A stretch of DNA of 64,000 nucleotides from Chloroflexota bacterium (GTDB lineage: Bacteria > Chloroflexota > Chloroflexia > Chloroflexales > Herpetosiphonaceae). The position numbers and the translations under genes were made by a program. The notes below the pieces were generated by a model. It saw only the letters and a program-made list of their open reading frames with translations, did not search any database and was not told the DNA's origin. The stretch spans positions 186,001-250,000 of the forward strand of contig JAIUOC010000008.1 of NCBI GenBank assembly GCA_020161265.1. The letters run 5' to 3'. Shown here in pieces: positions 1 through 64,000 of this stretch. Position 1 is the first letter of the stretch, and the number at the start of each line of letters is the position of its first letter.

Positions 1-9
1 TTGTTGCAA

Positions 10-50
10 ATCTTAAAACCAACAGCGGATGGAATTCCATCCGCTGTTGG
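10..50 (-). terminator. Rho-independent terminator of the secreted repeat protein gene
   Basis: A perfect 32-base palindrome (16-bp arms, 19-50) is followed on the minus strand by TTTTAAGATT. It lies 43 bases beyond the stop codon of the gene ending at 93. Confidence 0.75.
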
Positions 51-92
51 CTGTTCTCAATGCTGTGTGGAGGAAACCGATGGCGAACTGGC

Positions 93-830
93 TTATTTAG
101 TCAAGGCTTCGCGAGCGCGTTCGAGTTCAGTGTTCAAGCGTTCTTCGCCTTTGGTGCGCAAGTTGGCGATAATATCATCAACGGTTTTGCCATTGGCTTG
201 AGCAACTTGCTCTAAGGTTTTGCCTGCTTGCACTTCGGCTTGAACTTGCTCAACGGTTAGGCCTGTTACATCGGCGGTTGCTTGAACCAACAGGTGTTGG
301 CCACGACCACCGCGACCTGGGCCTTTGTCAGCGACAACGCCTTTTTGGTTCATCAAGGTTGGGGCTTCGGTTTTGGCGGTTGCCAAACGTTCGGCCTTTT
401 GGTCTTCAGTAATTTTGCCATTGGTGACGGCTTCGCTCAAGTTGGTTTCCATTTGAGCTACGGCTGCATCAATCACTGCTTGTTCGCTGCTGCCGTTGGC
501 GGTAGCAATTTCGGTCAATGAAGCGCCTTCAACCAATTTGGTGCGCACATCAGCCGTGGTCAGTTTGGTCAAGGCTGCGGTTTGCTCAACCAATTGATGA
601 TGAATGCCCATGCCACCGCGTTGACCCATACCACCGCCACGCCCGCCACGCTTGCCAAACCCAAAGCCTTGGCCTGGATTGGCCGTGGTGCTATCGGGGG
701 TAGTTGGTTGAGTTTGGGTGCTATCAGGGGTGGTGGGTGTTTGGGCTTGGGTGCTGGTTAAGCGTCCACCGACAAACACCAAAGCAAAAGCGATTGCCAC
801 AATTGCCAGCCATTTTCCAATCGTTTTCAT
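93..830 (-). CDS. Secreted protein with two GKTLxEIAxANG-type helical repeats
   Basis: A 245-residue exported protein of unknown function. The start at 830 is chosen because GGAGGC lies just upstream and the protein then begins MKTIGKWLAIVAIAFALVF, a signal peptide ending near AQA. A Thr/Pro/Gln linker and a Gly/Arg-rich stretch (FGFGKRGGRGGGMGQRGG) follow. Two related helical units come next, the first around EGASLTEIATANGSSEQAV and the second around AGKTLEQVAQANGKTVDDI. Such units, with a conserved small-residue turn, recur in secreted proteins of Gram-positives and Chloroflexota (DUF2680/YckD-like is my nearest guess). No catalytic motif or cysteine is visible. It sits alone with its own terminator. 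Confidence 0.8.
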   Translation of the reverse strand: MKTIGKWLAIVAIAFALVFVGGRLTSTQAQTPTTPDSTQTQPTTPDSTTANPGQGFGFGKRGGRGGGMGQRGGMGIHHQLVEQTAALTKLTTADVRTKLVEGASLTEIATANGSSEQAVIDAAVAQMETNLSEAVTNGKITEDQKAERLATAKTEAPTLMNQKGVVADKGPGRGGRGQHLLVQATADVTGLTVEQVQAEVQAGKTLEQVAQANGKTVDDIIANLRTKGEERLNTELERAREALTK

Positions 831-1127
831 AAAAGCCTCCGTTTTGTACCATTGCATTCGTCGCTTGTTCGATATGGCTCTAGCATAAACCACGGCTGTG
901 AAGAGCGTATGAAGAAAAGGATGAAGGATGAATTATGAGGGATGAAGCTGAAGGAAAGGATGAAGGATGAATTATGAGGGATGAAACTATTCGTGGAATT
1001 TGTGCAATTCGTGGCTCAAAACCTAAATGTTGCGTCCCTTCGTGTGGCTTCGTGCTCTTCGTGCTCTTCGCGGTTTCGGCCTTTCGCGTGGCTTCGTGTC
1101 CTTCGTGGATCACATTACGCTCACTAC
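831..1127. repeat. Gene-free stretch filled with short repeats
   Basis: It holds two 31-base direct copies of a purine-rich GGATGAA sequence (916-946 and 955-985). A CTTCGTG-type tract follows at 991-1113 and ends TTCGTGTCCTTCGTGGATCA. The tract recurs at 34.2, 35.7, 44.1 and 46.1 kb, always on the plus strand. Reading frames crossing this stretch give only repetitive peptides and are not genes. Confidence 0.7.
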
Positions 1128-1157
1128 TTGACATTTAACCCCAATTAACTTTATACT
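1128..1157 (+). promoter_or_regulatory. Promoter of the DtxR-family regulator gene
   Basis: TTGACA (1128-1133), an 18-base spacer and TATACT (1152-1157) form a good sigma-70-type promoter. The palindromic operator starts at its last base. Confidence 0.6.
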
Positions 1158-1171
1158 TAGGTAGTACCTAA
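1157..1171. promoter_or_regulatory. DtxR-type operator at the regulator promoter
   Basis: TTAGGTAGTACCTAA is a perfect 7+1+7 inverted repeat just downstream of the -10 element. TTAGGT/ACCTAA half-sites resemble those of DtxR-family metalloregulators. A near copy precedes the transporter operon at 1886-1901, so autoregulation and shared control are likely. Confidence 0.65.
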
Positions 1172-1191
1172 AAGAAAGGATTGATAGGTTT

Positions 1192-1863
1192 ATGCGAATT
1201 ACGGCAGGCGTACAAGATTATGTGAAAGCAATTTATACCCTTCAACAAGAGGAAGCGCCTGTCTCCAACGGTCGGCTGGCTAGTTACTTCGGGTTTAGTG
1301 CGCCCACAATTACCGAGATGGTCAAAAAGCTCGAAAGTTTAGAACTGGTTGATTATCAGGCTCGTTATGGGGTGCGCCTCACCGAGATCGGCGAGAAAAT
1401 CGCGCTTGAGATGATTCGCCACCATCGTTTGCTAGAACTCTATTTGGTGCAAGCCCTCGGCATGTCGTGGGATGAAGTTCACGATGAGGCCGAAGTTTTG
1501 GAACATGTGCTTTCTGAAGCGCTGGAAGAACGAATTGCCGAATATTTGGGGCATCCCCAATTTGATCCCCATGGTTCGCCAATTCCGGCCCGCGATGGCA
1601 GTATTCCGCAGCGTGATTCATGCTCCTTGGCTTTGTTGGAGCTGAATCAAATTGCGCGGATCGTCGAAGTTGAAGATCGTGATGCTGCTCGCTTGCGCTA
1701 CTTGGCTGATCTTGGTTTAACTCCCAACAACGTTATTACGATTATTGCCCGAGCGCCGTTTGATGGCCCCTTGACCTTGTGGGTTGGCGCTGAGCAAACT
1801 CAACAGGTGCTTGATTCACGCTTGGCAACGCGGATTCAAGTTCAAATTGAGCGTTCAATTTAG
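1192..1863 (+). CDS. DtxR/MntR/TroR-family metal-dependent transcriptional repressor
   Basis: A 223-residue metalloregulator. The N-terminal winged helix (residues 1-65, with recognition helix around SAPTITEMVKKLESLELV) is followed by the metal-binding dimerisation domain (about 70-140; EMIRHHRLLELYL, EVHDEAEVLEHVLSE, HPQFDPHGSPIP). A C-terminal FeoA/SH3-like domain (about 150-223) makes this the long IdeR/TroR-type architecture. It should sense intracellular Mn(II), Fe(II) or Zn(II) and repress the adjacent transporter. AAAGGATTGATAGGTTT precedes the ATG. A palindromic operator overlaps its own promoter and another precedes the next gene. The gene order regulator-troA-B-C-D resembles the Treponema tro locus, where the regulator is at the other end. 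The metal specificity cannot be read from sequence alone. Confidence 0.93.
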   Translation: MRITAGVQDYVKAIYTLQQEEAPVSNGRLASYFGFSAPTITEMVKKLESLELVDYQARYGVRLTEIGEKIALEMIRHHRLLELYLVQALGMSWDEVHDEAEVLEHVLSEALEERIAEYLGHPQFDPHGSPIPARDGSIPQRDSCSLALLELNQIARIVEVEDRDAARLRYLADLGLTPNNVITIIARAPFDGPLTLWVGAEQTQQVLDSRLATRIQVQIERSI

Positions 1864-1885
1864 ACGCTCTTTTTTACTTGAGTCT

Positions 1886-1901
1886 TTTAGGTATGCCTAA
1901 A
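1886..1901. promoter_or_regulatory. DtxR-type operator upstream of the metal transporter operon
   Basis: TTTAGGTATGCCTAAA has 6-base perfect arms and the same TTAGG/CCTAA core as the site at 1157-1171. It lies 34 bases before the transporter start codon, next to a possible TTGAGT (1878) -35 element. Confidence 0.65.
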
Positions 1902-1934
1902 TAGTTTGTTGTATCGTTAAAATGAGGTAGTTCT

Positions 1935-2852
1935 ATGCAACGAAAAAATCTTTTGGTGCTGCTGGTATTGCTGCTGGTAAGTTGTGGCCCTAGCAGTTTT
2001 GCCCAACAAACCAGTGCTAATCCGCCGCTACGGGTGGCTGCAACCGTGGGCATGATTGCCGATGTCGTCAAGCATGTTGGCGGCGAGCATGTCGAAGTGC
2101 TTGGCTTGATGGGGCCAGGTGTTGACCCACACCTCTACAAACCCAGCGTTGGCGATGTGCGGATTCTCGATGATGCTGATTTGATTTTTTATGGCGGCTT
2201 GGAGCTTGAAGGCCGCATGACCGATATGCTCGAAAAGCTCAATCGCCAAAAACCAACGATTGCCGTCACCAGCCAAATCGATCAAAGCCGTTTGCATGCG
2301 ACTGGTGGCGAATCTTTCGACCCGCATGTTTGGTTCGATGTAATTTTATGGCGCGATACGATTGCCATCATCGTTGAAACTTTGGCAAGCTATGATCCAG
2401 CCCACGCTGCCGATTATCAGCGCAACGCCGCTGCCTATGCCCAAGAACTGACCGCTTTGGATGAGGAAGTTAAGGCCTTGATTGCAACCGTGCCCAGCCA
2501 AAGCCGCGTGCTGATTACGGCTCACGATGCCTTTGGCTACTTTGGCTCAGCCTATGGCTTTGAGGTGCGCGGTTTGCAAGGGTTGAGTACGGCCAGCGAA
2601 GCGGGGGCAGGCGATGTGCAAAGCCTAGCCGAATTTATTCAAACTCGCCAAATCAAAGCAATTTTTGTCGAATCCAGCGTGCCGCAAACCACGATTAATG
2701 CTGTCCAAAAAGCCGTTCAATCACGCGGCTGGGATGTGGCAATCGGTGGCGAGTTGTTCTCCGATGCCATGGGCGATGCTGGCACTGAAGAAGGAACCTA
2801 TATCGGCATGGTGCGCCATAACGTCACCACGATTGTTAATGCGTTGAAGTAA
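1935..2852 (+). CDS. troA: Metal ABC transporter substrate-binding lipoprotein, TroA type
   Basis: A 305-residue cluster A-I solute-binding lipoprotein that captures Mn(II) or Zn(II) outside the membrane and delivers it to the permeases that follow. A short signal peptide ends in the lipobox LLVSC (Cys17). Candidate metal ligands are His66 (DPHLYKP), His131 (DPHVWFD), His198 (TAHDAFGYF) and Asp278 (FSDAMG). His at the third position, instead of Glu as in pneumococcal PsaA, matches Treponema TroA. There is no His-rich loop of the kind seen in many ZnuA proteins. The start is supported by GAGGTAG upstream. First gene of the transporter operon, behind a DtxR-type operator. Confidence 0.93.
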   Translation: MQRKNLLVLLVLLLVSCGPSSFAQQTSANPPLRVAATVGMIADVVKHVGGEHVEVLGLMGPGVDPHLYKPSVGDVRILDDADLIFYGGLELEGRMTDMLEKLNRQKPTIAVTSQIDQSRLHATGGESFDPHVWFDVILWRDTIAIIVETLASYDPAHAADYQRNAAAYAQELTALDEEVKALIATVPSQSRVLITAHDAFGYFGSAYGFEVRGLQGLSTASEAGAGDVQSLAEFIQTRQIKAIFVESSVPQTTINAVQKAVQSRGWDVAIGGELFSDAMGDAGTEEGTYIGMVRHNVTTIVNALK

Positions 2853-2857
2853 TAATT

Positions 2858-2952
2858 GGAGGTCGGTTGTTGGGGCTTGGGGATCGGAAAATATCTGAAA
2901 TAGTGTTTATGTCAAAAATTCACCGATCCCCAGTCCCCAAACCCCGATCTCC
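2858..2952. repeat. 30-base imperfect inverted repeat (GGGGATCGG family) inside the tro operon
   Basis: The left arm (2858-2887) and right arm (2923-2952) pair over about 30 bases with few mismatches around a 35-base loop. GGGGATCGG and CCGATCCCC form the inner ends. It separates troA from the ATPase gene. The same arms recur at 34161-34311. As RNA it would be a large hairpin that could terminate or protect the abundant troA message. Confidence 0.65.
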
Positions 2953-2975
2953 AACGTTTCAAGGAGCCAAACCAT

Positions 2976-3722
2976 ATGAACGCTAGTGCAAAACCGCTTG
3001 CAATTCACGATCTAACTGTGGCCTACCAAGATAAGCCGGTGTTGTGGGATATTGATTTGAGTGTGCCAACCGGCGTGTTGGCGGCAATTGTTGGGCCAAA
3101 TGGCGCTGGCAAATCAACCTTGATTAAGGCGACGCTTGGCTTGATGCCGGTGGCGGCTGGTACGGTCGAGATGTTTGGCCAGCCTTATGCCAAAGCACGG
3201 CGGATGGTTGGCTATGTGCCGCAACGCTCCAGCGTCGATTGGGATTTTCCAACCAACGCCTTAGATGTGGTGCTGATGGGAACTTACGGCCAACTCGGTT
3301 GGATCAAACGGCCCAGCAAAGCTGACCGCGAATGGGCGCTGCATTGTTTAGAGCAACTGGCCATGGCCGATTTTGCCCAACGCCAAATTAGCCAGCTCAG
3401 CGGCGGCCAACAACAACGGGTCTTTTTGGCTCGCGCCTTGGCTCAACGTGCCCAACTCTATCTGATGGATGAGCCATTTGTGGGCGTGGATGCAGTGACC
3501 GAACGCGCGATTATCAGCCTATTGCAACAACTGCGCTCAGACGGAAAAACCGTAATCTGCGTGCACCACGACCTTGATTCAGCGCCTGAATATTTTGATT
3601 GGGTGGCGTTGTTGAATGTACGCATGATCGCTGCTGGCCCAATGAAAACTATTTGGACACCCGAAAATATTAGCCAAACCTATGGTGGCCGAACCCAAAG
3701 CCTGATTCGAGGTGCTGCATGA
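2976..3722 (+). CDS. troB: Metal ABC transporter ATP-binding protein
   Basis: A 248-residue ABC ATPase that powers metal import. It has Walker A GPNGAGKST (near residue 40), a Q-loop region (GYVPQRSSVDWDFP), signature LSGGQQQR, Walker B LYLMDEPF and the switch His in CVHHDLD. The SVDWDFP segment after the Q-loop is typical of the manganese/zinc/iron chelate subfamily. AAGGAG precedes the ATG. Its stop overlaps the start of the first permease gene (ATGA), indicating coupled translation. Together with the lipoprotein and two permeases it completes a TroABCD-type importer. Confidence 0.93.
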   Translation: MNASAKPLAIHDLTVAYQDKPVLWDIDLSVPTGVLAAIVGPNGAGKSTLIKATLGLMPVAAGTVEMFGQPYAKARRMVGYVPQRSSVDWDFPTNALDVVLMGTYGQLGWIKRPSKADREWALHCLEQLAMADFAQRQISQLSGGQQQRVFLARALAQRAQLYLMDEPFVGVDAVTERAIISLLQQLRSDGKTVICVHHDLDSAPEYFDWVALLNVRMIAAGPMKTIWTPENISQTYGGRTQSLIRGAA

Positions 3723-4639
3723 GTATCTTAGATTTATTTCGCGATTACACCTTGCGCAATGTGGCCTTGGGAGCAATGGTTTTAGGCATTGTCAGCGGAA
3801 TTTTAGGCTGTTTTGCGGTGTTGCGTCGCCAAGGTTTGCTGGGTGATGCGCTCTCGCATGCCGCCTTGCCTGGCATCGCCATCGCCTATTTATTGACTGG
3901 CTCCAAAGCGCCGATTGTGCTCTTACTGGGGGCGGGCATTGCTGGTTGGGTTGGCACGCTGGTGATCAATCGTATTGTGCGTGATACCCGGATTAGCGAA
4001 GATAGCGCCTTGGGGATTGTGCTGAGCGTCTTTTTTGGGGTTGGGATTTTGCTGCTGACTTATATTGCCAAGCGCAACGATGCCAACCAAGCTGGGCTTG
4101 ATCGCTTTTTGTTTGGCCAAGCGGCGACCTTGGTTGCCACCGATGTGCTAACGATGAGCATTTTAGGTGGTTTGGCACTGGGCTGTTTGGTGTTGCTGTA
4201 TAAAGAATTTAAGTTGTTGGCGTTTGATCCCGCTTTTGCGGCTAGCCTTGGCTTTCCGCCTAATCGACTCGGTATTTTGCTCACCAGCTTGATTGTAGTG
4301 GCAATCGTAATTGGCTTGCAAACCGTTGGGGTCGTGTTGATGGCGGCCATGTTGGTGGGGCCAGCGGTTGCAGCGCGTCAATGGACCCATCGATTAAGCG
4401 TGATGTTGGTGCTGTCAGGCGTGTTTGGTGCAAGTGCAGGCATCGCCGGAACCATGCTCAGCCTTGGGCAACAGCATGTGCCAACTGGGCCGATGATTAT
4501 CCTGAGCTTAACAGCAATTGTGGCTATTTCACTCTTGTTCGCGCCAGCCCGTGGCTTGGTTTGGTCGAAAATCCGTCAAAACCATTCGCTGAACAACGAA
4601 CCACGCAGCCGCGAAATTCAGCCAGCCAAAGGAGAATAG
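3719..4639 (+). CDS. troC: Metal ABC transporter permease, ABC-3 family
   Basis: A 306-residue integral membrane protein of the ABC-3/ZnuB/MntB family with about eight or nine hydrophobic segments. Family signatures visible are GDALSHAALPGIA (near residue 40), the segment around SEDSALGIVLS and ADVLTMSILGGLAL, and VGVVLMAAMLVGPAVAA in the C-terminal third. It forms one half of the metal channel with the next gene product. The start overlaps the ATPase stop by four bases, and the next permease follows after three bases. The last 20 residues are a polar tail. Confidence 0.92.
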   Translation: MSILDLFRDYTLRNVALGAMVLGIVSGILGCFAVLRRQGLLGDALSHAALPGIAIAYLLTGSKAPIVLLLGAGIAGWVGTLVINRIVRDTRISEDSALGIVLSVFFGVGILLLTYIAKRNDANQAGLDRFLFGQAATLVATDVLTMSILGGLALGCLVLLYKEFKLLAFDPAFAASLGFPPNRLGILLTSLIVVAIVIGLQTVGVVLMAAMLVGPAVAARQWTHRLSVMLVLSGVFGASAGIAGTMLSLGQQHVPTGPMIILSLTAIVAISLLFAPARGLVWSKIRQNHSLNNEPRSREIQPAKGE

Positions 4640-4642
4640 GCC

Positions 4643-5758
4643 ATGAGTAGCACGTTTGCAATTATTCTGACTGGAATTTTGGTGGCAGCTGCCTGTGCCT
4701 CGCTTGGCTGTTTCCTGATTTTGCGGCGCATGGCGATGCTGGCCGACGCGATTAGCCATGCGATTTTGCCAGGCCTAGTAGCAGGTTATTTTATTGCCCA
4801 AGGCCCAAGTTTATTGGCAGGCTTTTTTGGCGCAGCCTTAGCAGGCCTGATTACCGTAGGCTTGGTTGAGTTGCTCAAAAATACCCAGCGCGTCGGCGGC
4901 GAATCGGCAATTGGGATTGTGTTTCCAGCCATGTTTGCCTTGGGAACCTTCCTCGTCTCGAAATATTATGCCGATGTTCACCTTGATGCCGATGCGGTGC
5001 TCTATGGCAACATCGAGTTTGTCGGCTTTGACCATTGGTATCTTGGCGAAACTGATTTAGGGCCGCAATCGCTCTGGATTATGGGCGGCTTATGTTTGAT
5101 TAATCTGATTTTTATTAGTGTGTTTTATAAAGAACTCAAATTGGCCACTTTTGATGCTGGCTTAGCAGCAACCCTTGGTTTTTCGCCAATTCTCATTCAC
5201 TATGGCTTGATGGCGGTAGTTTCAATTACCACGGTTGGCGCATTTACCGCTGTTGGGGCGATTTTGGTAGTGGCCTTGATGATTGTGCCTGCGGCCACAG
5301 CCTATTTGCTGACCGACCGCCTGCCGTGGATGATTGGCTTGGCGATTGCGGCTGGCGCGATTGCCGCAGTTGCTGGCTTTGGCTTAGCGTTTATGCTCAA
5401 CGGCTCGGTTGCAGGCGCAATTGCCACAATTACTGGAGTTGAATTTGGCTTGGCCTTGTTGTTTAGCCCCAAACAAGGCTTGGTTGCTCGGGCACAGCGC
5501 TTGGCTCGCCAACGAATTCAATTTGCTGCTGATACGCTCTTGGTGCACCTGTTGCAACACGAAGGTAGCCCCGAAGCTGCCCATGAAAGCACGATTGGCC
5601 ATTTGCAAAGCGAATTGAAATGGAATAACAAGTTTGCTCAACGGGTGCTTGATCTGGCTCAGCGGCGGAGCTTGGTGCGCTGCCAAGGCCAACAACTTGA
5701 ACTGACGACCAGTGGGCGTGAACGGAGTCAGCAAGTCTTGCAATTAGGTCGTGCCTAG
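4643..5758 (+). CDS. troD: Metal ABC transporter permease fused to a C-terminal winged-helix domain
   Basis: A 371-residue protein. Residues 1 to about 275 are an ABC-3 permease (ADAISHAILPGLVAGYF, ESAIGIVFPAMFALG, TVGAFTAVGAILVVALMIVPAATA). About 95 extra residues follow, are predicted cytoplasmic and read like a winged helix: LLVHLLQHE, then HLQSELKWNNKFAQRVLDLA as turn and recognition helix, then RRSLVRCQGQQLELTTSGRERSQQ as wing and final helix. This layout recalls the Chlamydia YtgC-YtgR permease-DtxR fusion, but the metal-binding dimerisation domain is absent. The tail may sense or bind DNA, or may only look like such a domain. AAAGGAG precedes the ATG, and a strong terminator follows the stop. 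Confidence 0.9.
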   Translation: MSSTFAIILTGILVAAACASLGCFLILRRMAMLADAISHAILPGLVAGYFIAQGPSLLAGFFGAALAGLITVGLVELLKNTQRVGGESAIGIVFPAMFALGTFLVSKYYADVHLDADAVLYGNIEFVGFDHWYLGETDLGPQSLWIMGGLCLINLIFISVFYKELKLATFDAGLAATLGFSPILIHYGLMAVVSITTVGAFTAVGAILVVALMIVPAATAYLLTDRLPWMIGLAIAAGAIAAVAGFGLAFMLNGSVAGAIATITGVEFGLALLFSPKQGLVARAQRLARQRIQFAADTLLVHLLQHEGSPEAAHESTIGHLQSELKWNNKFAQRVLDLAQRRSLVRCQGQQLELTTSGRERSQQVLQLGRA

Positions 5759-5795
5759 CACCGCCCTTCCGCTAGCCACGGTTCCCACCTAGCAG

Positions 5796-5829
5796 AGCCT
5801 ACTCAATGGCGAGTAGGCTTTTGTTTTGT
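5796..5829 (+). terminator. Terminator of the metal transporter operon
   Basis: AGCCTACTC and GAGTAGGCT form a 9-bp stem with a 6-base loop, followed by TTTTGTTTTG. Confidence 0.8.
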
Positions 5830-6136
5830 TGATTCCTACTCATTGATTGTTAGTTGGAGATTGTTTATAACAGAAGGATAGAAAATAAGGGTCTCGGGTT
5901 TACGGATCAACAATCTGTAGCAAAGAGCACCAAGGTTAGGGTGTTGCAATAATCATAACTTTCCACAGGATAAATATTTGGGGGTGCAGGGGGATGAAAA
6001 CCCTCCTGCGTCTCCCGCCTTGAGGCGGGACGGAAGAGTGGTGAACAAGGCTTCCACAGGATAAATATTTAGGAACGCAGGTGGCGATTGCCGATGAATG
6101 ATAATCCAACGGCACGCTGGAACGATCATTTTTGGC
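5830..6136. repeat. Gene-free stretch with a 19-base direct repeat and two small hairpins
   Basis: TTCCACAGGATAAATATTT occurs at 5961-5979 and 6052-6070, 91 bases apart, each followed by G-rich sequence ending in GCAGG. Between them lie two hairpins, GCAGGGGG/CCCTCCTGC (5986-6009) and TCCCGCC/GGCGGGA (6013-6030). There is no convincing reading frame. Confidence 0.6.
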
Positions 6137-6176
6137 AAAAAAAGAGCGCCAATGCGATTGGCACTGGCGCTAGCTC
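6137..6176 (-). terminator. Terminator of the M23 peptidase gene
   Basis: On the minus strand, AGCGCCA/TGGCGCT arms with further internal pairing are followed by TTTTTTT. It lies 15 bases beyond the stop at 6191. Confidence 0.75.
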
Positions 6177-6190
6177 AACAGTTGGTTGAA

Positions 6191-7810
6191 TTAGGGTAGA
6201 TACTTGAGCGGATTAACTGCGGTACCATCGATCTTGATTGTGAAGTGCAGGTGAACCCCAGTTGAGTAGCCACCGCCAGCCCGATCATAGGTGCTGCCCA
6301 TATAGCCGATCAACTGGCCTGCCTCGACCTCTTGGCCTTCGGAAACCACCGGATTCGACATCATATGGCCGTATTCGGTGACCATCCCAGAACCATGGCT
6401 AATTTTGACACAATAGCCATAGCCGCTACACCAACCAGCCTCGATCACCGTGCCACGGCGGGCAGCGGAAATTGGCGTGCCTTTGCGGTTGGCAATATCG
6501 ATGCCGTTATGGAAGCGCCCAACGCTAAAGTTGCGATAGCCAAAACCTGAGGTCAAGTCGCCATAGGTTGGCCAAACCCAAACAGGTGGTGGTGGTGGTG
6601 GCGGCGGAAAGTTATCGGTCTCTTCCAAGGCCGACCAAACTTCCTCGGGAATGCTCACAACTTCGCGGGCAACCCAGGCCACTTCACCATCACTTTGACG
6701 AATTTTGACCCAAACTTCGTGTTTGGCGATTAATTGTAAGCGTTCGCCAGCATTGACCTTGACGATTTTCTCGTAGGCCGTGCCTGGGCCTTCACGCAAA
6801 TTGGTGCGATCAGCCAGCACAATTGCGGCGGCTTGTGATTTTTGGTTGATTGAATCGATTGCGCCGCGCACTGAAACATTTTGCACGCCCGCCAACGATG
6901 CTCCTGGCACGAAAATTTCGCGTCCAGCAATCAAGGCTTGACCCTGATCTAAGCCGTTGGGTGGGAAGGTCATAATCACATCAGCACCAACACTGTAGCG
7001 TTCGGCGATATCGGTGATCGTTTCGCCTTCGCTGACTGTGTGCGGAACCCCCGAAACCCGTGGAATTCGCAAGGTTTCGCCGATCGCGACTGGGCCAGTT
7101 AAATTATTGGCCGCAATCAACGATTCTGGGGTAATTGTATATTTGGCAGCAATATCGGCGATGGTTTCTTCGTTGGCAACCAAGTGGGTTGCAACAAAGG
7201 CCGGGCCACGTTCAGGCGCTGGTTTGATTAAGGCAGGGCCAACATCGACCACAACTTCATGCTCACCGCCACCAACGCTTTGGGGCTGAGTGGCTGAAAT
7301 TGGGATCACAACCCGTTGGAAATTGCCTGCTTCAACTTCATCGACCAATTGGGCAGCGGCTAAAGCTTCAGGAATTGCTTGATTAGTGGCATTATCAGAA
7401 ACTGGATTAAGTGGAAAACCGCGACCCCAAGCCACTACACAGGCGGCCAACAGGATCACGCTATGCGCAACCAAACGGCGTTGAAGCTGCAAACGCTGCC
7501 GCACCGATTGAGCGGCGGCCTTGAATGAGCGCCGTGGTTGTTTTGGCTCAGAAATTGCTTGTGGGGCACGAGTAGGTGTGCCAGCGATTTGCGCCAGCGA
7601 AGATCGCGCAATTGAGGCCGCGCGTTGTTCTTGCTTGCGCCGTCGTTGGGCAGAGCGGCCACCACGATTGAGTGACTCAATCCGGCCAGTATCAGATTTT
7701 TGGCGAAATGCGGTAGTGGTGTGGTTAGGAGCTGGTAGCAAAATAACTTCGGCGTTGTTTTGCGTTTGTGCCCGTTGAACACGTCGCCGCGGAGTTCGCT
7801 TCTCTGTCAT
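6191..7810 (-). CDS. Membrane-anchored LysM-SH3b-M23 peptidoglycan peptidase
   Basis: A 539-residue cell-wall enzyme. The start at 7810 is chosen because GAGGAG lies 10 bases upstream. A long basic, disordered cytoplasmic segment (1-112) precedes one membrane helix (about 113-129, VILLAACVVAWG). The extracytoplasmic part has two LysM-like units (around ETIADIAAKYTITPESLIAA and ETITDIAERYSVGADVI), an SH3b domain (TNLREGPGTAYEKI), a run of prolines as hinge, and a C-terminal M23 domain. The zinc ligands are in HNGIDIAN (His and Asp) and HLHF. It probably cleaves peptide cross-links or acts in envelope remodelling. The 110-residue cytoplasmic extension is unusual for the family and may bind a cell-division or cytoskeletal partner. 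It is a single-gene unit. Confidence 0.9.
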   Translation of the reverse strand: MTEKRTPRRRVQRAQTQNNAEVILLPAPNHTTTAFRQKSDTGRIESLNRGGRSAQRRRKQEQRAASIARSSLAQIAGTPTRAPQAISEPKQPRRSFKAAAQSVRQRLQLQRRLVAHSVILLAACVVAWGRGFPLNPVSDNATNQAIPEALAAAQLVDEVEAGNFQRVVIPISATQPQSVGGGEHEVVVDVGPALIKPAPERGPAFVATHLVANEETIADIAAKYTITPESLIAANNLTGPVAIGETLRIPRVSGVPHTVSEGETITDIAERYSVGADVIMTFPPNGLDQGQALIAGREIFVPGASLAGVQNVSVRGAIDSINQKSQAAAIVLADRTNLREGPGTAYEKIVKVNAGERLQLIAKHEVWVKIRQSDGEVAWVAREVVSIPEEVWSALEETDNFPPPPPPPPVWVWPTYGDLTSGFGYRNFSVGRFHNGIDIANRKGTPISAARRGTVIEAGWCSGYGYCVKISHGSGMVTEYGHMMSNPVVSEGQEVEAGQLIGYMGSTYDRAGGGYSTGVHLHFTIKIDGTAVNPLKYLP

Positions 7811-8032
7811 GGAACGAAGACTCCTCGAATGGTGCTTGGTTGCTGATAGCAATCACGGCTATCGGCATGCATTATGGCATGAATGTGCGTTGCCAAGCCC
7901 ACGCAGTTATGGCAAGCATAGCCTATGCTTAATACTTTGTCAATTTTTACCCTGCTTGCTGGCCGAGAATGCGCTTTTTGCGTAGGAGAATCTTTGTATA
8001 ATGAGTTGAGGATTGTGATGTAAGGAGAGAGT

Positions 8033-8257
8033 ATGTATCAAGCGCCACCACCAACGCCAAGGCATTGGAGTAAGGGTCGAGCAATTGCAGCAGGTTTGAT
8101 TATTTATACGATTGGGGCAGTCTTACTTCGCTTTGTGATCAAACTATTGCTACATAATAGCCTTCTATTGGGGTTGAGCATCTTTGTGCTGCTTTCACTA
8201 ATGAATCTTTCGATTCTCTGGGTTGTTCGAGCCTACAAACGTTCGCAAAAACATTAA
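8033..8257 (+). CDS. Small membrane protein of unknown function
   Basis: A 74-residue protein with two hydrophobic helices (about 18-38 and 42-65), a polar Pro-rich N-terminus (MYQAPPPTPRHW) and a basic C-terminus (RAYKRSQKH). I do not recognise a family. AAGGAGAGAGT precedes the ATG, and a TATAAT hexamer at 7997-8002 gives a plausible promoter. It converges on the DUF262 gene with a shared hairpin between them. Confidence 0.65.
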   Translation: MYQAPPPTPRHWSKGRAIAAGLIIYTIGAVLLRFVIKLLLHNSLLLGLSIFVLLSLMNLSILWVVRAYKRSQKH

Positions 8258-8274
8258 TTTGTATTTGGAGCGAG

Positions 8275-8303
8275 AAACCGCCAAGTTTATGGCTTGGCGG
8301 TTT
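8275..8303. terminator. Bidirectional hairpin between convergent genes
   Basis: AAACCGCCAAG and CTTGGCGGTTT form a perfect 11-bp stem with a 7-base loop. The same stem, with a different loop, occurs at 10305-10334 on the other side of the DUF262 gene. Confidence 0.7.
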
Positions 8304-8313
8304 GCTGATTAAT

Positions 8314-10173
8314 TTATCCTTCTTGATGCTCGATGCCATCGTCATCAGCCTCGTCGTTGACATCCAAAGCTGCATTGTCGGGTTCGCCGACGGTTTTCCA
8401 GCGCTGATTGATCCATATGATCAACTCATTTCGGCGTTCAGCAAACTCTTTGGGAGTCCAATCAGCAAAGGCCGCGAGTTTCCGCTCTTGGCGAATATCA
8501 GAATCGCTATAACTGGGACTTAGGCCTGGTTGGCCTTTTTTGCGGGCAAATTCAAAGTTGCTATAGCTGGCATTATTGTGGGTAAGCACAAGGTTGGCGA
8601 TATCGTGGACACTTGCATTGAAGGCGGTTTTGTTCCATACGCCATTCCAATGCGAATGTTTTGCTGGATTCTGCGGCAGAATATGCTCAATTGTCGAATC
8701 GCTGAGTTGATCCCAGCCAAGGCGTGGTTCGCTGTTTTTCCCCTCGGTCGCAAGTAGATGCAACTCATACTCAAACAGCGTGTACTTCAAGCGATTCCGA
8801 GTTCTATACCAATCGCTGGGGTTGGCATTGCCGTTGATAAAATCATCTTCAGGTGCATAGTAGCGGGTCAGTTGATGAATCCAGCGCGTGACATCAGCAA
8901 TTGGCTGTGACTGAGTAAAGATCTCGTATCCCCAACGATAGAAGCTTGATTTACCAGCATTGCTGCGTCGGGCTGCCCAAAGAAATACACGATAGGCATA
9001 GCATTCGAGTGCCTTGAGCATGTCGATGTACGCGCCTTCGCTAATCTGCCCTGCTTGGTATTGCTTGCGGGCTGCCACCATCAAGGGCAAGAAATTGGCA
9101 ATATTGCCCGTATGCCGAATCTTGCTGAGCCAAATCCGCTCAGCTTCGAATAGGGCTGTGGTGGTGGTTGGATTGATAATGCTGGCATAATGATGTGAAA
9201 CTTCGGCAAGCCCCGTCACAAAGCGCTCGATAAATATTTTTGTCTCGGCCTTCGTGCGTTTACTAAATGTTCTCAGCGGGATGTATTCATCAGCCTTGAA
9301 GCCTTCATACCCATGCCAGTTAGCTGGGGAATGGCTGCAATAGAGCGTCCAAGCGATGCGTAGACATTGATCTTCATTGTTGCCCGAACTTGCACCAAGG
9401 TTGGTGTAGGTGTCTTTCCAACTGCGATTGATTAATTTGGTGAGGGCTTCGCGATCTGCAGGGTTGTTTTCATTGCGCGAAACCCAGTGCATCAAATAAT
9501 TCTTAAGCAATTCAAGCACTGAAAGATCTTTGCCCCGTGAGTTCATCAACTCGAAGGTCATGCCAATCTCAGCTTCTTCTTCAATCACATAGAAGGTAAA
9601 ATTGAGTTTTTGGGTGATCGCATAATGCAATTCTTTGAGATAAGCGACCCCAGCGCCACCTCGTTGCTGTAACTGCTCGCTAATGTGGTGTTGAAAGCGA
9701 CGATGGGCTTCGACGAGCCGATGCTGATGTGGCGACTGAAGCGGAGTATTGACGTGCCCAGCTCTTAACAGGTCATAAAAAATATCGCCAGTTTCATTAT
9801 TGAGGTTCAGCTTGCAGGTTGCGCCTGCATACAGAAAATCGGCAATATCGCGCTCGTAGTCCAATTCGCCATGCTGAATCAGTGTGCGAATAATTACCGA
9901 AAGATAGAGACAGGTGGTGGTTAATCGCTGCTGTCCATCAACCACATCAAGCACTTTTAGTCGGGTTCGGCCATATGGTCGTTTTTCAGCGTCGCGGCCT
10001 TCGTATACAACGACGGTGCCGGTATAATGACTAGTTACCTGCTCATCCACTAATGCATCAATATCCTGAATGAAATCTCTCCACTGTTTTTCTTCCCAAG
10101 CATAACCACGCTGATAATCTGGAATTTGGTAGATTGATTCGGCAAACAAGCTCGTTAAGGTTTTTTTGTTCAT
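8314..10173 (-). CDS. GmrSD-like DUF262/DUF1524 protein (putative modification-dependent nuclease)
   Basis: A 619-residue protein with both halves of the GmrSD family in one chain. The N-terminal DUF262 (ParB/Srx-like NTPase) shows IPDYQRGYAW at 17-26 and DGQQRLTT at 79-86. The C-terminal DUF1524 (HNH/His-Me-finger nuclease) shows EHILPQNP and a downstream NLVLTHNNASYSNFEFARKKG. GmrSD enzymes are type IV restriction systems that cut modified phage DNA, and other members serve in other defence systems, so an antiphage role is inferred. The start is set at the ATG at 10173; an in-frame TTG 18 bases upstream is possible. It stands alone, without methylase or helicase partners, flanked by matching hairpins. 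Confidence 0.88.
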   Translation of the reverse strand: MNKKTLTSLFAESIYQIPDYQRGYAWEEKQWRDFIQDIDALVDEQVTSHYTGTVVVYEGRDAEKRPYGRTRLKVLDVVDGQQRLTTTCLYLSVIIRTLIQHGELDYERDIADFLYAGATCKLNLNNETGDIFYDLLRAGHVNTPLQSPHQHRLVEAHRRFQHHISEQLQQRGGAGVAYLKELHYAITQKLNFTFYVIEEEAEIGMTFELMNSRGKDLSVLELLKNYLMHWVSRNENNPADREALTKLINRSWKDTYTNLGASSGNNEDQCLRIAWTLYCSHSPANWHGYEGFKADEYIPLRTFSKRTKAETKIFIERFVTGLAEVSHHYASIINPTTTTALFEAERIWLSKIRHTGNIANFLPLMVAARKQYQAGQISEGAYIDMLKALECYAYRVFLWAARRSNAGKSSFYRWGYEIFTQSQPIADVTRWIHQLTRYYAPEDDFINGNANPSDWYRTRNRLKYTLFEYELHLLATEGKNSEPRLGWDQLSDSTIEHILPQNPAKHSHWNGVWNKTAFNASVHDIANLVLTHNNASYSNFEFARKKGQPGLSPSYSDSDIRQERKLAAFADWTPKEFAERRNELIIWINQRWKTVGEPDNAALDVNDEADDDGIEHQEG

Positions 10174-10304
10174 AGCACCCTTGGCTTTCAATCAGCATTT
10201 ACATTTGGTATTAGATTATCAAACATTTGCCACAATTGAAACTGGCTTGGATCAATAAGAACTATTAGTGATTAAATTGCGATCACACTAAAGCTTAAAC
10301 CAGC

Positions 10305-10334
10305 AAACCGCCAAGATTTGGAGCTTGGCGGTTT
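10305..10334 (-). terminator. Hairpin downstream of the FAD oxidoreductase gene
   Basis: AAACCGCCAAG/CTTGGCGGTTT with an 8-base loop lies 12 bases beyond the stop at 10346. The stem is identical to the hairpin at 8275-8303. Confidence 0.65.
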
Positions 10335-10345
10335 GTTTTCGCAAT

Positions 10346-11989
10346 TTACTTCTTCTTGGCCCAAGCTACCACACCCAAAGCGGCAGCCGCTCCCAACGTC
10401 CAGCCAACCCATTGGCGTGATGGCTGGCGATCTTTGAGCACAGTTTGGGCGGTGTTATAGCCCGAGGCCGCAAATACGCCGCCACCAGGATGGGTGCTAG
10501 CTCCGGTCAAATATAAGCCTTTGATTCCCGTCACGCGATATTCTGAAAGCTCAGGCAGCGGGCGGAAGGCAAACATCTGATCAAACGACATTTCGACGTG
10601 CATCACATTACCGCGCAACATGCCAAAGGTGCGCTCCAAGGTTAGCGGGGTTTGCACATAGCGGTTGCTAATTTTGCCACGCATATTGGGAGCATAGCGA
10701 TACACGACTTCGAGTAATTTGTCGGCCTCACGATCAGCAATGCTATCCCAATCTTCGCCATTACTTAATTGATATGGATGATATTGACCCCACAAAAACA
10801 GCGTATGCTTGCCCTTGGGTGCAACATCGGGGTCGATTGCACTAAATGTCATGGCAATTACCGCTGGATCGGTCGCTGGCACGCCGCGATCATAATCGCT
10901 AACCGCGCGATTCAGGTAATCGATCGAAGGGCAAAGCAATTGCAAACCATGATGCGAAGGATGTGGGCGGCCACCAGAAGGCGCAGCCAGATAATCGGGT
11001 AATTCATCGGCAGCACAACGCACTGCCATACCAAAGCCATTGCCAACGCGAATGCGGCCAACCCGCTCGGCCAGCCCATTTGGCAGTTGCTCAGGTTCGA
11101 CCAATTTTAATAAGGTGGTTTGCACATGCGCATTGGAAATAACCGTTGGGGCGGTATAGGTTTCGCCCGAGGTTAATTGTACGCCTTGCACGACACCGTT
11201 TTGCACCACAATGCGCTCAACTGGAGCATCAAGCAGCAGTGTGCCGCCATCACTTTTGAAGCGTGCCGCCATGGCTTGGGTCAACATTCCCGAACCACCA
11301 CGCGGATGTTTCGCGCCACTCTCATGCAGCATCGCGTGCCAGCCTGCAAAATCGCCAGTGCCAATTTCGTGCGGTGGTGGGCCAGATTGCGCTGCTAGCC
11401 AGCCCATGGCCGCACGCATGGCCTCGCTCTCAAACGTTTCGTTGATCAAATGGCCATACGAGGTAAATAAGCGCCGCAGAATATCCAGCGGATGCGTGCC
11501 TTTTTCGCCTTTGAATTGGCCCGTTAGCATTTGGCGGCCTAAGTTGGCAGGCGATGGCGCTTTGAGAAATACATCGAAAACCCCTTCATTGAGCGGCCCC
11601 CACAACGCCACAAATTGGCGATAAGCATGGGCATCCTTGGGTGAAATTTTCTCAATCGAAGCACACGTCTTGTCTAAATCACGCCAAAATTCAATTGCAC
11701 CTGAGCCATCGGGCAATGGATACCAAGCAAATGGGTCCATATCAATATACTCAAGCCCAAATTTGTGCAGCTCAAGCTCGCGCACCACCGGAGTTAGATG
11801 AATCATAATGTGGGCCGATGAGCCAACATCCATCTTATAGCCACCAAACATGGTTTCGGTACAAACTGCGCCGCCGACGATCGCTCGTCGTTCGATCACT
11901 AGGGTTTTGATTCCGGCCTTTTGCAAATAGCAGGCACAGGTCAAGCCATTATGCCCACCGCCAACCACAATCGCATCAAATTGCGCCAT
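10346..11989 (-). CDS. FAD-dependent oxidoreductase, phytoene desaturase / PYROXD2-like
   Basis: A 547-residue flavoprotein. The dinucleotide-binding motif VVGGGHNGLTCACYLQKAG lies at the N-terminus, followed by the E-R binding strand (VIERRAIVGGAVCTE). The C-terminal FAD-binding motif GLYLTGASTHPGGGVFAASG is typical of the CrtI/PYROXD2 group. A final hydrophobic helix (VGWTLGAAAALGVVAWAKKK) could anchor it in the membrane. The substrate is unknown; carotenoid or isoprenoid desaturation or oxidation is possible, but no carotenoid genes adjoin. The ATG at 11989 has GGAG at a suitable distance; an ATG nine bases upstream lies too close to that site. Confidence 0.88.
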   Translation of the reverse strand: MAQFDAIVVGGGHNGLTCACYLQKAGIKTLVIERRAIVGGAVCTETMFGGYKMDVGSSAHIMIHLTPVVRELELHKFGLEYIDMDPFAWYPLPDGSGAIEFWRDLDKTCASIEKISPKDAHAYRQFVALWGPLNEGVFDVFLKAPSPANLGRQMLTGQFKGEKGTHPLDILRRLFTSYGHLINETFESEAMRAAMGWLAAQSGPPPHEIGTGDFAGWHAMLHESGAKHPRGGSGMLTQAMAARFKSDGGTLLLDAPVERIVVQNGVVQGVQLTSGETYTAPTVISNAHVQTTLLKLVEPEQLPNGLAERVGRIRVGNGFGMAVRCAADELPDYLAAPSGGRPHPSHHGLQLLCPSIDYLNRAVSDYDRGVPATDPAVIAMTFSAIDPDVAPKGKHTLFLWGQYHPYQLSNGEDWDSIADREADKLLEVVYRYAPNMRGKISNRYVQTPLTLERTFGMLRGNVMHVEMSFDQMFAFRPLPELSEYRVTGIKGLYLTGASTHPGGGVFAASGYNTAQTVLKDRQPSRQWVGWTLGAAAALGVVAWAKKK

Positions 11990-12025
11990 TTTTAGCATTA
12001 CTCCAGACTATCGAGGTTGTTTATG

Positions 12026-12577
12026 CTACGCATGCATTTGGGCTTTGGACGTATCATAGCGCTGCCGTAGCCAAGCCAACATCAGGCCAATACCAAGCCA
12101 TGGCAACCAAATCCAAGTTAATTCAGAAAGCAAGACATTCCAGCCCCGCGCAGAAAAAAGCCGTGCTGCGCTGATTGGAGCCACCGCAATTGGTCGCCAA
12201 TTGAAGAAAACCCGCTGGCTGCTGAAGGGCTACCCCAACGCCACCCCACTCCCGCCGTTGGTTAGCATATCGTAGAGTGGATGGCTGAGCACCGCCAAAA
12301 ACAGAGTTAAGCCAGCAACCCAACGCTTGCAACCCAAACGAGGCGCGAAAAATGCGCCCACACTAGCAATGATCGTGGCAAAACCAACCGAATGGGTAAA
12401 ACCACGATGGCTCAATAATGTGCCACGTGGCATGTCTAGCCAAAAACTAATTCCATCGAAATCAGGGCTAATTGCCGCAATCGAAGCCCAAATTAACAAT
12501 GGGCGGCTAATTCGTTCGCGGCCAAGCGCTAAACCAACTACCAAGGCAGGGGCAACATGGCTAAATATGGTTGGCAT
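12026..12577 (-). pseudogene. YdjM-type membrane metal-dependent hydrolase gene with an in-frame amber stop
   Basis: Starting at the ATG at 12577 (GGAG six bases upstream), the product reads MPTIFSHVAPALVVGLALG, then ISPDFDG and SHRGFTHSVGFA, the metal-ligand motifs of the YdjM/LexA-regulated membrane hydrolase family. A TAG at 12230-12232 ends it after VALG. The same frame then continues directly with PFSSQRVFFNWRPIAV and SELTWIWLPWLGIGLM to a normal stop at 12026, which is the expected C-terminal half. Trp usually precedes PFS in this family (from memory), so a TGG to TAG change is the simplest explanation. It could be a decayed gene, a sequencing error or an expressed short form. Confidence 0.82.
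12230..12232 (-). other. In-frame amber codon interrupting the hydrolase gene
   Basis: TAG at the position where family members have Trp. Coding similarity resumes in the same frame immediately after it. Confidence 0.8.
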
Positions 12578-12646
12578 CGGCGGCTCCACACATGAATCAT
12601 TATTGGCAGTATAGCAATAATTCCACCAGTGAACATTTGATTATTC

Positions 12647-13111
12647 TTATGCAAGCCATTTTTCATAATAGATAATTTCAAGCGTACCGATTAGGCCTCG
12701 GCCAATTTCCTGATAGCCATGTTTGACATAAAGTTTTTGGGCTGGCAGTTGCGGCACTGAGGTATCTAAATGAAGTCGTTTAAAGCCCAATTCATGGCCT
12801 CGTTGCTCAAGTGCCAGCAACATCTGTTCGCCCAAACCGCGCCGCCAATAATCGGGATGCACCCGCATGCGTTTGACCTCAGCCTCGCCCACGCCAGTCG
12901 GCAACAAACCACCAATTACTACCACTCGCCCAGCCAATTCACCAACCAAAAATTCGCCGCCAGTTGCTAGATAATAATCCTCAATTGCTAAAACATCGGC
13001 ATCGCGTAGCCCATTGCCAAGATGTGCCCCCATCATGTGCAAGCCAAGGTTGTGTAACTCCCAGACAATTGCGGCATCAGCTGGCTGATAACGGCGGATG
13101 TGTAGCTCCAT
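12647..13111 (-). CDS. GNAT-family N-acetyltransferase
   Basis: A 154-residue acetyltransferase with the acetyl-CoA-binding motif VHPDYWRRGLGEQMLLALE (R-x-x-G-x-G/A loop within RRGLGE) and the following strand LHLDTSVPQLPAQKLYVKHGYQEIGRG, typical of the C-terminal half. The substrate is unknown. It lies between the broken hydrolase gene and a terminator that belongs to the next upstream gene, so it is probably transcribed alone. Confidence 0.87.
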   Translation of the reverse strand: MELHIRRYQPADAAIVWELHNLGLHMMGAHLGNGLRDADVLAIEDYYLATGGEFLVGELAGRVVVIGGLLPTGVGEAEVKRMRVHPDYWRRGLGEQMLLALEQRGHELGFKRLHLDTSVPQLPAQKLYVKHGYQEIGRGLIGTLEIIYYEKWLA

Positions 13112-13141
13112 TGGATGCTCCTAAATAATTAAGTAAATAAC

Positions 13142-13177
13142 AAAAAACCTGCTGTTGGCTTCTCTGGCAACAGCAGG
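13142..13177 (-). terminator. Terminator of the DUF1444-like gene
   Basis: CCTGCTGTTG/CAACAGCAGG stem with a 10-base loop, followed on the minus strand by TTTTTTG. Confidence 0.8.
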
Positions 13178-13202
13178 CGATTGAATTTCAAGGAGGCTTA
13201 TT

Positions 13203-14132
13203 CTATTCCTGAAAGGTGGTTAAAAAGGTGGTTGGTGGCGATAAGCGCACCGCTTGCTGCTCTTGCGAGTGGGGCAAGTGGGTAAATGCGCCGTTATCGT
13301 ACCAAAAAACCTGATTAGAGATCGAGCCAGGCCCATTGCGATACATGCCCTCAACCACAGGCAGCATGCTCGTCCAAGCTTCTAAGGCAATTGGCTCGTT
13401 AATTGGATAGCACAGCACCACATGGCGATTGGGCACTGCTACCAATGAGCCGAAGCGCCCGATACATTGTGGGTATTGCTCAAGCAACAGGCTTTGCGAG
13501 CCAATCAAGAAATCGTCGCCAGTGATAGCTAGCACATTAATGCCATCGTCCAATTCATGTTCGGTGAGGCGCAACTCACGCCCACGCAAATTTTCCAGAG
13601 CAACTGCAAACAATTCCTCGTTGGTTTTGCCCCAAGCCATCGCCTCGTCGCTGCTAACGCTACGAATCGTGGTGGGCAAATCAAACACCAGCACCGAGCA
13701 AATATCCTGTAAATCTTCGCGATAAATCAGCTTTTCGCGCAATTCAGGCTCCAAGGCCCACAAGCGAATTGCCAACAAATCGCGAATACTTTCAAAATCA
13801 TTTATTTCATCTTGCAATAGCACTTCGTTTTCAAAACCCTTGTGCATTGCCTCAAAGTGATCGGTAACAACTGCCAGCCATTGCGATTGGGGATGGGCAT
13901 AGCATTTTTGAGCCAGTGAGCTTAGCCCAATGCGGGTATCTTTACTCCACCCTGCATGGTCAGCTAACACCACAAAGCCTTGATTTTCAGGTCGCACTGG
14001 CAAACCAAGGTTTTTCAAATAACGCTCCACGATTTGGCGAAAATCTTGCCATTGCTGTGGATTGAAAAAATTGACCCATGCTGGTGGTGTTGGTAAATCG
14101 CGCTTACCAAACTTCTTTTCCCAGTTGCTCAT
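13203..14132 (-). CDS. DUF1444/YtpQ-like protein of unknown function
   Basis: A 309-residue soluble protein. The central segment VLVFDLPTTIRSVSSDEAM followed by WGKTNEELFAVALENLRGRE matches the pattern of DUF1444 (UPF0354, YtpQ) proteins, where a wG-x-s-x-EEL-x-x-x-A-x-x-NL motif is conserved. It has no signal peptide or membrane helix. GGGGGG lies just before the ATG. The family's biochemical role is unknown to me. There is no operon partner. Confidence 0.7.
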   Translation of the reverse strand: MSNWEKKFGKRDLPTPPAWVNFFNPQQWQDFRQIVERYLKNLGLPVRPENQGFVVLADHAGWSKDTRIGLSSLAQKCYAHPQSQWLAVVTDHFEAMHKGFENEVLLQDEINDFESIRDLLAIRLWALEPELREKLIYREDLQDICSVLVFDLPTTIRSVSSDEAMAWGKTNEELFAVALENLRGRELRLTEHELDDGINVLAITGDDFLIGSQSLLLEQYPQCIGRFGSLVAVPNRHVVLCYPINEPIALEAWTSMLPVVEGMYRNGPGSISNQVFWYDNGAFTHLPHSQEQQAVRLSPPTTFLTTFQE

Positions 14133-14632
14133 GGTTCCCCCCTATAAACGCTGACGCTGCTACCAAAACGCAAGCGCACCAAGCACTTAGTTTGGCAGCA
14201 GGATGACCAAAGTATAGCCGAGCGTTGCGATCCGCATCAGGGCAAATAAACCGATTGTTGATCGGTCTGAAGCCTGATTATGCAAGAATAACCGCCGTGC
14301 AAAAAGAATCGTTCCCTCAAGCCTGTCGATTGGGGCAGTGGTTGGCATCAAGCCGATTGGTGCGGGCATTGCACCCAAGCAAGGGTTTAGAATGAGGCGA
14401 GTACGCGGTTGCATTGGTGTGTTCCTGCTAGCAAAATCGTGGGCCAACGCCGACGTTCAACCATTAATACGACAATACCTTCCACCTAGATACTATCGCA
14501 TGCCTCTGTGTCATACAATGTCATCAGTGTGAAGAAATGATGAGGCTTTATTAATTGTTGATCGCTTACTATGAGCATGCAAGGGTTGGCACTTAAAAAC
14601 TCAATCAGCTAGCTACGTGGCTAGTTCGTAGC
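14133..14632. other. 500-base stretch without a recognisable gene
   Basis: Several reading frames of 60-90 codons cross it, but none has a good ribosome binding site or family-like composition. It contains no recognised repeat family of the window. It must hold the promoter of the DUF1444-like gene. Confidence 0.5.
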
Positions 14633-15607
14633 TCAGAGCCAGCGTCGCCGCCGAAAAAACCAGAGCATGCCAACGATGATCGCTAGCATAATGGCCCAAA
14701 CCATCAAATAGCCGTAGCGCCAGTGCAGTTCGGGCATCAGATCAAAATTCATGCCATACAGCGAGGTAACCAGGGTTAGCGGCAGAAAAATCGTGCTGAC
14801 GATGGTTAGTGCCTTCATAATTTCATTCATTTTGTTCGAGGAAACCGAGAGGTAGGTATCCAAGGTGCTGCCAACCACATCGCGCACCCCTTCGCTCAGG
14901 TCGGTAATGCGCACCAAGTGGTCGTAAATATCACGAAAATAAATTTCACAATTGCGCGAAATCAGGTCGAACTCGCCGCGTGAGAGCCGTTGCATCACTT
15001 CACGTTGCGGCGATACAACCCGACGTAAGGCCAAAATGCTATGCTTTAGCTCCAAAATGCGGCGTAAAGCACTTGGTTTGGGGTCTTGAATGATGCTATC
15101 TTCGAGAAAATCCACCTCTTCATCAATCCGATCAAGGTACGGCAGAAATTCATCAACAATTGCATCAAGCACGGCATGGGCCAAAAAATCAGCTCCGCGC
15201 TCCAAAATTCGGCCATCGCGCACCGCCCGATCCCAAACCGTATCCAAGGCAGCCAAGCGCACATGCGAGGTTGTTACAACAAAATTACGGCCTAAAAAGC
15301 AATTAAGTTCATCAGTGCTCAAGCGCGAAACATCTTCGCCTACGGCAAGCGCATGCACAATGATGAATAGATGATCGCCAAAATCATCAACTTTGGGCGG
15401 TTGATAGCCGGTGCTAAGCGTATCTTCAATTGCTAGCGGATGGAAATGAAACATCTCGCGCAAGAAAGTGTCATATTCGGTTTGCTGACAAGCATATAAA
15501 TTAACCCACAGCATACCCTCGCCACTGGCATGCAGTTCGCGAATTTCTTCAACAGTCTTGATTTTACGTAATGGTCGGTCGGGCAAGCTATACAGTGCTT
15601 GAAACAT
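14633..15607 (-). CDS. corA: CorA-family magnesium/divalent cation transporter
   Basis: A 324-residue CorA protein. The long soluble N-terminal domain contains VDDFGDHLFIIVHAL and a helical stalk (FLEDSIIQDPKPSALRRILELK region). Two C-terminal membrane helices follow, the first ending in the selectivity motif YGMNF. A basic tail (RRRRWL) ends the protein, as in the family. It should form a pentameric Mg(II)/Co(II)/Ni(II) channel. Its location next to unrelated genes gives no regulatory hint. Confidence 0.93.
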   Translation of the reverse strand: MFQALYSLPDRPLRKIKTVEEIRELHASGEGMLWVNLYACQQTEYDTFLREMFHFHPLAIEDTLSTGYQPPKVDDFGDHLFIIVHALAVGEDVSRLSTDELNCFLGRNFVVTTSHVRLAALDTVWDRAVRDGRILERGADFLAHAVLDAIVDEFLPYLDRIDEEVDFLEDSIIQDPKPSALRRILELKHSILALRRVVSPQREVMQRLSRGEFDLISRNCEIYFRDIYDHLVRITDLSEGVRDVVGSTLDTYLSVSSNKMNEIMKALTIVSTIFLPLTLVTSLYGMNFDLMPELHWRYGYLMVWAIMLAIIVGMLWFFRRRRWL

Positions 15608-15626
15608 AGACCCCCGCTTTGCTCAC

Positions 15627-15653
15627 AAAAAGGGCAAGTCCTGCGACTTGCCC
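15627..15653 (-). terminator. Terminator of the propeller lipoprotein gene
   Basis: GGGCAAGTC/GACTTGCCC stem with a 4-base loop, followed on the minus strand by TTTTTGTG. Confidence 0.75.
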
Positions 15654-15676
15654 CAAACTATCGACTCAATCTCGGC

Positions 15677-17473
15677 TTATTTGACGCTGGTAATTCCATC
15701 ATCGGCGGCGATCAGGCGGGTACGGGCTGCGTTCGAAAGATCATACAACCACAACTCGCTAGGGCCGCTAATCACAGGCTCTGGGCCGCGTTCGTTGTCG
15801 GGCGATTGTAAAGCCCGAACATACAACAGCGCATCATCAACCACTGCGACGGCACCTAAATCGCCAAGGGTTGCACCTTTGACAATTTGGCTATCTTTGC
15901 TGCCTTGGCGACTGTGCAAACTATAATTCAATACTTGGCCGCTGCGGCAAGCCACATTTAAGTAGTAAAGGGTGTTATCGCTGCTCCACGAGAGCGGTCG
16001 TACCCACCATTGGCCGATAATTGCATCGAGTTGCTTGCCAGTTTGGTCGAGCACCAAGAGATCGGCCCCACCATCAGCTCGAAGTGCTTCGACGGCAATC
16101 CGGGTGCCATCAGCCGAAACTTGAGCTTGGCCAACGCTGCGATAATTACCCAAACTAGCTTGGCCGAGCAATCCATCAGTGCCACTTATTGGATTACTAA
16201 TCAATAATCCACCTTGACCGCCATCGGTATGGCCAACCGTCAGCACAGAGCCATCGGGCAAGGCATGCGGCATGCGGCGGCTCCACTCATCGAGCGGCGA
16301 GACCGCGCTCGCATCACCACCATTGGCTGTTACCTGCCAGAGCCGATAGCTATCGGGGGCCGCATCGCTCCAAGGTGCAGTAAACCAAATGACCCCGCCA
16401 TCAAGCGACCAAGCAGGCTCGGCACAACCACCAACATCGGCGACCAAGGTTTCATTATCGCCATCAATTGTGCTTGTCCAGAGTGCGCCTTGGGTTGGCA
16501 AGCCATCGGGGTTGGCGCGACAGAAGGCAATTTGGGTACGATCAGGGCTGATTGCCACAGCACTTTCAATTGCCAAGGTTGTGGTAATTGGCACAACCCG
16601 TGAGCTTTCGTAGCGATACAAATCGCCTTTGCTGGCAAAGACAACTGGTTGTTTTGGCGCGGCGGCTGAGCCATTGCTCTTGGCTAGTGGATCATCGCCT
16701 AGTGTGGCGCTGGCGCTATCAGCGATCACCACATTTAAGCGTCCGCCATCGAGCTGCACCGTAAATGGCAAGGCTTGATCAAGCCCAATTTCAATGAGTA
16801 CTCCAGCTGAATCGCTGCTAGATTGCGAAACGACTGAGCGCACATGTTGCAGCGTATCAAGTTTTAGCACTTTGGTCAGCGTGACCGACGATGAACGCCA
16901 GAGATCATCGTGTCGCCATAATGGCAGATCGATTTGAATCACGCTGGCAATGGCGCTATCGCCTGAGAGCAATTGGGCCGCAGCTGGAGGCACACAGCGC
17001 ACCACCCCATTGACTGGGCCGCTGCTTGAGGTTAATTCTAAGAATAAACGATCGCCATTGGTCGTGCGATCAAGCCCAGCATTATTTAGGCGGGCGCTAA
17101 ATCGCTCGTCAGTTACTGCCCCAAAATTCTGCGTGCAAAAACTGCTGCTCTGATTGGCAGTTGGCGTGCTCAGCGGTGTTGCCTGTGGTGTTGACAGTGG
17201 GATAACTGCTGAAGGGTTAATTGGTGTAGCACCTTTGGTTGGCGAAGGGCCAACTGTGCGAGTTGGCGTAACCGAAGGCGCGGTAGTTGGCGACGCAGGT
17301 GCAGGCGTTAATGTCACCGTAGCCGTTGGAGTAGCCGTGCCTGTCGGAGTTAAGGCGAGAATAGTTAGCTCATTTTGTAACGGGCGAGCAGTGGGCTGTG
17401 GGGCTTGTTGACATGCTGCGAGCGCCACAACAACCAAGGCTAAACTCACACGTTGCCGTAACAACAACTTCAA
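15677..17473 (-). CDS. Lipoprotein with Thr/Pro-rich linker and beta-propeller-like (TolB-type) domain
   Basis: About 598 residues. I place the start at a TTG (17473) five bases after AAGGAG, because the protein then begins (M)KLLLRQRVSLALVVVALAAC, a clean lipoprotein signal. A longer frame would put 14 odd residues in front. A Thr/Pro-rich linker is followed by a domain around SSGPVNGVVRCVPPAAAQLL (GerMN/LpqB-like feel). Then come repeated WD40/TolB-type strands such as ISPDRTQIAFCR, PAWSLDGGVIWFT, VSADGTRIAVEA and LSWSSDNTLYYLN. This arrangement resembles actinobacterial LpqB. It lies 42 bases downstream of the NarL-type regulator and is probably cotranscribed. Confidence 0.8.
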   Translation of the reverse strand: MKLLLRQRVSLALVVVALAACQQAPQPTARPLQNELTILALTPTGTATPTATVTLTPAPASPTTAPSVTPTRTVGPSPTKGATPINPSAVIPLSTPQATPLSTPTANQSSSFCTQNFGAVTDERFSARLNNAGLDRTTNGDRLFLELTSSSGPVNGVVRCVPPAAAQLLSGDSAIASVIQIDLPLWRHDDLWRSSSVTLTKVLKLDTLQHVRSVVSQSSSDSAGVLIEIGLDQALPFTVQLDGGRLNVVIADSASATLGDDPLAKSNGSAAAPKQPVVFASKGDLYRYESSRVVPITTTLAIESAVAISPDRTQIAFCRANPDGLPTQGALWTSTIDGDNETLVADVGGCAEPAWSLDGGVIWFTAPWSDAAPDSYRLWQVTANGGDASAVSPLDEWSRRMPHALPDGSVLTVGHTDGGQGGLLISNPISGTDGLLGQASLGNYRSVGQAQVSADGTRIAVEALRADGGADLLVLDQTGKQLDAIIGQWWVRPLSWSSDNTLYYLNVACRSGQVLNYSLHSRQGSKDSQIVKGATLGDLGAVAVVDDALLYVRALQSPDNERGPEPVISGPSELWLYDLSNAARTRLIAADDGITSVK

Positions 17474-17515
17474 ACGACACTCCTTGGACAATCCAAAACG
17501 GCACGAACGCCGCAA

Positions 17516-18259
17516 TTACATCCCAGAAAACGAATTATCGTTTTGCACAATTTTAATCCAGCCGCGCTGTAATGCAAATACCACAGCTTGGGTACGATCG
17601 TTAACTGCCAATTTGCGCAAAATTGATGAAATATGATTTTTGACGGTTTGATTGCTAATTTCGAGGCGGGCGGCAATTTCTTTATTGGTTTGCCCCGCCG
17701 CGACCAATTCCAAAACTTCAATTTCACGCGGCGACATTGGCGAGTAAACATGCTCGGTATGCGTATCCATGGTCAATTGGCGAAACGAATCCATCACAGC
17801 AGCAGCGACCGCTGGGGTATTCAGCACCAAATCGTTAATGGGATAATTGCCCGAACGCACCATATCGACCGAATTGATCAGATCATCCCAATCGATGGTG
17901 CGTGAAAGATAGGCGGCCACGCCTGCTCGCAATGATTTTACAATACCTTCTTGATCGTTAATATCGCTGAGCAAAATTACGCCAATATTGGGGTGATTTA
18001 ATTTAACTGTGCGGGCGACTTCAATTCCGTTGACCCCAGGTAAATCAACATCCATCACAATAATATCGGGGTTGCTATAATCGACCAAACGAATGGCTTG
18101 CTGGCCATTGCTGGCCTCGCCAATAATTTTATAGCGTGGTACTTGGCCAAAGTGATAGCGTAAGCCTTCACGATAAATTGTATGGGCATGAACCAAGACA
18201 ATATTGGTTTTGGCGACCGAATCGCCACGTCGGCGCGGGCCTTCCGCAGATGCTTGCAT
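17516..18259 (-). CDS. NarL/LuxR-type response regulator with an atypical receiver
   Basis: About 247 residues from the ATG at 18259; an upstream ATG at 18289 is also possible, and both have weak ribosome sites. The receiver begins NIVLVHAHTIYREGLRYHF: the acidic pair found in canonical receivers (IVDDH) is His-Ala here. The phospho-acceptor position is kept (IIVMDVDLPG), but the conserved Lys near GYLLK is replaced (AAYLSRTID). The C-terminal LuxR HTH is intact: SPREIEVLELVAAGQTNKEI and NQTVKNHISSILRKL. DNA binding is therefore likely, while classical phosphorylation is doubtful. No histidine kinase adjoins; the downstream neighbour is a propeller lipoprotein. Confidence 0.87.
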   Translation of the reverse strand: MQASAEGPRRRGDSVAKTNIVLVHAHTIYREGLRYHFGQVPRYKIIGEASNGQQAIRLVDYSNPDIIVMDVDLPGVNGIEVARTVKLNHPNIGVILLSDINDQEGIVKSLRAGVAAYLSRTIDWDDLINSVDMVRSGNYPINDLVLNTPAVAAAVMDSFRQLTMDTHTEHVYSPMSPREIEVLELVAAGQTNKEIAARLEISNQTVKNHISSILRKLAVNDRTQAVVFALQRGWIKIVQNDNSFSGM

Positions 18260-18316
18260 ACGATCCACTCTTTCTGGAATCCTAGGCATACCCTCGGTAA
18301 GCGATGATATGCGCAA

Positions 18317-18616
18317 TTATACACGACGACGAGCATCAGCATTGATAGAGGTTAAACGCTAGTGGGATAGCAGATGATGCTATCTGCTGATAATACACTG
18401 AATTATAGCGAATCGGCTAGCCTTATTCCCAACAATTTGATGACAATTAATAATTGCTCATCCGACTTTAAGCCCTACTTTAGCCGATCGCCTTGGTTAG
18501 CTCACGAATCGTAACTGATATAATGCTGCTGCGCTGGCTCAGGCCAACCATGATTGGTCATGGGTGATCTCAACTATCCAACCAATATGGTATTATTTTG
18601 AGTCAGGAGGGTTATT
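18317..18616. promoter_or_regulatory. Divergent intergenic region with an extended -10 promoter
   Basis: About 300 bases between divergent genes. TGATATAAT at 18516-18524 is an extended -10 element with TTAGCT 16 bases upstream, pointing to the rodA-like gene about 90 bases away. Nothing else is recognised. Confidence 0.45.
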
Positions 18617-19759
18617 ATGTCCACTAGCATTCGCGCTCGTTCCTGGCGCGAGTTCAATCCAATTATGGTTGTGGCTGTGTTGCTGTTGCTAGCAATTAGC
18701 TTACCAATGGTGTATACCACCACAGTTGGAGCCGCCGGAACCTTGGTGTTTGGGCTGGGTTCTTCGTTTGCTAAACATGTTGTCTGGATTATCCTGGGCA
18801 TTAGTTTGATGTTTAGTTTGGCCCTGTTAGATTATCAATTGCTGCGTTCATTGGCAATTATTTTATATATCGCTGCGCTTGGGCTTTTGGGCATGGTGGT
18901 GGCGCTAGGCCAAGTTAAATATGGTGCGCAAAGCTGGATCGGCTCAAGTCAACTTTCGTTTCAGCCAACCGAGCCAGCCAAACTGATGGTGATCATCGCG
19001 CTTGCCGCATTTTGGAGCAAGCACGGCGATGAGCCTAGCCCATGGAAATCGGTCTTTATCTCGTTGGTGATTTTGGCTGTGCCACTGGGTTTGGTTATGC
19101 TTCAGCCTGACTTTGGCTCAGGTATGGTGATGATCGGCATTTGGCTGGTGATGTCGTTGGTCGCCAATACCCGTTGGCTGCAATATGGCCTATTGACCCT
19201 GCTTGCAATGCCAGCAATAGTACTCGCTTGGCTGAAATTTGATCCATATCAGCGCGAACGCTTGACCGTATTTTTAACCCCTGAGCGTTGCGAAACCGAT
19301 TTAGAGTTTCGGATGCGAGCGTGTTGGCAAATTATTCAATCGCGTTTGGCAATTGGCAATGGTGGCCTTGGCGGCATGGGCTTGTTACGCGGGGTGCAAA
19401 GCCAATTAAACTATTTGCCAGTTCAAGAGAGCGACTTTATTTTCGCGGTAACGGCGGAAGAATTGGGCTTTATTGGTGCGGCAGTGGTGATTGTGCTGCA
19501 ATTAATCGTCATCTGGCAAATTTGGCGGGTAGTTGAGCGAGCACGTGACCCCTTTGGGCGTTTGATGGCGGCTGGGGTTGCTGGCTTGCTGTTGGTGCAC
19601 TGCCTCGAAAATATTGGCATGAATTTAATTATGATGCCGATGACCGGGATTCCGTTGCCGTTTCTGAGCTATGGTGGCTCGTTTACCCTGACAGTGTTGA
19701 TGGGCATAGGTGTTGTGCTAAGCGTGTCGATTCGCAGTAAACGTTGGTCATTTAATTAA
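18617..19759 (+). CDS. SEDS-family peptidoglycan glycosyltransferase (RodA/FtsW)
   Basis: A 380-residue polytopic membrane protein with about ten helices. SEDS hallmarks are FQPTEPAKL, the catalytic-loop Asp in VMLQPDFGSGMV, QSQLNYLPVQESDFIFAVTAEELG and the C-terminal IPLPFLSYGGS. It polymerises lipid II glycan strands, in partnership with a class B PBP that is not in this window. Whether it is RodA (elongation) or FtsW (division) cannot be settled; a RodZ-like gene lies 6 kb away, which slightly favours elongation. CAGGAGG precedes the ATG. Confidence 0.92.
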   Translation: MSTSIRARSWREFNPIMVVAVLLLLAISLPMVYTTTVGAAGTLVFGLGSSFAKHVVWIILGISLMFSLALLDYQLLRSLAIILYIAALGLLGMVVALGQVKYGAQSWIGSSQLSFQPTEPAKLMVIIALAAFWSKHGDEPSPWKSVFISLVILAVPLGLVMLQPDFGSGMVMIGIWLVMSLVANTRWLQYGLLTLLAMPAIVLAWLKFDPYQRERLTVFLTPERCETDLEFRMRACWQIIQSRLAIGNGGLGGMGLLRGVQSQLNYLPVQESDFIFAVTAEELGFIGAAVVIVLQLIVIWQIWRVVERARDPFGRLMAAGVAGLLLVHCLENIGMNLIMMPMTGIPLPFLSYGGSFTLTVLMGIGVVLSVSIRSKRWSFN

Positions 19760-20115
19760 GGTACTAGATCAACTGGGGACTATTTGACGATCGGTTGCGC
19801 TGAATAAACCACCCGCAGACCCAGCACGTTAATTAAAATTGCCTAACCAACTACCTTGCCCGCCTTCGGGCGATTTCGTATAATACATCGTAACATTTTC
19901 TTTCTTGATAAGCTTGATCAACATTGTTCCTACAAAGGTGCTTGGATTGATTCAACCAAAACCTTTGAAGAAGCTCCTGCGAGATGCAGTAGTTGTAGGT
20001 GGGTTGGGATGTTGGTAGCAATTATTATTATGCTCTTGTTTATTTGCTGTCCTACAACATCACCCCTACTTCGGCAAGCCGCGCATTGATCGTTCCTTAA
20101 AGCCAAGGGGGCTGT
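19760..20115 (+). promoter_or_regulatory. Promoter and long leader of the kinase-phosphatase operon
   Basis: TTGCCC (19856-19861), a 17-base spacer and perfect TATAAT (19879-19884) form the best promoter here, leaving a leader of about 225 bases before the kinase ATG. The leader contains weak complementary segments (TTGTAGG near 20000 and CCTACAA near 20050) that could pair. No reading frame in it is convincing. Confidence 0.5.
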
Positions 20116-22440
20116 ATGGCGTTAATCAAACGAGGTGGGACATCGCGTTTAACCCCAATCGATGGGCCAGATGCTGGCTCGTCAAGCGGGCAGGCCGATG
20201 ATGCAACACGTACTTTCTCTCCACAACCAACCAGCGATGACTCGACTCGCGGCTTAGATGCAACCCGCACGATTGCTCCAGCCGATGCCGATTCGACTCG
20301 TGGCTTAATCGCTGCGGGCAATGATTCAACTCGCAGCATCGCTCCGCCGGTCAATCCTGATGCCACCCGTGGAATCAACCAAAACCCCGATGCCACCCGT
20401 GGAATCAATCAAAATCCTGATGCTACCCGTAGCGTTAGCAATCGAGTTGGCTCAATTTTACGCAATCAAGGGGTTTCACGGGTTGGCACTGAGGATATTC
20501 GCAATCGTGCGCCTAACCCTGATGCAACCCGCTTGCAACAGCCTGGAGCCAAACCTGCCGAGCAATCCAGCGCCCAATCGAGTTCACCAGCGCTCAAAGC
20601 TGGTACGGTGCTTGAAGGACGTTACGTGGTTGAAGGCGTTTTGGGTATCGGCGGGATGAGCGTGGTCTATAAAGGCCGCGACACTCGTTTTAAAGATGTG
20701 ACCCGTTTTTGCGCGATCAAAGAGATGTTCCAAAGCTCGCTCGATTCGCAAACCCGTTTATTGAGCTTGAAGAACTTCGAACGCGAAGCTGGTTTGTTGG
20801 CTACGCTTAACCATCCAGCCATTCCCAAAGTCTACGACTTCTTTGAGGAAGCAGGCCGCGCCTATCTGGTGATGGAATTAATCGAGGGTCATGATCTCGA
20901 AACCGTGCTCGAAAAAACCAACGGCCCCTTGGAAGAGCAACAAGTTGGGCGTTGGGCAATTCAACTCTGCGACGTGCTGAATTATCTGCATGGCCACGAA
21001 CCTGAGCCAATTATCTTCCGCGACTTAAAACCATCGAATATCATTGTGACTCCAACCGATCGGATTGTGCTGATCGACTTCGGGATTGCGCGGGTCTTTA
21101 CCCGTACCGATAAAAAAGGCACGATGATTGGCACGGAAGGCTACTCGCCGCCTGAACAATATCGCGGGATTGCCGAAGCGCGTGGCGATGTCTACGCTTT
21201 GGGCGCAACTCTGCACCATTTGCTAACCAACGTTGACCCACGTTTGGAAACCCCGTTTACCTTCGGCGATCGCCCGATTCGCCAATTGAATCCAACCGTT
21301 TCGCCAGAGGTTGAAGCGATTGTGATGAAATCGCTGGAATACGATATGGCCAATCGCTGGGGTTCGGCGGCTGAATTCCAATCAGTTTTGTTGAGCGTGC
21401 CAGGCTTTGCACCCGCTGGGGTAGCAGTGGCAGCACCAGCAACTCCCGCATTTGGGGCAGCCATTCGCCGTGGCGGCAAAACTGCCGAGGTGCTTTGGAA
21501 GTTCCGCTGCGAAGATGAAGTACGTTCGTCGCCATTTGTGCGCAACGGCACACTCTATATTGGTTGCTACGATACCAACCTCTATGCAATTGATACTAAG
21601 CGCGGGGAATTTCGCTGGAAGAAGCCAACCGAGGGCGGCATCTCATCAACTCCCACCGTTTGGGATGATATGGTGATTGTTGGCTCGGATGATGGCAATG
21701 TCTATGCCTTTGATACTCGTGCTGGCACGCAACGCTGGGTCTTTCGTACCGAAAAACCGGTGCGCTCATCGCCCCGCGTGCAAGATCGCTTGGTCTATTT
21801 TGGCTCCGACGATTACCACTTGTATGCGGTTGATGCCACCAATGGCCGCCAAATTTGGCGCTATCGCGGCTGGCAATGGATTCGCTCATCGCCCTGTTTG
21901 ACGAGTAACATGGTGATTTTTGGCTCGGGCGATGGCAGTATTGTGGCACTTGATCTCTTCAAGGGTGGCATTCGTTGGAAGCAAAAACTCCAAGGTGGGA
22001 TTGTTTCAAGCGCTACGGCCAACGATAAGATGGTGCTAGTTGGCTGTATGGATAATAATTTGCATGCCCTCGACCTTGAAGGTGGTTGGCCGATCTGGAA
22101 GTTCCGCACCAGCCACTACGTCAATTCATCGCCAATCATCATCGGTAATCGGGCTTTTGTTGGCGGGATTGACGGCAATATTTATGCTGTCGATCTCAAA
22201 AATGGCAAACAAGTTTGGCAATATAATACTGGAGCACAAATCGTTTCATCACCCGTTGCCGATTCAGGCCGAATCTATATTGGGGCGGCTGATGGCACGG
22301 TCTATTGTCTCGACGCTGGCTCGGGTACGCCAGTTTGGACCCATACCTGCGAAGGCCCAATCGTTTCTACCCCAGCGGTTGTCGAAGGGGTCGTTTATAT
22401 CGGGTCGATGGATCACCAGGTCTATGCCTTACGTGCTTAG
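20116..22440 (+). CDS. Soluble Ser/Thr protein kinase with N-terminal D-A/S-T-R repeats and C-terminal PQQ-type beta-propeller
   Basis: A 774-residue kinase. Residues 1-140 are low complexity and contain nine D-[AS]-T-R motifs with Thr at 31, 44, 50, 61, 72, 84, 94, 104 and 138. At T+3 stands F, L, I, L, I, I, I, V or Q. The Hanks-type kinase domain (about 172-440) keeps GIGGMSVVYKG, Lys202 (CAIKEM), Asp303 (FRDLKPSN; Phe replaces the usual His) and Asp321 (DFGIA), with an activation loop ending GTEGYSPPEQY. Residues 455-774 are about eight PQQ/BamB-like blades (GSDDGNVYAFDTRAGTQRW). No membrane helix separates the two, so the propeller should be cytoplasmic. The repeats look like phosphothreonine sites for the FHA protein encoded downstream. 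Confidence 0.93.
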   Translation: MALIKRGGTSRLTPIDGPDAGSSSGQADDATRTFSPQPTSDDSTRGLDATRTIAPADADSTRGLIAAGNDSTRSIAPPVNPDATRGINQNPDATRGINQNPDATRSVSNRVGSILRNQGVSRVGTEDIRNRAPNPDATRLQQPGAKPAEQSSAQSSSPALKAGTVLEGRYVVEGVLGIGGMSVVYKGRDTRFKDVTRFCAIKEMFQSSLDSQTRLLSLKNFEREAGLLATLNHPAIPKVYDFFEEAGRAYLVMELIEGHDLETVLEKTNGPLEEQQVGRWAIQLCDVLNYLHGHEPEPIIFRDLKPSNIIVTPTDRIVLIDFGIARVFTRTDKKGTMIGTEGYSPPEQYRGIAEARGDVYALGATLHHLLTNVDPRLETPFTFGDRPIRQLNPTVSPEVEAIVMKSLEYDMANRWGSAAEFQSVLLSVPGFAPAGVAVAAPATPAFGAAIRRGGKTAEVLWKFRCEDEVRSSPFVRNGTLYIGCYDTNLYAIDTKRGEFRWKKPTEGGISSTPTVWDDMVIVGSDDGNVYAFDTRAGTQRWVFRTEKPVRSSPRVQDRLVYFGSDDYHLYAVDATNGRQIWRYRGWQWIRSSPCLTSNMVIFGSGDGSIVALDLFKGGIRWKQKLQGGIVSSATANDKMVLVGCMDNNLHALDLEGGWPIWKFRTSHYVNSSPIIIGNRAFVGGIDGNIYAVDLKNGKQVWQYNTGAQIVSSPVADSGRIYIGAADGTVYCLDAGSGTPVWTHTCEGPIVSTPAVVEGVVYIGSMDHQVYALRA

Positions 22441-22451
22441 GAGAGTCCGCC

Positions 22452-23621
22452 ATGGGATTTTTTCGTAAATTATTCGGGCGTACTTCAACTGAGCCAAGCA
22501 CGCTTGATCCAGCTTCTACTACAACCGATCAATCAGCTGTTGCTGTCGCTAGCCCGGTTGCTAGCGAGGCATTAGCCGAAACGCCAACCGAGGTTGTTGC
22601 GGTTGCAGCAACTGAGCTACCAACCGAGCCATTGATCAGCGCCGAGCCACTTGCCGAATTGCCAGCAGCCCAAACTGCTGGCGCGGTGGCAACTGAGCGT
22701 TCGCAAAAAACGACCGCACCACTTGACCCTGAGCAACTGCCTGAGCGCGATCCTGATGGCACGAATTATCTCGGAACCCGCGATATTAGTGCTGCGCCGA
22801 TCGTTGCTAAAGCGGTCTCAACCCGTGGGCTAGCCAGTTGGGCCGCCCGCGATATTGGCCGCATTCGCCGTAATAATCAAGATAGTGTTTACACAAACTT
22901 GATGAGTTTGCCCGATGGCGAGCACGATATCAGCGTGGGCCTGTTTGTGGTTGCCGACGGCATGGGCGGCCATGAAGGCGGCGAAATCGCCTCGCGCCGT
23001 GCGATCGAAACCGTGATGATCGCGGTGTTGGAGCAAATGGCCTTGCCAGCAATGGCCGATGAAGATCCTGGTAACCCATTGCCCTTGCTGATGATGAGCG
23101 CCGTGCAAGATGCCAACACCCGCATTTGGAACGAAGCTCAATCGCGTGGCACTGATATGGGCACAACCTGCACCGCTGCCTTGTTGGTTGGCGATGGTTT
23201 GTATATTGCCCATGTTGGCGATAGCCGCCTATATGCCATGAGCGATGGCAAACTCCGCCTGATCACCGCTGATCATTCCACCGTGGGGCGCTTGATTGCG
23301 ATGGGCCAATTGACCGAAGAAGAAACCCGCAATCACCCGCTGCGCAACCAACTCTATCGCACCGTTGGCCAACATCCGGAAATCCAAGTCGATTCAATCT
23401 ACCAAAGCCTTGAGGGTATCAGCCATTTGTTATTGTGTAGCGATGGCTTATGGAGTATGGTTGACGACGATGAGATGGCCGCAATCATCAACGAAACGCC
23501 ATGGCCGCAAGATGCCTGCCAGCGTTTGATTGCCCGCGCCAACTTAGCCGGCGGCGAAGATAACATTAGCGCGGTGGTTGTTTCATTGCCACCCTTGCAA
23601 GGCCAAGGAGCGCTCCGATGA
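22452..23621 (+). CDS. PP2C-family protein phosphatase with disordered N-terminal region
   Basis: A 389-residue protein; the ATG at 22452 is preceded by AGGAGAG. The N-terminus is a short amphipathic segment (MGFFRKLFGRTS) followed by about 110 Ala/Thr/Glu/Pro-rich residues. The PP2C domain has RNNQDSVY, VVADGMGGHEGGEIAS, GTTCTAALLVGDGLYIAHVGDSRLY, LLLCSDGLWSMV and GGEDNISAVVV, so the metal-binding Asp residues are present. It should dephosphorylate pSer/pThr on the kinase or its targets. It starts 11 bases after the kinase stop, and its end overlaps the VWA gene start (ATGA). Confidence 0.92.
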   Translation: MGFFRKLFGRTSTEPSTLDPASTTTDQSAVAVASPVASEALAETPTEVVAVAATELPTEPLISAEPLAELPAAQTAGAVATERSQKTTAPLDPEQLPERDPDGTNYLGTRDISAAPIVAKAVSTRGLASWAARDIGRIRRNNQDSVYTNLMSLPDGEHDISVGLFVVADGMGGHEGGEIASRRAIETVMIAVLEQMALPAMADEDPGNPLPLLMMSAVQDANTRIWNEAQSRGTDMGTTCTAALLVGDGLYIAHVGDSRLYAMSDGKLRLITADHSTVGRLIAMGQLTEEETRNHPLRNQLYRTVGQHPEIQVDSIYQSLEGISHLLLCSDGLWSMVDDDEMAAIINETPWPQDACQRLIARANLAGGEDNISAVVVSLPPLQGQGALR

Positions 23622-24889
23622 GTACCCAAGCAATGGTTCAACTGCGCATCACCCCTGGGCGGCCAGCAGTTGCCCAAAGTAACGATCCGCAAATTGTTTA
23701 TTTGTTGGTCGAAGCCTCGCCTGCTGGCATTCCCGATGCCGATTTGGCGATTCCGGTCAACCTTGGTTTTATTGTTGATCGTAGCTCTTCGATGCGCGGC
23801 GAACGGCTTTACCAAGTCAAAGAGGCTTGTAATAACGTCGTTAATCAGCTCAATCGCCAAGATTATTTCTCGGTGGTGTCGTTCAACGATCGGGCTGAAG
23901 TGGTTGTGCCCTGCCAACGTCCCAACGATAAAGACCAAATTAAACGCGCGATTGGTATGATCGAGGCCAAAGGTGGCACTGAAATGGCCACGGGCATGAT
24001 GATGGGCTTGCAGGAAATTTCACGCCCCATGATGAGCCGTGGTATCAGCCGTATGGTCTTGTTGACCGATGGCCGTACCTATGGCGATGAAAGCCGCTGT
24101 GTCGAAATTGCGCGGCGTGCTCAATCCAAAGGCATCGGAATTACGGCCTTGGGCATTGGCGATGAGTGGAATGAAGATCTGCTCGAAACAATCGCCTCAG
24201 CCGAAAACAGCCGCACCGAATATATCACCAATGCTCAGCAAATTGTCAACGTTTTCTCCGAAGAGATCAAACGTTTGCAAAATGTGATGGCACATAAAGT
24301 TGAAATGCGCTTCCATCTGCACCCGCAGGCTGAAATTCGTTCGCTGTTTCGGGTGCGCCCATTTATTGCGGCGCTCACCCCACAATTGCACAACGAAACG
24401 CTTTGGCGCATGCCACTGGGCGAGTGGGTTGGCCGCGAAGATCAAATCTTTTTACTGGAGATGGTCGTGCCGCCGCTGCCCGCAGGCAATCAAACGATCT
24501 GTCGGATCGAGATGTTTTACGAAGTGCCCAGCATCAGTAGCCAAGCTTTGCAAACCAAGGTCGATGTACAATTGCCGGTACGGCCTGCCGACCAAATTCG
24601 GCCTGATGTTGATGGCGTAGTCAAACATTGGCTTGAACGTACCGTGGCCTATCGCTTGCAAGCCTCGGCTTGGCAGCATGTTGAGCAAGGCAACATCGAG
24701 GAAGCGACTAAAAAGTTACGCATGGCTGGCACGCGCTTGCTCGAATCGGGCCAAACTGATCTCGCCCAAACCGTTCAAGAAGAAGCCACCCGCCTGTTGC
24801 GTAGCGGCACTACCAGCGACGAGGGTCGCAAACGGATTAAATACGGCACTCGTGGCTTGGTCGCTCGCGAACGGGGCGGAGAGCAATAG
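23618..24889 (+). CDS. VWA-domain protein of the kinase operon
   Basis: A 423-residue soluble protein. The von Willebrand factor A domain (about 45-225) has an intact MIDAS: D54-x-S56-x-S58 (IVDRSSSM), Thr in KGGTEMATG and Asp in LLTDGRTYGD. A beta-rich segment and a helical C-terminal part with TPR-like character follow (AWQHVEQGNIEEATKKLRMA). It has no signal peptide. VWA domains bind partner proteins through a divalent metal, so this may be an adaptor or substrate of the kinase. The start overlaps the phosphatase stop by four bases. Confidence 0.9.
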   Translation: MSTQAMVQLRITPGRPAVAQSNDPQIVYLLVEASPAGIPDADLAIPVNLGFIVDRSSSMRGERLYQVKEACNNVVNQLNRQDYFSVVSFNDRAEVVVPCQRPNDKDQIKRAIGMIEAKGGTEMATGMMMGLQEISRPMMSRGISRMVLLTDGRTYGDESRCVEIARRAQSKGIGITALGIGDEWNEDLLETIASAENSRTEYITNAQQIVNVFSEEIKRLQNVMAHKVEMRFHLHPQAEIRSLFRVRPFIAALTPQLHNETLWRMPLGEWVGREDQIFLLEMVVPPLPAGNQTICRIEMFYEVPSISSQALQTKVDVQLPVRPADQIRPDVDGVVKHWLERTVAYRLQASAWQHVEQGNIEEATKKLRMAGTRLLESGQTDLAQTVQEEATRLLRSGTTSDEGRKRIKYGTRGLVARERGGEQ

Positions 24890-24898
24890 GAAGTTGTT

Positions 24899-25417
24899 AT
24901 GATTAAGTGTCCAGCGTGTGAAACCGAAAATTTACCAGGCACCTTCTTTTGCGTTGATTGTGGCTCGTCGTTTTTGCCTTCGCGCATTCGTGAGACCACC
25001 GCCTCACTGGGTGCGGCAACCATGGCGGGTGGCTCTGGTAATTTAGTCATTCCGCCGCCAGCGCCACCGCGTGATACAGCGATTCCGGTGTTGCGGGTGG
25101 TGATTCTCAATAGTGGGCGCAAGCTTGGCTTCAACACCAACCAACCAATTGTGATCGGTCGCCAAGACAGCAAGGGTAGTTTTTACCCCGATATTGATCT
25201 TTCGACCGACGGCGGTTTAGAGGCTGGCGTTTCGCGTCGCCATGCAATTATCCGCATTCAAAGCGGCAATGTCTGCACACTCGAAGATTTAGGTAGCTCA
25301 AATGGCACCTTTATCAACCGTGAAAAGCTGGCGGCTAATAGTCCCAAAGCTTTGCGCCATGGCGATGAAGTTCGTTTGGGCAATATTCTGTTACGAATTG
25401 AATTGACTAGCCAATAA
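24899..25417 (+). CDS. Zinc-ribbon and FHA-domain protein, GarA-like
   Basis: A 172-residue protein. An N-terminal zinc ribbon uses Cys4, Cys7, Cys18 and Cys21. Residues 32-37 (ETTASL) resemble the ETTSVF phosphorylation motif of mycobacterial GarA, whose phosphothreonine binds its own FHA domain. A Pro-rich linker and a C-terminal FHA domain (about 65-168) follow, with the phosphothreonine-binding residues Arg88 (IGRQD), Ser112 and His115 (SRRHA) and Asn135 (SSNGTFIN). Being encoded with a kinase that carries many T-x-x-I/L sites, it is likely the reader of kinase phosphorylation. GGAAG lies before the ATG. Confidence 0.92.
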   Translation: MIKCPACETENLPGTFFCVDCGSSFLPSRIRETTASLGAATMAGGSGNLVIPPPAPPRDTAIPVLRVVILNSGRKLGFNTNQPIVIGRQDSKGSFYPDIDLSTDGGLEAGVSRRHAIIRIQSGNVCTLEDLGSSNGTFINREKLAANSPKALRHGDEVRLGNILLRIELTSQ

Positions 25418-25445
25418 ATGTTGTAGCTGATTGAAGGAGTTTTCG

Positions 25446-25697
25446 ATGGGTACACGGGTTGTTATTTTGCACTTGAGCGGTGAAGATCCAATTATTGCTG
25501 AGATGGAAGAAGATCCCCAGCCAACCGATGCCTTTATTCGGGTCAGCAATATGCGCCGTCGTGATGGCAAAGATGTGCCCTATATTGCAGGTGGGGTGCA
25601 ATCGGTGATTTATCCATGGCATCGGGTAACGTTTATCGAAATGATGGTCAGCGAAGAAGAACGCGGCAACGTCATCGACTTCTTCCGCGACGCATAA
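25446..25697 (+). CDS. Conserved-looking small protein, last gene of the kinase operon
   Basis: An 83-residue soluble protein beginning MGTRVVILHLSGEDPIIAE, with AAGGAG at proper distance from the ATG at 25446. It is acidic and beta-rich in appearance (FIRVSNMRRRDGKDVPYI, HRVTFIEMMVSEEERGNVIDFF). I do not recognise a family. Its position 28 bases after the FHA gene and ahead of a strong terminator makes it the last member of the signalling operon. Confidence 0.75.
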   Translation: MGTRVVILHLSGEDPIIAEMEEDPQPTDAFIRVSNMRRRDGKDVPYIAGGVQSVIYPWHRVTFIEMMVSEEERGNVIDFFRDA

Positions 25698-25718
25698 GTT
25701 TAACCCACATCGCATAAT

Positions 25719-25774
25719 AAGAATCCCTTGGCGCTGGCTTTGATAATCGTAGAAGCCAGCATCAAGGGATTCTT
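25719..25774 (+). terminator. Large terminator hairpin after the kinase operon
   Basis: AAGAATCCCTTGG-GCTGGCTT pairs with AAGCCAGC-CAAGGGATTCTT, about 21 base pairs with small internal mismatches. The 3' arm ends in TTCTT. Confidence 0.75.
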
Positions 25775-25825
25775 AACGATTGTTAATCCTAGTTTCTCAT
25801 TTTTCACAGAGCGCAAAAGTGGCTG

Positions 25826-25834
25826 TGGTATAAT
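25826..25834 (+). promoter_or_regulatory. Extended -10 promoter of the rodZ-like gene
   Basis: TGGTATAAT is a perfect -10 with the TGn extension. No good -35 is visible. The start codon used here lies 179 bases downstream. Confidence 0.45.
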
Positions 25835-26013
25835 GCGCTGTGGCTGAGGCAAGCATGGCTTGTTTCTTACGGACATTCGTCCGATTGGGCCCAGTTATAG
25901 TGAACATGAGATTGCTTGGTGGCAGCGTTGCCACAACTGCACCTTCATCCACTCCGTTCCCCATGGACGAATACCAGCATGCAGACAACCATCATCATGG
26001 CACAAGGCAAAGC

Positions 26014-26814
26014 ATGACAAACGCTGGACAAAACAGATTAGGCCTTCGATTTCGCGAAGCCCGTGAAGCCCGTGGCATTTCACTGGCTCAAGCTTCAAGT
26101 GAAACCCGAATTATCCAACGCTATTTGGCGGCCCTCGAAAATGGTGAATATCATCATCTGCCGGGCGATGTTTATGCCCGTGGTTTTATTCGCAATTATG
26201 CTCAATATTTGAATCTGCCCGCAGATGAGTTGATCGATCTGTATCGGATTGAGCGTGGTGCTTCAACCCCGATTCGGATTGTGCCAGCCGCAGTGCCGCC
26301 CCGTCGGAACACGATTTTTCTGCCCAGTCTTTGGACGGTAATTTTGGTGGTGCTGGCGTTGGTCGTCATTGGCTATCTGACGCTGAATGCGCTTGGGCTT
26401 ACGACACTCAATAGTAATGAGGTCGCTGGCGGCGCAACCTCAACTTCAACGATTGCAACTCCAACCTTATTGCCAACCCCAACTGCTCAACCAACCAATC
26501 CCGATGGTTCTGTCCCATCGCCAATCAATCCATTGGCAACCCCAACGGTTACGATAACTCCAACTCAGGATGTGCCAGTCCAAGTTGTCTTGCGGATTGA
26601 TGGCGGTTCGTCGTGGTTGCAAGTGTTGGTTGATGGCCAAAATACGATTGAAGGGATTCAAAATAACGGCTGGACGCAGACGTTCTCGGCGCAGCAAACG
26701 ATTCAGGTTAAGGCTGGTAACGCTGCCGTGGTTGAGGTGATTCACAATGGCAAGCCGCCAGTCCGCATGGGTGCACCCAACCAAGTTGTGACCACCATCT
26801 ATACGCCTAACTAA
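26014..26814 (+). CDS. RodZ-like HTH membrane protein
   Basis: About 266 residues from the ATG at 26014 (AAGG seven bases upstream); longer in-frame starts lack ribosome sites. An N-terminal cro/C1-type HTH of the HTH_25 class (LGLRFREAREARGISLAQAS, LPGDVYARGFIRNYAQYL) is followed by one membrane helix (about 105-125, TVILVVLALVVIGYLTLNAL). A Thr/Pro-rich linker and an extracytoplasmic DUF4115-like beta domain (VVLRIDGGSSWLQVLVDG) follow. This is the RodZ architecture, linking MreB cytoskeleton to cell-wall synthesis. In bacteria lacking MreB the partner differs; no mreB is in this window. Confidence 0.87.
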   Translation: MTNAGQNRLGLRFREAREARGISLAQASSETRIIQRYLAALENGEYHHLPGDVYARGFIRNYAQYLNLPADELIDLYRIERGASTPIRIVPAAVPPRRNTIFLPSLWTVILVVLALVVIGYLTLNALGLTTLNSNEVAGGATSTSTIATPTLLPTPTAQPTNPDGSVPSPINPLATPTVTITPTQDVPVQVVLRIDGGSSWLQVLVDGQNTIEGIQNNGWTQTFSAQQTIQVKAGNAAVVEVIHNGKPPVRMGAPNQVVTTIYTPN

Positions 26815-26896
26815 ACTTGCTGAATGCTGTTGACGATTCTTGGGGTATAGTTAAAGCTGCATTCGCAAATCTAGCAAGCATATGGGGAGGCTTTTT

Positions 26897-27391
26897 GTGG
26901 CTGAATTTAGTTTTGATGTTGTTTCAGATTTTGATCGCCAAGAATTAATCAATGCTGTTGATCAAACCAAACGTGATGTAGGTACGCGCTACGATTTGAA
27001 AGATACCAATACCGATATTACGCTTGGCGAGAAGGATATTACGATTGTTACCAGCAGCGAATTGGCATTAAATGCAGTTCGTGATTTGCTCGAAACCAAG
27101 GCTTTGCGGCGTAATCTCTCGATCAAAATGTTCGATTTTGGCGAGCCAGAGGAAATTGGCGGCATGAAGATTCGCCAAGTTATTACCTTGCGTAAAGGCA
27201 TCGCCGATGATATTGCCAAGAAAATTCAAAAATTGATTAAGGCCGAGGTTCCCAAGGCTCAAGCTCGTATCCAAGGCGATTCGTTGCGGGTTTCATCGAA
27301 AAGCAAAGACGAATTACAAGCAGTGATGAGCTTGCTCCGCGAACGCGGCGACGATTTTCCATTGCCGTTACAATTCAATAATTATCGCTAA
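26897..27391 (+). CDS. YajQ-family (UPF0234) nucleotide-binding protein
   Basis: A 164-residue protein. The GTG at 26897 with GGGGAGG upstream is preferred to the ATG 15 bases earlier, because family members begin directly with the FSFDVVSDFD segment. Typical features are QELINAVDQTKRDVGTRYDL and KLIKAEVPKAQARIQGDSLRVSSKSKDELQAVM. Family members bind nucleotides, and a Xanthomonas member binds cyclic di-GMP; the function here is unknown. Monocistronic between promoter region and terminator. Confidence 0.92.
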   Translation: MAEFSFDVVSDFDRQELINAVDQTKRDVGTRYDLKDTNTDITLGEKDITIVTSSELALNAVRDLLETKALRRNLSIKMFDFGEPEEIGGMKIRQVITLRKGIADDIAKKIQKLIKAEVPKAQARIQGDSLRVSSKSKDELQAVMSLLRERGDDFPLPLQFNNYR

Positions 27392-27395
27392 AAAC

Positions 27396-27427
27396 CTAGC
27401 ACCAGCCTTGATTGAGGCTGGTGCTAG
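27396..27427. terminator. Bidirectional terminator between convergent genes
   Basis: CTAGCACCAGCC/GGCTGGTGCTAG forms a perfect 12-bp stem with an 8-base loop between the yajQ-like stop and the oxidoreductase stop. Short A and T runs flank it. Confidence 0.8.
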
Positions 27428-27430
27428 CGT

Positions 27431-28471
27431 TTAAATGCCGATTGTGCGTTGTTCAGCTGCACTTTGCTCGGCCAACTCAATCAGCCGAATCACGCTTCGA
27501 GCCTGGTTGGCCTGAACGATTAGCTCGGCCTCGCCTTGAATGGCTTGCGCCACATTGCGATAATAGGCCGGATACTTGCCTGCGATGGTTTCAACTGTGC
27601 CACGCAGCGTTAAACCATTCAGCTCCGTGTTGATCATACCCCAATCGGTTGTTGGTTCTTGGCCCCAATTTGGGCTATTTGGAGCTTGGCCTGCTTTCAA
27701 GGCTACTTCTTGGGGATCAATGCCATACTTGATCCATGAGCCGTTTGTGCCATGGAGACTGAAGCGCGGCCCCAATTCACGCACCAACATACCTGCTTTG
27801 AGCGTGACTTGTAACTCAGCATAACCCAAGCGCAGATCAAAATAATCGACAGTTTGCGCACCCTCGCGTTGCTTGGCAAGCTGAGCCGTAATCGATTGGG
27901 GCAATCCAAATAACACCAAGGCCTGATCGATCAAATGTGCGCCAAGATCATAGAGAATGCCACTGCCTTGACTTGCTTGTTCGCGCCAAGCCCCTTGTTT
28001 TAGTTGTGGTCGATAGCGATCATAATGGCATTCGTAGCTGACTAAACGCCCCAACCAGCCAGCCTGAATCACTGCTTGAGCGGTTAGAAAATCGCCATCC
28101 CAACGCCGATTATGAAAGACACTCAACACGCGTTGCTGTTGTTGAGCGAGGGCAATTAATTGGTCAGCCTGTTGACTATTGAGGGTAAAGGGCTTATCAA
28201 CCACCACATGTTTGCCTGCACTCAAGGCTTGAGCTGCTAAGTCGGCGTGGGTTAGATTGGGTGTGGCAATCACCACCAATTCAATCGCTGGATCAGCCAA
28301 CACCTCAGCTAGATCGCTGACGACGTGAGCATGGGGATAGCTGGCGCGAGCGCTTTGGCTGCTGCGCTGCACGATCGTATGTAAATTTAAGCGTGGTTCG
28401 GCCATAATGAGCGGGGCATGAAACACTTGGCTGGCCATGCCAAAACCTACCAAAGCTAGATTAATCGGCAT
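27431..28471 (-). CDS. Gfo/Idh/MocA-family NAD(P)-dependent oxidoreductase
   Basis: A 346-residue enzyme. The Rossmann motif LALVGFGMASQVFHAPL is followed by the family signature VIATPNLTHADLAAQALSAG and HVVVDKPFTLN, where the Lys of DKP is the usual catalytic/cofactor residue. The C-terminal dimerisation domain has LGAHLIDQALVLFG. Sequence layout resembles the YdgJ/scyllo-inositol dehydrogenase branch; the true substrate is unknown. The start at 28471 is set by GGAGGT at ideal spacing. It ends the operon that begins with the polynucleotide kinase; it starts 15 bases after the Thg1 stop. Confidence 0.92.
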   Translation of the reverse strand: MPINLALVGFGMASQVFHAPLIMAEPRLNLHTIVQRSSQSARASYPHAHVVSDLAEVLADPAIELVVIATPNLTHADLAAQALSAGKHVVVDKPFTLNSQQADQLIALAQQQQRVLSVFHNRRWDGDFLTAQAVIQAGWLGRLVSYECHYDRYRPQLKQGAWREQASQGSGILYDLGAHLIDQALVLFGLPQSITAQLAKQREGAQTVDYFDLRLGYAELQVTLKAGMLVRELGPRFSLHGTNGSWIKYGIDPQEVALKAGQAPNSPNWGQEPTTDWGMINTELNGLTLRGTVETIAGKYPAYYRNVAQAIQGEAELIVQANQARSVIRLIELAEQSAAEQRTIGI

Positions 28472-28485
28472 AGATACCTCCAAAA

Positions 28486-29244
28486 TTAACGATCAAAAAG
28501 GCTTTTTAGTAAATCTATATAGGCTTCGCGTTGGGGTAATTCAAGCTCAACATGAATTTTACGCCGTTGGGTAATTGTTGGCATTTGAGTTTGTGGATTA
28601 AAGCCTTGATGATCGATGGTTTGCCAATATAACCCAACGCCGCGTTTTTGCCAGGCAACCAGATCGTTAAAATTGATGCCATTTTGAAATAGTAGCTCAT
28701 TTTTTTTGGCAACCGACAGCTTTGCTATTTGCATATGGGCTGTTTGTGGATCAAGCGCTTGATCGCGTAATGTCCAGTAGCAATAGGCATTAAGTGCGTT
28801 ACGGTGAGCATCTTCCATGCGCCAGCGAAAGTAATCATGAACTAATTCATTGGTGGGCAATTGGCAAATTCGACAATCGAAGCTCGCCTGTTGTTGAATG
28901 GCTAAACTGAAATGCCCACTTGCTTCACCCGCCAAAATCGAGCAATATTTGCGCAATTTACGGCCAAATACATCGCAACGATAACTCAAAAGCAGCGAAA
29001 TTTCGTCGCTTTGGGTATATCCATAAAGCACAGGAAAGCCACAATCCAACAAATGGCTCACGGTGCTAATCATTGCATCACGAAAGCGTTGATCAAATGG
29101 GCGTTGATAGTTCATCACGTCTTTGGTTAGGCGGGTAAACGAGCGCCCATCAATCCGTGCAACCATCCAAATATTTGGCAGCACACTTTGATCGTTGATC
29201 GTTTCATAAACGCGCATTAACTGATCAAGTTGATCAAAGTTCAT
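28486..29244 (-). CDS. Thg1-like 3'-5' RNA polymerase
   Basis: A 252-residue member of the tRNA(His) guanylyltransferase superfamily, enzymes that add nucleotides in the reverse direction to an activated RNA 5' end. The catalytic metal ligands are Asp32 in ARIDGRSF and Asp80-Glu81 in YGYTQSDEISLLL. A following HxxxxN-like region (HRNALNAYCYW) and SVAKKNELLFQNGINFND agree with the family. Bacterial Thg1-like proteins repair 5'-truncated tRNAs in vitro; E. coli-type bacteria need no such enzyme because G-1 is encoded. The ATG at 29244 (GGAGG upstream) overlaps the stop of the kinase gene by four bases, so the two are translationally coupled. Confidence 0.92.
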   Translation of the reverse strand: MNFDQLDQLMRVYETINDQSVLPNIWMVARIDGRSFTRLTKDVMNYQRPFDQRFRDAMISTVSHLLDCGFPVLYGYTQSDEISLLLSYRCDVFGRKLRKYCSILAGEASGHFSLAIQQQASFDCRICQLPTNELVHDYFRWRMEDAHRNALNAYCYWTLRDQALDPQTAHMQIAKLSVAKKNELLFQNGINFNDLVAWQKRGVGLYWQTIDHQGFNPQTQMPTITQRRKIHVELELPQREAYIDLLKSLFDR

Positions 29245-29696
29245 TGCTCCTCCCATGCTATAAGCTGAAATTGGTGGTCTGGCAATTGGTGTACTAGCCA
29301 CAAATGATCGAAACCTTCGTCTAATCGCGGCAGTTCTAGACGCTTAATTGAGCCACGAATGGCCAGTTCAGGTACGTGCTGTTGTCCAGTGCGTTGACGG
29401 TTGCGTTCTAAACAAGCAGCCAAATCGGATTGCAAGAAATAACCTTCAACGCTAAATCCCGCAGCATGAGCAGCCTGAATATAAGCTGCTCGTTGAGCAT
29501 GCTCAAGGTTCATTTTATCGATTACAAAGGCTTGTTTGATGCGCAAACAACATTCTAGTATGCTGCGTTCGCGATGGTTGGTGCGTAGCATATCGCGATT
29601 GATTCGCACATGGCTATGCAGAAATTGCTGCACATAAAAGCTTGATTTACCACTGGCTTGCAAACCAATTAGAAGCACCGCTTGGGGTTTGAACAT
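29241..29696 (-). CDS. T4-Pnkp-like 5'-polynucleotide kinase
   Basis: A 151-residue P-loop kinase. Walker A is GLQASGKSS (Lys17, Ser18). Asp35 and Arg38 in INRDMLR match in spacing, and by chance in number, the catalytic Asp35 and Arg38 of T4 polynucleotide kinase. The lid arginines are probably in CLERNRQR. The protein is kinase only: there is no phosphatase domain. It should phosphorylate 5'-OH ends of RNA or DNA, or a related small substrate. It is the first gene of an operon with Thg1; a 5'-phosphate is what Thg1-type enzymes act on. The nearest plus-strand neighbour is tRNA-Glu, transcribed divergently. Confidence 0.88.
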   Translation of the reverse strand: MFKPQAVLLIGLQASGKSSFYVQQFLHSHVRINRDMLRTNHRERSILECCLRIKQAFVIDKMNLEHAQRAAYIQAAHAAGFSVEGYFLQSDLAACLERNRQRTGQQHVPELAIRGSIKRLELPRLDEGFDHLWLVHQLPDHQFQLIAWEEQ

Positions 29697-29839
29697 ACGT
29701 CACTCGCAATTAAAACAAACTTTTGAACCCAAATAATACCATTGGGCAACTATTGTGCTTATGCTACTGTGGGATCATGGTCGCCGAACGGGACTGATGG
29801 ATGATGAATATCGGGCTAATTATGCGGTGATGATAGCAT
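29697..29839. other. Region between the RNA-repair operon and the tRNA promoter
   Basis: About 140 bases without a gene. Minus-strand TATTAT near 29740 could be part of the kinase operon promoter, but a matching -35 is not clear. Confidence 0.35.
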
Positions 29840-29868
29840 TTGACAAAATACGCTGTTACGAGTAGAAT
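29840..29868 (+). promoter_or_regulatory. Promoter of tRNA-Glu
   Basis: TTGACA (29840-29845), exactly 17 bases, then TAGAAT (29863-29868). The tRNA begins 20 bases downstream. Confidence 0.8.
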
Positions 29869-29888
29869 ACTCAAGCCCTAAACCAAAC

Positions 29889-29965
29889 GGCGCATTCGTC
29901 TAGCGGCCTAGGACGTCACCCTTTCAAGGTGAAGATCACGGGTTCGAATCCCGTATGCGTCACCA
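29889..29965 (+). tRNA. tRNA-Glu (anticodon UUC)
   Basis: A 77-base cloverleaf with acceptor arms GGCGCAT and ATGCGTC (one G-T pair), a D-arm, anticodon stem TCACC/GGTGA around loop CTTTCAA (anticodon TTC) and T-arm CGGGTTCGAATCCCG. The CCA end is encoded (29963-29965). Confidence 0.97.
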
Positions 29966-29969
29966 TTTG

Positions 29970-30002
29970 CACTCACTGTCCACGCAGTGAGTGCTTTGTT
30001 TT
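29970..30002 (+). terminator. Terminator of tRNA-Glu
   Basis: CACTCACTG and CAGTGAGTG form a stem followed by CTTTGTTTT. Confidence 0.8.
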
Positions 30003-30174
30003 AACTCCTACCTCACTCCATTTAACCAAAACTTGACAATTCTTAATCGATTATGGTACTGTCTACATTACTAAATCCAATGAAATAATAAAGTTTATTC
30101 AATCCTCACTGCATCATTGCCCGCATTATTGTCAAAACTTCAACAATCCGCAACGTCCTAGACAGGAGTACGTT

Positions 30175-31464
30175 ATGGTTCGCAAATGGCGTTGGAAACT
30201 CGCTTTGGTTAGCCTATTAACGACCGTTTTAGCCGCGTGTGGTGGCGGCAGCGCAACCCAAGCTCCTACCACCAATCCCAATCGGGTCACGCTGACGATT
30301 GAAAGCTGGCGCAGTGATGACCAAAAGGTCTGGACTGAGCAGATTATCCCGCTATTTGAAAAGAGCCATCCTGATATTCATGTGGAGTTTCGGCCCACCG
30401 CGCCCACCGAATACAATGCAGCGCTCAATAGCAAATTAGAAGCTGGCACAGCTGGCGATCTGATCACCTGTCGGCCTTTTGATGTTTCATTAGGTTTGTA
30501 TACTGCTGGGCATTTGACTGCACTCGACGATTTACAAGGCATTGCCCATTTTAGCGATGTGGCCAAGAGCGCTTGGCAAACCGACGATGGCAAGACGCTC
30601 TTTTGCTTGCCGATGGCTTCGGTGATCCATGGCTTTATCTACAACAAAGCGATTTTTAACGAGCTGGGTTTGACTGAACCTAAAACCGTCGATGAGTTTT
30701 TCGCGGTGCTCGATAAAATTAAGCAAGATGGCCGCTATACGCCATTGGTGATGGGCACTGCCGAGCAATGGGAATCAGCAACCATGGGCTTCCAAAACAT
30801 CGGGCCAAATTATTGGTTTGGTGAAAATGGCCGTAAAGCCTTGATCGATGGCAGCGCCAAATTATCCGATGCTGCTTATGTTTCGACCCTAAAGGATTTG
30901 GCACGCTGGGGCGATTATTTGCCCGATGGCTTTGAAGCGGTCAAATATGCCGATGCCCAGATGTTGTTTGCCTCAGGCAAAGGGGCAATCTACCCCGCTG
31001 GCTCCTGGGATATTAGCTACTTCAACCAAAATGCTAAATTCGAGCTTGGTGCATTCAAAGCTCCAGTTGCTAAAGCCAATGATCAATGTTTTATCAGCGA
31101 CCATACCGATATTGGGATTGGGATTAACGCCAAGACTGCCCACATGGCTCAAGCCCGAATCTTCCTTGAGTGGATGACAGGGCCAGAATTTGCTGGTGAA
31201 TTCAGCAATGCCTTGCCTGGTTTCTTCAGCCTCTCGGATTATCCGGTGAGCTTGAAGAATCCCTTGGCCCAGACCTTTGTTGATTGGCGCAAACAGTGTC
31301 AATCGACCATCCGTAATTCCTACCAAATTCTCTCACGTGGCGAGCCAAACCTCGAAAACGAACTCTGGCGGATCAGCGTTGGGGTGATTGATGGTTCGTT
31401 TATGCCTGAAGATGCGGCCCAAGATCTGCAAAAGGGCTTAGATAATTGGTACAAAAAGCCCTAG
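30175..31464 (+). CDS. Sugar ABC transporter solute-binding lipoprotein
   Basis: A 429-residue family 1 extracellular solute-binding protein. The signal peptide ends in the lipobox LAACGGG (Cys near residue 22). A mature domain typical of oligosaccharide binders follows: LTIESWRSDDQKVWTEQIIP, GDLITCRPFDVSLGLYTAG and WDISYFNQNAKFELGAFKAP. It should bring a sugar or oligosaccharide to the two permeases downstream. CAGGAG precedes the ATG. A hairpin follows the gene and may protect its transcript. No ATPase gene is in the cluster, so a shared MsmX/UgpC-type ATPase encoded elsewhere must energise it. Confidence 0.92.
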   Translation: MVRKWRWKLALVSLLTTVLAACGGGSATQAPTTNPNRVTLTIESWRSDDQKVWTEQIIPLFEKSHPDIHVEFRPTAPTEYNAALNSKLEAGTAGDLITCRPFDVSLGLYTAGHLTALDDLQGIAHFSDVAKSAWQTDDGKTLFCLPMASVIHGFIYNKAIFNELGLTEPKTVDEFFAVLDKIKQDGRYTPLVMGTAEQWESATMGFQNIGPNYWFGENGRKALIDGSAKLSDAAYVSTLKDLARWGDYLPDGFEAVKYADAQMLFASGKGAIYPAGSWDISYFNQNAKFELGAFKAPVAKANDQCFISDHTDIGIGINAKTAHMAQARIFLEWMTGPEFAGEFSNALPGFFSLSDYPVSLKNPLAQTFVDWRKQCQSTIRNSYQILSRGEPNLENELWRISVGVIDGSFMPEDAAQDLQKGLDNWYKKP

Positions 31465-31479
31465 TTTGCCCAAAGTAAG

Positions 31480-31509
31480 GCTACCTCGCTAAATTATTGG
31501 CGAGGTAGC
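31480..31509 (+). other. Intercistronic hairpin between binding protein and permease genes
   Basis: GCTACCTCG and CGAGGTAGC flank a 12-base loop. There is no T run after it, so it more likely stabilises or partly attenuates transcription, giving more binding protein than permease. Confidence 0.6.
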
Positions 31510-31532
31510 TGGCTTGTTGAAAGAGTTTGCCT

Positions 31533-32444
31533 ATGCTGCGCCCCAACAAATCGCGCCCACGCTGGCATATTGCGGTATTTCTAGCGCCAGCCCTGTTGCT
31601 GTATAGTATTGTGATGGTTTTTCCCTTGCTTGATACCTTGCGTTTGAGCTTGTTTAGCTCTAATGGCGAGAGTTTTGTTGGCTTGAGTAATTATCAACGC
31701 TTATTTACCGATAGCCAGTGGTGGCCCTATTTTTGGCGGGCGCTCAAAAATACCGTGCTCTTTTTTATATTACACATGGTGTTGCAAAACCCCTTGGGTT
31801 TGTTGTTGGCAGCACTGTTGGATAGCAAAAACCTACGTGGGCGCAGCATCTACCGCACCCTACTATTTTCGCCAACCATGCTTTCGTTTGTGATTGTGGG
31901 CTTTGTGTGGCAACTAATTCTTAGCCCAACTTGGGGCATTGCCCCAGCCATTAGTGAATTTTTGGGGGTGCGCTATCGGCCATGGCTCGGCTTAGAAAGC
32001 ACATCGTTGCCAACAATTGCCTTAATTTCAATTTGGCAATTTGTCGGTATTCCCATGCTCTTTTTTATGACGGCACTCTTGGCCGTGCCCCAAGATATTT
32101 TGGAAGCAGCGCGAGTTGATGGAGCGAGTGCTTGGCAATTGTTCTGGCGAGTCAAGTTTCCGCTAATCTTGCCAACCGTTGGGATTGTGAGCATTTTGAC
32201 CTTTATTGGCAATTTTAATGCTTTCGACTTGGTGTATACCGCCAAGGGAGCACTGGCCGGGCCAAACTTCTCGACCGATTTGCTCGGAACCTTCTTCTAT
32301 CGCACCTTCTATGGCTTCCAACTGCAACTTGGCGATTATGCCATGGGCACGACGATTGCCGTGATCATTTTCTTAATCATCTTATTTGGTAGCCTGTTGT
32401 ATTTGCTGGGCTGGCAACGTAAGGTTGTAACCTATGAGCTCTAA
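31533..32444 (+). CDS. Sugar ABC transporter permease, MalF/UgpA type
   Basis: A 303-residue inner-membrane permease with six helices. The EAA loop reads EAARVDGASAWQLFWRVKFPLILP, the cytoplasmic contact for the ATPase. The N-terminal FLAPALLLYSIVMVFPLLDTL is typical of the MalF/UgpA class. The ATG at 31533 (AAAGAG upstream) is preferred to a TTG six bases earlier. Its end overlaps the next permease gene. Confidence 0.93.
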   Translation: MLRPNKSRPRWHIAVFLAPALLLYSIVMVFPLLDTLRLSLFSSNGESFVGLSNYQRLFTDSQWWPYFWRALKNTVLFFILHMVLQNPLGLLLAALLDSKNLRGRSIYRTLLFSPTMLSFVIVGFVWQLILSPTWGIAPAISEFLGVRYRPWLGLESTSLPTIALISIWQFVGIPMLFFMTALLAVPQDILEAARVDGASAWQLFWRVKFPLILPTVGIVSILTFIGNFNAFDLVYTAKGALAGPNFSTDLLGTFFYRTFYGFQLQLGDYAMGTTIAVIIFLIILFGSLLYLLGWQRKVVTYEL

Positions 32445-33330
32445 TTCGCTTGTGAGTGAACCGCCAATGGCGCAACCCAAAACATCACCAAACGCACTAC
32501 GCCCGAGCCGCTGGCTCACACCATTGCTGGTGCATGCGGTGTTGGGCAGTTATACCCTATTGGCAATTGCACCAGTAGTTTTGGTAGTAATGAATTCATT
32601 CAAAGGCTCGCAAGCAATTTTTCAACAACCCTACTCGCTGCCAGTTGGCGCAAACTTTGATCCGGTTGGCTATACCACTGTCTTTGAACAAACGGCAATC
32701 TTTCGCTATCTTGGCAATAGTTTAATGGTGACGCTTGGCTCGATTTTGCTAATTTTGCTATTGGGCGCGATGACAGCCTTTGGTCTAACCGAATATCGTT
32801 TTCGCGGGCGGGGCTTTTTGACCTTATATGCCCTGATTGGCCTGATGATTCCAATTCGTTTAGCAACCGTTAGTATCCTCAAATTGATGGTTACCCTGAA
32901 TCTACAAGATACGATTTGGTCGTTGATTATGGTGTATAGCGCTCAAGGCTTGCCGATGGCAATTTTTGTGCTTTCGCAATATATGCGCCAAGTGCCAACT
33001 GACCTCAAGGATGCAGCGCGGCTGGATGGAGCCAACGAATATCAAGTATTTTGGCTGGTTCTGCCCTTGATGCGCCCAGCCCTCGCGACCTTGGCAATTT
33101 TCGTGATGCTGCCAATTTGGAATGATCTATGGTTTCCCTTGGTTTTGGCTCCAGGCGAGGCTTCGCGCACGCTCACGCTGGGCGCACAACAATTTCTTGG
33201 GCAGTTCCAAACCGATTGGAGCGCCTTGCTGGCGATGTTGACCTTGGCAATTGCTCCAGTTTTAGTGCTCTATTTGGTTTTCTCACGCCAACTGATTCGC
33301 GGACTCACTGCTGGTACTGTCAAAGGTTAA
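32434..33330 (+). CDS. Sugar ABC transporter permease, MalG/UgpE type
   Basis: A 298-residue permease with six helices. The EAA-like loop is DAARLDGANEYQVFWLVLPLMRPAL. The pattern VVLVVMNSFKGSQAIF after the first helix is typical of the MalG/UgpE class. It overlaps the first permease gene by 11 bases and lies before an orphan response regulator. It completes the carbohydrate importer; the substrate cannot be told from sequence. Confidence 0.92.
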   Translation: MSSNSLVSEPPMAQPKTSPNALRPSRWLTPLLVHAVLGSYTLLAIAPVVLVVMNSFKGSQAIFQQPYSLPVGANFDPVGYTTVFEQTAIFRYLGNSLMVTLGSILLILLLGAMTAFGLTEYRFRGRGFLTLYALIGLMIPIRLATVSILKLMVTLNLQDTIWSLIMVYSAQGLPMAIFVLSQYMRQVPTDLKDAARLDGANEYQVFWLVLPLMRPALATLAIFVMLPIWNDLWFPLVLAPGEASRTLTLGAQQFLGQFQTDWSALLAMLTLAIAPVLVLYLVFSRQLIRGLTAGTVKG

Positions 33331-33408
33331 GCCCCGATAGCCCTAGCCGAAAGCGCACTTTCTTGGTAGCATAGATAAAGATTGGTTAACTGTGCAAGGA
33401 GTGCTCGT

Positions 33409-34155
33409 ATGCGGCTGCTTAACCGAACCAACGAACGCCATGAAGATAACAATCCCCATCAACGTAAAATTCTGGTTGCTGATGATGATCCAGCAATTTT
33501 GCGCTTGGTTGAGGTGGCATTAAGTGGCCAGCGCTATCAACTTGTCACGGTTTCCAATGGCCTCGAAGCACTCAAAATGTATCGCGATGGCGAATATCAA
33601 CTCTTGCTGATTGACGTAATGATGCCGTATGTTGATGGCTTTACGGTGACTGAACGGATTCGTTCGCGCTCCGATGTGCCAATTATTATCATTACTGCTC
33701 GTGATGGCACTGATGATGTGGTGCATGGCTTTGAATTGGGCGCTGATGATTATATTACTAAGCCATTTCGCACTGCTGAGTTACAAGCGCGGGTTGAGGC
33801 AATTATTCGGCGGGTCGAAGGCTATCAACATCGCAAGGCCTCGCCAATTGTGCGCATCGGCGATTTAGAAATTGACGAGCCACGCCATAAAGTGCTGCTC
33901 GCGGGCGAGGACGTTAATCTTACGCCGATGGAATTTGAGTTGCTCTATTTCTTGGCGGCTAACTCAGGCCAAGTTTTTGATCGTGAAGTCTTGTTTCGCG
34001 AAGTCTGGGGCTATGAATATGTTGGCCAAACTAATTTGGTCGATGTGTGTGTCCGCCGCTTGCGCGAGAAAATTGAAGAGCAACCATCCAAGCCTCGCCG
34101 TATTCTGACTGTGCGGGGGGTTGGCTATAAATTGGCCGATGGTGGCTCGTTGTAA
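33409..34155 (+). CDS. OmpR/PhoB-family response regulator
   Basis: A 248-residue two-domain regulator. The receiver has the acidic pair (LVADDDP), phospho-acceptor Asp in LLLIDVMMP, Thr in IITARDG and Lys in DYITKPF, so all switch residues are present. The C-terminal winged helix includes LTPMEFELLYFLAANSGQVF and TNLVDVCVRRLREKIE. The ATG at 33409 has AAGGAG eight bases upstream. No histidine kinase adjoins it; it follows the sugar transporter but has its own leader, so a link is unproven. Confidence 0.93.
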   Translation: MRLLNRTNERHEDNNPHQRKILVADDDPAILRLVEVALSGQRYQLVTVSNGLEALKMYRDGEYQLLLIDVMMPYVDGFTVTERIRSRSDVPIIIITARDGTDDVVHGFELGADDYITKPFRTAELQARVEAIIRRVEGYQHRKASPIVRIGDLEIDEPRHKVLLAGEDVNLTPMEFELLYFLAANSGQVFDREVLFREVWGYEYVGQTNLVDVCVRRLREKIEEQPSKPRRILTVRGVGYKLADGGSL

Positions 34156-34160
34156 GTAGT

Positions 34161-34311
34161 GGGGATCGGTTGTTGGTAGTTGGGGATCGGGCTAGGAGTA
34201 GCTCGATCTTTGTTTTAGAATGGCTATTAGCTATCGGAGTATTATTCGTGCTCTTTGTGTCCTTCGTGGATCAAAGAAAAGACTTCCAGTCCCCGATCCC
34301 CGATCTCCAAC
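34161..34311. repeat. GGGGATCGG-type inverted arms enclosing a CTTCGTG-type repeat
   Basis: The left arm at 34161-34191 carries GGGGATCGG twice. The right arm at 34287-34311 carries CCCCGATCCCCGATCTCC. Between them is a short TTCGTGCTCTTTGTGTCCTT-CGTGGATCA tract (34243-34275). The arms match those at 2858-2952. Confidence 0.7.
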
Positions 34312-34321
34312 TTCCAGCTGT

Positions 34322-34358
34322 AAAAAACCGCGCTGGAAGTTCGAAAACCACCAGCGCG
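34322..34358 (-). terminator. Terminator of the GAPDH gene
   Basis: CGCGCTGG/CCAGCGCG stem, followed on the minus strand by TTTTTTA. It lies 27 bases after the stop. Confidence 0.75.
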
Positions 34359-34384
34359 ATCAGTATTTTAGGTATGAATAAAAC

Positions 34385-35410
34385 TTAGAGCTTTTCTGCG
34401 ATGTAGGCGGTGAGGTCGGCGATGCGGGTAGCATAGCCCCATTCGTTGTCGTACCAAGCAACAACTTTGACCATCTTGTCGCCCATTGCCATGGTCAAGC
34501 TCAAGTCAACCACGCTTGAGTATGAAGTACCGATGAAGTCTGATGAGACCAATTCTTCATTGGTTACGCCCAACACGCCTTCCATTGCGCCTTCTGAGGC
34601 TTCAATAAAAGCATTGTTGATCGATTCAACGGTTGCGCCTTCGGCCAATTCAACTACAAAGTCAACCATCGAAACGGTTGGGGTTGGCACACGCACGGCG
34701 AAACCATCGAATTTGCCCTTCAACTCAGGGATAACCAAAGCCACCGCTTTAGCAGCACCCGTGGTCGTTGGAACCATGTTCAAAGCAGCGGCGCGAGCGC
34801 GGCGCAAATCTTTGTGGGGGCCGTCTTGCAGATTTTGGTCCATCGTGTATGAGTGAATGGTGGTCATCAAGCCACGCACAATGCCGAACTTATCGTTCAA
34901 CACTTTGGCTACTGGAGCCAAACAGTTGGTGGTACATGATGCATTCGAGACAATCGTATGTTTTTCAGCGTCGTAGTTTTCTTCGTTCACGCCCATACAC
35001 ACGGTGATGTCTTCGTTCTTGGCGGGAGCACTGATGATAACTTTCTTTGCGCCTGCATCTAAGTGCATTTTGGCTTTAGTTGCATCAGTAAAAATCCCAG
35101 TCGATTCAATTACGATATCGACGTTTAGCTCACCCCATGGTAATTTTGACGGATCGCGCTCGGCCAAGGCCTTGATGACCATTGGCTCTTCTTCATCGGC
35201 GAAGGTAACGCTGATTGTATCTTCAGTGGCGGTAACATCGCCATCGAATGAACCATAGGTTGAATCGTACTTGAGCAGGTGGGCCAACGTTTGGTTATCG
35301 GTCAGGTCGTTGATTGCAACAATTTCCAACTCATCGCGATAGTGATCCAAGATGGTTTTGAAGCTTTGGCGACCGATGCGACCGAAGCCGTTGATTGCTA
35401 CTCGTGCCAC
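34385..35410 (-). CDS. gap: Glyceraldehyde-3-phosphate dehydrogenase
   Basis: A 341-residue type I GAPDH that oxidises glyceraldehyde 3-phosphate to 1,3-bisphosphoglycerate. NAD-binding [13 protein letters not shown] is at the N-terminus and the catalytic Cys lies in [12 protein letters not shown]. The GTG at 35410 with AAGGAG upstream is used; a longer frame adds nine residues before the conserved [11 protein letters not shown] start. Monocistronic, with promoter in the repeat-rich region upstream. The pgk and pgi genes lie within 9 kb, but not in one operon. Confidence 0.95.
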
Positions 35411-35850
35411 AAGTGACTCCTTATTATTTCGCACCAAATTAAGAATGCTTTCACGGCTCTGGGCCGTTCTGCACCACTATAGCACATTCGCTGGTTACTG
35501 TCATTCTGCTTTGGTGAAGGTTTATAAGCTTAATCGGTCAAGAATCGAACACCTACCAAAAGCCGAGTGGATGCAGCTAAATAGTGCATGATCATGCCAT
35601 TTGGGCGATTCAGGGCTAGAATACAAAGAACACAGAACACAGAACATAGAGCATAGAACATAGAGCATAGAACACAGAACACAGAACATAGAGCATAGAA
35701 CATAATGATCATTAAAATCTGTGTGAATCTGTGGCTAAAAAATTAAAGCCTTCGCGTCCTTTGCGCTCTTCGCGGTTTCAACCTTTGTGCTCTTTGTGTC
35801 CTTCGTGGATCAAAACAAAACCTAAATCTCTTTGCCATGGAGCTTACAAT
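35411..35850. repeat. Gene-free stretch with AACATAG heptamer tract and CTTCGTG-type repeat
   Basis: Eleven heptamers of the form A-A/G-C-A-C/T-A-G run from 35629 to 35705. A CTTCGTG-type repeat at 35716-35816 ends CTTCGTGGATCA. Frames through it are low complexity. The gap also holds the divergent promoters of GAPDH and the glycosidase gene. Confidence 0.75.
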
Positions 35851-37134
35851 ATGCGTCGTTTTTTGATTGTGATAATCAGCCTTAGCTGGTTACTCGGAAT
35901 ATTACCACCAGCCCATGCCGAGCCACCCGCCGACCAACCAAGCGATTGGTGGGGCATTGTCGTGCGCGACCCAGCCTATGAGTGGAATACCAATCCAGCC
36001 TATCCGAATGCTGCCAACCAAGCCTTTATCGATCGCATGCTTGATGAAATTGTGGCGATGGGCGGGCGTTGGGTGCGCTTCGAGTTTCACGGCGCATGGG
36101 ATGGCTCAAGTTATGGAAGTTTTAATTTAGCTCAGGCTGATTATTTTGTCAGTGCCGCGCATAGCCGTGGTTTGAAGGTGCTGGCCTTGCTAGGCACTGA
36201 TATTTTGCGTGGCCCGCAGGCCGGAGTACAGCATTTTGATGGTGGCACGGTTTCAGGCAGCATTCCCACCAGCAATCCCGACCGCGAGCTTGCGCCTTGC
36301 CCACCAGCCCCAATCGGTTGTGGCGTAAATGCCTATCAAAAAGCCTGGCTCGAACGTGCGATCAGCATTGCCGATTATTATCGTGGCCGGATTGATGCCT
36401 ATGAGATTTTCAACGAGCCAAATTTTTATTTTGGGCTGATTGGCGATACTAATGGCCAGCAAGATGAGATGAATCCCTATTATCTGGCTCAAACAATCAC
36501 CAAACTCTATCGAATTTTGCGCGATGCCAGCCGCAACGATCAAACGCCGCTGATCATTGGCGGTTTGCACCCATTAACGTCCAACGAATCGGGCCGCACT
36601 GATCGCGGCTACTTGCAAGCGCTCTACCAAGCAGCGCCGTTCAGCAATTGGGCTAATAGCCACAACGGCCAATATCCGATCGATGGCGTGGCTTATCATC
36701 CGTATCCCGCCGAGATGCGCCGCTTGATCAGCGATAACGACTTTTTGCATTTAGTTGGGCCACGTTTGGATAGCCTGATTGCCACGATCCGCAGTTTCGA
36801 CCAAACCAGCCGACTTTGGCTGACCGAAATTGGCACCCGTGGCGACCCCCAAAATCCTAGCGAATTGCAACGCCAAGCCGATTTTATGCGTCAATTTGTG
36901 GCAACGATCTATGGTCGCCCCGAAATTGCCAACTGGTTTTGGTTCAAGTACGAGGATTTTCCGCCTGCCAGCGAGGCTTGGGGCGTTGTGCATATCAATT
37001 ACGACGGCAACGGAGCCTACGATCTCAACGGCACAGTCAGTTTGTATAAACCTAGTTTTTATGCCTACCGCGATTTAGTTGATCATTTTCGCCAGCGGGT
37101 TTGGATTCCACAGGTGCTAAATAACATGAATTAG
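35851..37134 (+). CDS. Secreted TIM-barrel glycosidase (GH5/GH39-like)
   Basis: A 427-residue exported protein. The start at 35851 (GGAG eight bases upstream) gives a signal peptide MRRFLIVIISLSWLLGILPP ending AHA. The clan GH-A acid/base is Glu189 in IFNEPNF and the likely nucleophile is Glu326 in LWLTEIGTRG, 137 residues later, as expected for a TIM barrel. GLKVLALLG and WVRFEFHGAWDG fit early strands. The substrate is a plant or microbial polysaccharide, not definable here. No carbohydrate-binding module is visible. Confidence 0.85.
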   Translation: MRRFLIVIISLSWLLGILPPAHAEPPADQPSDWWGIVVRDPAYEWNTNPAYPNAANQAFIDRMLDEIVAMGGRWVRFEFHGAWDGSSYGSFNLAQADYFVSAAHSRGLKVLALLGTDILRGPQAGVQHFDGGTVSGSIPTSNPDRELAPCPPAPIGCGVNAYQKAWLERAISIADYYRGRIDAYEIFNEPNFYFGLIGDTNGQQDEMNPYYLAQTITKLYRILRDASRNDQTPLIIGGLHPLTSNESGRTDRGYLQALYQAAPFSNWANSHNGQYPIDGVAYHPYPAEMRRLISDNDFLHLVGPRLDSLIATIRSFDQTSRLWLTEIGTRGDPQNPSELQRQADFMRQFVATIYGRPEIANWFWFKYEDFPPASEAWGVVHINYDGNGAYDLNGTVSLYKPSFYAYRDLVDHFRQRVWIPQVLNNMN

Positions 37135-37200
37135 CTCATTCTGACGGCCTAAAAAGCGTTTGCAGGCCCGTAGTTACAGTCTGCTCAATTCGACCGTGTG

Positions 37201-37209
37201 TGCTATAAT
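37201..37209 (+). promoter_or_regulatory. Extended -10 promoter of ftsK
   Basis: TGCTATAAT, 54 bases before the ftsK start codon. No clear -35 element. Confidence 0.5.
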
Positions 37210-37262
37210 CGAAGCAATCAAACACCAACGAATTGAGTACATCACTTGGGGATAGAGTAGCA

Positions 37263-39737
37263 ATGTCAACGCGAAAATCTGCGCCAAAGCGCCAAAGTGG
37301 CAAAAAGCCAACCGCTGCAACCGCCCGCAAACGGGGCGCAGCCAAACAATCAATCACCCCGCAAATCCAAATTCCCCAAAATCTTCAGCGTGAGATTTTT
37401 GCGGTTATTTTGGTATTTTTGGGCTTATTGACCTTGCTATTCAGTACATTTAGCGGCGATCAAGGGGTGATTGGCACGCAATGGAATACCGCTGTGGCGC
37501 GGGCTTTTGGCACTGGTAAGGTGCTGGTTCCGGTGGCGCTGGGCATTCTGGGCGGCCTGATGATCTTTCAGGAGCGATTTAGCGATAGTCGTTTGAGCGG
37601 CGCGAATATTCTTGGCACGCTGATGGTGTTGCTTTCGCTGTTGATGCTGCTGGAATATCCGGGCTATGAAATTCATCGCGAACACCCTGAGTTTCATGTT
37701 GGTGCTGGCGGTGGGGTCGTTGGTCAAACCTTGCTGACAATTTTGATCAGCGGCATCGGCAAGGGTGGGGCATTGCTCTTTTCAGTCACGATTGGACTGA
37801 TTGGGATTATGCTGACCTTTAATCTGACGCTGCGCCAAATTATGGCAGCATTGTTCTACTACACTGGCGGTTTGCGTATTTTAGGTCGCCGCTTGTTGGG
37901 TTCGCCCGTTCGGCGTGAGCCAATGTTTGATGATTATCCTGAGGAGCATTTCAGGCCGCTGGAATTGCCCGCACCGCAAGCCATGCCTAAGGTCAGCAAC
38001 AAACGTCGTCAAGCGATTCTTGAAGATACAACTAACCAAGAGGTGGTGCTTACGCCAATTGCTGAGCGCCCCGCCCAAGCCAGTTTGTTTAATCGCGATC
38101 TTCCAGAGCCAAATCGACCTGCCCGCCGCAAGGAAGTTGCTCCGCCACCAGTTGCGCCAAATGCAGCTGGCAGTATGGCTCCAACCAAACGGCTCAAGCC
38201 CGCCGACGATCAAACCAAACCCAATCAGCCAAAAACCAATGCTGAAGACCCCAACTTTATCGAGCCAGATGAAGCCCTGACCCATCGTGCTTGGCCGTTG
38301 CCAACCCTCAATGCGCTCGATGAGTTTGTTGAAGGCCAAATTGGCGATGAAGAAAAGCGCGAAAAAGCACGGATTATCGAGGAAACTTTGGCCTCGTTTC
38401 GGGTTGAGGCGCGGGTGGTTGAGGCCAACACTGGTCCAGCAGTTACGCAATTTGCGCTCCAACCAGCAATCGGGGTCAAAATTAACAAAATCACCAGTCT
38501 CCAAAATGATTTAGCATTGGCGCTAGCCGCGCCATCGTTACGGATCGAAGCACCTGTGCCTGGCCGCTCGGTGGTTGGCATCGAAATTCCCAATTCGGCG
38601 ATTGCCACGGTGGCTATGCGTGATGTGCTGGGCAGTGAAGAGTTTGATACCAAACGCGGCAAGCTCAAAATTCCGCTAGGCAAAGATGTTTCGGGCAATG
38701 TAGTGATTGCCGACCTCGCCAAAATGCCGCACTTGCTGGTAGCGGGCAGCACTGGCTCAGGTAAAAGTATTTGTATCAATTCGATCATTATTTCGCTGTT
38801 GATGAAACACACGCCCAATGAGCTAAAATTCATCATGGTTGACCCCAAAATGGTCGAATTGATCGTTTACAACAATATTCCGCATTTGCTCACGCCGGTG
38901 GTAACCGAGCTTGAACGGGTGGTTAGTTCGCTCAAGTGGGCGGTGCGCGAGATGGAACGGCGCTACAAGGTTTTTGCCAAGGGTGGTTTTCGCAATCTCG
39001 AAAGCTATATGCAAGCTGCCCGCAAGCGCCCCGACCTTGAGCCAATGCCCTATATTGTGGTGATCATCGACGAGTTGGCCGATTTGATGATGCTGGCTCC
39101 TGATGAAGTTGAAACCTTGATTTGTCGCTTGGCCCAAATGGCCCGTGCCACCGGAATTCACCTGATTTTGGCGACTCAACGGCCCTCGGTCGATGTCGTA
39201 ACAGGCTTGATCAAGGCCAACTTCCCCACGCGGATCGCCTTCGCCGTGACTTCGCAAATCGACTCGCGGGTTATTTTGGATACGCCTGGAGCCGAGCAAT
39301 TGCTTGGCCGTGGCGATATGCTCTATCTGGCGGTCGATGCTGCCAAATCGATTCGGGTGCAAGGAACCTTTGTTTCCGATGGTGAAGTTGAAAACGTTGT
39401 GCAATTCTGGCGCATGCAAATTCCACCTGAATTAGCCAAGCCTGATGCTGCTAACCCCCAATCCAAGCCTGCGCCAAGCAGCCAAACCAGCATGGGCGAT
39501 GTATTTTTGCAAGCCGACGAGCAAGATGAACTGTTGCCCAAGGCGATTGAATTGGTGCGCCAACATCAACGCGCTTCGGCCTCGATGCTGCAACGGCGTT
39601 TGCGGATTGGCTATAGCAAAGCTGCCCAATTGATCGAACTGCTGGAACAGCGCGGAATTGTTGGGCCAGCTGAGGGCAGTCGTTCGCGCGAGGTGCTCAA
39701 TCCTGAACAGGGAGCGAAGGCTGGCGGCGACGAATAA
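37263..39737 (+). CDS. ftsK: FtsK/SpoIIIE-type DNA translocase
   Basis: An 824-residue division-linked DNA pump that moves chromosomal DNA through the septum. A basic N-terminus precedes four or five membrane helices (about 45-200), then a Pro/Lys-rich linker (about 220-350). The motor has Walker A GSTGSGKS (Lys501) and Walker B YIVVIIDELADLMM, and ATQRPSVDVVTGLIKANFPT is conserved. The C-terminal gamma winged helix (ASMLQRRLRIGYSKAAQLIE) would read KOPS/SRS-type polar sequences. The ATG at 37263 is preferred to an in-frame TTG 30 bases upstream. It has its own extended -10 promoter. Confidence 0.94.
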   Translation: MSTRKSAPKRQSGKKPTAATARKRGAAKQSITPQIQIPQNLQREIFAVILVFLGLLTLLFSTFSGDQGVIGTQWNTAVARAFGTGKVLVPVALGILGGLMIFQERFSDSRLSGANILGTLMVLLSLLMLLEYPGYEIHREHPEFHVGAGGGVVGQTLLTILISGIGKGGALLFSVTIGLIGIMLTFNLTLRQIMAALFYYTGGLRILGRRLLGSPVRREPMFDDYPEEHFRPLELPAPQAMPKVSNKRRQAILEDTTNQEVVLTPIAERPAQASLFNRDLPEPNRPARRKEVAPPPVAPNAAGSMAPTKRLKPADDQTKPNQPKTNAEDPNFIEPDEALTHRAWPLPTLNALDEFVEGQIGDEEKREKARIIEETLASFRVEARVVEANTGPAVTQFALQPAIGVKINKITSLQNDLALALAAPSLRIEAPVPGRSVVGIEIPNSAIATVAMRDVLGSEEFDTKRGKLKIPLGKDVSGNVVIADLAKMPHLLVAGSTGSGKSICINSIIISLLMKHTPNELKFIMVDPKMVELIVYNNIPHLLTPVVTELERVVSSLKWAVREMERRYKVFAKGGFRNLESYMQAARKRPDLEPMPYIVVIIDELADLMMLAPDEVETLICRLAQMARATGIHLILATQRPSVDVVTGLIKANFPTRIAFAVTSQIDSRVILDTPGAEQLLGRGDMLYLAVDAAKSIRVQGTFVSDGEVENVVQFWRMQIPPELAKPDAANPQSKPAPSSQTSMGDVFLQADEQDELLPKAIELVRQHQRASASMLQRRLRIGYSKAAQLIELLEQRGIVGPAEGSRSREVLNPEQGAKAGGDE

Positions 39738-39808
39738 CGGTGATATTTCTGCACCTGTGGCGTAGAGCCTGCTACCCAGCAGATCAACAAAATCGTTTAT
39801 TATGGGGA

Positions 39809-39873
39809 GCATAGGCTATGCGGTTCTTGGTTCGTAGCACTGATAGCGCCCAGATAGCCTATCGCCTATAGCC
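39809..39873. repeat. ATAGCCTAT-type inverted repeat before pgk
   Basis: GCATAGGCTATGC (39809 onward) is palindromic, and ATAGCCTATCGCCTATAGCC ends at 39873. A related element in reverse orientation occurs at 46034-46056. Confidence 0.45.
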
Positions 39874-39892
39874 TTGTACAAGGAGATCGCTT

Positions 39893-41077
39893 GTGAACAA
39901 GCAGACCATTCGTGATGTAGCGTGGAGCGGAAAACGAGCTTTGGTTCGGGTGGATTTCAATGTGCCGCTTGATGAAGCCCGTAAAGTCACTGATGACACT
40001 CGGATTCGGGCAGCGTTGCCTACGATCAACTATTTGCTCGAACAAGGTGCAAGTGTGATTTTGATGTCGCACTTGGGCCGCCCAAAGAAAAAAGTGGCTG
40101 AAGAATTCCGGCTCAAGCCAGTTGCCGATCATCTCCAATCGCTGCTGGATGCCCCAGTGAACTATATTCAGACAACGACTGGTGCTGAGGCCGAAGCTGC
40201 TGCCCAAGCCTTGCAAGCAGGCCAAGTGCTGTTGCTGGAAAATACCCGCTTTGATCCCCGCGAAGAATCAAACGATCCTGCCATGGCCGAAGAATTGGCC
40301 AAACTTGGCGATATTTATGTGAATGATGCTTTTGGAGCGGCCCACCGCGCCCATGCCTCAACCGAAGGCCTCGCCAAATTCCTGCCAGCCGTGGCTGGTT
40401 TCTTGATGGAAGCCGAATTGGCCGCGCTTGGCAAAGCCTTGGATGATCCTCAACGACCTTTCGTCACGATCATTGGTGGCGCAAAAATTAGCGACAAAAT
40501 CGGCGTGATCGAAAACTTGCTGGGCAAAGTCGATTCATTGCTGATCGGCGGCGGCATGGCCAATACCTTCTTGTTGGCGCAAAATAAGGCTGTTGGCGCT
40601 TCGTTGGTCGAAGCCGATAGCGTAGCTGAAGCCGCCCGTTTGATCGACGAAGCTCAAGGCCGTGGCGTGAAGTTGTTGTTGCCCAGCGATGTAGTGGTTG
40701 CTGATGCCTTCAGTGCCGAAGCCAATACCCAAGTGCTGAGCATCGACGATGTGCCCGATGGCTGGCGAATTCTCGATATTGGGCCAGAAACCCGCCAAAC
40801 CTACTCGCAAGTGGTCAGCGAAGCCAAAACCGTCATTTGGAACGGCCCAATGGGCGTGTTTGAGCTAGAGCCATTTGCCGCTGGCACTCGCGCTGTTGCT
40901 CAAGCCTTGGCTGATAGCAGCGCGATCACAATCATTGGTGGTGGCGATTCAGTTGCGGCGATTGAGCAAATGGGCTTAGCCGAAAAGATGAGCCACATCT
41001 CAACTGGTGGTGGCGCTAGCCTCGAATTGCTTGAAGGCAAAGTGCTGCCAGGTATTGCCGCGCTTAACGATAAATAA
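39893..41077 (+). CDS. pgk: Phosphoglycerate kinase
   Basis: A 394-residue monomeric glycolytic enzyme making ATP from 1,3-bisphosphoglycerate. Substrate-binding [11 protein letters not shown] is near the start, followed by SHLGRPK and [10 protein letters not shown]. The nucleotide-binding half has [21 protein letters not shown] and the final [14 protein letters not shown] and [13 protein letters not shown]. The start is GTG at 39893, with AAGGAG upstream. Terminator after the stop. Only the neighbouring gap separates it from ftsK, so partial readthrough is possible. Confidence 0.96.
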
Positions 41078-41100
41078 CTTGCTCGCTTACTCAAGTACGC

Positions 41101-41136
41101 AGCCCTACAGAACGCTTGATTCTGTGGGGCTTTTTG
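41101..41136 (+). terminator. Terminator of pgk
   Basis: AGCCCTACAGAA pairs with TTCTGTGGGGCT (12 bp, one G-U), followed by TTTTTGTT. Confidence 0.85.
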
Positions 41137-41189
41137 TTAGCAACAACCTTTGAAGTGCAAGCATTCTGCGATTCGATAGGAGAGTTTGT

Positions 41190-41624
41190 ATGTATGAAGT
41201 GCCGCACAATGTAAAACCAATTAGCCAATGGCCAATCTTTTTTATAAGCATGTATTATGGGGCTATAGGGGCGGTTGGTGCTATTCCTAGCTGTTATTTT
41301 CTGATGTATGTTATCTTCGATCATCAACGTATCTTGAACAGCAATAATCTTGCAAATACCCTTTGGTTTTGCCTAATCTTTATTGCTAATACGAGCCGTT
41401 TAGGCCTATTTATTGGATTACTGCGATTGCGCCGCTGGACCTATTGGTGCAGTATTTCAATTGAAATACTTATTATTATTAGTGCTGTGCAGGTTTTATC
41501 TTTCGATAAAATTCAAATATTAGATTTGATAGTCATTAGTATTGGAATCATCGCCCTAGTGATTTTAGGCTATCTTTTTCGGCCCAAGGTATGGCGTACA
41601 TTTGCAGCATCCAAAGCGTCATAG
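41190..41624 (+). CDS. Small membrane protein, MYxVPHN type, copy 1
   Basis: A 144-residue protein with four hydrophobic segments and a short polar N-terminus (MYEVPHN). GGAGAG precedes the ATG. It is clearly a paralog of the next gene: both share MY-x-VPHN, SRLG near the middle and LGYL-x-RPK near the end. No family recognised. The local DNA is more AT-rich than the rest of the window. Confidence 0.75.
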   Translation: MYEVPHNVKPISQWPIFFISMYYGAIGAVGAIPSCYFLMYVIFDHQRILNSNNLANTLWFCLIFIANTSRLGLFIGLLRLRRWTYWCSISIEILIIISAVQVLSFDKIQILDLIVISIGIIALVILGYLFRPKVWRTFAASKAS

Positions 41625-41718
41625 TGACTAGAAGATAATTTATTTAGCATTATTAAAATGCCATAAGCTATTCAATGCTGCGTACATTCGTTATCGTTTG
41701 AGTTGAGAGGAAATCGCT

Positions 41719-42138
41719 ATGTATCGTGTTCCGCATAACCCGCAAAACCAACTGAGTTGGCCAATTGCCCTGATTTTCTTTTACAATGCCATTATCAGCA
41801 TTGTTGCGGCGATTGGGGGCTGTTCACTTCTTGCCGTTATGATTTATACAAATAGGCTGAGCGGAAATCAACCATTAAGTCTGTTGTGGCCAGCCTTCTT
41901 CCTGTTAGTCACTATTAGCCGTTTGGGCTTTGGTGTTGGGTTTGTAAAATTTCGATCGTGGGGCTATCGCGGGCTTTTGATGGTCGAGATCCTCACGATT
42001 ATTAGTTTGCTCAGTCGATTTGTATTCGAGCGTGAACGCATTTCGTGGGTTGAAAGTGCCTTGGTCATTATTGCAATGCCGATTCTTGGTTATCTGTCTC
42101 GGCCTAAAATTAAACAACAATTCCTACGATTAGTATAG
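41719..42138 (+). CDS. Small membrane protein, MYxVPHN type, copy 2
   Basis: A 139-residue protein with four predicted membrane helices, tandem duplicate of the preceding gene (MYRVPHNPQN, TISRLGFGVGF, LGYLSRPKI). GAGAGG precedes the ATG. Function unknown. The two copies differ a lot outside the shared motifs, so the duplication is not recent. Confidence 0.77.
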   Translation: MYRVPHNPQNQLSWPIALIFFYNAIISIVAAIGGCSLLAVMIYTNRLSGNQPLSLLWPAFFLLVTISRLGFGVGFVKFRSWGYRGLLMVEILTIISLLSRFVFERERISWVESALVIIAMPILGYLSRPKIKQQFLRLV

Positions 42139-42177
42139 CGCGTAAGCATCACAAGCAATTAATCAGCAATCATTAAA

Positions 42178-42209
42178 TAAAAAACCTGCCATGCAATCAG
42201 CATGGCAGG
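42178..42209 (-). terminator. Terminator of pgi
   Basis: CCTGCCATG/CATGGCAGG stem, followed on the minus strand by TTTTTTA, 15 bases after the stop. Confidence 0.85.
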
Positions 42210-42224
42210 TCTGGTCGAGCAATT

Positions 42225-43619
42225 TTAGATGATGAATTCGCTGCGGCTGCGACCACGAGCTTGTTCAATTTCGTGGCGGCGAGCATCGTAGCCTTCACGA
42301 CCCATCAAGGCGTAGGTGGCGATTTTGCCAGCCTCAACTCCTGGTTGATCAAAGGCGTTGATGTTGTACAACTCGCCAGCAAAGGCGGTTTGCATTTCGA
42401 GCATGTAATAGAATTGCCCAAGCGTAAAGGCATTGACCGCTGGGAAATAGTGGGCCATGCTGGGGCGGCCAGCTTCGGCAATTGCCAACTGGGTTGCTTC
42501 GCCCTCGGCTTTGAGCAATTGGCTAAAGCTCTTGCCATCGAGATACGAAAGCTCGTTGATGTCGGGGTAGGCATTGCTCAGCGGTGCTTCCACTTGGAAC
42601 TGCTCAACAAACAAGAAGTGCATTAATTTATCGAATGGACCTTCGGCATATAATTGCACTTGTGAGTGTTGGTCGGTTGCGCCCAACGATTTGATTGGCG
42701 TAGGCCCAACATTGACCACATTGCCCGCCCGATCAACCCGCTTGCCCAAACTTTCAGCCCACAATTGGCGGAACCAATCGGCTACATCGCGCAAACGTTG
42801 GGCATAGGGCATCATCACAACCATATTCTTGCCTTTTTTATCGAGCAAGAATTGAATCAAGGCACACATTGCGGCAGGGTTTTTGCGGGGGTCGCGCTCT
42901 TGGCTGCGTTTGTCGGCATAGGCTGCGCCTGCCAACAATTCATCAATATCAATCCCGGTAACTGCCGCTGGGAACAAGCCAACTGCACAAAGTTCCGAGA
43001 AGCGTCCGCCAACGCTGGCTGGCAAGGGCAAGGTTGGGTAGCCTTCGCGATCAGCAATTTGGCGCAAGGCACCCTTTTTGGGATCAGTCGTCAATACCAA
43101 GTGATCAACCAATTTATCCTTGCCGAGGCGTTTGGCCAAGGCTTCGCGGAAGTAGATGAAAGATGCCATGGTTTCGGCAGTCGTGCCCGATTTGGTGATG
43201 ACGTTGAACACGGTGCGCTCAAGATCAAGCACATCGAGCAAGCCAGCGTTTAATTCGGGGTCAACATTATCGGGAACAAATAGAGTAGGGCCACGGCGCA
43301 ATTCACGTGGCAAATTATTATAAAATGGGTGCTGGAGAGCCGTTTGGGTTGCGATTGGGCCAAGTGCTGAGCCACCAATGCCTAAAACCACCAAGGTATC
43401 GGCGCGGGCACGCACAGCTTGGGCTTGAGCAATAATTTCACTGGTATCTTGATAGGGCAAATCCATCCAGCCGAGATCGGCGCGTTGCGCATAAACAGCC
43501 TCAATCGCGGCGGCGGCATGGGGCAATGCTGCCTCAATTTCAGCCTCAGTCAATCCATGTTCACCAATCACATCGGCCATCACATTGTTGTAATCAAAGC
43601 GAATAGCTTGAGTACTCAT
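42225..43619 (-). CDS. pgi: Glucose-6-phosphate isomerase
   Basis: A 464-residue phosphosugar isomerase interconverting glucose 6-phosphate and fructose 6-phosphate. Two SIS halves are visible: VVLGIGGSALGP with KSGTTAETMA, and the C-terminal HQ-type active-site region TDQHSQVQLYAEGP. The short (about 450 aa) type resembles Bacillus and Thermus enzymes. The ATG at 43619 with AAGGAG upstream is used; the open frame runs upstream but without family similarity. Its terminator is downstream. Confidence 0.94.
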   Translation of the reverse strand: MSTQAIRFDYNNVMADVIGEHGLTEAEIEAALPHAAAAIEAVYAQRADLGWMDLPYQDTSEIIAQAQAVRARADTLVVLGIGGSALGPIATQTALQHPFYNNLPRELRRGPTLFVPDNVDPELNAGLLDVLDLERTVFNVITKSGTTAETMASFIYFREALAKRLGKDKLVDHLVLTTDPKKGALRQIADREGYPTLPLPASVGGRFSELCAVGLFPAAVTGIDIDELLAGAAYADKRSQERDPRKNPAAMCALIQFLLDKKGKNMVVMMPYAQRLRDVADWFRQLWAESLGKRVDRAGNVVNVGPTPIKSLGATDQHSQVQLYAEGPFDKLMHFLFVEQFQVEAPLSNAYPDINELSYLDGKSFSQLLKAEGEATQLAIAEAGRPSMAHYFPAVNAFTLGQFYYMLEMQTAFAGELYNINAFDQPGVEAGKIATYALMGREGYDARRHEIEQARGRSRSEFII

Positions 43620-43722
43620 GACACTCCTTATTGTTTGCGAAATTGGGTCTTTGTCGTAGGCTGCGGCGGTGCAGTTGCAAGGCTTCGTTGCCCAGCGGCC
43701 AACTTTGCCCATCGTACCACAC

Positions 43723-44031
43723 TCAGCGCGTGCTGGTGGTAGTATTCTCTTCACCAGCCACAAGCGTGCCACCATTAATCTCACAATTGAGCAATTGGCG
43801 TTTGGGGCTAAACAGCGCTTCAAGCTCAATACGGCTGTAGCAACGATCATCGACCAAGGTTTTGCGCACAAACAAATTATCATCGTCGTCGCGCTGGGAA
43901 AGATCGTTGCGGCTATCGATCCGCACCCGAATCACGCTACCACAACGTTTGCAGCGCACCTGAAAATAAATTCCCGCATCATTGCTAGCTTGGCCGCTGC
44001 CACCACCAAAAAGCTTACGAAAAAAACTCAT
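43723..44031 (-). CDS. Small Cys-containing protein with MSFFRKLFG N-terminus
   Basis: A 102-residue protein from the ATG at 44031 (AGGGAGT upstream). It begins MSFFRKLFGGGSG, a basic-hydrophobic segment very like the MGFFRKLFGR start of the PP2C phosphatase at 22452. A CKRCG pair and two later Cys residues (RCYSR, LLNCE) could bind zinc. The rest is charged (DSRNDLSQRDDDDN). No family recognised. It reads toward pgi but is separate. Confidence 0.7.
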   Translation of the reverse strand: MSFFRKLFGGGSGQASNDAGIYFQVRCKRCGSVIRVRIDSRNDLSQRDDDDNLFVRKTLVDDRCYSRIELEALFSPKRQLLNCEINGGTLVAGEENTTTSTR

Positions 44032-44089
44032 GAGTACTCCCTGAGAGAAGGCAAAAATCAAAAGTCAAAAGCCCATAACCTCATCGTAA

Positions 44090-44223
44090 CAATCTGTGCT
44101 AATCTGTGGCTATAACAAAGATCATTCGTGCAATTCGTGCAATTCGTGGCTACAACAGCCTTCGCATTCTTCGCGATCTTCGTGGTTTCAAGCTTTGTGC
44201 GCTTCATGCCCTGCGCGGATCAG
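44090..44223 (+). repeat. CTTCGTG-type repeat overlapping the ubiB stop codon
   Basis: AATCTGTG units, then TTCGTGCAA units, then TTCGCATTCTTCGCGATCTT-type units, ending GCGGATCAG. The final ATCA supplies the TGA stop of the UbiB-like gene on the other strand. Confidence 0.7.
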
Positions 44224-45908
44224 ATATCTTTAAAGCGTGGCAACAACGCCCAAACCAACAAACCACCAGCCAGCCACCACATCCAAGGGTTATCAATCTG
44301 CATGGTTTGCAAAATACTCGCGCTGATCATCAGGGCGCTGGCGGCGATGGTTGCGGTGAGCCGACTAAATGCCCGTTCGATCCGTTTGGTGGTACGCTCT
44401 AATTTCACAATTTCGGTGCGTACTTGCAAATCGCCTTGGGCGGCTTTGGCATAAAATTGTTTGGCATGGCGCGGAATTTGGCTGAGATCAGTGATTAATT
44501 CGCGGCCTTCGTTAATGACCCGCTCACGTAGATCGCGGCCACTGGTTTGCTCACGAATAAAACGCAAGGCAAATGGTTTGGTCACGCTGAAAATATCAAA
44601 ATCGGGCGCTAAACCAGCTGCTACGCCACCGATAATGCCGACTGTGCGCCCCAAAAACAGCAACGATTGGGGCAACTGAAACGGCAAATCATACAGCAAT
44701 TCGCTTAATCCGCCGACAAAACCCTCAACATCAATTTGTTGCAGTTCGCGAATCGTGCGGCCATAGGTGTAGGAAAACCAAATTTCTAAGGCTTGGCGCA
44801 ATTGTTGATCGTTGGCATTGGGCATGACCACGCCAATCGAGCGTGCGCCGTCGATCATGCGCTGTGGTTCACGCATCACCACGCCAGCCGCAATTGTGGC
44901 GAGGCCATCCATCACGCTTTGGGGAATCGAATCGACCATACCAAAATCGAGGAAGGTGATTACAAAAGGTTGTTTGCCATTTGCCAAACGTTCGCCAATC
45001 GGGCGCACAAATAAATTGCCTGGGTGCGGGTCGGCGTGAAAAAAACCATCGGTAAAGCATTGTTGCAAATAGGCCAAATACAGCTTTTCGGCCAAATCCA
45101 GCCGATCAATTCCGGCGGCATCAAGCGCAGCATATTCGGAAATTTTGATGCCCTCGATTCGCTCCATCACCAAAATGCGTTCAGTTGAATAATCGCGCTG
45201 AATTTTTGGCACGTAAATGTGATCGTTGCCAGTAAAATTACGCTGAAAGCGCTCGGCGTGATCAGCTTCGCTTAGGTAATCGAGTTCGCGCAAGGTGATC
45301 CGCGAAAATTCTTCGATCAGTGCAGGTAAATCGGTACGGCGGCGAATCGGGCCGTAATATTGCATCCAACTAGCAACCCAGCGCAGTGCAGCAATATCAA
45401 TTTCGACAAATTGCTCAATTTGTGGACGTTGAATTTTGATAGCAATTGGTTGGTTATCGTGAAGCGTGGCAAAATGTACTTGACCAAACGAAGCAGCAGC
45501 GATTGGCTCACGCTCAAACGTTTTAAAAATGTGATCGAGTGGTTGGCCTAATTCGTGTTCGATCGTAGCTTGAATCAAGCGAAATGGCACAGGCGAAACT
45601 TCATCTTGCAAGCCGATCAAATCTTCAACCACTGCTGGCGGCAACACATCAACCCGTGTTGAAGCAAATTGCCCAAGCTTAATCATCACGCCGCCAAGAT
45701 CGATCGCCAAGTCGCGAAAACGTCGCGAAAACCGCCGATAGCGCTCGATCCGCGTGCGATCCGCGTACCAGCGAAACCAAAACTGCCGTCCAAGCAACAG
45801 ATCCCAGACGATAATATGGGCGACTAAGCGCACAAAAAACCACGCGACGCGGAAGAAACGGCGGCGACGTGGAACATTCGGCAACGACACCAACTCAGTT
45901 TTACTCAT
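44220..45908 (-). CDS. ABC1/UbiB-family atypical kinase
   Basis: A 562-residue membrane-associated protein kinase-like protein. Family motifs are KLGQFAS (KxGQ), the Ala-rich loop AAASFGQVH, HADPHPGNLF and FLDFGMV. Two hydrophobic C-terminal helices (ATIAASALMISASIL; WWLAGGLLVWALL) anchor it. Homologues promote quinone or isoprenoid lipid synthesis by ATP hydrolysis; this organism should use menaquinone, so a ubiquinone role is unlikely. It stands alone, and its stop codon lies within a dispersed repeat. Confidence 0.92.
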   Translation of the reverse strand: MSKTELVSLPNVPRRRRFFRVAWFFVRLVAHIIVWDLLLGRQFWFRWYADRTRIERYRRFSRRFRDLAIDLGGVMIKLGQFASTRVDVLPPAVVEDLIGLQDEVSPVPFRLIQATIEHELGQPLDHIFKTFEREPIAAASFGQVHFATLHDNQPIAIKIQRPQIEQFVEIDIAALRWVASWMQYYGPIRRRTDLPALIEEFSRITLRELDYLSEADHAERFQRNFTGNDHIYVPKIQRDYSTERILVMERIEGIKISEYAALDAAGIDRLDLAEKLYLAYLQQCFTDGFFHADPHPGNLFVRPIGERLANGKQPFVITFLDFGMVDSIPQSVMDGLATIAAGVVMREPQRMIDGARSIGVVMPNANDQQLRQALEIWFSYTYGRTIRELQQIDVEGFVGGLSELLYDLPFQLPQSLLFLGRTVGIIGGVAAGLAPDFDIFSVTKPFALRFIREQTSGRDLRERVINEGRELITDLSQIPRHAKQFYAKAAQGDLQVRTEIVKLERTTKRIERAFSRLTATIAASALMISASILQTMQIDNPWMWWLAGGLLVWALLPRFKDI

Positions 45909-46261
45909 ACTCAGTATTATAGCAGGCCAGCGCGGCCAGCGTTAGGGAAGATAGAACATAGAGCAAAGAACATAGAACATAGGAGTTGGAAACGAGGGGT
46001 CAGTCAATTTAACGCAGAGGCGCAGAGAGATTAGGGCTATAGGCGTTGGGCTATAGGAAAATAATCTGGGTCAATCTGTTCCAATCTGTGGCTAAAACCC
46101 CTAACCTTCGTGCGCTTCGCGTTCTTCGCGGTTCCGTCCTTCGTGTCCTTCGTGTCCTTCGTGGATCAAATAGATGCTACACTGAGTGCTGGCAATTAAT
46201 CTGCTTAATCAGCGTCAAAACTATAGAGAATTGTAAATTATTAATTGAAAGGGTTTGTCCA
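45909..46261. repeat. Gene-free stretch with heptamer and CTTCGTG-type repeats
   Basis: Four AACATAG-type heptamers (45955-45982), a GGCTATAGGCG element (46034-46056), and a CTTCGTG-type repeat (46062-46170) ending in CTTCGTGGATCA. The order heptamers then AATCTGTGGCT then CTTCG units is the same as at 35.6-35.8 kb. Confidence 0.7.
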
Positions 46262-46897
46262 ATGCCCGATGGAAATGCTTACGATCAGGCCTATTATGCC
46301 ATGTCGCGGCCTGAGGCTGGGCGCAAAAGTCTGGTTGATACCTTACGCGATCGCTATATTCGTCGCCATGTGTTGCGCTTTCGCCAAACTGGGCGATTGT
46401 TGGATATTGGCTGTGGGTTGGGTTTATTTTTGCAATCGATGACCCCGCCGTTTGAGCCATTTGGCACTGATATTTCGGCCTATGCCGTGGCTCAAGCTCA
46501 GCAACGCCTGCCCCAAGCCAAATTATTCGTTGGCAGCATTTTGGATGGAATTCCATTCAGCGTTAATTTCGATGTGATTACGGCAATCAATGTAGTTGAA
46601 CATTTGGAGCAACCCGCATTGGCAGTTGCCGCGATTCGCGAACGCTTGCAATTGGGTGGTTTGTTTGTCGCGCATTTACCAACAATCGGCAATCGTTTGC
46701 AAGCGCGGATTTATCGTGGCTCATATGATGCCGACCCAACCCATATTTATCGGCCAAGTGGCCGTGAATTTCGCGGAGTAGCCGAGGCAGCAGGCTTTAA
46801 AACTGTGTTCGAAACCTACTCGCCATTTGCTCCAGCCGTGGTATGGCGCAATTTGCCTTGGCATCCAGCCTATTTGGCAATCTTCCAAGCTCGCTAA
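46262..46897 (+). CDS. SAM-dependent class I methyltransferase
   Basis: A 211-residue enzyme from the ATG at 46262 (GAAAGGG upstream). The SAM-binding motif I is LLDIGCGLGLFLQSM, motif II Asp is in FGTDISAYAVAQAQ, and ITAINVVEHLEQPALAVAAI is the usual post-II strand. The fold and RLQLGGLFVAHLPTIGN match lipid/small-molecule methyltransferases of the type found near glycan clusters. The substrate is unknown. The upstream open frame crosses the repeat and is not coding. Confidence 0.88.
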   Translation: MPDGNAYDQAYYAMSRPEAGRKSLVDTLRDRYIRRHVLRFRQTGRLLDIGCGLGLFLQSMTPPFEPFGTDISAYAVAQAQQRLPQAKLFVGSILDGIPFSVNFDVITAINVVEHLEQPALAVAAIRERLQLGGLFVAHLPTIGNRLQARIYRGSYDADPTHIYRPSGREFRGVAEAAGFKTVFETYSPFAPAVVWRNLPWHPAYLAIFQAR

Positions 46898-46908
46898 ATC
46901 AAAATAGA

Positions 46909-46942
46909 CCACATCCATCAACAGCAAACTTGATGGATGTGG
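46909..46942. terminator. Bidirectional terminator between methyltransferase and acyl-CoA dehydrogenase genes
   Basis: CCACATCCATCA/TGATGGATGTGG, a perfect 12-bp stem with a 10-base loop. TTATTT follows on the plus strand and TATTTT on the minus strand. Confidence 0.8.
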
Positions 46943-46952
46943 CTTATTTCAG

Positions 46953-48113
46953 CTAACCACGTTTGCGCAACAACCCCGCATATTTGGCAATAATCCCCAG
47001 CATAATTTCATCAGCGCCACCGCCGATTGATAGCAAACGGGCATCACGAAAATAACGCGCCATCGGATATTCTTCAACATAGCCCATGCCACCGTGGAAT
47101 TGTAAACAGCTATCGGCAACCTCGCGAGCCAAGCGCCCAGCCTTGAGTTTGGCCATCGAAACCTCTTTGGTAATGTCGTGGCCTGCCAAAAGCAAACGAG
47201 TGCAGTGATAATTGAGTTGACGCAATGCCTCAATCTCGGTCAATAACTCGGCTAAACGAAAATGAATATATTGGTTTTCAATCAAGGGCTTGCCAAATGT
47301 TTGACGCTCACGGCAATAGTTGCTGGTCATTTCAACAATGCGTTCCATGGCCGAAACCGCCGAAACCGCGCCAATCAAGCGTTCTTTTTGAAATTGCTGC
47401 ATTTGCAATACAAAGCCTTGGCCTTCTTCGCCGATGCGATTGGCGACTGGCACGCGCACATCGTCAAATGCCAACAACGCCGTATCGCTGGAATGATTGC
47501 CCAATTTCTCTAGTTTCTTGGAAACATGAAAGCCTGGAGTATTAGTTGGGACGATCAGTAGCGACATAGATTTATAGCCAGGTTCGTCGCTGGTGCGGGC
47601 CAAAAGCGTAATAAAATCGGCCTGTGTGCCATTGGTGATCCACATTTTATGACCGTTGATTACATACTCATTGCCATCGCGTACCGCCCGCGTGCGAATC
47701 GCCGCGACATCGGAGCCAGCATCAGGCTCGGAAATGGCCACCGCTGCGATCATTTCGCCACGAATTGCGGGAGCCAAAAAGCGCTGACGTAACTCGTCGC
47801 TGCCAAATTCGGCCAAGGCGGGCGTGGCCATATCGGTATGTACCGCAATCGCCATGGGCACGCCACCACAATCAGCGTAGCCTAATTCCTCGGCCAACAC
47901 CACGTTATACCAATAATCTAAGCCTGCGCCGCCATAGGCTTCGGGGTAGGAAACGCCCAACGCATCTAATTCGCCTAATTTTTTGAATAAGGCATGGCCT
48001 GGAAAAGCCCGTTCATGCTCCCATTGCTCGACGAACGGGTTAATTTCGCGTTCAACAAACCGCCGAATCGTTTGGCGAAACAGTTCATGCTCAGCGTTAA
48101 AATAGAGCGACAT
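46953..48113 (-). CDS. Acyl-CoA dehydrogenase
   Basis: A 386-residue flavoenzyme catalysing alpha-beta desaturation of an acyl-CoA. Signatures are AVAISEPDAGSDVAAIRTRA, KMWITNGTQADFITLLA and QFHGGMGYVEEYPMARYFRDARL. The usual catalytic Glu near the C-terminus is Gly (SIGGGADEIM), as in isovaleryl- and long-chain-type enzymes; Glu244 in KERLIGA probably takes its place. The start at 48113 has AAGGAGG upstream. Alone on the strand, so the pathway (branched-chain or fatty acid) is not shown by context. Confidence 0.93.
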   Translation of the reverse strand: MSLYFNAEHELFRQTIRRFVEREINPFVEQWEHERAFPGHALFKKLGELDALGVSYPEAYGGAGLDYWYNVVLAEELGYADCGGVPMAIAVHTDMATPALAEFGSDELRQRFLAPAIRGEMIAAVAISEPDAGSDVAAIRTRAVRDGNEYVINGHKMWITNGTQADFITLLARTSDEPGYKSMSLLIVPTNTPGFHVSKKLEKLGNHSSDTALLAFDDVRVPVANRIGEEGQGFVLQMQQFQKERLIGAVSAVSAMERIVEMTSNYCRERQTFGKPLIENQYIHFRLAELLTEIEALRQLNYHCTRLLLAGHDITKEVSMAKLKAGRLAREVADSCLQFHGGMGYVEEYPMARYFRDARLLSIGGGADEIMLGIIAKYAGLLRKRG

Positions 48114-48203
48114 CACAGCCTCCTTGCTTTGGGCATCGCAATCGTAGCCCGATTGTAGCATAGCCCATTTAAGCGGCTGGCTTGGTATTAAGTGAGGTAG
48201 GTT

Positions 48204-49091
48204 ATGCGTTATATACCATTTTTTGGCAAGAGGATCATGATTGTGCTGCTATTGCAAGGGTGTATGCAAGCAACCTCAACTCCTGCGCCATCTGCTCAAG
48301 CAACGGATACCCCAACAAGTTCACCAACAACCTTTCCAACACCTGTGGCTACCGCGACACTCCAAGCGCAGTTGCCAATCGCTACGGTCATGCAACCCTC
48401 AGCGACTGCAACGCTTGAAATGCTGCCAACCATGATTCAAGCGACCTTTACGCCTGAAATGCTACCAACAATTATTCAACCTACGTTTGCCCCAAGCCCG
48501 ATTCCTAGTAATACTTCGCTACCCGCCAGCCCAGTTGTGGCAACAGACGCACCAACCATTGCACCACCACTCTCAACCGAGCCACCTGCAAGCACGCTTG
48601 TATATGTTTTTCCGATTCAACCTGCCAATGTTGCAACGTTCGGGTCGTGTCATCACGATTATCCGGCTAGCGATATCTTTGCACCACTTGGTACAGCGTT
48701 TGTGGCAGTCACGGGCGGAGTTATTGATTTTGTCAGTTATCGCGATGAATGGGACTCAAGCAATGACGATCCTGCGCTACGTGGCGGCTTATCGATTGCG
48801 CTGATTGGCGACGACGGAATTCGTTACTATGGCTCGCATTTATCAGGTATTGCCGATGGGATTACGGTTGGCAATCGCGTGGAAATTGGCCAGTTGCTTG
48901 GTTGGGTTGGCCAAAGTGGCAATGCCCGTTCAACCCCTGCGCATCTTCATTTCGGCATCTCCTACCCCAGTAGCCCCGATGATTGGCAAATTCGGCGGGG
49001 GACACTCAATCCAGTGCCTTATTTGAACGATTGGCGCAATGGCCGTAACACTACGCCCGATCCATCCCAGAACTTAGGCGGAGCGTGTTAA
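48204..49091 (+). CDS. M23-family peptidase-like lipoprotein
   Basis: A 295-residue lipoprotein. The signal peptide ends in LLLQGC (Cys near residue 20). A Thr/Pro linker of about 110 residues reaches the M23 domain (about 130-280), with HHDYPASDIFAPLG (His/Asp), HLSGIADGITVGNRVEIGQLLGWVG in two parts, and HLHFGIS. The zinc ligands are present, so an active endopeptidase is plausible. GAGGTAGG precedes the ATG. It is the second M23 protein of the window and lacks the LysM/SH3 parts of the first. Confidence 0.87.
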   Translation: MRYIPFFGKRIMIVLLLQGCMQATSTPAPSAQATDTPTSSPTTFPTPVATATLQAQLPIATVMQPSATATLEMLPTMIQATFTPEMLPTIIQPTFAPSPIPSNTSLPASPVVATDAPTIAPPLSTEPPASTLVYVFPIQPANVATFGSCHHDYPASDIFAPLGTAFVAVTGGVIDFVSYRDEWDSSNDDPALRGGLSIALIGDDGIRYYGSHLSGIADGITVGNRVEIGQLLGWVGQSGNARSTPAHLHFGISYPSSPDDWQIRRGTLNPVPYLNDWRNGRNTTPDPSQNLGGAC

Positions 49092-49203
49092 CTAGATTGA
49101 TTAACGGATAGGCGAAAATCAAATCTGTGCTAGAGTGAATAGCGTCAGGGTTTCGGCGCTGGCAACTAGTTAAACAGATACCTAATCTATGAGGAGCAAT
49201 TGT

Positions 49204-50097
49204 ATGCAGCGCTGGTGGCGGGTTCTTTATGGTGTGATTATTGTTGGCTTGGTGGGCTGTGGTGCAGCTACACCAACCGCAACTCCGGTGGCCAAAAGCC
49301 GCGTTCAGGCAGTTTTGGCAGCATCTAATTTGGTAGTTGGCCCAAATCGCTTGCCAATCGGCTTGATCGTCGATGGTTCACCGATTAACGATCCCAATGT
49401 GCAAGTCAAGTTGCGCTTGTATTATCTTGATGGAACCGATGCTGAGAAAACTCAAGTGGCTGGTGAAGGCAGCGCCGATTACTTTGGCCAAGGCTTGCCC
49501 GCTGGTATTTACGTAACCTACCCTGATTTTAAAAAGGCTGGTGATTGGGGCGTTGAAGTTGAGGCAACCTTGCCTGGCAAAGAGCCAACCGTCAGTACCT
49601 TGCGGCTCTCGGTTTTGGCCCAAGATCCTACGCCTGCGATTGGTAGCAAAGCGATTGCCGTCGATACACCAACCGTCAAAACTGCGCCAGATCTGAGCCA
49701 AATCAGCTCTGATCCAAATCCCAATCCGGCCTTGTATCAATTGAGCATTGCCGATGCGATTACGAGCGGCAAGCCCACCGCGATTTTGTTTGGCACACCT
49801 GGCTTTTGCAAAACCGCCACCTGTGGCCCGAGCGTCACAGTGTTGGGCAATTTACAGAAAACCTATGGCGAAAAGATGAATTTTATCCATGTGGAAGTCT
49901 ATAAATTTCCCTTTAGCGAATCTGTCCAAGCTAATCCACCATTATTAGTCCCAGCCATGGCCGAATGGCGCTTGCAAAGCGAGCCATGGTTGTTTTTGCT
50001 CGGCAAAGATGGCACGATTGTCAATAAATATGAGGGTGGAATTACAACCGAAGAACTTGGCCCGATGATCGATACGATCTTAGCCCAAGGGATTTAG
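49204..50097 (+). CDS. Lipoprotein with thioredoxin-like domain
   Basis: A 297-residue lipoprotein with lipobox VGCG, starting at the ATG at 49204 (GAGGAGCAATTGT before it). The N-terminal half has an Ig-like look (VKLRLYYLDGTDAEKT, GDWGVEVEATLPG). The C-terminal half is a thioredoxin-like fold: ILFGTPGFCKTATCGPSV, with the two Cys separated by four residues instead of two, then FIHVEVYKFPF, AEWRLQSEPWLFLLGKDG. It may be a redox or copper-binding protein; SCO-like proteins have CxxxC. Function inferred only. Confidence 0.8.
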   Translation: MQRWWRVLYGVIIVGLVGCGAATPTATPVAKSRVQAVLAASNLVVGPNRLPIGLIVDGSPINDPNVQVKLRLYYLDGTDAEKTQVAGEGSADYFGQGLPAGIYVTYPDFKKAGDWGVEVEATLPGKEPTVSTLRLSVLAQDPTPAIGSKAIAVDTPTVKTAPDLSQISSDPNPNPALYQLSIADAITSGKPTAILFGTPGFCKTATCGPSVTVLGNLQKTYGEKMNFIHVEVYKFPFSESVQANPPLLVPAMAEWRLQSEPWLFLLGKDGTIVNKYEGGITTEELGPMIDTILAQGI

Positions 50098-50108
50098 CCC
50101 AAATCCGT

Positions 50109-50138
50109 GCAGCAGTAGTGCAACCGCGTTGCTGCTGC
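50109..50138 (+). terminator. Weak hairpin after the thioredoxin-like lipoprotein gene
   Basis: GCAGCAG/CTGCTGC with additional CAAC/GTTG pairing and a small bulge. There is no T run, so it is uncertain. Confidence 0.35.
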
Positions 50139-50198
50139 AACCTTGTTGATCCCCCAACGTAAACAATCACGATTCTGATGAGTAATGAGAGAACATCC

Positions 50199-50789
50199 AT
50201 GCAATCTTCACTGATCAAACAACGTCTACGTGTGCCATATTATCGCTGGCAGATTTTTGCTGTCTTTCTATATTTTATCTTGGTAGTCTTCAATTTCTGG
50301 ATACCAACGAAGACCAGTGTGCCATTAATTACCTACTCGAATATGATTATATATCCGCTTCTGCTGATTCAATTCGGCATGAATGTTATTTCTTATCTCG
50401 ATCTGAGTGCTCGTGGCTTGGTCATGCGACGTGGTTGGCAACGTTTTGAAGTTAATTGGGAGCACATTGAATCGTTTGGCATTGGCTCAATTGGCCGACG
50501 GCGCTATCTGCCCTATATTATTTTGCATCAGCCGATTAAAGGCTTACCAAGCGTGAAATTAAAAGAACTAACGCCAGAACAACGACAGCGCACATTAACC
50601 CTAGAAGGTTGGGATAACCCCGAAATTATTGCTAAAGCCTTACATGCCAGTCTGGCATCTACGACCGATCAATGGCAAGTGACTCCCGATTTTTCCAAAA
50701 GCCTGAAGTTTTTTTATTCGTATCAACAGATCGTTGTTTGGTCAATATTGATTGTTGGATTTATTTTTGCCTATTTAATCTTGAAATAA
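50199..50789 (+). CDS. Tandem membrane paralog 1, PH-like core
   Basis: About 196 residues from the ATG at 50199 (GAGAG upstream; an ATG 21 bases earlier is possible). Two N-terminal helices and one C-terminal helix flank a soluble core: GLVMRRGWQRFEVNWEHIES then GIGSIGRRRYLPYIILHQP, and LTPEQRQRTLTLEGWD. The core looks like the bacterial PH-like domains that follow paired membrane helices. First of four adjacent paralogs. Function unknown. Confidence 0.75.
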   Translation: MQSSLIKQRLRVPYYRWQIFAVFLYFILVVFNFWIPTKTSVPLITYSNMIIYPLLLIQFGMNVISYLDLSARGLVMRRGWQRFEVNWEHIESFGIGSIGRRRYLPYIILHQPIKGLPSVKLKELTPEQRQRTLTLEGWDNPEIIAKALHASLASTTDQWQVTPDFSKSLKFFYSYQQIVVWSILIVGFIFAYLILK

Positions 50790-50811
50790 TGAGCGTGATA
50801 GAGGACATTAA

Positions 50812-51414
50812 ATGACAATTCAGAATGATTCAATCAATCCAGTTAATTTAACATTTCGGTCAGCTTCGCGGCTTTATGGAATTACCTATCTGATCGTTTT
50901 TATGGGATTAGTATTAGCAAGTACTAAATATTTCGAACTTTCAATCTTGTGGCTAATATGGCTCTTTACAGCGAAATTACCCTTAAATATTGTCTATGCA
51001 ACTGCTTTATTGCGGATTACCGATACAGGTTTATTGATTCGGCGGGGCTGGCAACGGGCATTGATCCCTTGGAGCAATATTGAAGCTTTGGGCATTGCTA
51101 AAGGTCTGGTGCTTACATCAATTCCGTATATTGTTCTACGCGAACCGATTGCTCGCTTTCCGCAAGTTAGCTTAGCAGAACTTGCGCCTGAACAGCAAAA
51201 TCGCGCAATTACCTTGGAAGGCTGGAGTAAACACCAACACCTCTTTGAAACGCTCTTTCATCGTATTTCTAAAAATAATACTAGTTTTTATGTGATGCCA
51301 GAAATTAAACGCTATTCTGCGAATTTCTTATATTACGAGAAAATAGATTTGTATTTCACTTTTGGAAATATTGGTTTATTTGCAATTGGATATATGATCT
51401 ATAAATTGATTTAA
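50812..51414 (+). CDS. Tandem membrane paralog 2, PH-like core
   Basis: A 200-residue relative of the preceding protein: two N-terminal helices, GLLIRRGWQRALIPWSNIEA, PYIVLREPIARFP, LAPEQQNRAITLEGWSKHQ and a C-terminal helix. This copy and copy 1 share RRGWQR, PYI-[IV]-L and TLEGW, so they are closest to each other. Function unknown. DNA from here to 52 kb is clearly more AT-rich than its surroundings. Confidence 0.75.
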   Translation: MTIQNDSINPVNLTFRSASRLYGITYLIVFMGLVLASTKYFELSILWLIWLFTAKLPLNIVYATALLRITDTGLLIRRGWQRALIPWSNIEALGIAKGLVLTSIPYIVLREPIARFPQVSLAELAPEQQNRAITLEGWSKHQHLFETLFHRISKNNTSFYVMPEIKRYSANFLYYEKIDLYFTFGNIGLFAIGYMIYKLI

Positions 51415-51452
51415 TCGAAAATAATAATATATTTTTTAAGGAGAATGAACTT

Positions 51453-52016
51453 ATGCAACCAATAACCTTCAGAGCACTTAACTATAAGCGACAATTATTC
51501 ATAATGTTATTTTCCGGATGTATGACAATTGCCACTCCAATTATATTTAAAGTAATCTTTGATATGAAAAGATTTTCAGTATTTTTTATCATTATGGGTA
51601 TATTATATTTCTATGGAGCAATCAGTGACTACCGAAGAGAGTTAATTATTGATGATCGGGGAATTACTGTCAAAAGATTATTCAATCCCACCAGAACTGC
51701 CGAATGGAAGGATATTTCTGCTATCCAATATTTTATGTTTTTCAATCGGCCAATTGAATATATCCTTTTTGATCGTGATGTCCAGTTATTAGATTCGCTC
51801 TACCCTTCGATTGTGCCAAAACCATATAATCGACGGGTGTTGCTTTTAAATGAATGGGGTAATTATGAGCAAATCAAACTGCTAGCTGAACAAAAAATGT
51901 CGCCAATATCGAATAAAGCTTTAATCGTGCCATTTACGTTTAGTTTATCAAGCTTTATCAAACAAGTGCTTGTGTATGGAGTAATTATTATTCCAATTAT
52001 TATTATTTGGGGCTAG
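51453..52016 (+). CDS. Tandem membrane paralog 3, most divergent
   Basis: A 187-residue protein with two N-terminal helices, a core (RELIIDDRGITVKRLFNPTR) and a C-terminal helix. It keeps the layout but not the RRGWQR motif. AAGGAG precedes the ATG. Highly AT-rich coding sequence with many Lys and Ile codons, unlike its neighbours. Confidence 0.72.
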   Translation: MQPITFRALNYKRQLFIMLFSGCMTIATPIIFKVIFDMKRFSVFFIIMGILYFYGAISDYRRELIIDDRGITVKRLFNPTRTAEWKDISAIQYFMFFNRPIEYILFDRDVQLLDSLYPSIVPKPYNRRVLLLNEWGNYEQIKLLAEQKMSPISNKALIVPFTFSLSSFIKQVLVYGVIIIPIIIIWG

Positions 52017-52025
52017 GGTTTTACA

Positions 52026-52607
52026 ATGCAACGATATTTATTAACCATTCGCCCACGGTATTGGTGGGCAAGCTTGGGGTTTGTTGGGCTAGCTAGTGTG
52101 CTGGTCATCGTGATTACGATTCAAGCACTAACAACGCCAAATGTTGATCTTGGCCTAGGTTTGTTGTTTTTGGTTGGATTCATCGCATGGATTGCGCGTG
52201 GCTTGAATCAGTTTATCCGTGTAACTGAACAGAGTTTGATTATCAAACATTCAGGCAAACCAGTGATAATTGATTGGACCCATGTTGCTGGAGTTGGGAC
52301 ATTGCAAGGGGTGATGGGTATCGCCATGCCCTATCTGATTTTAAGTCAACCGTATGCCAATTTGCCTGAGCCAAATCTTCGCCGCCTGACCAATGCCAAT
52401 TTACGCGACGAGATTTTAATTATCAATCCGCTGCAGTGGAATAATATTGTCAAGCTTTGGCCGTTGATTCTACAATATCTACCCGCCACTAATGAATATC
52501 AAGTGCCGTTTGATTTTAATGCTACCCCAAAAATTGAACGCCGAATCATCGGGGCATTTGTTGGTATTAGTTTCTTGGCAATATTGTTGTTGTATTGGCT
52601 CTTTTAA
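52026..52607 (+). CDS. Tandem membrane paralog 4
   Basis: A 193-residue protein: two N-terminal helices, EQSLIIKHSGKPVIIDWTHV, MPYLILSQPYANLPEPNLRR and NPLQWNNIVKLW, then a C-terminal helix. It retains PYLIL and the acidic/tryptophan pattern of copies 1 and 2. It starts nine bases after copy 3, so the four genes are probably one transcript. Confidence 0.75.
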   Translation: MQRYLLTIRPRYWWASLGFVGLASVLVIVITIQALTTPNVDLGLGLLFLVGFIAWIARGLNQFIRVTEQSLIIKHSGKPVIIDWTHVAGVGTLQGVMGIAMPYLILSQPYANLPEPNLRRLTNANLRDEILIINPLQWNNIVKLWPLILQYLPATNEYQVPFDFNATPKIERRIIGAFVGISFLAILLLYWLF

Positions 52608-52637
52608 GCCGATTTTCGTGATACGATTGCTATGAGC

Positions 52638-52672
52638 CGCATCCAGTCCAATGCTGGATGCGTTGCTGTTTT
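52638..52672 (+). terminator. Hairpin after the paralog cluster
   Basis: CGCATCCAG/CTGGATGCG stem with a 7-base loop, then TTGCTGTTTT. A likely terminator for the four-gene cluster. Confidence 0.6.
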
Positions 52673-52686
52673 CAAGGAGTTTTCGT

Positions 52687-53838
52687 ATGCGAATACGTTT
52701 GATATTAAGTATATTGGTGATTGTCGGTTTGCTTGGCGGCGCTGTTTGGTGGGTTTTACAACCGACTCAAACCCAAATTCAAGCCTCGATTAGTGCGGTT
52801 GGTATGCTCAATCAATCCAGTCAAGGCAATTATCGGCGAGCAACCGAGCCACGTCCATTTGAGTTTCCCGCCGATCATGGCTCGCACCCAGGCTATCGGA
52901 CTGAATGGTGGTATTACACTGGCAATTTGGCGAGTGCTGATGGCCAGCGTTTTGGTTTTCAATTGACCTTTTTTCGTTCTGCGGCCACCGACCAAGTAAT
53001 TAGCCGCACCGCCAGTTTGGCTACCAGCGATATTTATATGGCGCACTTCGCCTTGACCGATGTGGCGAATCAACGCTTTTATGCCTTTGAACGCTTTATG
53101 CGCGGCAATCCCCAATTGGCCAATGCCACGGGTGATCCATTCAAGGTTTTTGTCGAGGATTGGCAAGCGCTTGGCAGTGGCCCCGAAGGTATGACCATGC
53201 AACTACGGGCAGAGCAAGCCCCAGTCAAACTCGATTTAACCCTGCAATCGAGTAAAACCCCAACCTTGCAAGGCGATCGTGGCTTGAGCCAAAAAGGTGC
53301 TGAGCTTGGCAATGCATCCTATTACTATTCGCTGACCAACATGACTACGACTGGTACATTGCAGATCGATGGTCGCGAAATTGCGGTTACTGGCAAGGCT
53401 TGGATGGATCACGAATGGGGTACAAGTGCGCTCGAAGATCAGGCGGTAGGTTGGGATTGGTTCTCGATTCAGCTTGATGATCAACGCGAAATAACCTACT
53501 TCAATATTCGTAATGCTGATGGCTCGATTAGCCCCTATTCGACGGGCACATTAACCTTAGCCGATGGTACAACGCGCAAGCTTGAGCGGGATAGCATCAA
53601 GCTAGAGGTATTGCAGCAATGGCAAAGCGATCAAGGGACACAATATCCAGCCCAATGGCGCTTGAGTTTGCCCAGCGAGCAGCTTGAATTGACGATTACG
53701 CCGCAACTTGCCAACCAAGAACTGCCATTAACCGTGCGCTACTGGGAAGGTACGGTCGAGATTAGTGGCAACACAACAGGTTTTGGCTATGTTGAATTGA
53801 CTGGCTACGGCGATAGCGACCGCGGGCGTGCCGAATAA
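52687..53838 (+). CDS. AttH/CrtC-like lipocalin-type protein
   Basis: A 383-residue protein with an N-terminal membrane anchor or signal (MRIRLILSILVIVGLLGGAV) and two lipocalin-like halves, typical of the AttH/carotenoid 1,2-hydratase superfamily: TEWWYYTGNLASADGQRFGF, LTFFRSAATD, MDHEWGTSAL and WFSIQLDDQREITYFNIR. In photosynthetic and carotenoid bacteria CrtC hydrates carotenoids, but many homologues have unknown substrates. The ATG at 52687 with AAGGAG upstream is used. Confidence 0.87.
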   Translation: MRIRLILSILVIVGLLGGAVWWVLQPTQTQIQASISAVGMLNQSSQGNYRRATEPRPFEFPADHGSHPGYRTEWWYYTGNLASADGQRFGFQLTFFRSAATDQVISRTASLATSDIYMAHFALTDVANQRFYAFERFMRGNPQLANATGDPFKVFVEDWQALGSGPEGMTMQLRAEQAPVKLDLTLQSSKTPTLQGDRGLSQKGAELGNASYYYSLTNMTTTGTLQIDGREIAVTGKAWMDHEWGTSALEDQAVGWDWFSIQLDDQREITYFNIRNADGSISPYSTGTLTLADGTTRKLERDSIKLEVLQQWQSDQGTQYPAQWRLSLPSEQLELTITPQLANQELPLTVRYWEGTVEISGNTTGFGYVELTGYGDSDRGRAE

Positions 53839-53849
53839 GCGAAAGCCGT

Positions 53850-53855
53850 TATAAT
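53850..53855 (+). promoter_or_regulatory. Possible -10 element of ruvC
   Basis: TATAAT in CCGTTATAATGC, 30 bases before the ruvC start. The -35 is not clear. Confidence 0.3.
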
Positions 53856-53884
53856 GCAATCAGCATAATCATTGAGGATCAGCA

Positions 53885-54382
53885 ATGCGGATTATCGGGA
53901 TCGATCCAGGCACGGCAATTATGGGTTGGGGCATTATTGATGCCGATGGCAGCGATTTGACCATGGTTGCCTATGGCGCGTTTACCACGCCCGCCAAACA
54001 GCCGCTGCCCGATCGCTTGGTGAGCATTTACAATGATTTAGCTCATGTTTTGGCCCACTATCGGCCAGCGGTTGCCGCAGTTGAAGAATTGTTTTTTGCT
54101 AAAAATGTCACAACTGCGATGGCCGTAAGCCATGCACGTGGGGTGGCCTTGTTGGCCTTGCGCCAAGCCAAATTGCCAATTTTTGAATATAAACCGTTGT
54201 CTGTGAAACAGGCCGTGGTCGGATATGGCAACGCCGACAAACAGCAAATGCAACATCTGGTGCAAATGACCCTGAATTTGGATCATATTCCCAAGCCCGA
54301 TGATGCCGCCGATGCCCTTGCCGTTGCCATGTGCCATGCCTACGCAGCACCGTATCTTAACCGCATTCAGGAGGATTCCTAG
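53885..54382 (+). CDS. ruvC: Holliday junction resolvase RuvC
   Basis: A 165-residue endonuclease that cuts four-way junctions in recombination. The RNase H-fold active site is Asp7 (IGIDPGTAIMGWG), Glu67 (AAVEELFF), Asp140 and Asp143 (PDDAADALAVAMCH). GAGGATCAGCA precedes the ATG. ruvA and ruvB are not nearby. The next gene begins at the base after the stop, so they are likely cotranscribed. Confidence 0.95.
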   Translation: MRIIGIDPGTAIMGWGIIDADGSDLTMVAYGAFTTPAKQPLPDRLVSIYNDLAHVLAHYRPAVAAVEELFFAKNVTTAMAVSHARGVALLALRQAKLPIFEYKPLSVKQAVVGYGNADKQQMQHLVQMTLNLDHIPKPDDAADALAVAMCHAYAAPYLNRIQEDS

Positions 54383-55138
54383 ATGGTTCGTCGGCCAGAT
54401 CTTGAAGAAGTCAGGGTTAATACCTTTTTAATTGCAGATACCGCCATGATTCCGATTTTACGCGGTGAGGGCACGGTCAATGGGCATTCGTTTACCCTAA
54501 CCTCGGCGCGTGGTCAAGGCTTAATTGCCCGTTTGCGCACTCGCAACTATCGCGTGGTGACGCTCAAAGATAAAATCGATCGTTTGACAGAATTGCCGAC
54601 GGTCGAAGCTCCAGGCAATTTGCTGCAAATCGAAACTGGCGCACGCGATCAATGGTTTCACTTTGATAGCGATACTTTGACATGGCAAGCAGTTGAAGCT
54701 CAAACCAATGGCTCGCGCTTGTTTGTGGCGTTTGAAGAACATCGCGTAGCCCGACGGCGGCGTTCACGTACCAGCGGCGATTATTTTCGAATTGAGCGCT
54801 TGCCCAATGGCACGCCCCAATTGACCCCGCTCAAGGAAGATACGGCGCTATTGTTGGGCTATGCTCACGCAACTTACGAAGCCGATATTGAAATTGATAA
54901 CACTGAGAATGCTGATGGCAGCTACAGCTTACCTGTTGAATTTAGCTTGCCGCCTGCCTACCGCACAATGCTTGAATTGTTGGCCGAGCGCCACGACAAA
55001 CAAACAATGCACTTTTCGGCGGCTGGCTGGCCGCTTGCTGTGCGCCTTTTGCATCGCCTGAATCTCCGCCCTGCGAACGGTGACATTGAGGACGATTTTG
55101 GCGATGATCACGATGATTTTGATGATGACGATGAATAA
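54383..55138 (+). CDS. Unrecognised protein with acidic tail, downstream of ruvC
   Basis: A 251-residue soluble protein. It begins MVRRPDLEEVRVNTFLI directly after the ruvC stop, with GGAGG across the junction. The middle contains FRIERLPNGTPQLTPLKEDT and RSRTSGDYF. The end is strongly acidic (DIEDDFGDDHDDFDDDDE). Such tails can mimic nucleic acid or bind partners. No family recognised. Joint transcription with ruvC makes a DNA-repair or regulatory link worth checking, but nothing more is shown. Confidence 0.75.
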   Translation: MVRRPDLEEVRVNTFLIADTAMIPILRGEGTVNGHSFTLTSARGQGLIARLRTRNYRVVTLKDKIDRLTELPTVEAPGNLLQIETGARDQWFHFDSDTLTWQAVEAQTNGSRLFVAFEEHRVARRRRSRTSGDYFRIERLPNGTPQLTPLKEDTALLLGYAHATYEADIEIDNTENADGSYSLPVEFSLPPAYRTMLELLAERHDKQTMHFSAAGWPLAVRLLHRLNLRPANGDIEDDFGDDHDDFDDDDE

Positions 55139-55181
55139 TCGTTGCCAATTGCAATAGCCTGTGTGTTGAAGGAGTTTTGGA

Positions 55182-56999
55182 ATGACAACCGCCGCAACAG
55201 TGCCAACCCGTCAGGAAGTAGCCCTCGCCGATACCTGGGATGCAACCAAAGTTTTTGCTTCTGATGCTGAATGGGAACAAGCACTTGATGCCTATGCCCA
55301 ATCGATCGCCGACATCGAGCAATACCAAGGCCGTTTGGCTGAAGGCGCAGCAACGCTTTTAGCCGCGCTGAATTATTCCGATCAGCTTAACGAGCGGGTT
55401 GGCAAGCTCTATATTTATGCCAGCCTGTTTTATAACGTCGATACCACCGACCAAGTAGCCAAAGCCAAAATGGATCGGGTGTTGGGGGTTTATTCGCGCA
55501 CCATGGCTAGCTCGGCGTTTATCGAGCCAGAAATTATTGCGATTGGCTTTGCAACGCTCAAGCAATGGCAAGCCGAAAACACCGATTTGGCTCGCTATGG
55601 TCAATATTTTCATGATGTTGAGCGGCGGCAAGCCCATGTGCGTTCAGCCGAAGTTGAACAAGTATTGGGCTTGGTCAGCGATGCCTTTGATTCTGCCAGT
55701 TCAACCCATCGCATTTTGACCGATGCTGATTTGGCCTATCCCGCAGCCCATAGCGCTAATGGGCTTGAATTAGAGCTAACTCAAGGCACAATTGGCCTGT
55801 TGGTCACCGATCCTGATCGGGAAGTGCGGCGCACAGCCTTTGAAAACTACAGCGATGCCCATTTGGCCAACAAAAATACCATGGCCAATTGTTTGGCAAC
55901 TTGTGTCAAACAGCATGTGTTCAATGCTCGCGTGCGCAACTATAGCTCAGCTTTAGCCGCCGCACTTGGCGAAAACAACATCCCAACCGATGTATTTCAT
56001 CAATTGGTTGCCACGGTGCGCAAAAACTACCCAACTTGGCATCGCTACTGGCGCTTACGCCGTCAAGCCTTGGGCTATGATCAATTGCATGTCTACGACA
56101 TCAAAGCGCCATTAACCACCAAAAAGCTTGAAATCCCTTACACCGAAGCCGTCGATTGGATTATTACAGGGATGCAGCCGTTGGGCGAAGGCTACACCAG
56201 CGTTGCCAAACGTGGCCTGTTGGAAGATCGTTGGGTTGATATTTACCCAAATAAAGGCAAGAGTGCCGGGGCGTTTTCGAGTGGCTGGAAAGGCACGCCA
56301 CCCTATATCTTGATGAACTACAACAACGATATTTTTGGGATGAGCACCTTGGCCCACGAACTTGGCCACTCCATGCACTCATATTTGACTTGGCAAAACC
56401 AGCCAACGATTTATAGCAACTATGGCTTGTTTGTGGCTGAAGTAGCTTCAAACTTCAATCAAGCTTTGGTGCGCAACCACCTGTTCAACACCAACCAAGA
56501 CCCCGATTTCCAAATTGCCTTGATCGAAGAAGCCATGAGCAACTTCCACCGCTATTTCTTCATCATGCCAATTTTGGCCCAATTCGAGCTCGAAATCCAC
56601 GAGCGTGGTCAGCGTGGCGAACCATTAACCGCTGCAACTCTCAACGGCATCATGTTCGATCTGTTCCGTGAAGGCTATGGCGAGGAAGTTGTGCCCGATG
56701 CTGATCGTATGGGGATTACCTGGGCAACCTTCTCAGGCCATATGTATGCCAACTTCTATGTCTATCAATATGCAACGGGGATTGCTGCTGCCCATGCTTT
56801 GGCCGAGGGTGTGTTGGCAGGCAAGCCCGATGCCCAAGCTAACTATTTGGCCTTCCTCAGTGCTGGTAGCTCGTTAGCGCCATTGGATGCACTGAAATTG
56901 GCTGGGGTCGATATGACTTCCGCTGAGCCAGTTGAAGCCGCCTTCCGCGTGCTGGCCAGCTATGTTGATCGCCTAGAACAATTGCTGGGCAATCAATAA
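55182..56999 (+). CDS. pepF: Oligoendopeptidase F (M3B family)
   Basis: A 605-residue zinc metallopeptidase that degrades oligopeptides in the cytoplasm. The catalytic motif is HELGH in TLAHELGHSMHSYL, and a downstream Glu-containing helix (NYGLFVAEVASNFNQALV) supplies the third ligand. The C-terminal tail with GNQ is normal, and length matches the family. AAGGAG precedes the ATG. Terminator after the stop. Confidence 0.94.
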   Translation: MTTAATVPTRQEVALADTWDATKVFASDAEWEQALDAYAQSIADIEQYQGRLAEGAATLLAALNYSDQLNERVGKLYIYASLFYNVDTTDQVAKAKMDRVLGVYSRTMASSAFIEPEIIAIGFATLKQWQAENTDLARYGQYFHDVERRQAHVRSAEVEQVLGLVSDAFDSASSTHRILTDADLAYPAAHSANGLELELTQGTIGLLVTDPDREVRRTAFENYSDAHLANKNTMANCLATCVKQHVFNARVRNYSSALAAALGENNIPTDVFHQLVATVRKNYPTWHRYWRLRRQALGYDQLHVYDIKAPLTTKKLEIPYTEAVDWIITGMQPLGEGYTSVAKRGLLEDRWVDIYPNKGKSAGAFSSGWKGTPPYILMNYNNDIFGMSTLAHELGHSMHSYLTWQNQPTIYSNYGLFVAEVASNFNQALVRNHLFNTNQDPDFQIALIEEAMSNFHRYFFIMPILAQFELEIHERGQRGEPLTAATLNGIMFDLFREGYGEEVVPDADRMGITWATFSGHMYANFYVYQYATGIAAAHALAEGVLAGKPDAQANYLAFLSAGSSLAPLDALKLAGVDMTSAEPVEAAFRVLASYVDRLEQLLGNQ

Positions 57000-57008
57000 T
57001 TAAAGACA

Positions 57009-57040
57009 AACGCGGGGCTGCAATTCCACAGCCCCGCGTT
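57009..57040. terminator. Bidirectional terminator between pepF and the membrane protein gene
   Basis: AACGCGGGGCTG/CAGCCCCGCGTT, a perfect 12-bp stem with an 8-base loop. T runs are poor. Confidence 0.75.
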
Positions 57041-57046
57041 GCCGAA

Positions 57047-57562
57047 TTAGCTTAATGCACGTTTGAGATTGTTGTAGAAGCCGTAACCAGCCCCCAACAA
57101 ACCAAAGACAACGGTTAAGATGTGATCTTTGGTGGGTAACCATTCTTCACTCAACATAAAATCAACAGCCAGCGAAATGGATTCACCCAAAGGAATTTCA
57201 AAATCCCGTTGAAAGGTCATGACAAAGGTTATCAGATTGCCCAATTCCAACGAGAGCAAGGTAAACAGAATTGCTGGAACAACCAACGAAAAGAGCACAG
57301 CTTTTGATACTGGTTTGCGCAGCGGCGAAATCATGGCATAGGAAATCCCCAAGCCAATCAAAATTGCCACATACACAAAAATTCGCTGGGTGAAATAGGC
57401 CAATAAGCCCCAAACAATCGCGCCTAAAACAACTGCTCCCAAACCAATCAAGAGTGCTTTGGCTTTGCTGCCGCCAGCTTGCTGATTGGTAGGTGTGCCT
57501 GGGTAATTTGAATGTGGTGGCAATTGAAAACTGCCTTGGGGTGGCATTTGTGGTTGAGACAT
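57047..57562 (-). CDS. Membrane protein of unknown function
   Basis: A 171-residue protein. The first 30 residues are Pro/Gln-rich and hydrophilic. Two or three helices (residues 36-55, 63-80, 92-112) and a final one near 152-168 follow. AGGAGG precedes the ATG. I do not recognise the family. Confidence 0.75.
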   Translation of the reverse strand: MSQPQMPPQGSFQLPPHSNYPGTPTNQQAGGSKAKALLIGLGAVVLGAIVWGLLAYFTQRIFVYVAILIGLGISYAMISPLRKPVSKAVLFSLVVPAILFTLLSLELGNLITFVMTFQRDFEIPLGESISLAVDFMLSEEWLPTKDHILTVVFGLLGAGYGFYNNLKRALS

Positions 57563-57609
57563 TGCGTTATCCTCCTAAAATAAGAACACTCTTCCAACCC
57601 GAACGATGA

Positions 57610-58083
57610 TTAATCAAGCCGTAGCACATATTCGGCCACGTCACAGCCCCGACCATTGGCAAAACCTGTGTCTTCGCCGATAATTTGAAAGCCAGCTTTG
57701 GTTAGTACTCGCAGCGAGCCATGATTATCTTGCACAACCCGGGCAAACAAAGGTCGCGTGGGAATTTCGTTGAGCAATAATTCGAGCGCTTGGCTGGCCA
57801 GCCCTCGTCCCCAATAGGTGCGATCGAGCCAATAGGTCAATTCTGGTTCGCCAAATTGTTCAAATTGGGCAATATGCCCGATCAGTTGCTGATTCCAGAT
57901 AATTGAGCGTTTGATAATCCGATCATCAGCCATAATTTTGTGCCAATGCGCTTGGAATGCAGCATAATCGCTGGGATCTGCGGCGGTAAAGGCGGCCATG
58001 TGAATTGCCAGCGGATCTTGTTGATGCTCGAAAAAGCTAGCTAGATCGGCTGCTTCAATCGGGCGTAGGCTAAGTTCTGGCAT
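57610..58083 (-). CDS. GNAT acetyltransferase, RimJ/RimL type
   Basis: A 157-residue protein: LSLRPIEAADLASFFEHQQD at the start, acetyl-CoA loop RTYWGRGLASQALELLLNEI, and ARVVQDNHGSLRVLTKAGF in the last third. The RimJ/RimL layout suggests it acetylates an amino group of a protein or small molecule. Start and the preceding DUF3291-like gene stop overlap by one base (TAATG). Confidence 0.9.
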   Translation of the reverse strand: MPELSLRPIEAADLASFFEHQQDPLAIHMAAFTAADPSDYAAFQAHWHKIMADDRIIKRSIIWNQQLIGHIAQFEQFGEPELTYWLDRTYWGRGLASQALELLLNEIPTRPLFARVVQDNHGSLRVLTKAGFQIIGEDTGFANGRGCDVAEYVLRLD

Positions 58084-58553
58084 TATTGGGCCTCTACAGC
58101 TTGGATACTATCTGGTGCAGCGAAGGGCTTACGAAAACTAAACGCATAGCTACTTTCGCCGTTATTGCGCAAATGTTCTAATCGCTCTAAGGCCTCGGCC
58201 ACGCTTGGCTCATGGCCAGCAGGAACCCACCATAATACCATAAACGCTGTTTCCATGCGCTCAAACCATTCCTTGCGCCGCCGCATAATTGCCACATGCT
58301 CCGATTTGTAGACATACTGCATCAACGAATCTATATCTTGCCAAACCGACATATTGACAATCGTTAGCGGGTCGAGTGGGCGATAATCGGTGGCATTGCC
58401 CGAATCGTCTTTCAAGCGCCAAACAAACCCCTCAGAATTCTCAGCCAAGGCGTTAATCCGATCTAAATTATTGGTAAAATCGGCCATGAGTGGCGTATCT
58501 AACGGGGCTTTGATTGTGCCAATATTAAGTTGGGCAAGCTGATAGTCGGCCAT
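58083..58553 (-). CDS. DUF3291-like monooxygenase-fold protein
   Basis: A 156-residue protein from the ATG at 58553 (GGAGGG upstream). NIGTIKAPLDTPLMADFTNN, RINALAENSEGFVWRL, and VNMSVWQDIDSLMQYVYKS resemble DUF3291, an antibiotic-biosynthesis-monooxygenase-like fold. Function unknown. Coupled to the acetyltransferase downstream by a one-base overlap. Confidence 0.82.
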   Translation of the reverse strand: MADYQLAQLNIGTIKAPLDTPLMADFTNNLDRINALAENSEGFVWRLKDDSGNATDYRPLDPLTIVNMSVWQDIDSLMQYVYKSEHVAIMRRRKEWFERMETAFMVLWWVPAGHEPSVAEALERLEHLRNNGESSYAFSFRKPFAAPDSIQAVEAQ

Positions 58554-58693
58554 AGACCCTCCTTGATTGCCGCAGTGCGGTTGCAAGTAAACACGAGCAT
58601 TGTGACATAGGCCGTCACAATCTCCATGCGGCTTACGACGGAGTTGTGTGCTACTATGCAAGGCTGAATTGCTCAAATCATAGGAGTTGAAGT

Positions 58694-60019
58694 ATGCAGC
58701 GGCGCTATTGGCTAATTGGTGGTTTGTTGCTTGGGCTTGGCTCGATCTGGATTGGCATGTTGGCTTATTTCTCGCCGCTGAGCACAATTGTGCAAGATGA
58801 AATTGGCCATATTGTGATTGCGCAACGGGCTTGGCAGCGACCAGCCTTCGTTTTAGATACATGGGGGCGTTTTGGCAATACGCTCTTTTATATGCCAGCA
58901 GCGCTCGGTGGGCTGTACGTTGCGCGAGCTTTTGCCGTACTCATGACCGCATTTACAGCAGGCCTTTATCTTTTGATTGCTCGCCAGTTGGAATTTCGCT
59001 ACTGGTATCTTGTGCCGCTGTTTGTCTATCTTCAGCCTTGGGTCAGCCAATTCGCTTATGCCACGACCGTGTTGCCATTTGCAGTTTGTTTGGGCTTAAC
59101 CGCCTATTGCAGCCTTAATCAACGTTGGCAGTGGGCGGCCTTAGCGATTGGCTGCTTGCCATTAATGCGCCATGAAGGCTTATTATTGCTTGGTTTTTGG
59201 GGGCTATATCGGCTATCGCAGCGTGATTGGCGCTCAACCCTCGTGAGCGGTCTGCCATTGCTGGCCTATTATGGCTTGTGCTGGCTGGTTTTAGGCAATC
59301 GCCCATGGATGATTTTTTTCGAGCCAAAACCAACCGATTTGTATGGTTCAGGCACATGGTGGCATTTTGGCCCCGATTTATTAGCTGGGATTGGCTGGCC
59401 ATTGGTGCTTTTGGGTTTAGCTGGAGCTGCTTGGAGTTGGCGCAAGCGTCAGCTTTGGTTTATCGTTTGGCCAAGTGTGCTGTATGGGCTGAGCCATGTC
59501 GTGATCTATCGCTTTGGCTTGTTTGCTTCGGGCGGTTATAGTTATTTTTTATTGCCAATTGCCTTTGTGATTGGCCTTTGGGCGACTCAATGGCTTGAGT
59601 CGCTACACCTGCTGCTTGATCGTTGGTTGGCTCCAGCCCAACTTTTTTGGCCTTTGGTGAGTTTATTCGTGGTTATAGCTTTGCGCTGGCCAGCCCAACT
59701 TCGGCCAATTCCGGTCGATCTTGAGGCGCAGGCCAGCCTTGAAGCCCAAACGTGGATCACCCAAAACCAGCCGCAAGCACAACCAATTTATGCTACCCAT
59801 GTGTGGTTTTATTATTTTCAAAAATTACCGCTGCCTGCCCCTAATAAACTTTGGTGGAGCGTGCCCAAGCCAGAAACAATGCACTCAGGCACTTTAGTGG
59901 TTTGGGATCAGCATTATTCTGAGCGAATGGGTTGGCCTGCCCAGCAATTTGCTGACCAAACTCAATGGCAACAACTCCATACAATTGCCGATCGGGTTAT
60001 TATCTATCAGCGACGTTAA
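58694..60019 (+). CDS. Polytopic membrane protein, GT-C glycosyltransferase-like
   Basis: A 441-residue protein with about ten helices and a soluble C-terminal tail (residues 330-441). The Asp-Glu pair in VQDEIGHIVIA just after the first helix is in the place where GT-C enzymes of the ArnT/PMT class carry their catalytic Asp-Glu. It may transfer a sugar from a polyprenyl carrier, but this is an inference. TAGGAG precedes the ATG. The next genes, an NTase-like protein and a methyltransferase, follow closely. Confidence 0.75.
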   Translation: MQRRYWLIGGLLLGLGSIWIGMLAYFSPLSTIVQDEIGHIVIAQRAWQRPAFVLDTWGRFGNTLFYMPAALGGLYVARAFAVLMTAFTAGLYLLIARQLEFRYWYLVPLFVYLQPWVSQFAYATTVLPFAVCLGLTAYCSLNQRWQWAALAIGCLPLMRHEGLLLLGFWGLYRLSQRDWRSTLVSGLPLLAYYGLCWLVLGNRPWMIFFEPKPTDLYGSGTWWHFGPDLLAGIGWPLVLLGLAGAAWSWRKRQLWFIVWPSVLYGLSHVVIYRFGLFASGGYSYFLLPIAFVIGLWATQWLESLHLLLDRWLAPAQLFWPLVSLFVVIALRWPAQLRPIPVDLEAQASLEAQTWITQNQPQAQPIYATHVWFYYFQKLPLPAPNKLWWSVPKPETMHSGTLVVWDQHYSERMGWPAQQFADQTQWQQLHTIADRVIIYQRR

Positions 60020-60042
60020 TCGATGTTTGATGGAGTAAATTC

Positions 60043-60813
60043 ATGCCCACCCCAACCCAACTTTTAGCTCGGCTCGCTGCGATCGGTCAAGCACTTGCTA
60101 CTAGCGGCCATGGGTTAGTCCTGATTGGGCTTGGCTCGGTTGGTTTAGAGCGCGAACGGCTTGATCAATGGTCGGATTTGGATTTTTTTGCGATTGTCGA
60201 GCCAGGCACAAAGCCGCTTTTTATGAATGATCTGAGTTGGTTAGCCGCAATTCAGCCAATTAGCTATGCCTTCCAAAATACGGTTGATGGCTATAAATTG
60301 CTGTATAGCGATGAGATTTTCTGTGAATTTGCGATTTTCGAGCCAGCTGAATTGCCCAAAATCCCCTTTGCGCCAGGCCAAATTATCTGGAAAGCGCCGC
60401 ATGCTGAGGCCGCAATTGCGCTGCCCCAACTGGCAATGCCAGCAACCAATCAACATCAGCCCGCATGGTTGTTAGGCGAAGCCTTGACCTGTTTGTATGT
60501 TGGTTTATGCCGCTATCAGCGTGGCGAGTGGCTTTCGGCCCAGCGCTTTATCCAACATTTTGCGGTTGATCGGGTCTTGGAATTGCTAAATTATTTGCCA
60601 ACATTCAGCCTGCCTGCTGGCGATGCTTTTGCCAATGAACGCCGAATTGAGCAGCGTTTGCCTGAACTTAAACCATTATTAGCCCAATGGGTGCAAGGCT
60701 ATCAGGCTAGCCCAGCTGCGGCTTTGGCAATCGTCACGTTCTTGGCTCAACATACCCAAGTTGATCCAACGATGCAGGCGCTGATCGAACGCTTAGCCAA
60801 CGAAGCCTTGTAA
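60043..60813 (+). CDS. Nucleotidyltransferase-fold protein
   Basis: A 256-residue protein. VLIGLGSVGLERERLDQWSD then LDFFAIVE has the GS-x(n)-SDLD pattern of the pol-beta nucleotidyltransferase superfamily (Ser/Gly, Asp-Leu-Asp). The rest is helical (WLLGEALTCLYVGLCRYQRGE) and looks like antibiotic-modifying or unknown NTases. The second Asp, present in active members, cannot be placed with certainty. TGATGGAG before the ATG. Confidence 0.75.
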   Translation: MPTPTQLLARLAAIGQALATSGHGLVLIGLGSVGLERERLDQWSDLDFFAIVEPGTKPLFMNDLSWLAAIQPISYAFQNTVDGYKLLYSDEIFCEFAIFEPAELPKIPFAPGQIIWKAPHAEAAIALPQLAMPATNQHQPAWLLGEALTCLYVGLCRYQRGEWLSAQRFIQHFAVDRVLELLNYLPTFSLPAGDAFANERRIEQRLPELKPLLAQWVQGYQASPAAALAIVTFLAQHTQVDPTMQALIERLANEAL

Positions 60814-60836
60814 CGTTGGTGTAACAGCCGCGCACT

Positions 60837-60876
60837 ATCGTGGAAACCAAGCAGTTATTAGAGAGGTTTCCACGAT
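60837..60876 (+). promoter_or_regulatory. Hairpin that would cover the start codon of the methyltransferase
   Basis: ATCGTGGAAACC (60837-60848) pairs perfectly with GGTTTCCACGAT (60865-60876). The 3' arm includes the GG of the ribosome site (AGAGAGG) and the first two bases of the ATG. Loop of 16 bases. It is either an RNA switch for translation or an operator palindrome. Confidence 0.6.
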
Positions 60877-61588
60877 GATTTCAGCACCCAACTATGGCTT
60901 GGTCGATCAGTTTGATAGCAACGATTTACACGCACTATTTGAACAAATGGCTCCTTCCTATGCTCAAGTCAGCTCGCTCAGCAGCTTGGGTATTATCAAT
61001 GCTTGGCGCAAACGATGTGTTGCTACGGCGCAGATTCTGCCAGGTATGGTGGTTGGTGATTTGCTGTGTGGCGGTGGCGAGGCTTGGCCATGGCTGGAGC
61101 AAGCAATGCAAGGGCATGGTTCGTTGATTGCACTCGATCTGGTAGCGCAACCCTTGAAATATCCGATCTTACTTGAGCGGATTGAAGTGCACAATTCTGA
61201 TATGTTTGCCAACAAACTAGCTAGCCAAAGCCTTGATCGAGTGGTGTGTTGTTTTGGATTAAAAACCTTTTGTTATAGCGAGTTGGTGCGCTTTGCTAGC
61301 GAAATTCGGCGCTTGTTGCGACCAAATGGGCGGTTTAGCTTGGTTGAGGTTGGTACAGGCAGTTCATGGTTGAGCAGCTTAGGCCAAATCTATTTGCAAA
61401 CGATTGTGCCTTTTTTTGCTCGTAGTTTGGGTGCGCCAAGCTACCCCTATCGCCAGCTTGCGCCGCTAGCACAACGGTTTGGTGATGGCAAGCATGTGCT
61501 GCAAGCCTTCAAACAAGCTGGGCTACAGGCTGAGCATCAGTCAATTTGGGGGGGCTTGGCCCATGTGTTTAGCGGAAATCGCGATTAA
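60875..61588 (+). CDS. SAM-dependent methyltransferase, UbiE-like
   Basis: A 237-residue enzyme. SAM-binding motif I is VVGDLLCGGGEAWPWL, with GSLIALDLVAQPL as motif II; MISAPNYGLVDQFDSNDLHA at the start and ALFEQMAPSYAQVSSL are as in the UbiE/COQ5 type. FSLVEVGTGSSW is the later strand. It may methylate a quinone or lipid. Its end overlaps the convergent phosphatase gene by 20 bases. Its start codon lies in a perfect hairpin. Confidence 0.85.
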   Translation: MISAPNYGLVDQFDSNDLHALFEQMAPSYAQVSSLSSLGIINAWRKRCVATAQILPGMVVGDLLCGGGEAWPWLEQAMQGHGSLIALDLVAQPLKYPILLERIEVHNSDMFANKLASQSLDRVVCCFGLKTFCYSELVRFASEIRRLLRPNGRFSLVEVGTGSSWLSSLGQIYLQTIVPFFARSLGAPSYPYRQLAPLAQRFGDGKHVLQAFKQAGLQAEHQSIWGGLAHVFSGNRD

Positions 61589-62372
61589 TTCCAGTCCATG
61601 TGCTATCAAATTGCCACAAAATGGCGGTGGCACTATCGCGACCGCCTTCAGTTTGTACTCGTTCGAGCAAGGCGCGGGCGGCTCGTGGCAGGCTGTGCTG
61701 CTCCCAACAAACCGCGTTATACAAGGTGGTTGGGTTTTCAAACGGGCGTGTGCCACACTCCAGCAAGCCATCAGTCGTTAACATAATCGTGGTCAATCCA
61801 GGTTGGAGCAAACGCATGCCAGTGGAGTACGAAGGCAACACCCCATCCCAAGTATTGACATTGCCAATCCATTCGTAGAAGCGGCGTTGGTTGAGTTGCA
61901 TCTCGCCGAGCCGCGCAATGCTGGGGTGGAAAATATAACCAATGCAATCGCCAACTGCCCAATACCAAACATATTCATCTTTGCGGGCCACGAATAAACA
62001 CGAGGCCTCGCCTTGAATTGCGGCACACCGCGCCCGAAAGCGATTGCTGCGAAAGATATCAAGTAAAGCCCGATCCAAGCTAAAAAAGGCTTGATTCAAG
62101 GGTTGGTTCAAGCATTCGCGCAGTTGGGTTTCGGCTCCAACCAAGGTTTCTAAAATCAACAGGGCACTTTGGGCTGAATGATGAGCATCGATTACCACCG
62201 CCAATTCCCATCCGCCAGCAGAATCGATGAAAATTGCCGCAGCATCTTCATTTTTCCGAGCGCCTTGGGCGACCACCCCGCCAAAACTGGCGAAGACCAT
62301 CGCCCCAAGGTCTTGAACGAACAGTGTATCAAGATGTGGCTGGTCGTGGCCAAGCCAAGTGTAGGTTGTCAT
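61569..62372 (-). CDS. Divergent PP2C-like phosphatase
   Basis: A 267-residue protein. KNEDAAAIF, VVIDAHHSAQSA, GEASCLFVARKDEYVWYWAVG, LTTDGLLE and GGRDSATAILW align with PP2C motifs, but the canonical DGMGG is DAHHS. The Asp residues remain, so it may be active or a binding relative. It overlaps the GH57 gene by four bases (ATGA) and the convergent methyltransferase by 20. Confidence 0.82.
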   Translation of the reverse strand: MTTYTWLGHDQPHLDTLFVQDLGAMVFASFGGVVAQGARKNEDAAAIFIDSAGGWELAVVIDAHHSAQSALLILETLVGAETQLRECLNQPLNQAFFSLDRALLDIFRSNRFRARCAAIQGEASCLFVARKDEYVWYWAVGDCIGYIFHPSIARLGEMQLNQRRFYEWIGNVNTWDGVLPSYSTGMRLLQPGLTTIMLTTDGLLECGTRPFENPTTLYNAVCWEQHSLPRAARALLERVQTEGGRDSATAILWQFDSTWTGINRDFR

Positions 62373-63805
62373 CGTTCAAAATTTCCAAACAAACGATAAT
62401 TCAGGGTTGGAAAAGGATTATCGCGCTCTTGCAAGGCGGCAAATTCACGGGCGGCAACTGGCAACAAGGTTTCATGCGGCAATAACTGCATCAGCCAATC
62501 GAACTTTTGCAGGTGTTCGCTACGCCGAGCATTGGCATAATCTGCGCCAGGCGTACCAACCCAACGATCCCAATCGCCTGATTGCGCCAGCAAAAATTCG
62601 CGGGCAGCTTGGTTGAGCACTTGTTCGCGGTCGCCATAGGCTTGGGGATACTGCGCCACTGCCGCCTGTAATTGGCGATGGGCGGCGCTCAATCGGCCAT
62701 CGATAATTCCGGCAAAATGCTGTGGTGGCACAACCACGCTGGGTTTATGGCGTTTGAGCAGGGTGCTAGGCGTAACCAAGCGAAAATGGCTAGGCAATTC
62801 TTCGAGCAAGGTGCGCAGCCACAAACCACCCTCAAACCAGCCGCTACCAAATAATTCCATATCGGCCACAATCACCAAGGGCTGACCGTTACTGGCGGTT
62901 TCGCTGAGCACAGCAGTAAAGTGACGCGCATGCATTCGTGCCCGCGCATAGGCATAAAATGGATCATAGGCGCTACCATCGCGGCTCAGCATGCCATCAT
63001 CCATGGGAATTTCCATCGGTGCACGATACAATGGATCGCCGGGATAGCCCAAGCCAACCGAGCGAATATGCGTCAGCAAGCGCTGATCGGGCGTAATCAC
63101 AGCGGTTTGACGAGCTTCGGAAAGCCACGAAAGGGCTTGGCCGCGTAACTCAGGGTTGGCCGTGCCGACCAATGCCCGCATATCCAAAGGCTTGAGAATC
63201 TGCTCCCACTCTGGCGAAACTGGATCTTCGGCGCTCCACAAGACGCTTGGCGTTTGGCCGAGCAAGTGCATCAGGGCGATCGTGCCAATTTCGACTTGGG
63301 TGCGTAAGGTTGGGCGATCATACAAATGTGGTACTGGATAGGTTGCCGTATGACCCAGCACTTCTAGCGCCTCAGCCTCGACCAACTCGCGGGTCATGGC
63401 CACAATATTGCGGCTCCACTGCTTTTCAAAGACATGCAAGGTTCGTTGATGCAGTTGTAAATAAAATTGGGCTAGATAGGCTTCGTGCTCGTCGCCCTTG
63501 GTTGCTTCAAGCCGCCGCTCAGCCTGAACAATCGCCTCATCGAGATGATGCAGCATATGCTTTTGCACAACCGGATCATTCAATTGATGCAACAGAATTG
63601 GACTGATGGCCAAGCCCATTTTGACCGCTTTATTTTGCTCGATCAAGTCGGCGAGGCCACGCAAGAGCGGAATATAACAATCGGCCATCAGGCCATGCAA
63701 CTCTTCTTCGCCATGGCTGGATGGCCCAGGTTGGCGCACAAACGGCGCATGGGCATGCATAATGATGCAGAGATCGGTTGGTTGGTCAGTCGTGGGCTTT
63801 TCCAT
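62369..63805 (-). CDS. GH57 family glycoside hydrolase/transferase
   Basis: A 478-residue protein of the GH57 family (amylase, branching enzyme). IIMHAHAPFVRQPG is the N-terminal His signature. The catalytic Asp lies in VIVADMELFGSGWFEG, where many family members have DTELFGHWW (so His is Ser here), and LWSAEDPVSPEW is a candidate for the nucleophile segment. It is probably a 1,4-alpha-glucan branching or related enzyme. It follows a small membrane protein and overlaps the PP2C gene by four bases, suggesting a linked operon. Confidence 0.87.
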   Translation of the reverse strand: MEKPTTDQPTDLCIIMHAHAPFVRQPGPSSHGEEELHGLMADCYIPLLRGLADLIEQNKAVKMGLAISPILLHQLNDPVVQKHMLHHLDEAIVQAERRLEATKGDEHEAYLAQFYLQLHQRTLHVFEKQWSRNIVAMTRELVEAEALEVLGHTATYPVPHLYDRPTLRTQVEIGTIALMHLLGQTPSVLWSAEDPVSPEWEQILKPLDMRALVGTANPELRGQALSWLSEARQTAVITPDQRLLTHIRSVGLGYPGDPLYRAPMEIPMDDGMLSRDGSAYDPFYAYARARMHARHFTAVLSETASNGQPLVIVADMELFGSGWFEGGLWLRTLLEELPSHFRLVTPSTLLKRHKPSVVVPPQHFAGIIDGRLSAAHRQLQAAVAQYPQAYGDREQVLNQAAREFLLAQSGDWDRWVGTPGADYANARRSEHLQKFDWLMQLLPHETLLPVAAREFAALQERDNPFPTLNYRLFGNFER

Positions 63806-63983
63806 ATGATTTGCGTCGCCCTCCCCGTCGTTTGGCTTTCCCTACTGGCATGGCTTCTGGCAGCGCTAACTTCCGTAATACCCGTTCGTGGCTCACCATT
63901 TCGGTGCGAGCGCCCCAACGGGGAATCGTAATTAATGCCACGATGATCAAGAGCGCATAAAACCCTAAGACCGATAAAATCAC
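63786..63983 (-). CDS. Small membrane protein at the window edge, possibly incomplete
   Basis: At least 65 residues: a hydrophobic helix (ILSVLGFYALLIIVALITI) followed by a basic soluble part (KRRGGRRKSYG). A GTG at 63983 lacks a good ribosome site and the frame stays open to 64000, so it may begin outside the window. Its end overlaps the GH57 start by 20 bases. Confidence 0.55.
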   Translation of the reverse strand: MILSVLGFYALLIIVALITIPRWGARTEMVSHERVLRKLALPEAMPVGKAKRRGGRRKSYGKAHD

Positions 63984-64000
63984 AAATTTACCGTTGAATG

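Follow-up and report, generated by a model that had tools for sequence, protein, structure and literature searches.

What does a winged-helix-like tail do at the C-terminus of a metal transporter? In the window, that is, the whole 64,000-nucleotide stretch of Herpetosiphonaceae DNA analysed here, the second permease of a metal-import operon runs on past its last membrane helix into such a tail, which could be a gene repressor, the remnant of one, or a working part of the transporter.

The operon and the predicted fold of the tail

The metal-import operon consists of five + strand genes encoding a regulator, a binding protein, an ATPase, permease 1, and permease 2 (Table 1). The sequence-only reading had stated that a full DtxR regulator already exists here; this was borne out, as a DtxR regulator with a FeoA domain is encoded by the first gene, separately from the permease. 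Permease 2 was identified as an ABC-3 metal permease (PF00950, 164.3 bits against a cut-off of 20.1, E 5e-48), and two Herpetosiphon records matched it at 97–98%. The top NCBIfam match of the ATPase was the Deinococcus manganese protein MntA, under the family cut-off. No Rfam riboswitch was detected in the window, the single Rfam match being a tRNA. Near the operon, the - strand encodes a GmrSD-type restriction protein with both Pfam halves (8314–10191). A secreted-looking protein with two similar repeats and no Pfam match above the cut-off is also encoded on the - strand (93–893).

Table 1. Operon genes and features of the permease 2 tail, in window positions. AF2, AlphaFold2; residue numbers are those of the respective protein, and the wider set of 141 comprises the permease-2 sequences that have W327.
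Feature	Position	Strand	Basis
DtxR/MntR-type regulator, 223 aa	1192..1863	+	HTH 4-61, metal-binding/dimerisation 64-132, FeoA 145-218; Pfam PF01325, PF02742, PF04023 above cut-off
ZnuA-type substrate-binding protein	1935..2852	+	Pfam PF01297, E 7e-80
ABC ATPase of metal importer	2976..3722	+	Pfam PF00005
Permease 1, 306 aa	3719..4639	+	Pfam PF00950, E 2.5e-68; no winged-helix tail, 31 residues past P276 equivalent
Permease 2, 371 aa, winged-helix tail	4643..5758	+	Pfam PF00950 over 6-272; AF2 full-length pLDDT 89.2
Tail, residues 276-371	5468..5755	+	AF2, conservation, dN/dS 0.031
Continuous cytosolic helix 280-306 (basic connector and domain helix 1)	5480..5560	+	AF2
Winged-helix domain proper, residues 294-370	5522..5752	+	AF2; VIA-align to E. 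coli MntR 2h09
Recognition-position helix 329-341	5627..5665	+	AF2
Wing strands 345-348, 351-354	5675..5704	+	AF2
H302 codon, candidate ligand	5546..5548	+	H in 81/81; 139/141 wider set
H306 codon, candidate ligand	5558..5560	+	H in 79/81; 130/141 wider set
E315 codon, candidate ligand	5585..5587	+	E in 80/81; 129/141 wider set, one-residue loop shift allowed
H320 codon, candidate ligand, weakest of four	5600..5602	+	H in 76/81; 116/141 wider set, lost many times

The tail that had been marked at 5468–5758 corresponds exactly to residues 276–371 and the stop codon. Modelled alone with AlphaFold2 from 81 tails, it was predicted to be a winged helix (mean pLDDT 87), with helices at 3–31, 37–40, 43–50, 54–66, and 81–95 and strands at 70–73 and 76–79 in tail numbering. 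The model of full-length permease 2 (75 sequences) gave a winged helix again, in which helix 280–306 is followed by helices 318–325 and 329–341, the two wing strands, and helix 356–370. The predicted fold contains three helices and a two-stranded wing, as expected of a winged helix. The wing had been read as LELTTSGRERSQQ, of which LEL does form wing strand 2, whereas the residues from T356 onward belong to the last helix.

In the full-length model, the last membrane helix (256–274) is joined directly to helix 280–306 by a short turn in which both P276 and G279 are kept in 81/81 aligned rows, and no flexible linker separates the membrane helix from the winged helix. Residues 276–293 (about 18) form a basic helical connector outside the winged-helix domain, with a median net charge of +5 (range +2 to +8, 81 rows).

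Spread, selection, and conserved residues of the tails

GTDB genomes were scanned with the permease alignment, and the best 80 loci were retained. Permease 2 carried a tail of 89–118 residues in all 80, a count that describes the reach of the tail and not its frequency, since the loci were picked as the best matches to a tailed alignment. The tailed relatives belonged to Chloroflexota, Armatimonadota, Poribacteria, Gemmatimonadota, Rhodothermales, Dadabacteria, Omnitrophota, Calditrichia, and Bacillota. Of the 101 genomes in the window's class, 64 contained the tail profile; among its 67 matches, 65 lay inside permease-sized or contig-cut frames and 2 were short fragments. In a Bacillota-type phylum, 106 of 249 genomes had a match, and frame length indicated that most of the matching permeases are tailless; in a wider set the tail was absent from 5 of 151 permease-2 sequences. 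The existence of these tailless relatives indicates that transport does not need the tail.

Several unusual tails were observed in the course of this search. At G084:C201:7949-8140 and G098:C145:32887-33027, short frames that lie outside any permease encode tail-like fragments, which may be remnants. At locus L150 (1476-2741), a frameshift splits the tail over two frames, reflecting either faulty assembly or degeneration of the tail. At three loci (L179, L180, and L181) from one small-genome genus of the same order, the tails are divergent and shorter and lack W327.

Among six Herpetosiphon genomes, dN/dS was 0.021 for the permease core, 0.031 for the tail (276–371), and 0.023 for residues 294–366, as calculated from 15 non-independent pairs. 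The tail is under purifying selection and is constrained like the permease core, and a functionless tail is excluded. Together, the predicted fold, the conservation, and the purifying selection confirmed the original proposal of a winged helix after the last helix of permease 2.

Besides the four candidate ligands in Table 1, the 81-row alignment kept L299, W327, and G358 in all 81 rows, T355 in 79, and E307 in 67. Across the 141 sequences of the wider set, H306, E315, and H320 were jointly lost in 7 and H320 alone in 13; the tail of Deinococcus deserti has none of the four candidate ligands. On the tree, these co-losses amounted to 4–5 independent pairs, too few to separate from shared descent. 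Since H302 and W327 persist where the other residues have been lost, some of the conservation may reflect structure.

Tails were also found on permease 1, in 43 of 78 rows; the other permease-1 rows, among them that of the window, are short. A second type of tail was identified in 41 of the 43 tailed sequences, in which column 302 holds D in 33/41, column 306 holds H in 39/41, and column 313 holds H in 41/41. The tailless permease 1 of the window belongs to an eight-row starred clade that comprises seven tailless permease-1 sequences and the Deinococcus one, and two further tailless permease-1 rows fall outside it. Tails look exchangeable between the permeases, as permease 1 bears a permease-2-type tail at two loci. 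These loci (L063:3251-4366 and L103:2721-3836) have the same tail type on both subunits, suggestive of a tail exchanged between paralogues.

A proposed role in the transporter

Taken as a whole, the tail is a conserved, selected winged helix that most likely either regulates or braces the transporter. We tentatively favor regulation: the tail may be a cytosolic, metal-responsive regulatory domain of an Mn/Zn/Fe-type ABC importer that acts on the pump and is not a gene repressor. It would stand on the rigid helix predicted to continue the last membrane helix of permease 2, presumably on the cytosolic side, where the ATPases dock and might be contacted. There it could bind or sense the imported metal through H302, H306, E315, and H320, and the metal-loaded tail would then act on the pump, for example by slowing import at high cytosolic metal. 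Gene repression would be left to the free-standing DtxR/MntR protein made from the operon's first gene. In favor of this proposal are the predicted fold, the conserved His/Glu set, the purifying selection, the variable recognition surface and acidic domain, the second tail type on permease 1, and the near-restriction of the domain to permease frames within the class; the lineages that keep a tail but have lost several of the candidate ligands, and the tailless relatives, count against it. The earlier idea of a membrane-tethered sensor comes close to this proposal, but the sensor would act on the transporter.

Comparable domains are known from the ATPase side. The C2 domain of MetNI and the C-terminal domain of ModC report substrate to the pump (transinhibition), according to PMC10710835. 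Like the tail in its proposed role, they are extra cytosolic domains of ABC importers; as described there, they sit on the ATPase and have another fold, whereas the window domain is on the permease and its inhibitory role is putative. If the His/Glu set binds metal, the tail would directly exemplify feedback on Mn/Zn/Fe ABC importers at the post-translational level, and many database entries named metal ABC transporter permease would contain an unrecognised sensor domain.

The permease-1 tails may extend the proposal. We infer that the two tails could pair with each other. A bolder and rather doubtful version is a widespread importer family in which paired metal-sensing winged helices, H/H/E/H on permease 2 and D/H/H on permease 1, come together beneath the membrane and there gate the pump by cytosolic metal, a repressor fold having become a transporter gate. 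Herpetosiphon would then keep one of the two.

The main rival to a metal-responsive domain is a structural or coupling role, which we consider possible though less probable. The tail would brace the two permeases against each other or against the ATPases and aid assembly or ATP coupling without sensing metal, and the conserved His, Glu, and Trp would form a packing or interface patch. The winged-helix fold frequently serves protein contacts, and the predicted continuity of the helix from the membrane and the persistence of H302 and W327 agree with such a role. So does Bacillus anthracis MntBC, in which, according to PMC8487065, removal of a cytosolic C-terminal helix of charge +5 abolishes transport and membrane expression is kept. 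That helix of MntC resembles the connector of permease 2 in continuing the last membrane helix, in charge, and in place, but the helix described there has 21 residues only, whereas permease 2 runs on into a folded domain. The MntBC result also speaks for the regulatory proposal, which places the domain on this helix. Against a purely structural role, H, H, E, and H would be an unusual combination if the residues served packing only, the paired permease-1 tail keeps another ligand-type set (D, H, and H) at matching columns, and tailless relatives work.

Relation to repressors and to permease-repressor fusions

A regulatory domain acting on the pump has to be weighed against a DNA-binding repressor of the Chlamydia YtgCR kind, either tethered to the membrane or set free by proteolysis. 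This we regard as unlikely, although fold comparisons lent it some support. As a single sequence, the tail had no match in Pfam, including the PF01325 HTH, NCBIfam, or the PDB. Foldseek listed MarR and DtxR/IdeR/MntR proteins, none reaching E 0.001. The top VIA-align row was E. coli MntR 2h09 (Z 11.7, rmsd 2.3, 87 aligned), with MarR and PadR rows within Z 1–2 of it and the nearest of them level with it. The suggested comparison with DtxR N-terminal domains therefore returned a winged helix with DtxR/MntR nearest, tied with MarR/PadR, and the tie means that fold alone gives no DtxR verdict.

Profiles pointed somewhat more to DtxR. The tail profile gave 28 weak matches to PDB sequences (best E 0.056), 25 of them DtxR-family chains. 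In the default local mode of hhalign, the permease-2 tails (T2) and permease-1 tails (T1) matched DtxR at 86.6% and 88.8%, respectively; with the global-mode flag the values were 52.9% for T1 and 15.8%, a weak match, for T2. Controls with the ATPase, the substrate-binding protein, and the permease core gave at most 0.6%. The T1 and T2 profiles matched each other (97.8%, E 1.2e-12). The T1 profile had 37 weak PDB matches, mostly ribosomal S10/S19e winged helices and four of DtxR type. The top weak Pfam match of the 81 tails was HemN_C (44 of 81 members, best E 2.7e-6), which we take to be a winged helix as well. The DtxR-family PDB matches, the tail in 80/80 relatives, and the purifying selection indicate that the tail is more than chance.

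Beyond the shared fold, the tail differs from DtxR/MntR repressors in lacking a dimerisation/metal domain and in its DNA-contact positions, which are not conserved. PF02742 and FeoA had no match in the window permease 2 by Pfam, and PF02742 was absent among the best 25 of the 55 Pfam families matching the 81 tails. At 89–118 residues, the tails leave no room for a metal-binding/dimerisation domain. The exposed positions of helix 329–341 are variable (mostly 2.7–3.6 bits, R341 2.2), and the winged-helix domain is acidic (net charge -9 to +5, median -3; 81 rows). No conserved DNA-contact surface was found on the recognition helix of the tail, unlike in the free DtxR proteins of such loci, 22 of which keep T41 in 20, M43 in 22, and K/R46 in 22. 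Judged from the alignments, these features speak against specific DNA binding by the tail and weaken the notion of a co-regulator in the DNA-binding sense. Furthermore, a search of 50 tail-bearing genomes, taken from the 80 loci, showed a separate PF02742 protein in 44 of them; the tail is thus typically accompanied by a genuine repressor.

YtgCR and other permease-DtxR fusions share with the window a metal ABC permease, a C-terminal winged helix, and a similar operon. In PMC5599777 and PMC7755916, YtgCR (CT069) is described as being cleaved and as having a DtxR-like domain in which the metal ligands of DtxR are conserved. Compared with that description, the window tail has no domain beyond the winged helix, conserves another residue set, and has a separate regulator beside it. 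A continuous helix with no linker, as predicted for permease 2, makes cleavage of the YtgCR type less likely. On sequence and model, a Chlamydia-type YtgCR fusion, and with it YtgCR-like cleavage, was not supported for the window permease. A review reports orthologous permease-repressor fusions in 11 phyla (PMC5599777), a finding in favor of a repressor; these may or may not include the short form. In the literature searched, which lay mostly outside subscription journals, we found no winged-helix-only tail on metal ABC permeases. In the Chlamydia fusions the tail is a gene regulator, whereas the shorter and more widely distributed form seems to put the fold to the reverse use, controlling the pump and not genes.

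Full fusions from the Bacillota-type phylum (L164-L168) served as comparators and join permease and DtxR at the same junction. Tail profiles matched fused permease-DtxR proteins at 60% and 92%, connector included, which makes a shared ancestry with the DtxR HTH possible, and T1 matched one full fusion over nearly its whole length (E 4.5e-4), again with the connector. Shared junction and profile match notwithstanding, the relic once suggested, a functionless and drifting remnant of an ancestral permease-DtxR fusion, is highly improbable: it is contradicted by the selection test (dN/dS 0.023–0.031) and by residues invariant across phyla, and the five full-fusion permeases form one clade (99*) of their own outside the tailed permease-2 clade. 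In Pfam, L164 (1450-2970) showed ABC-3 followed by Fe_dep_repr_C and FeoA; this locus and L165-L168 are YtgCR-type fusions outside Chlamydia, with DtxR dimerisation and FeoA-type parts.
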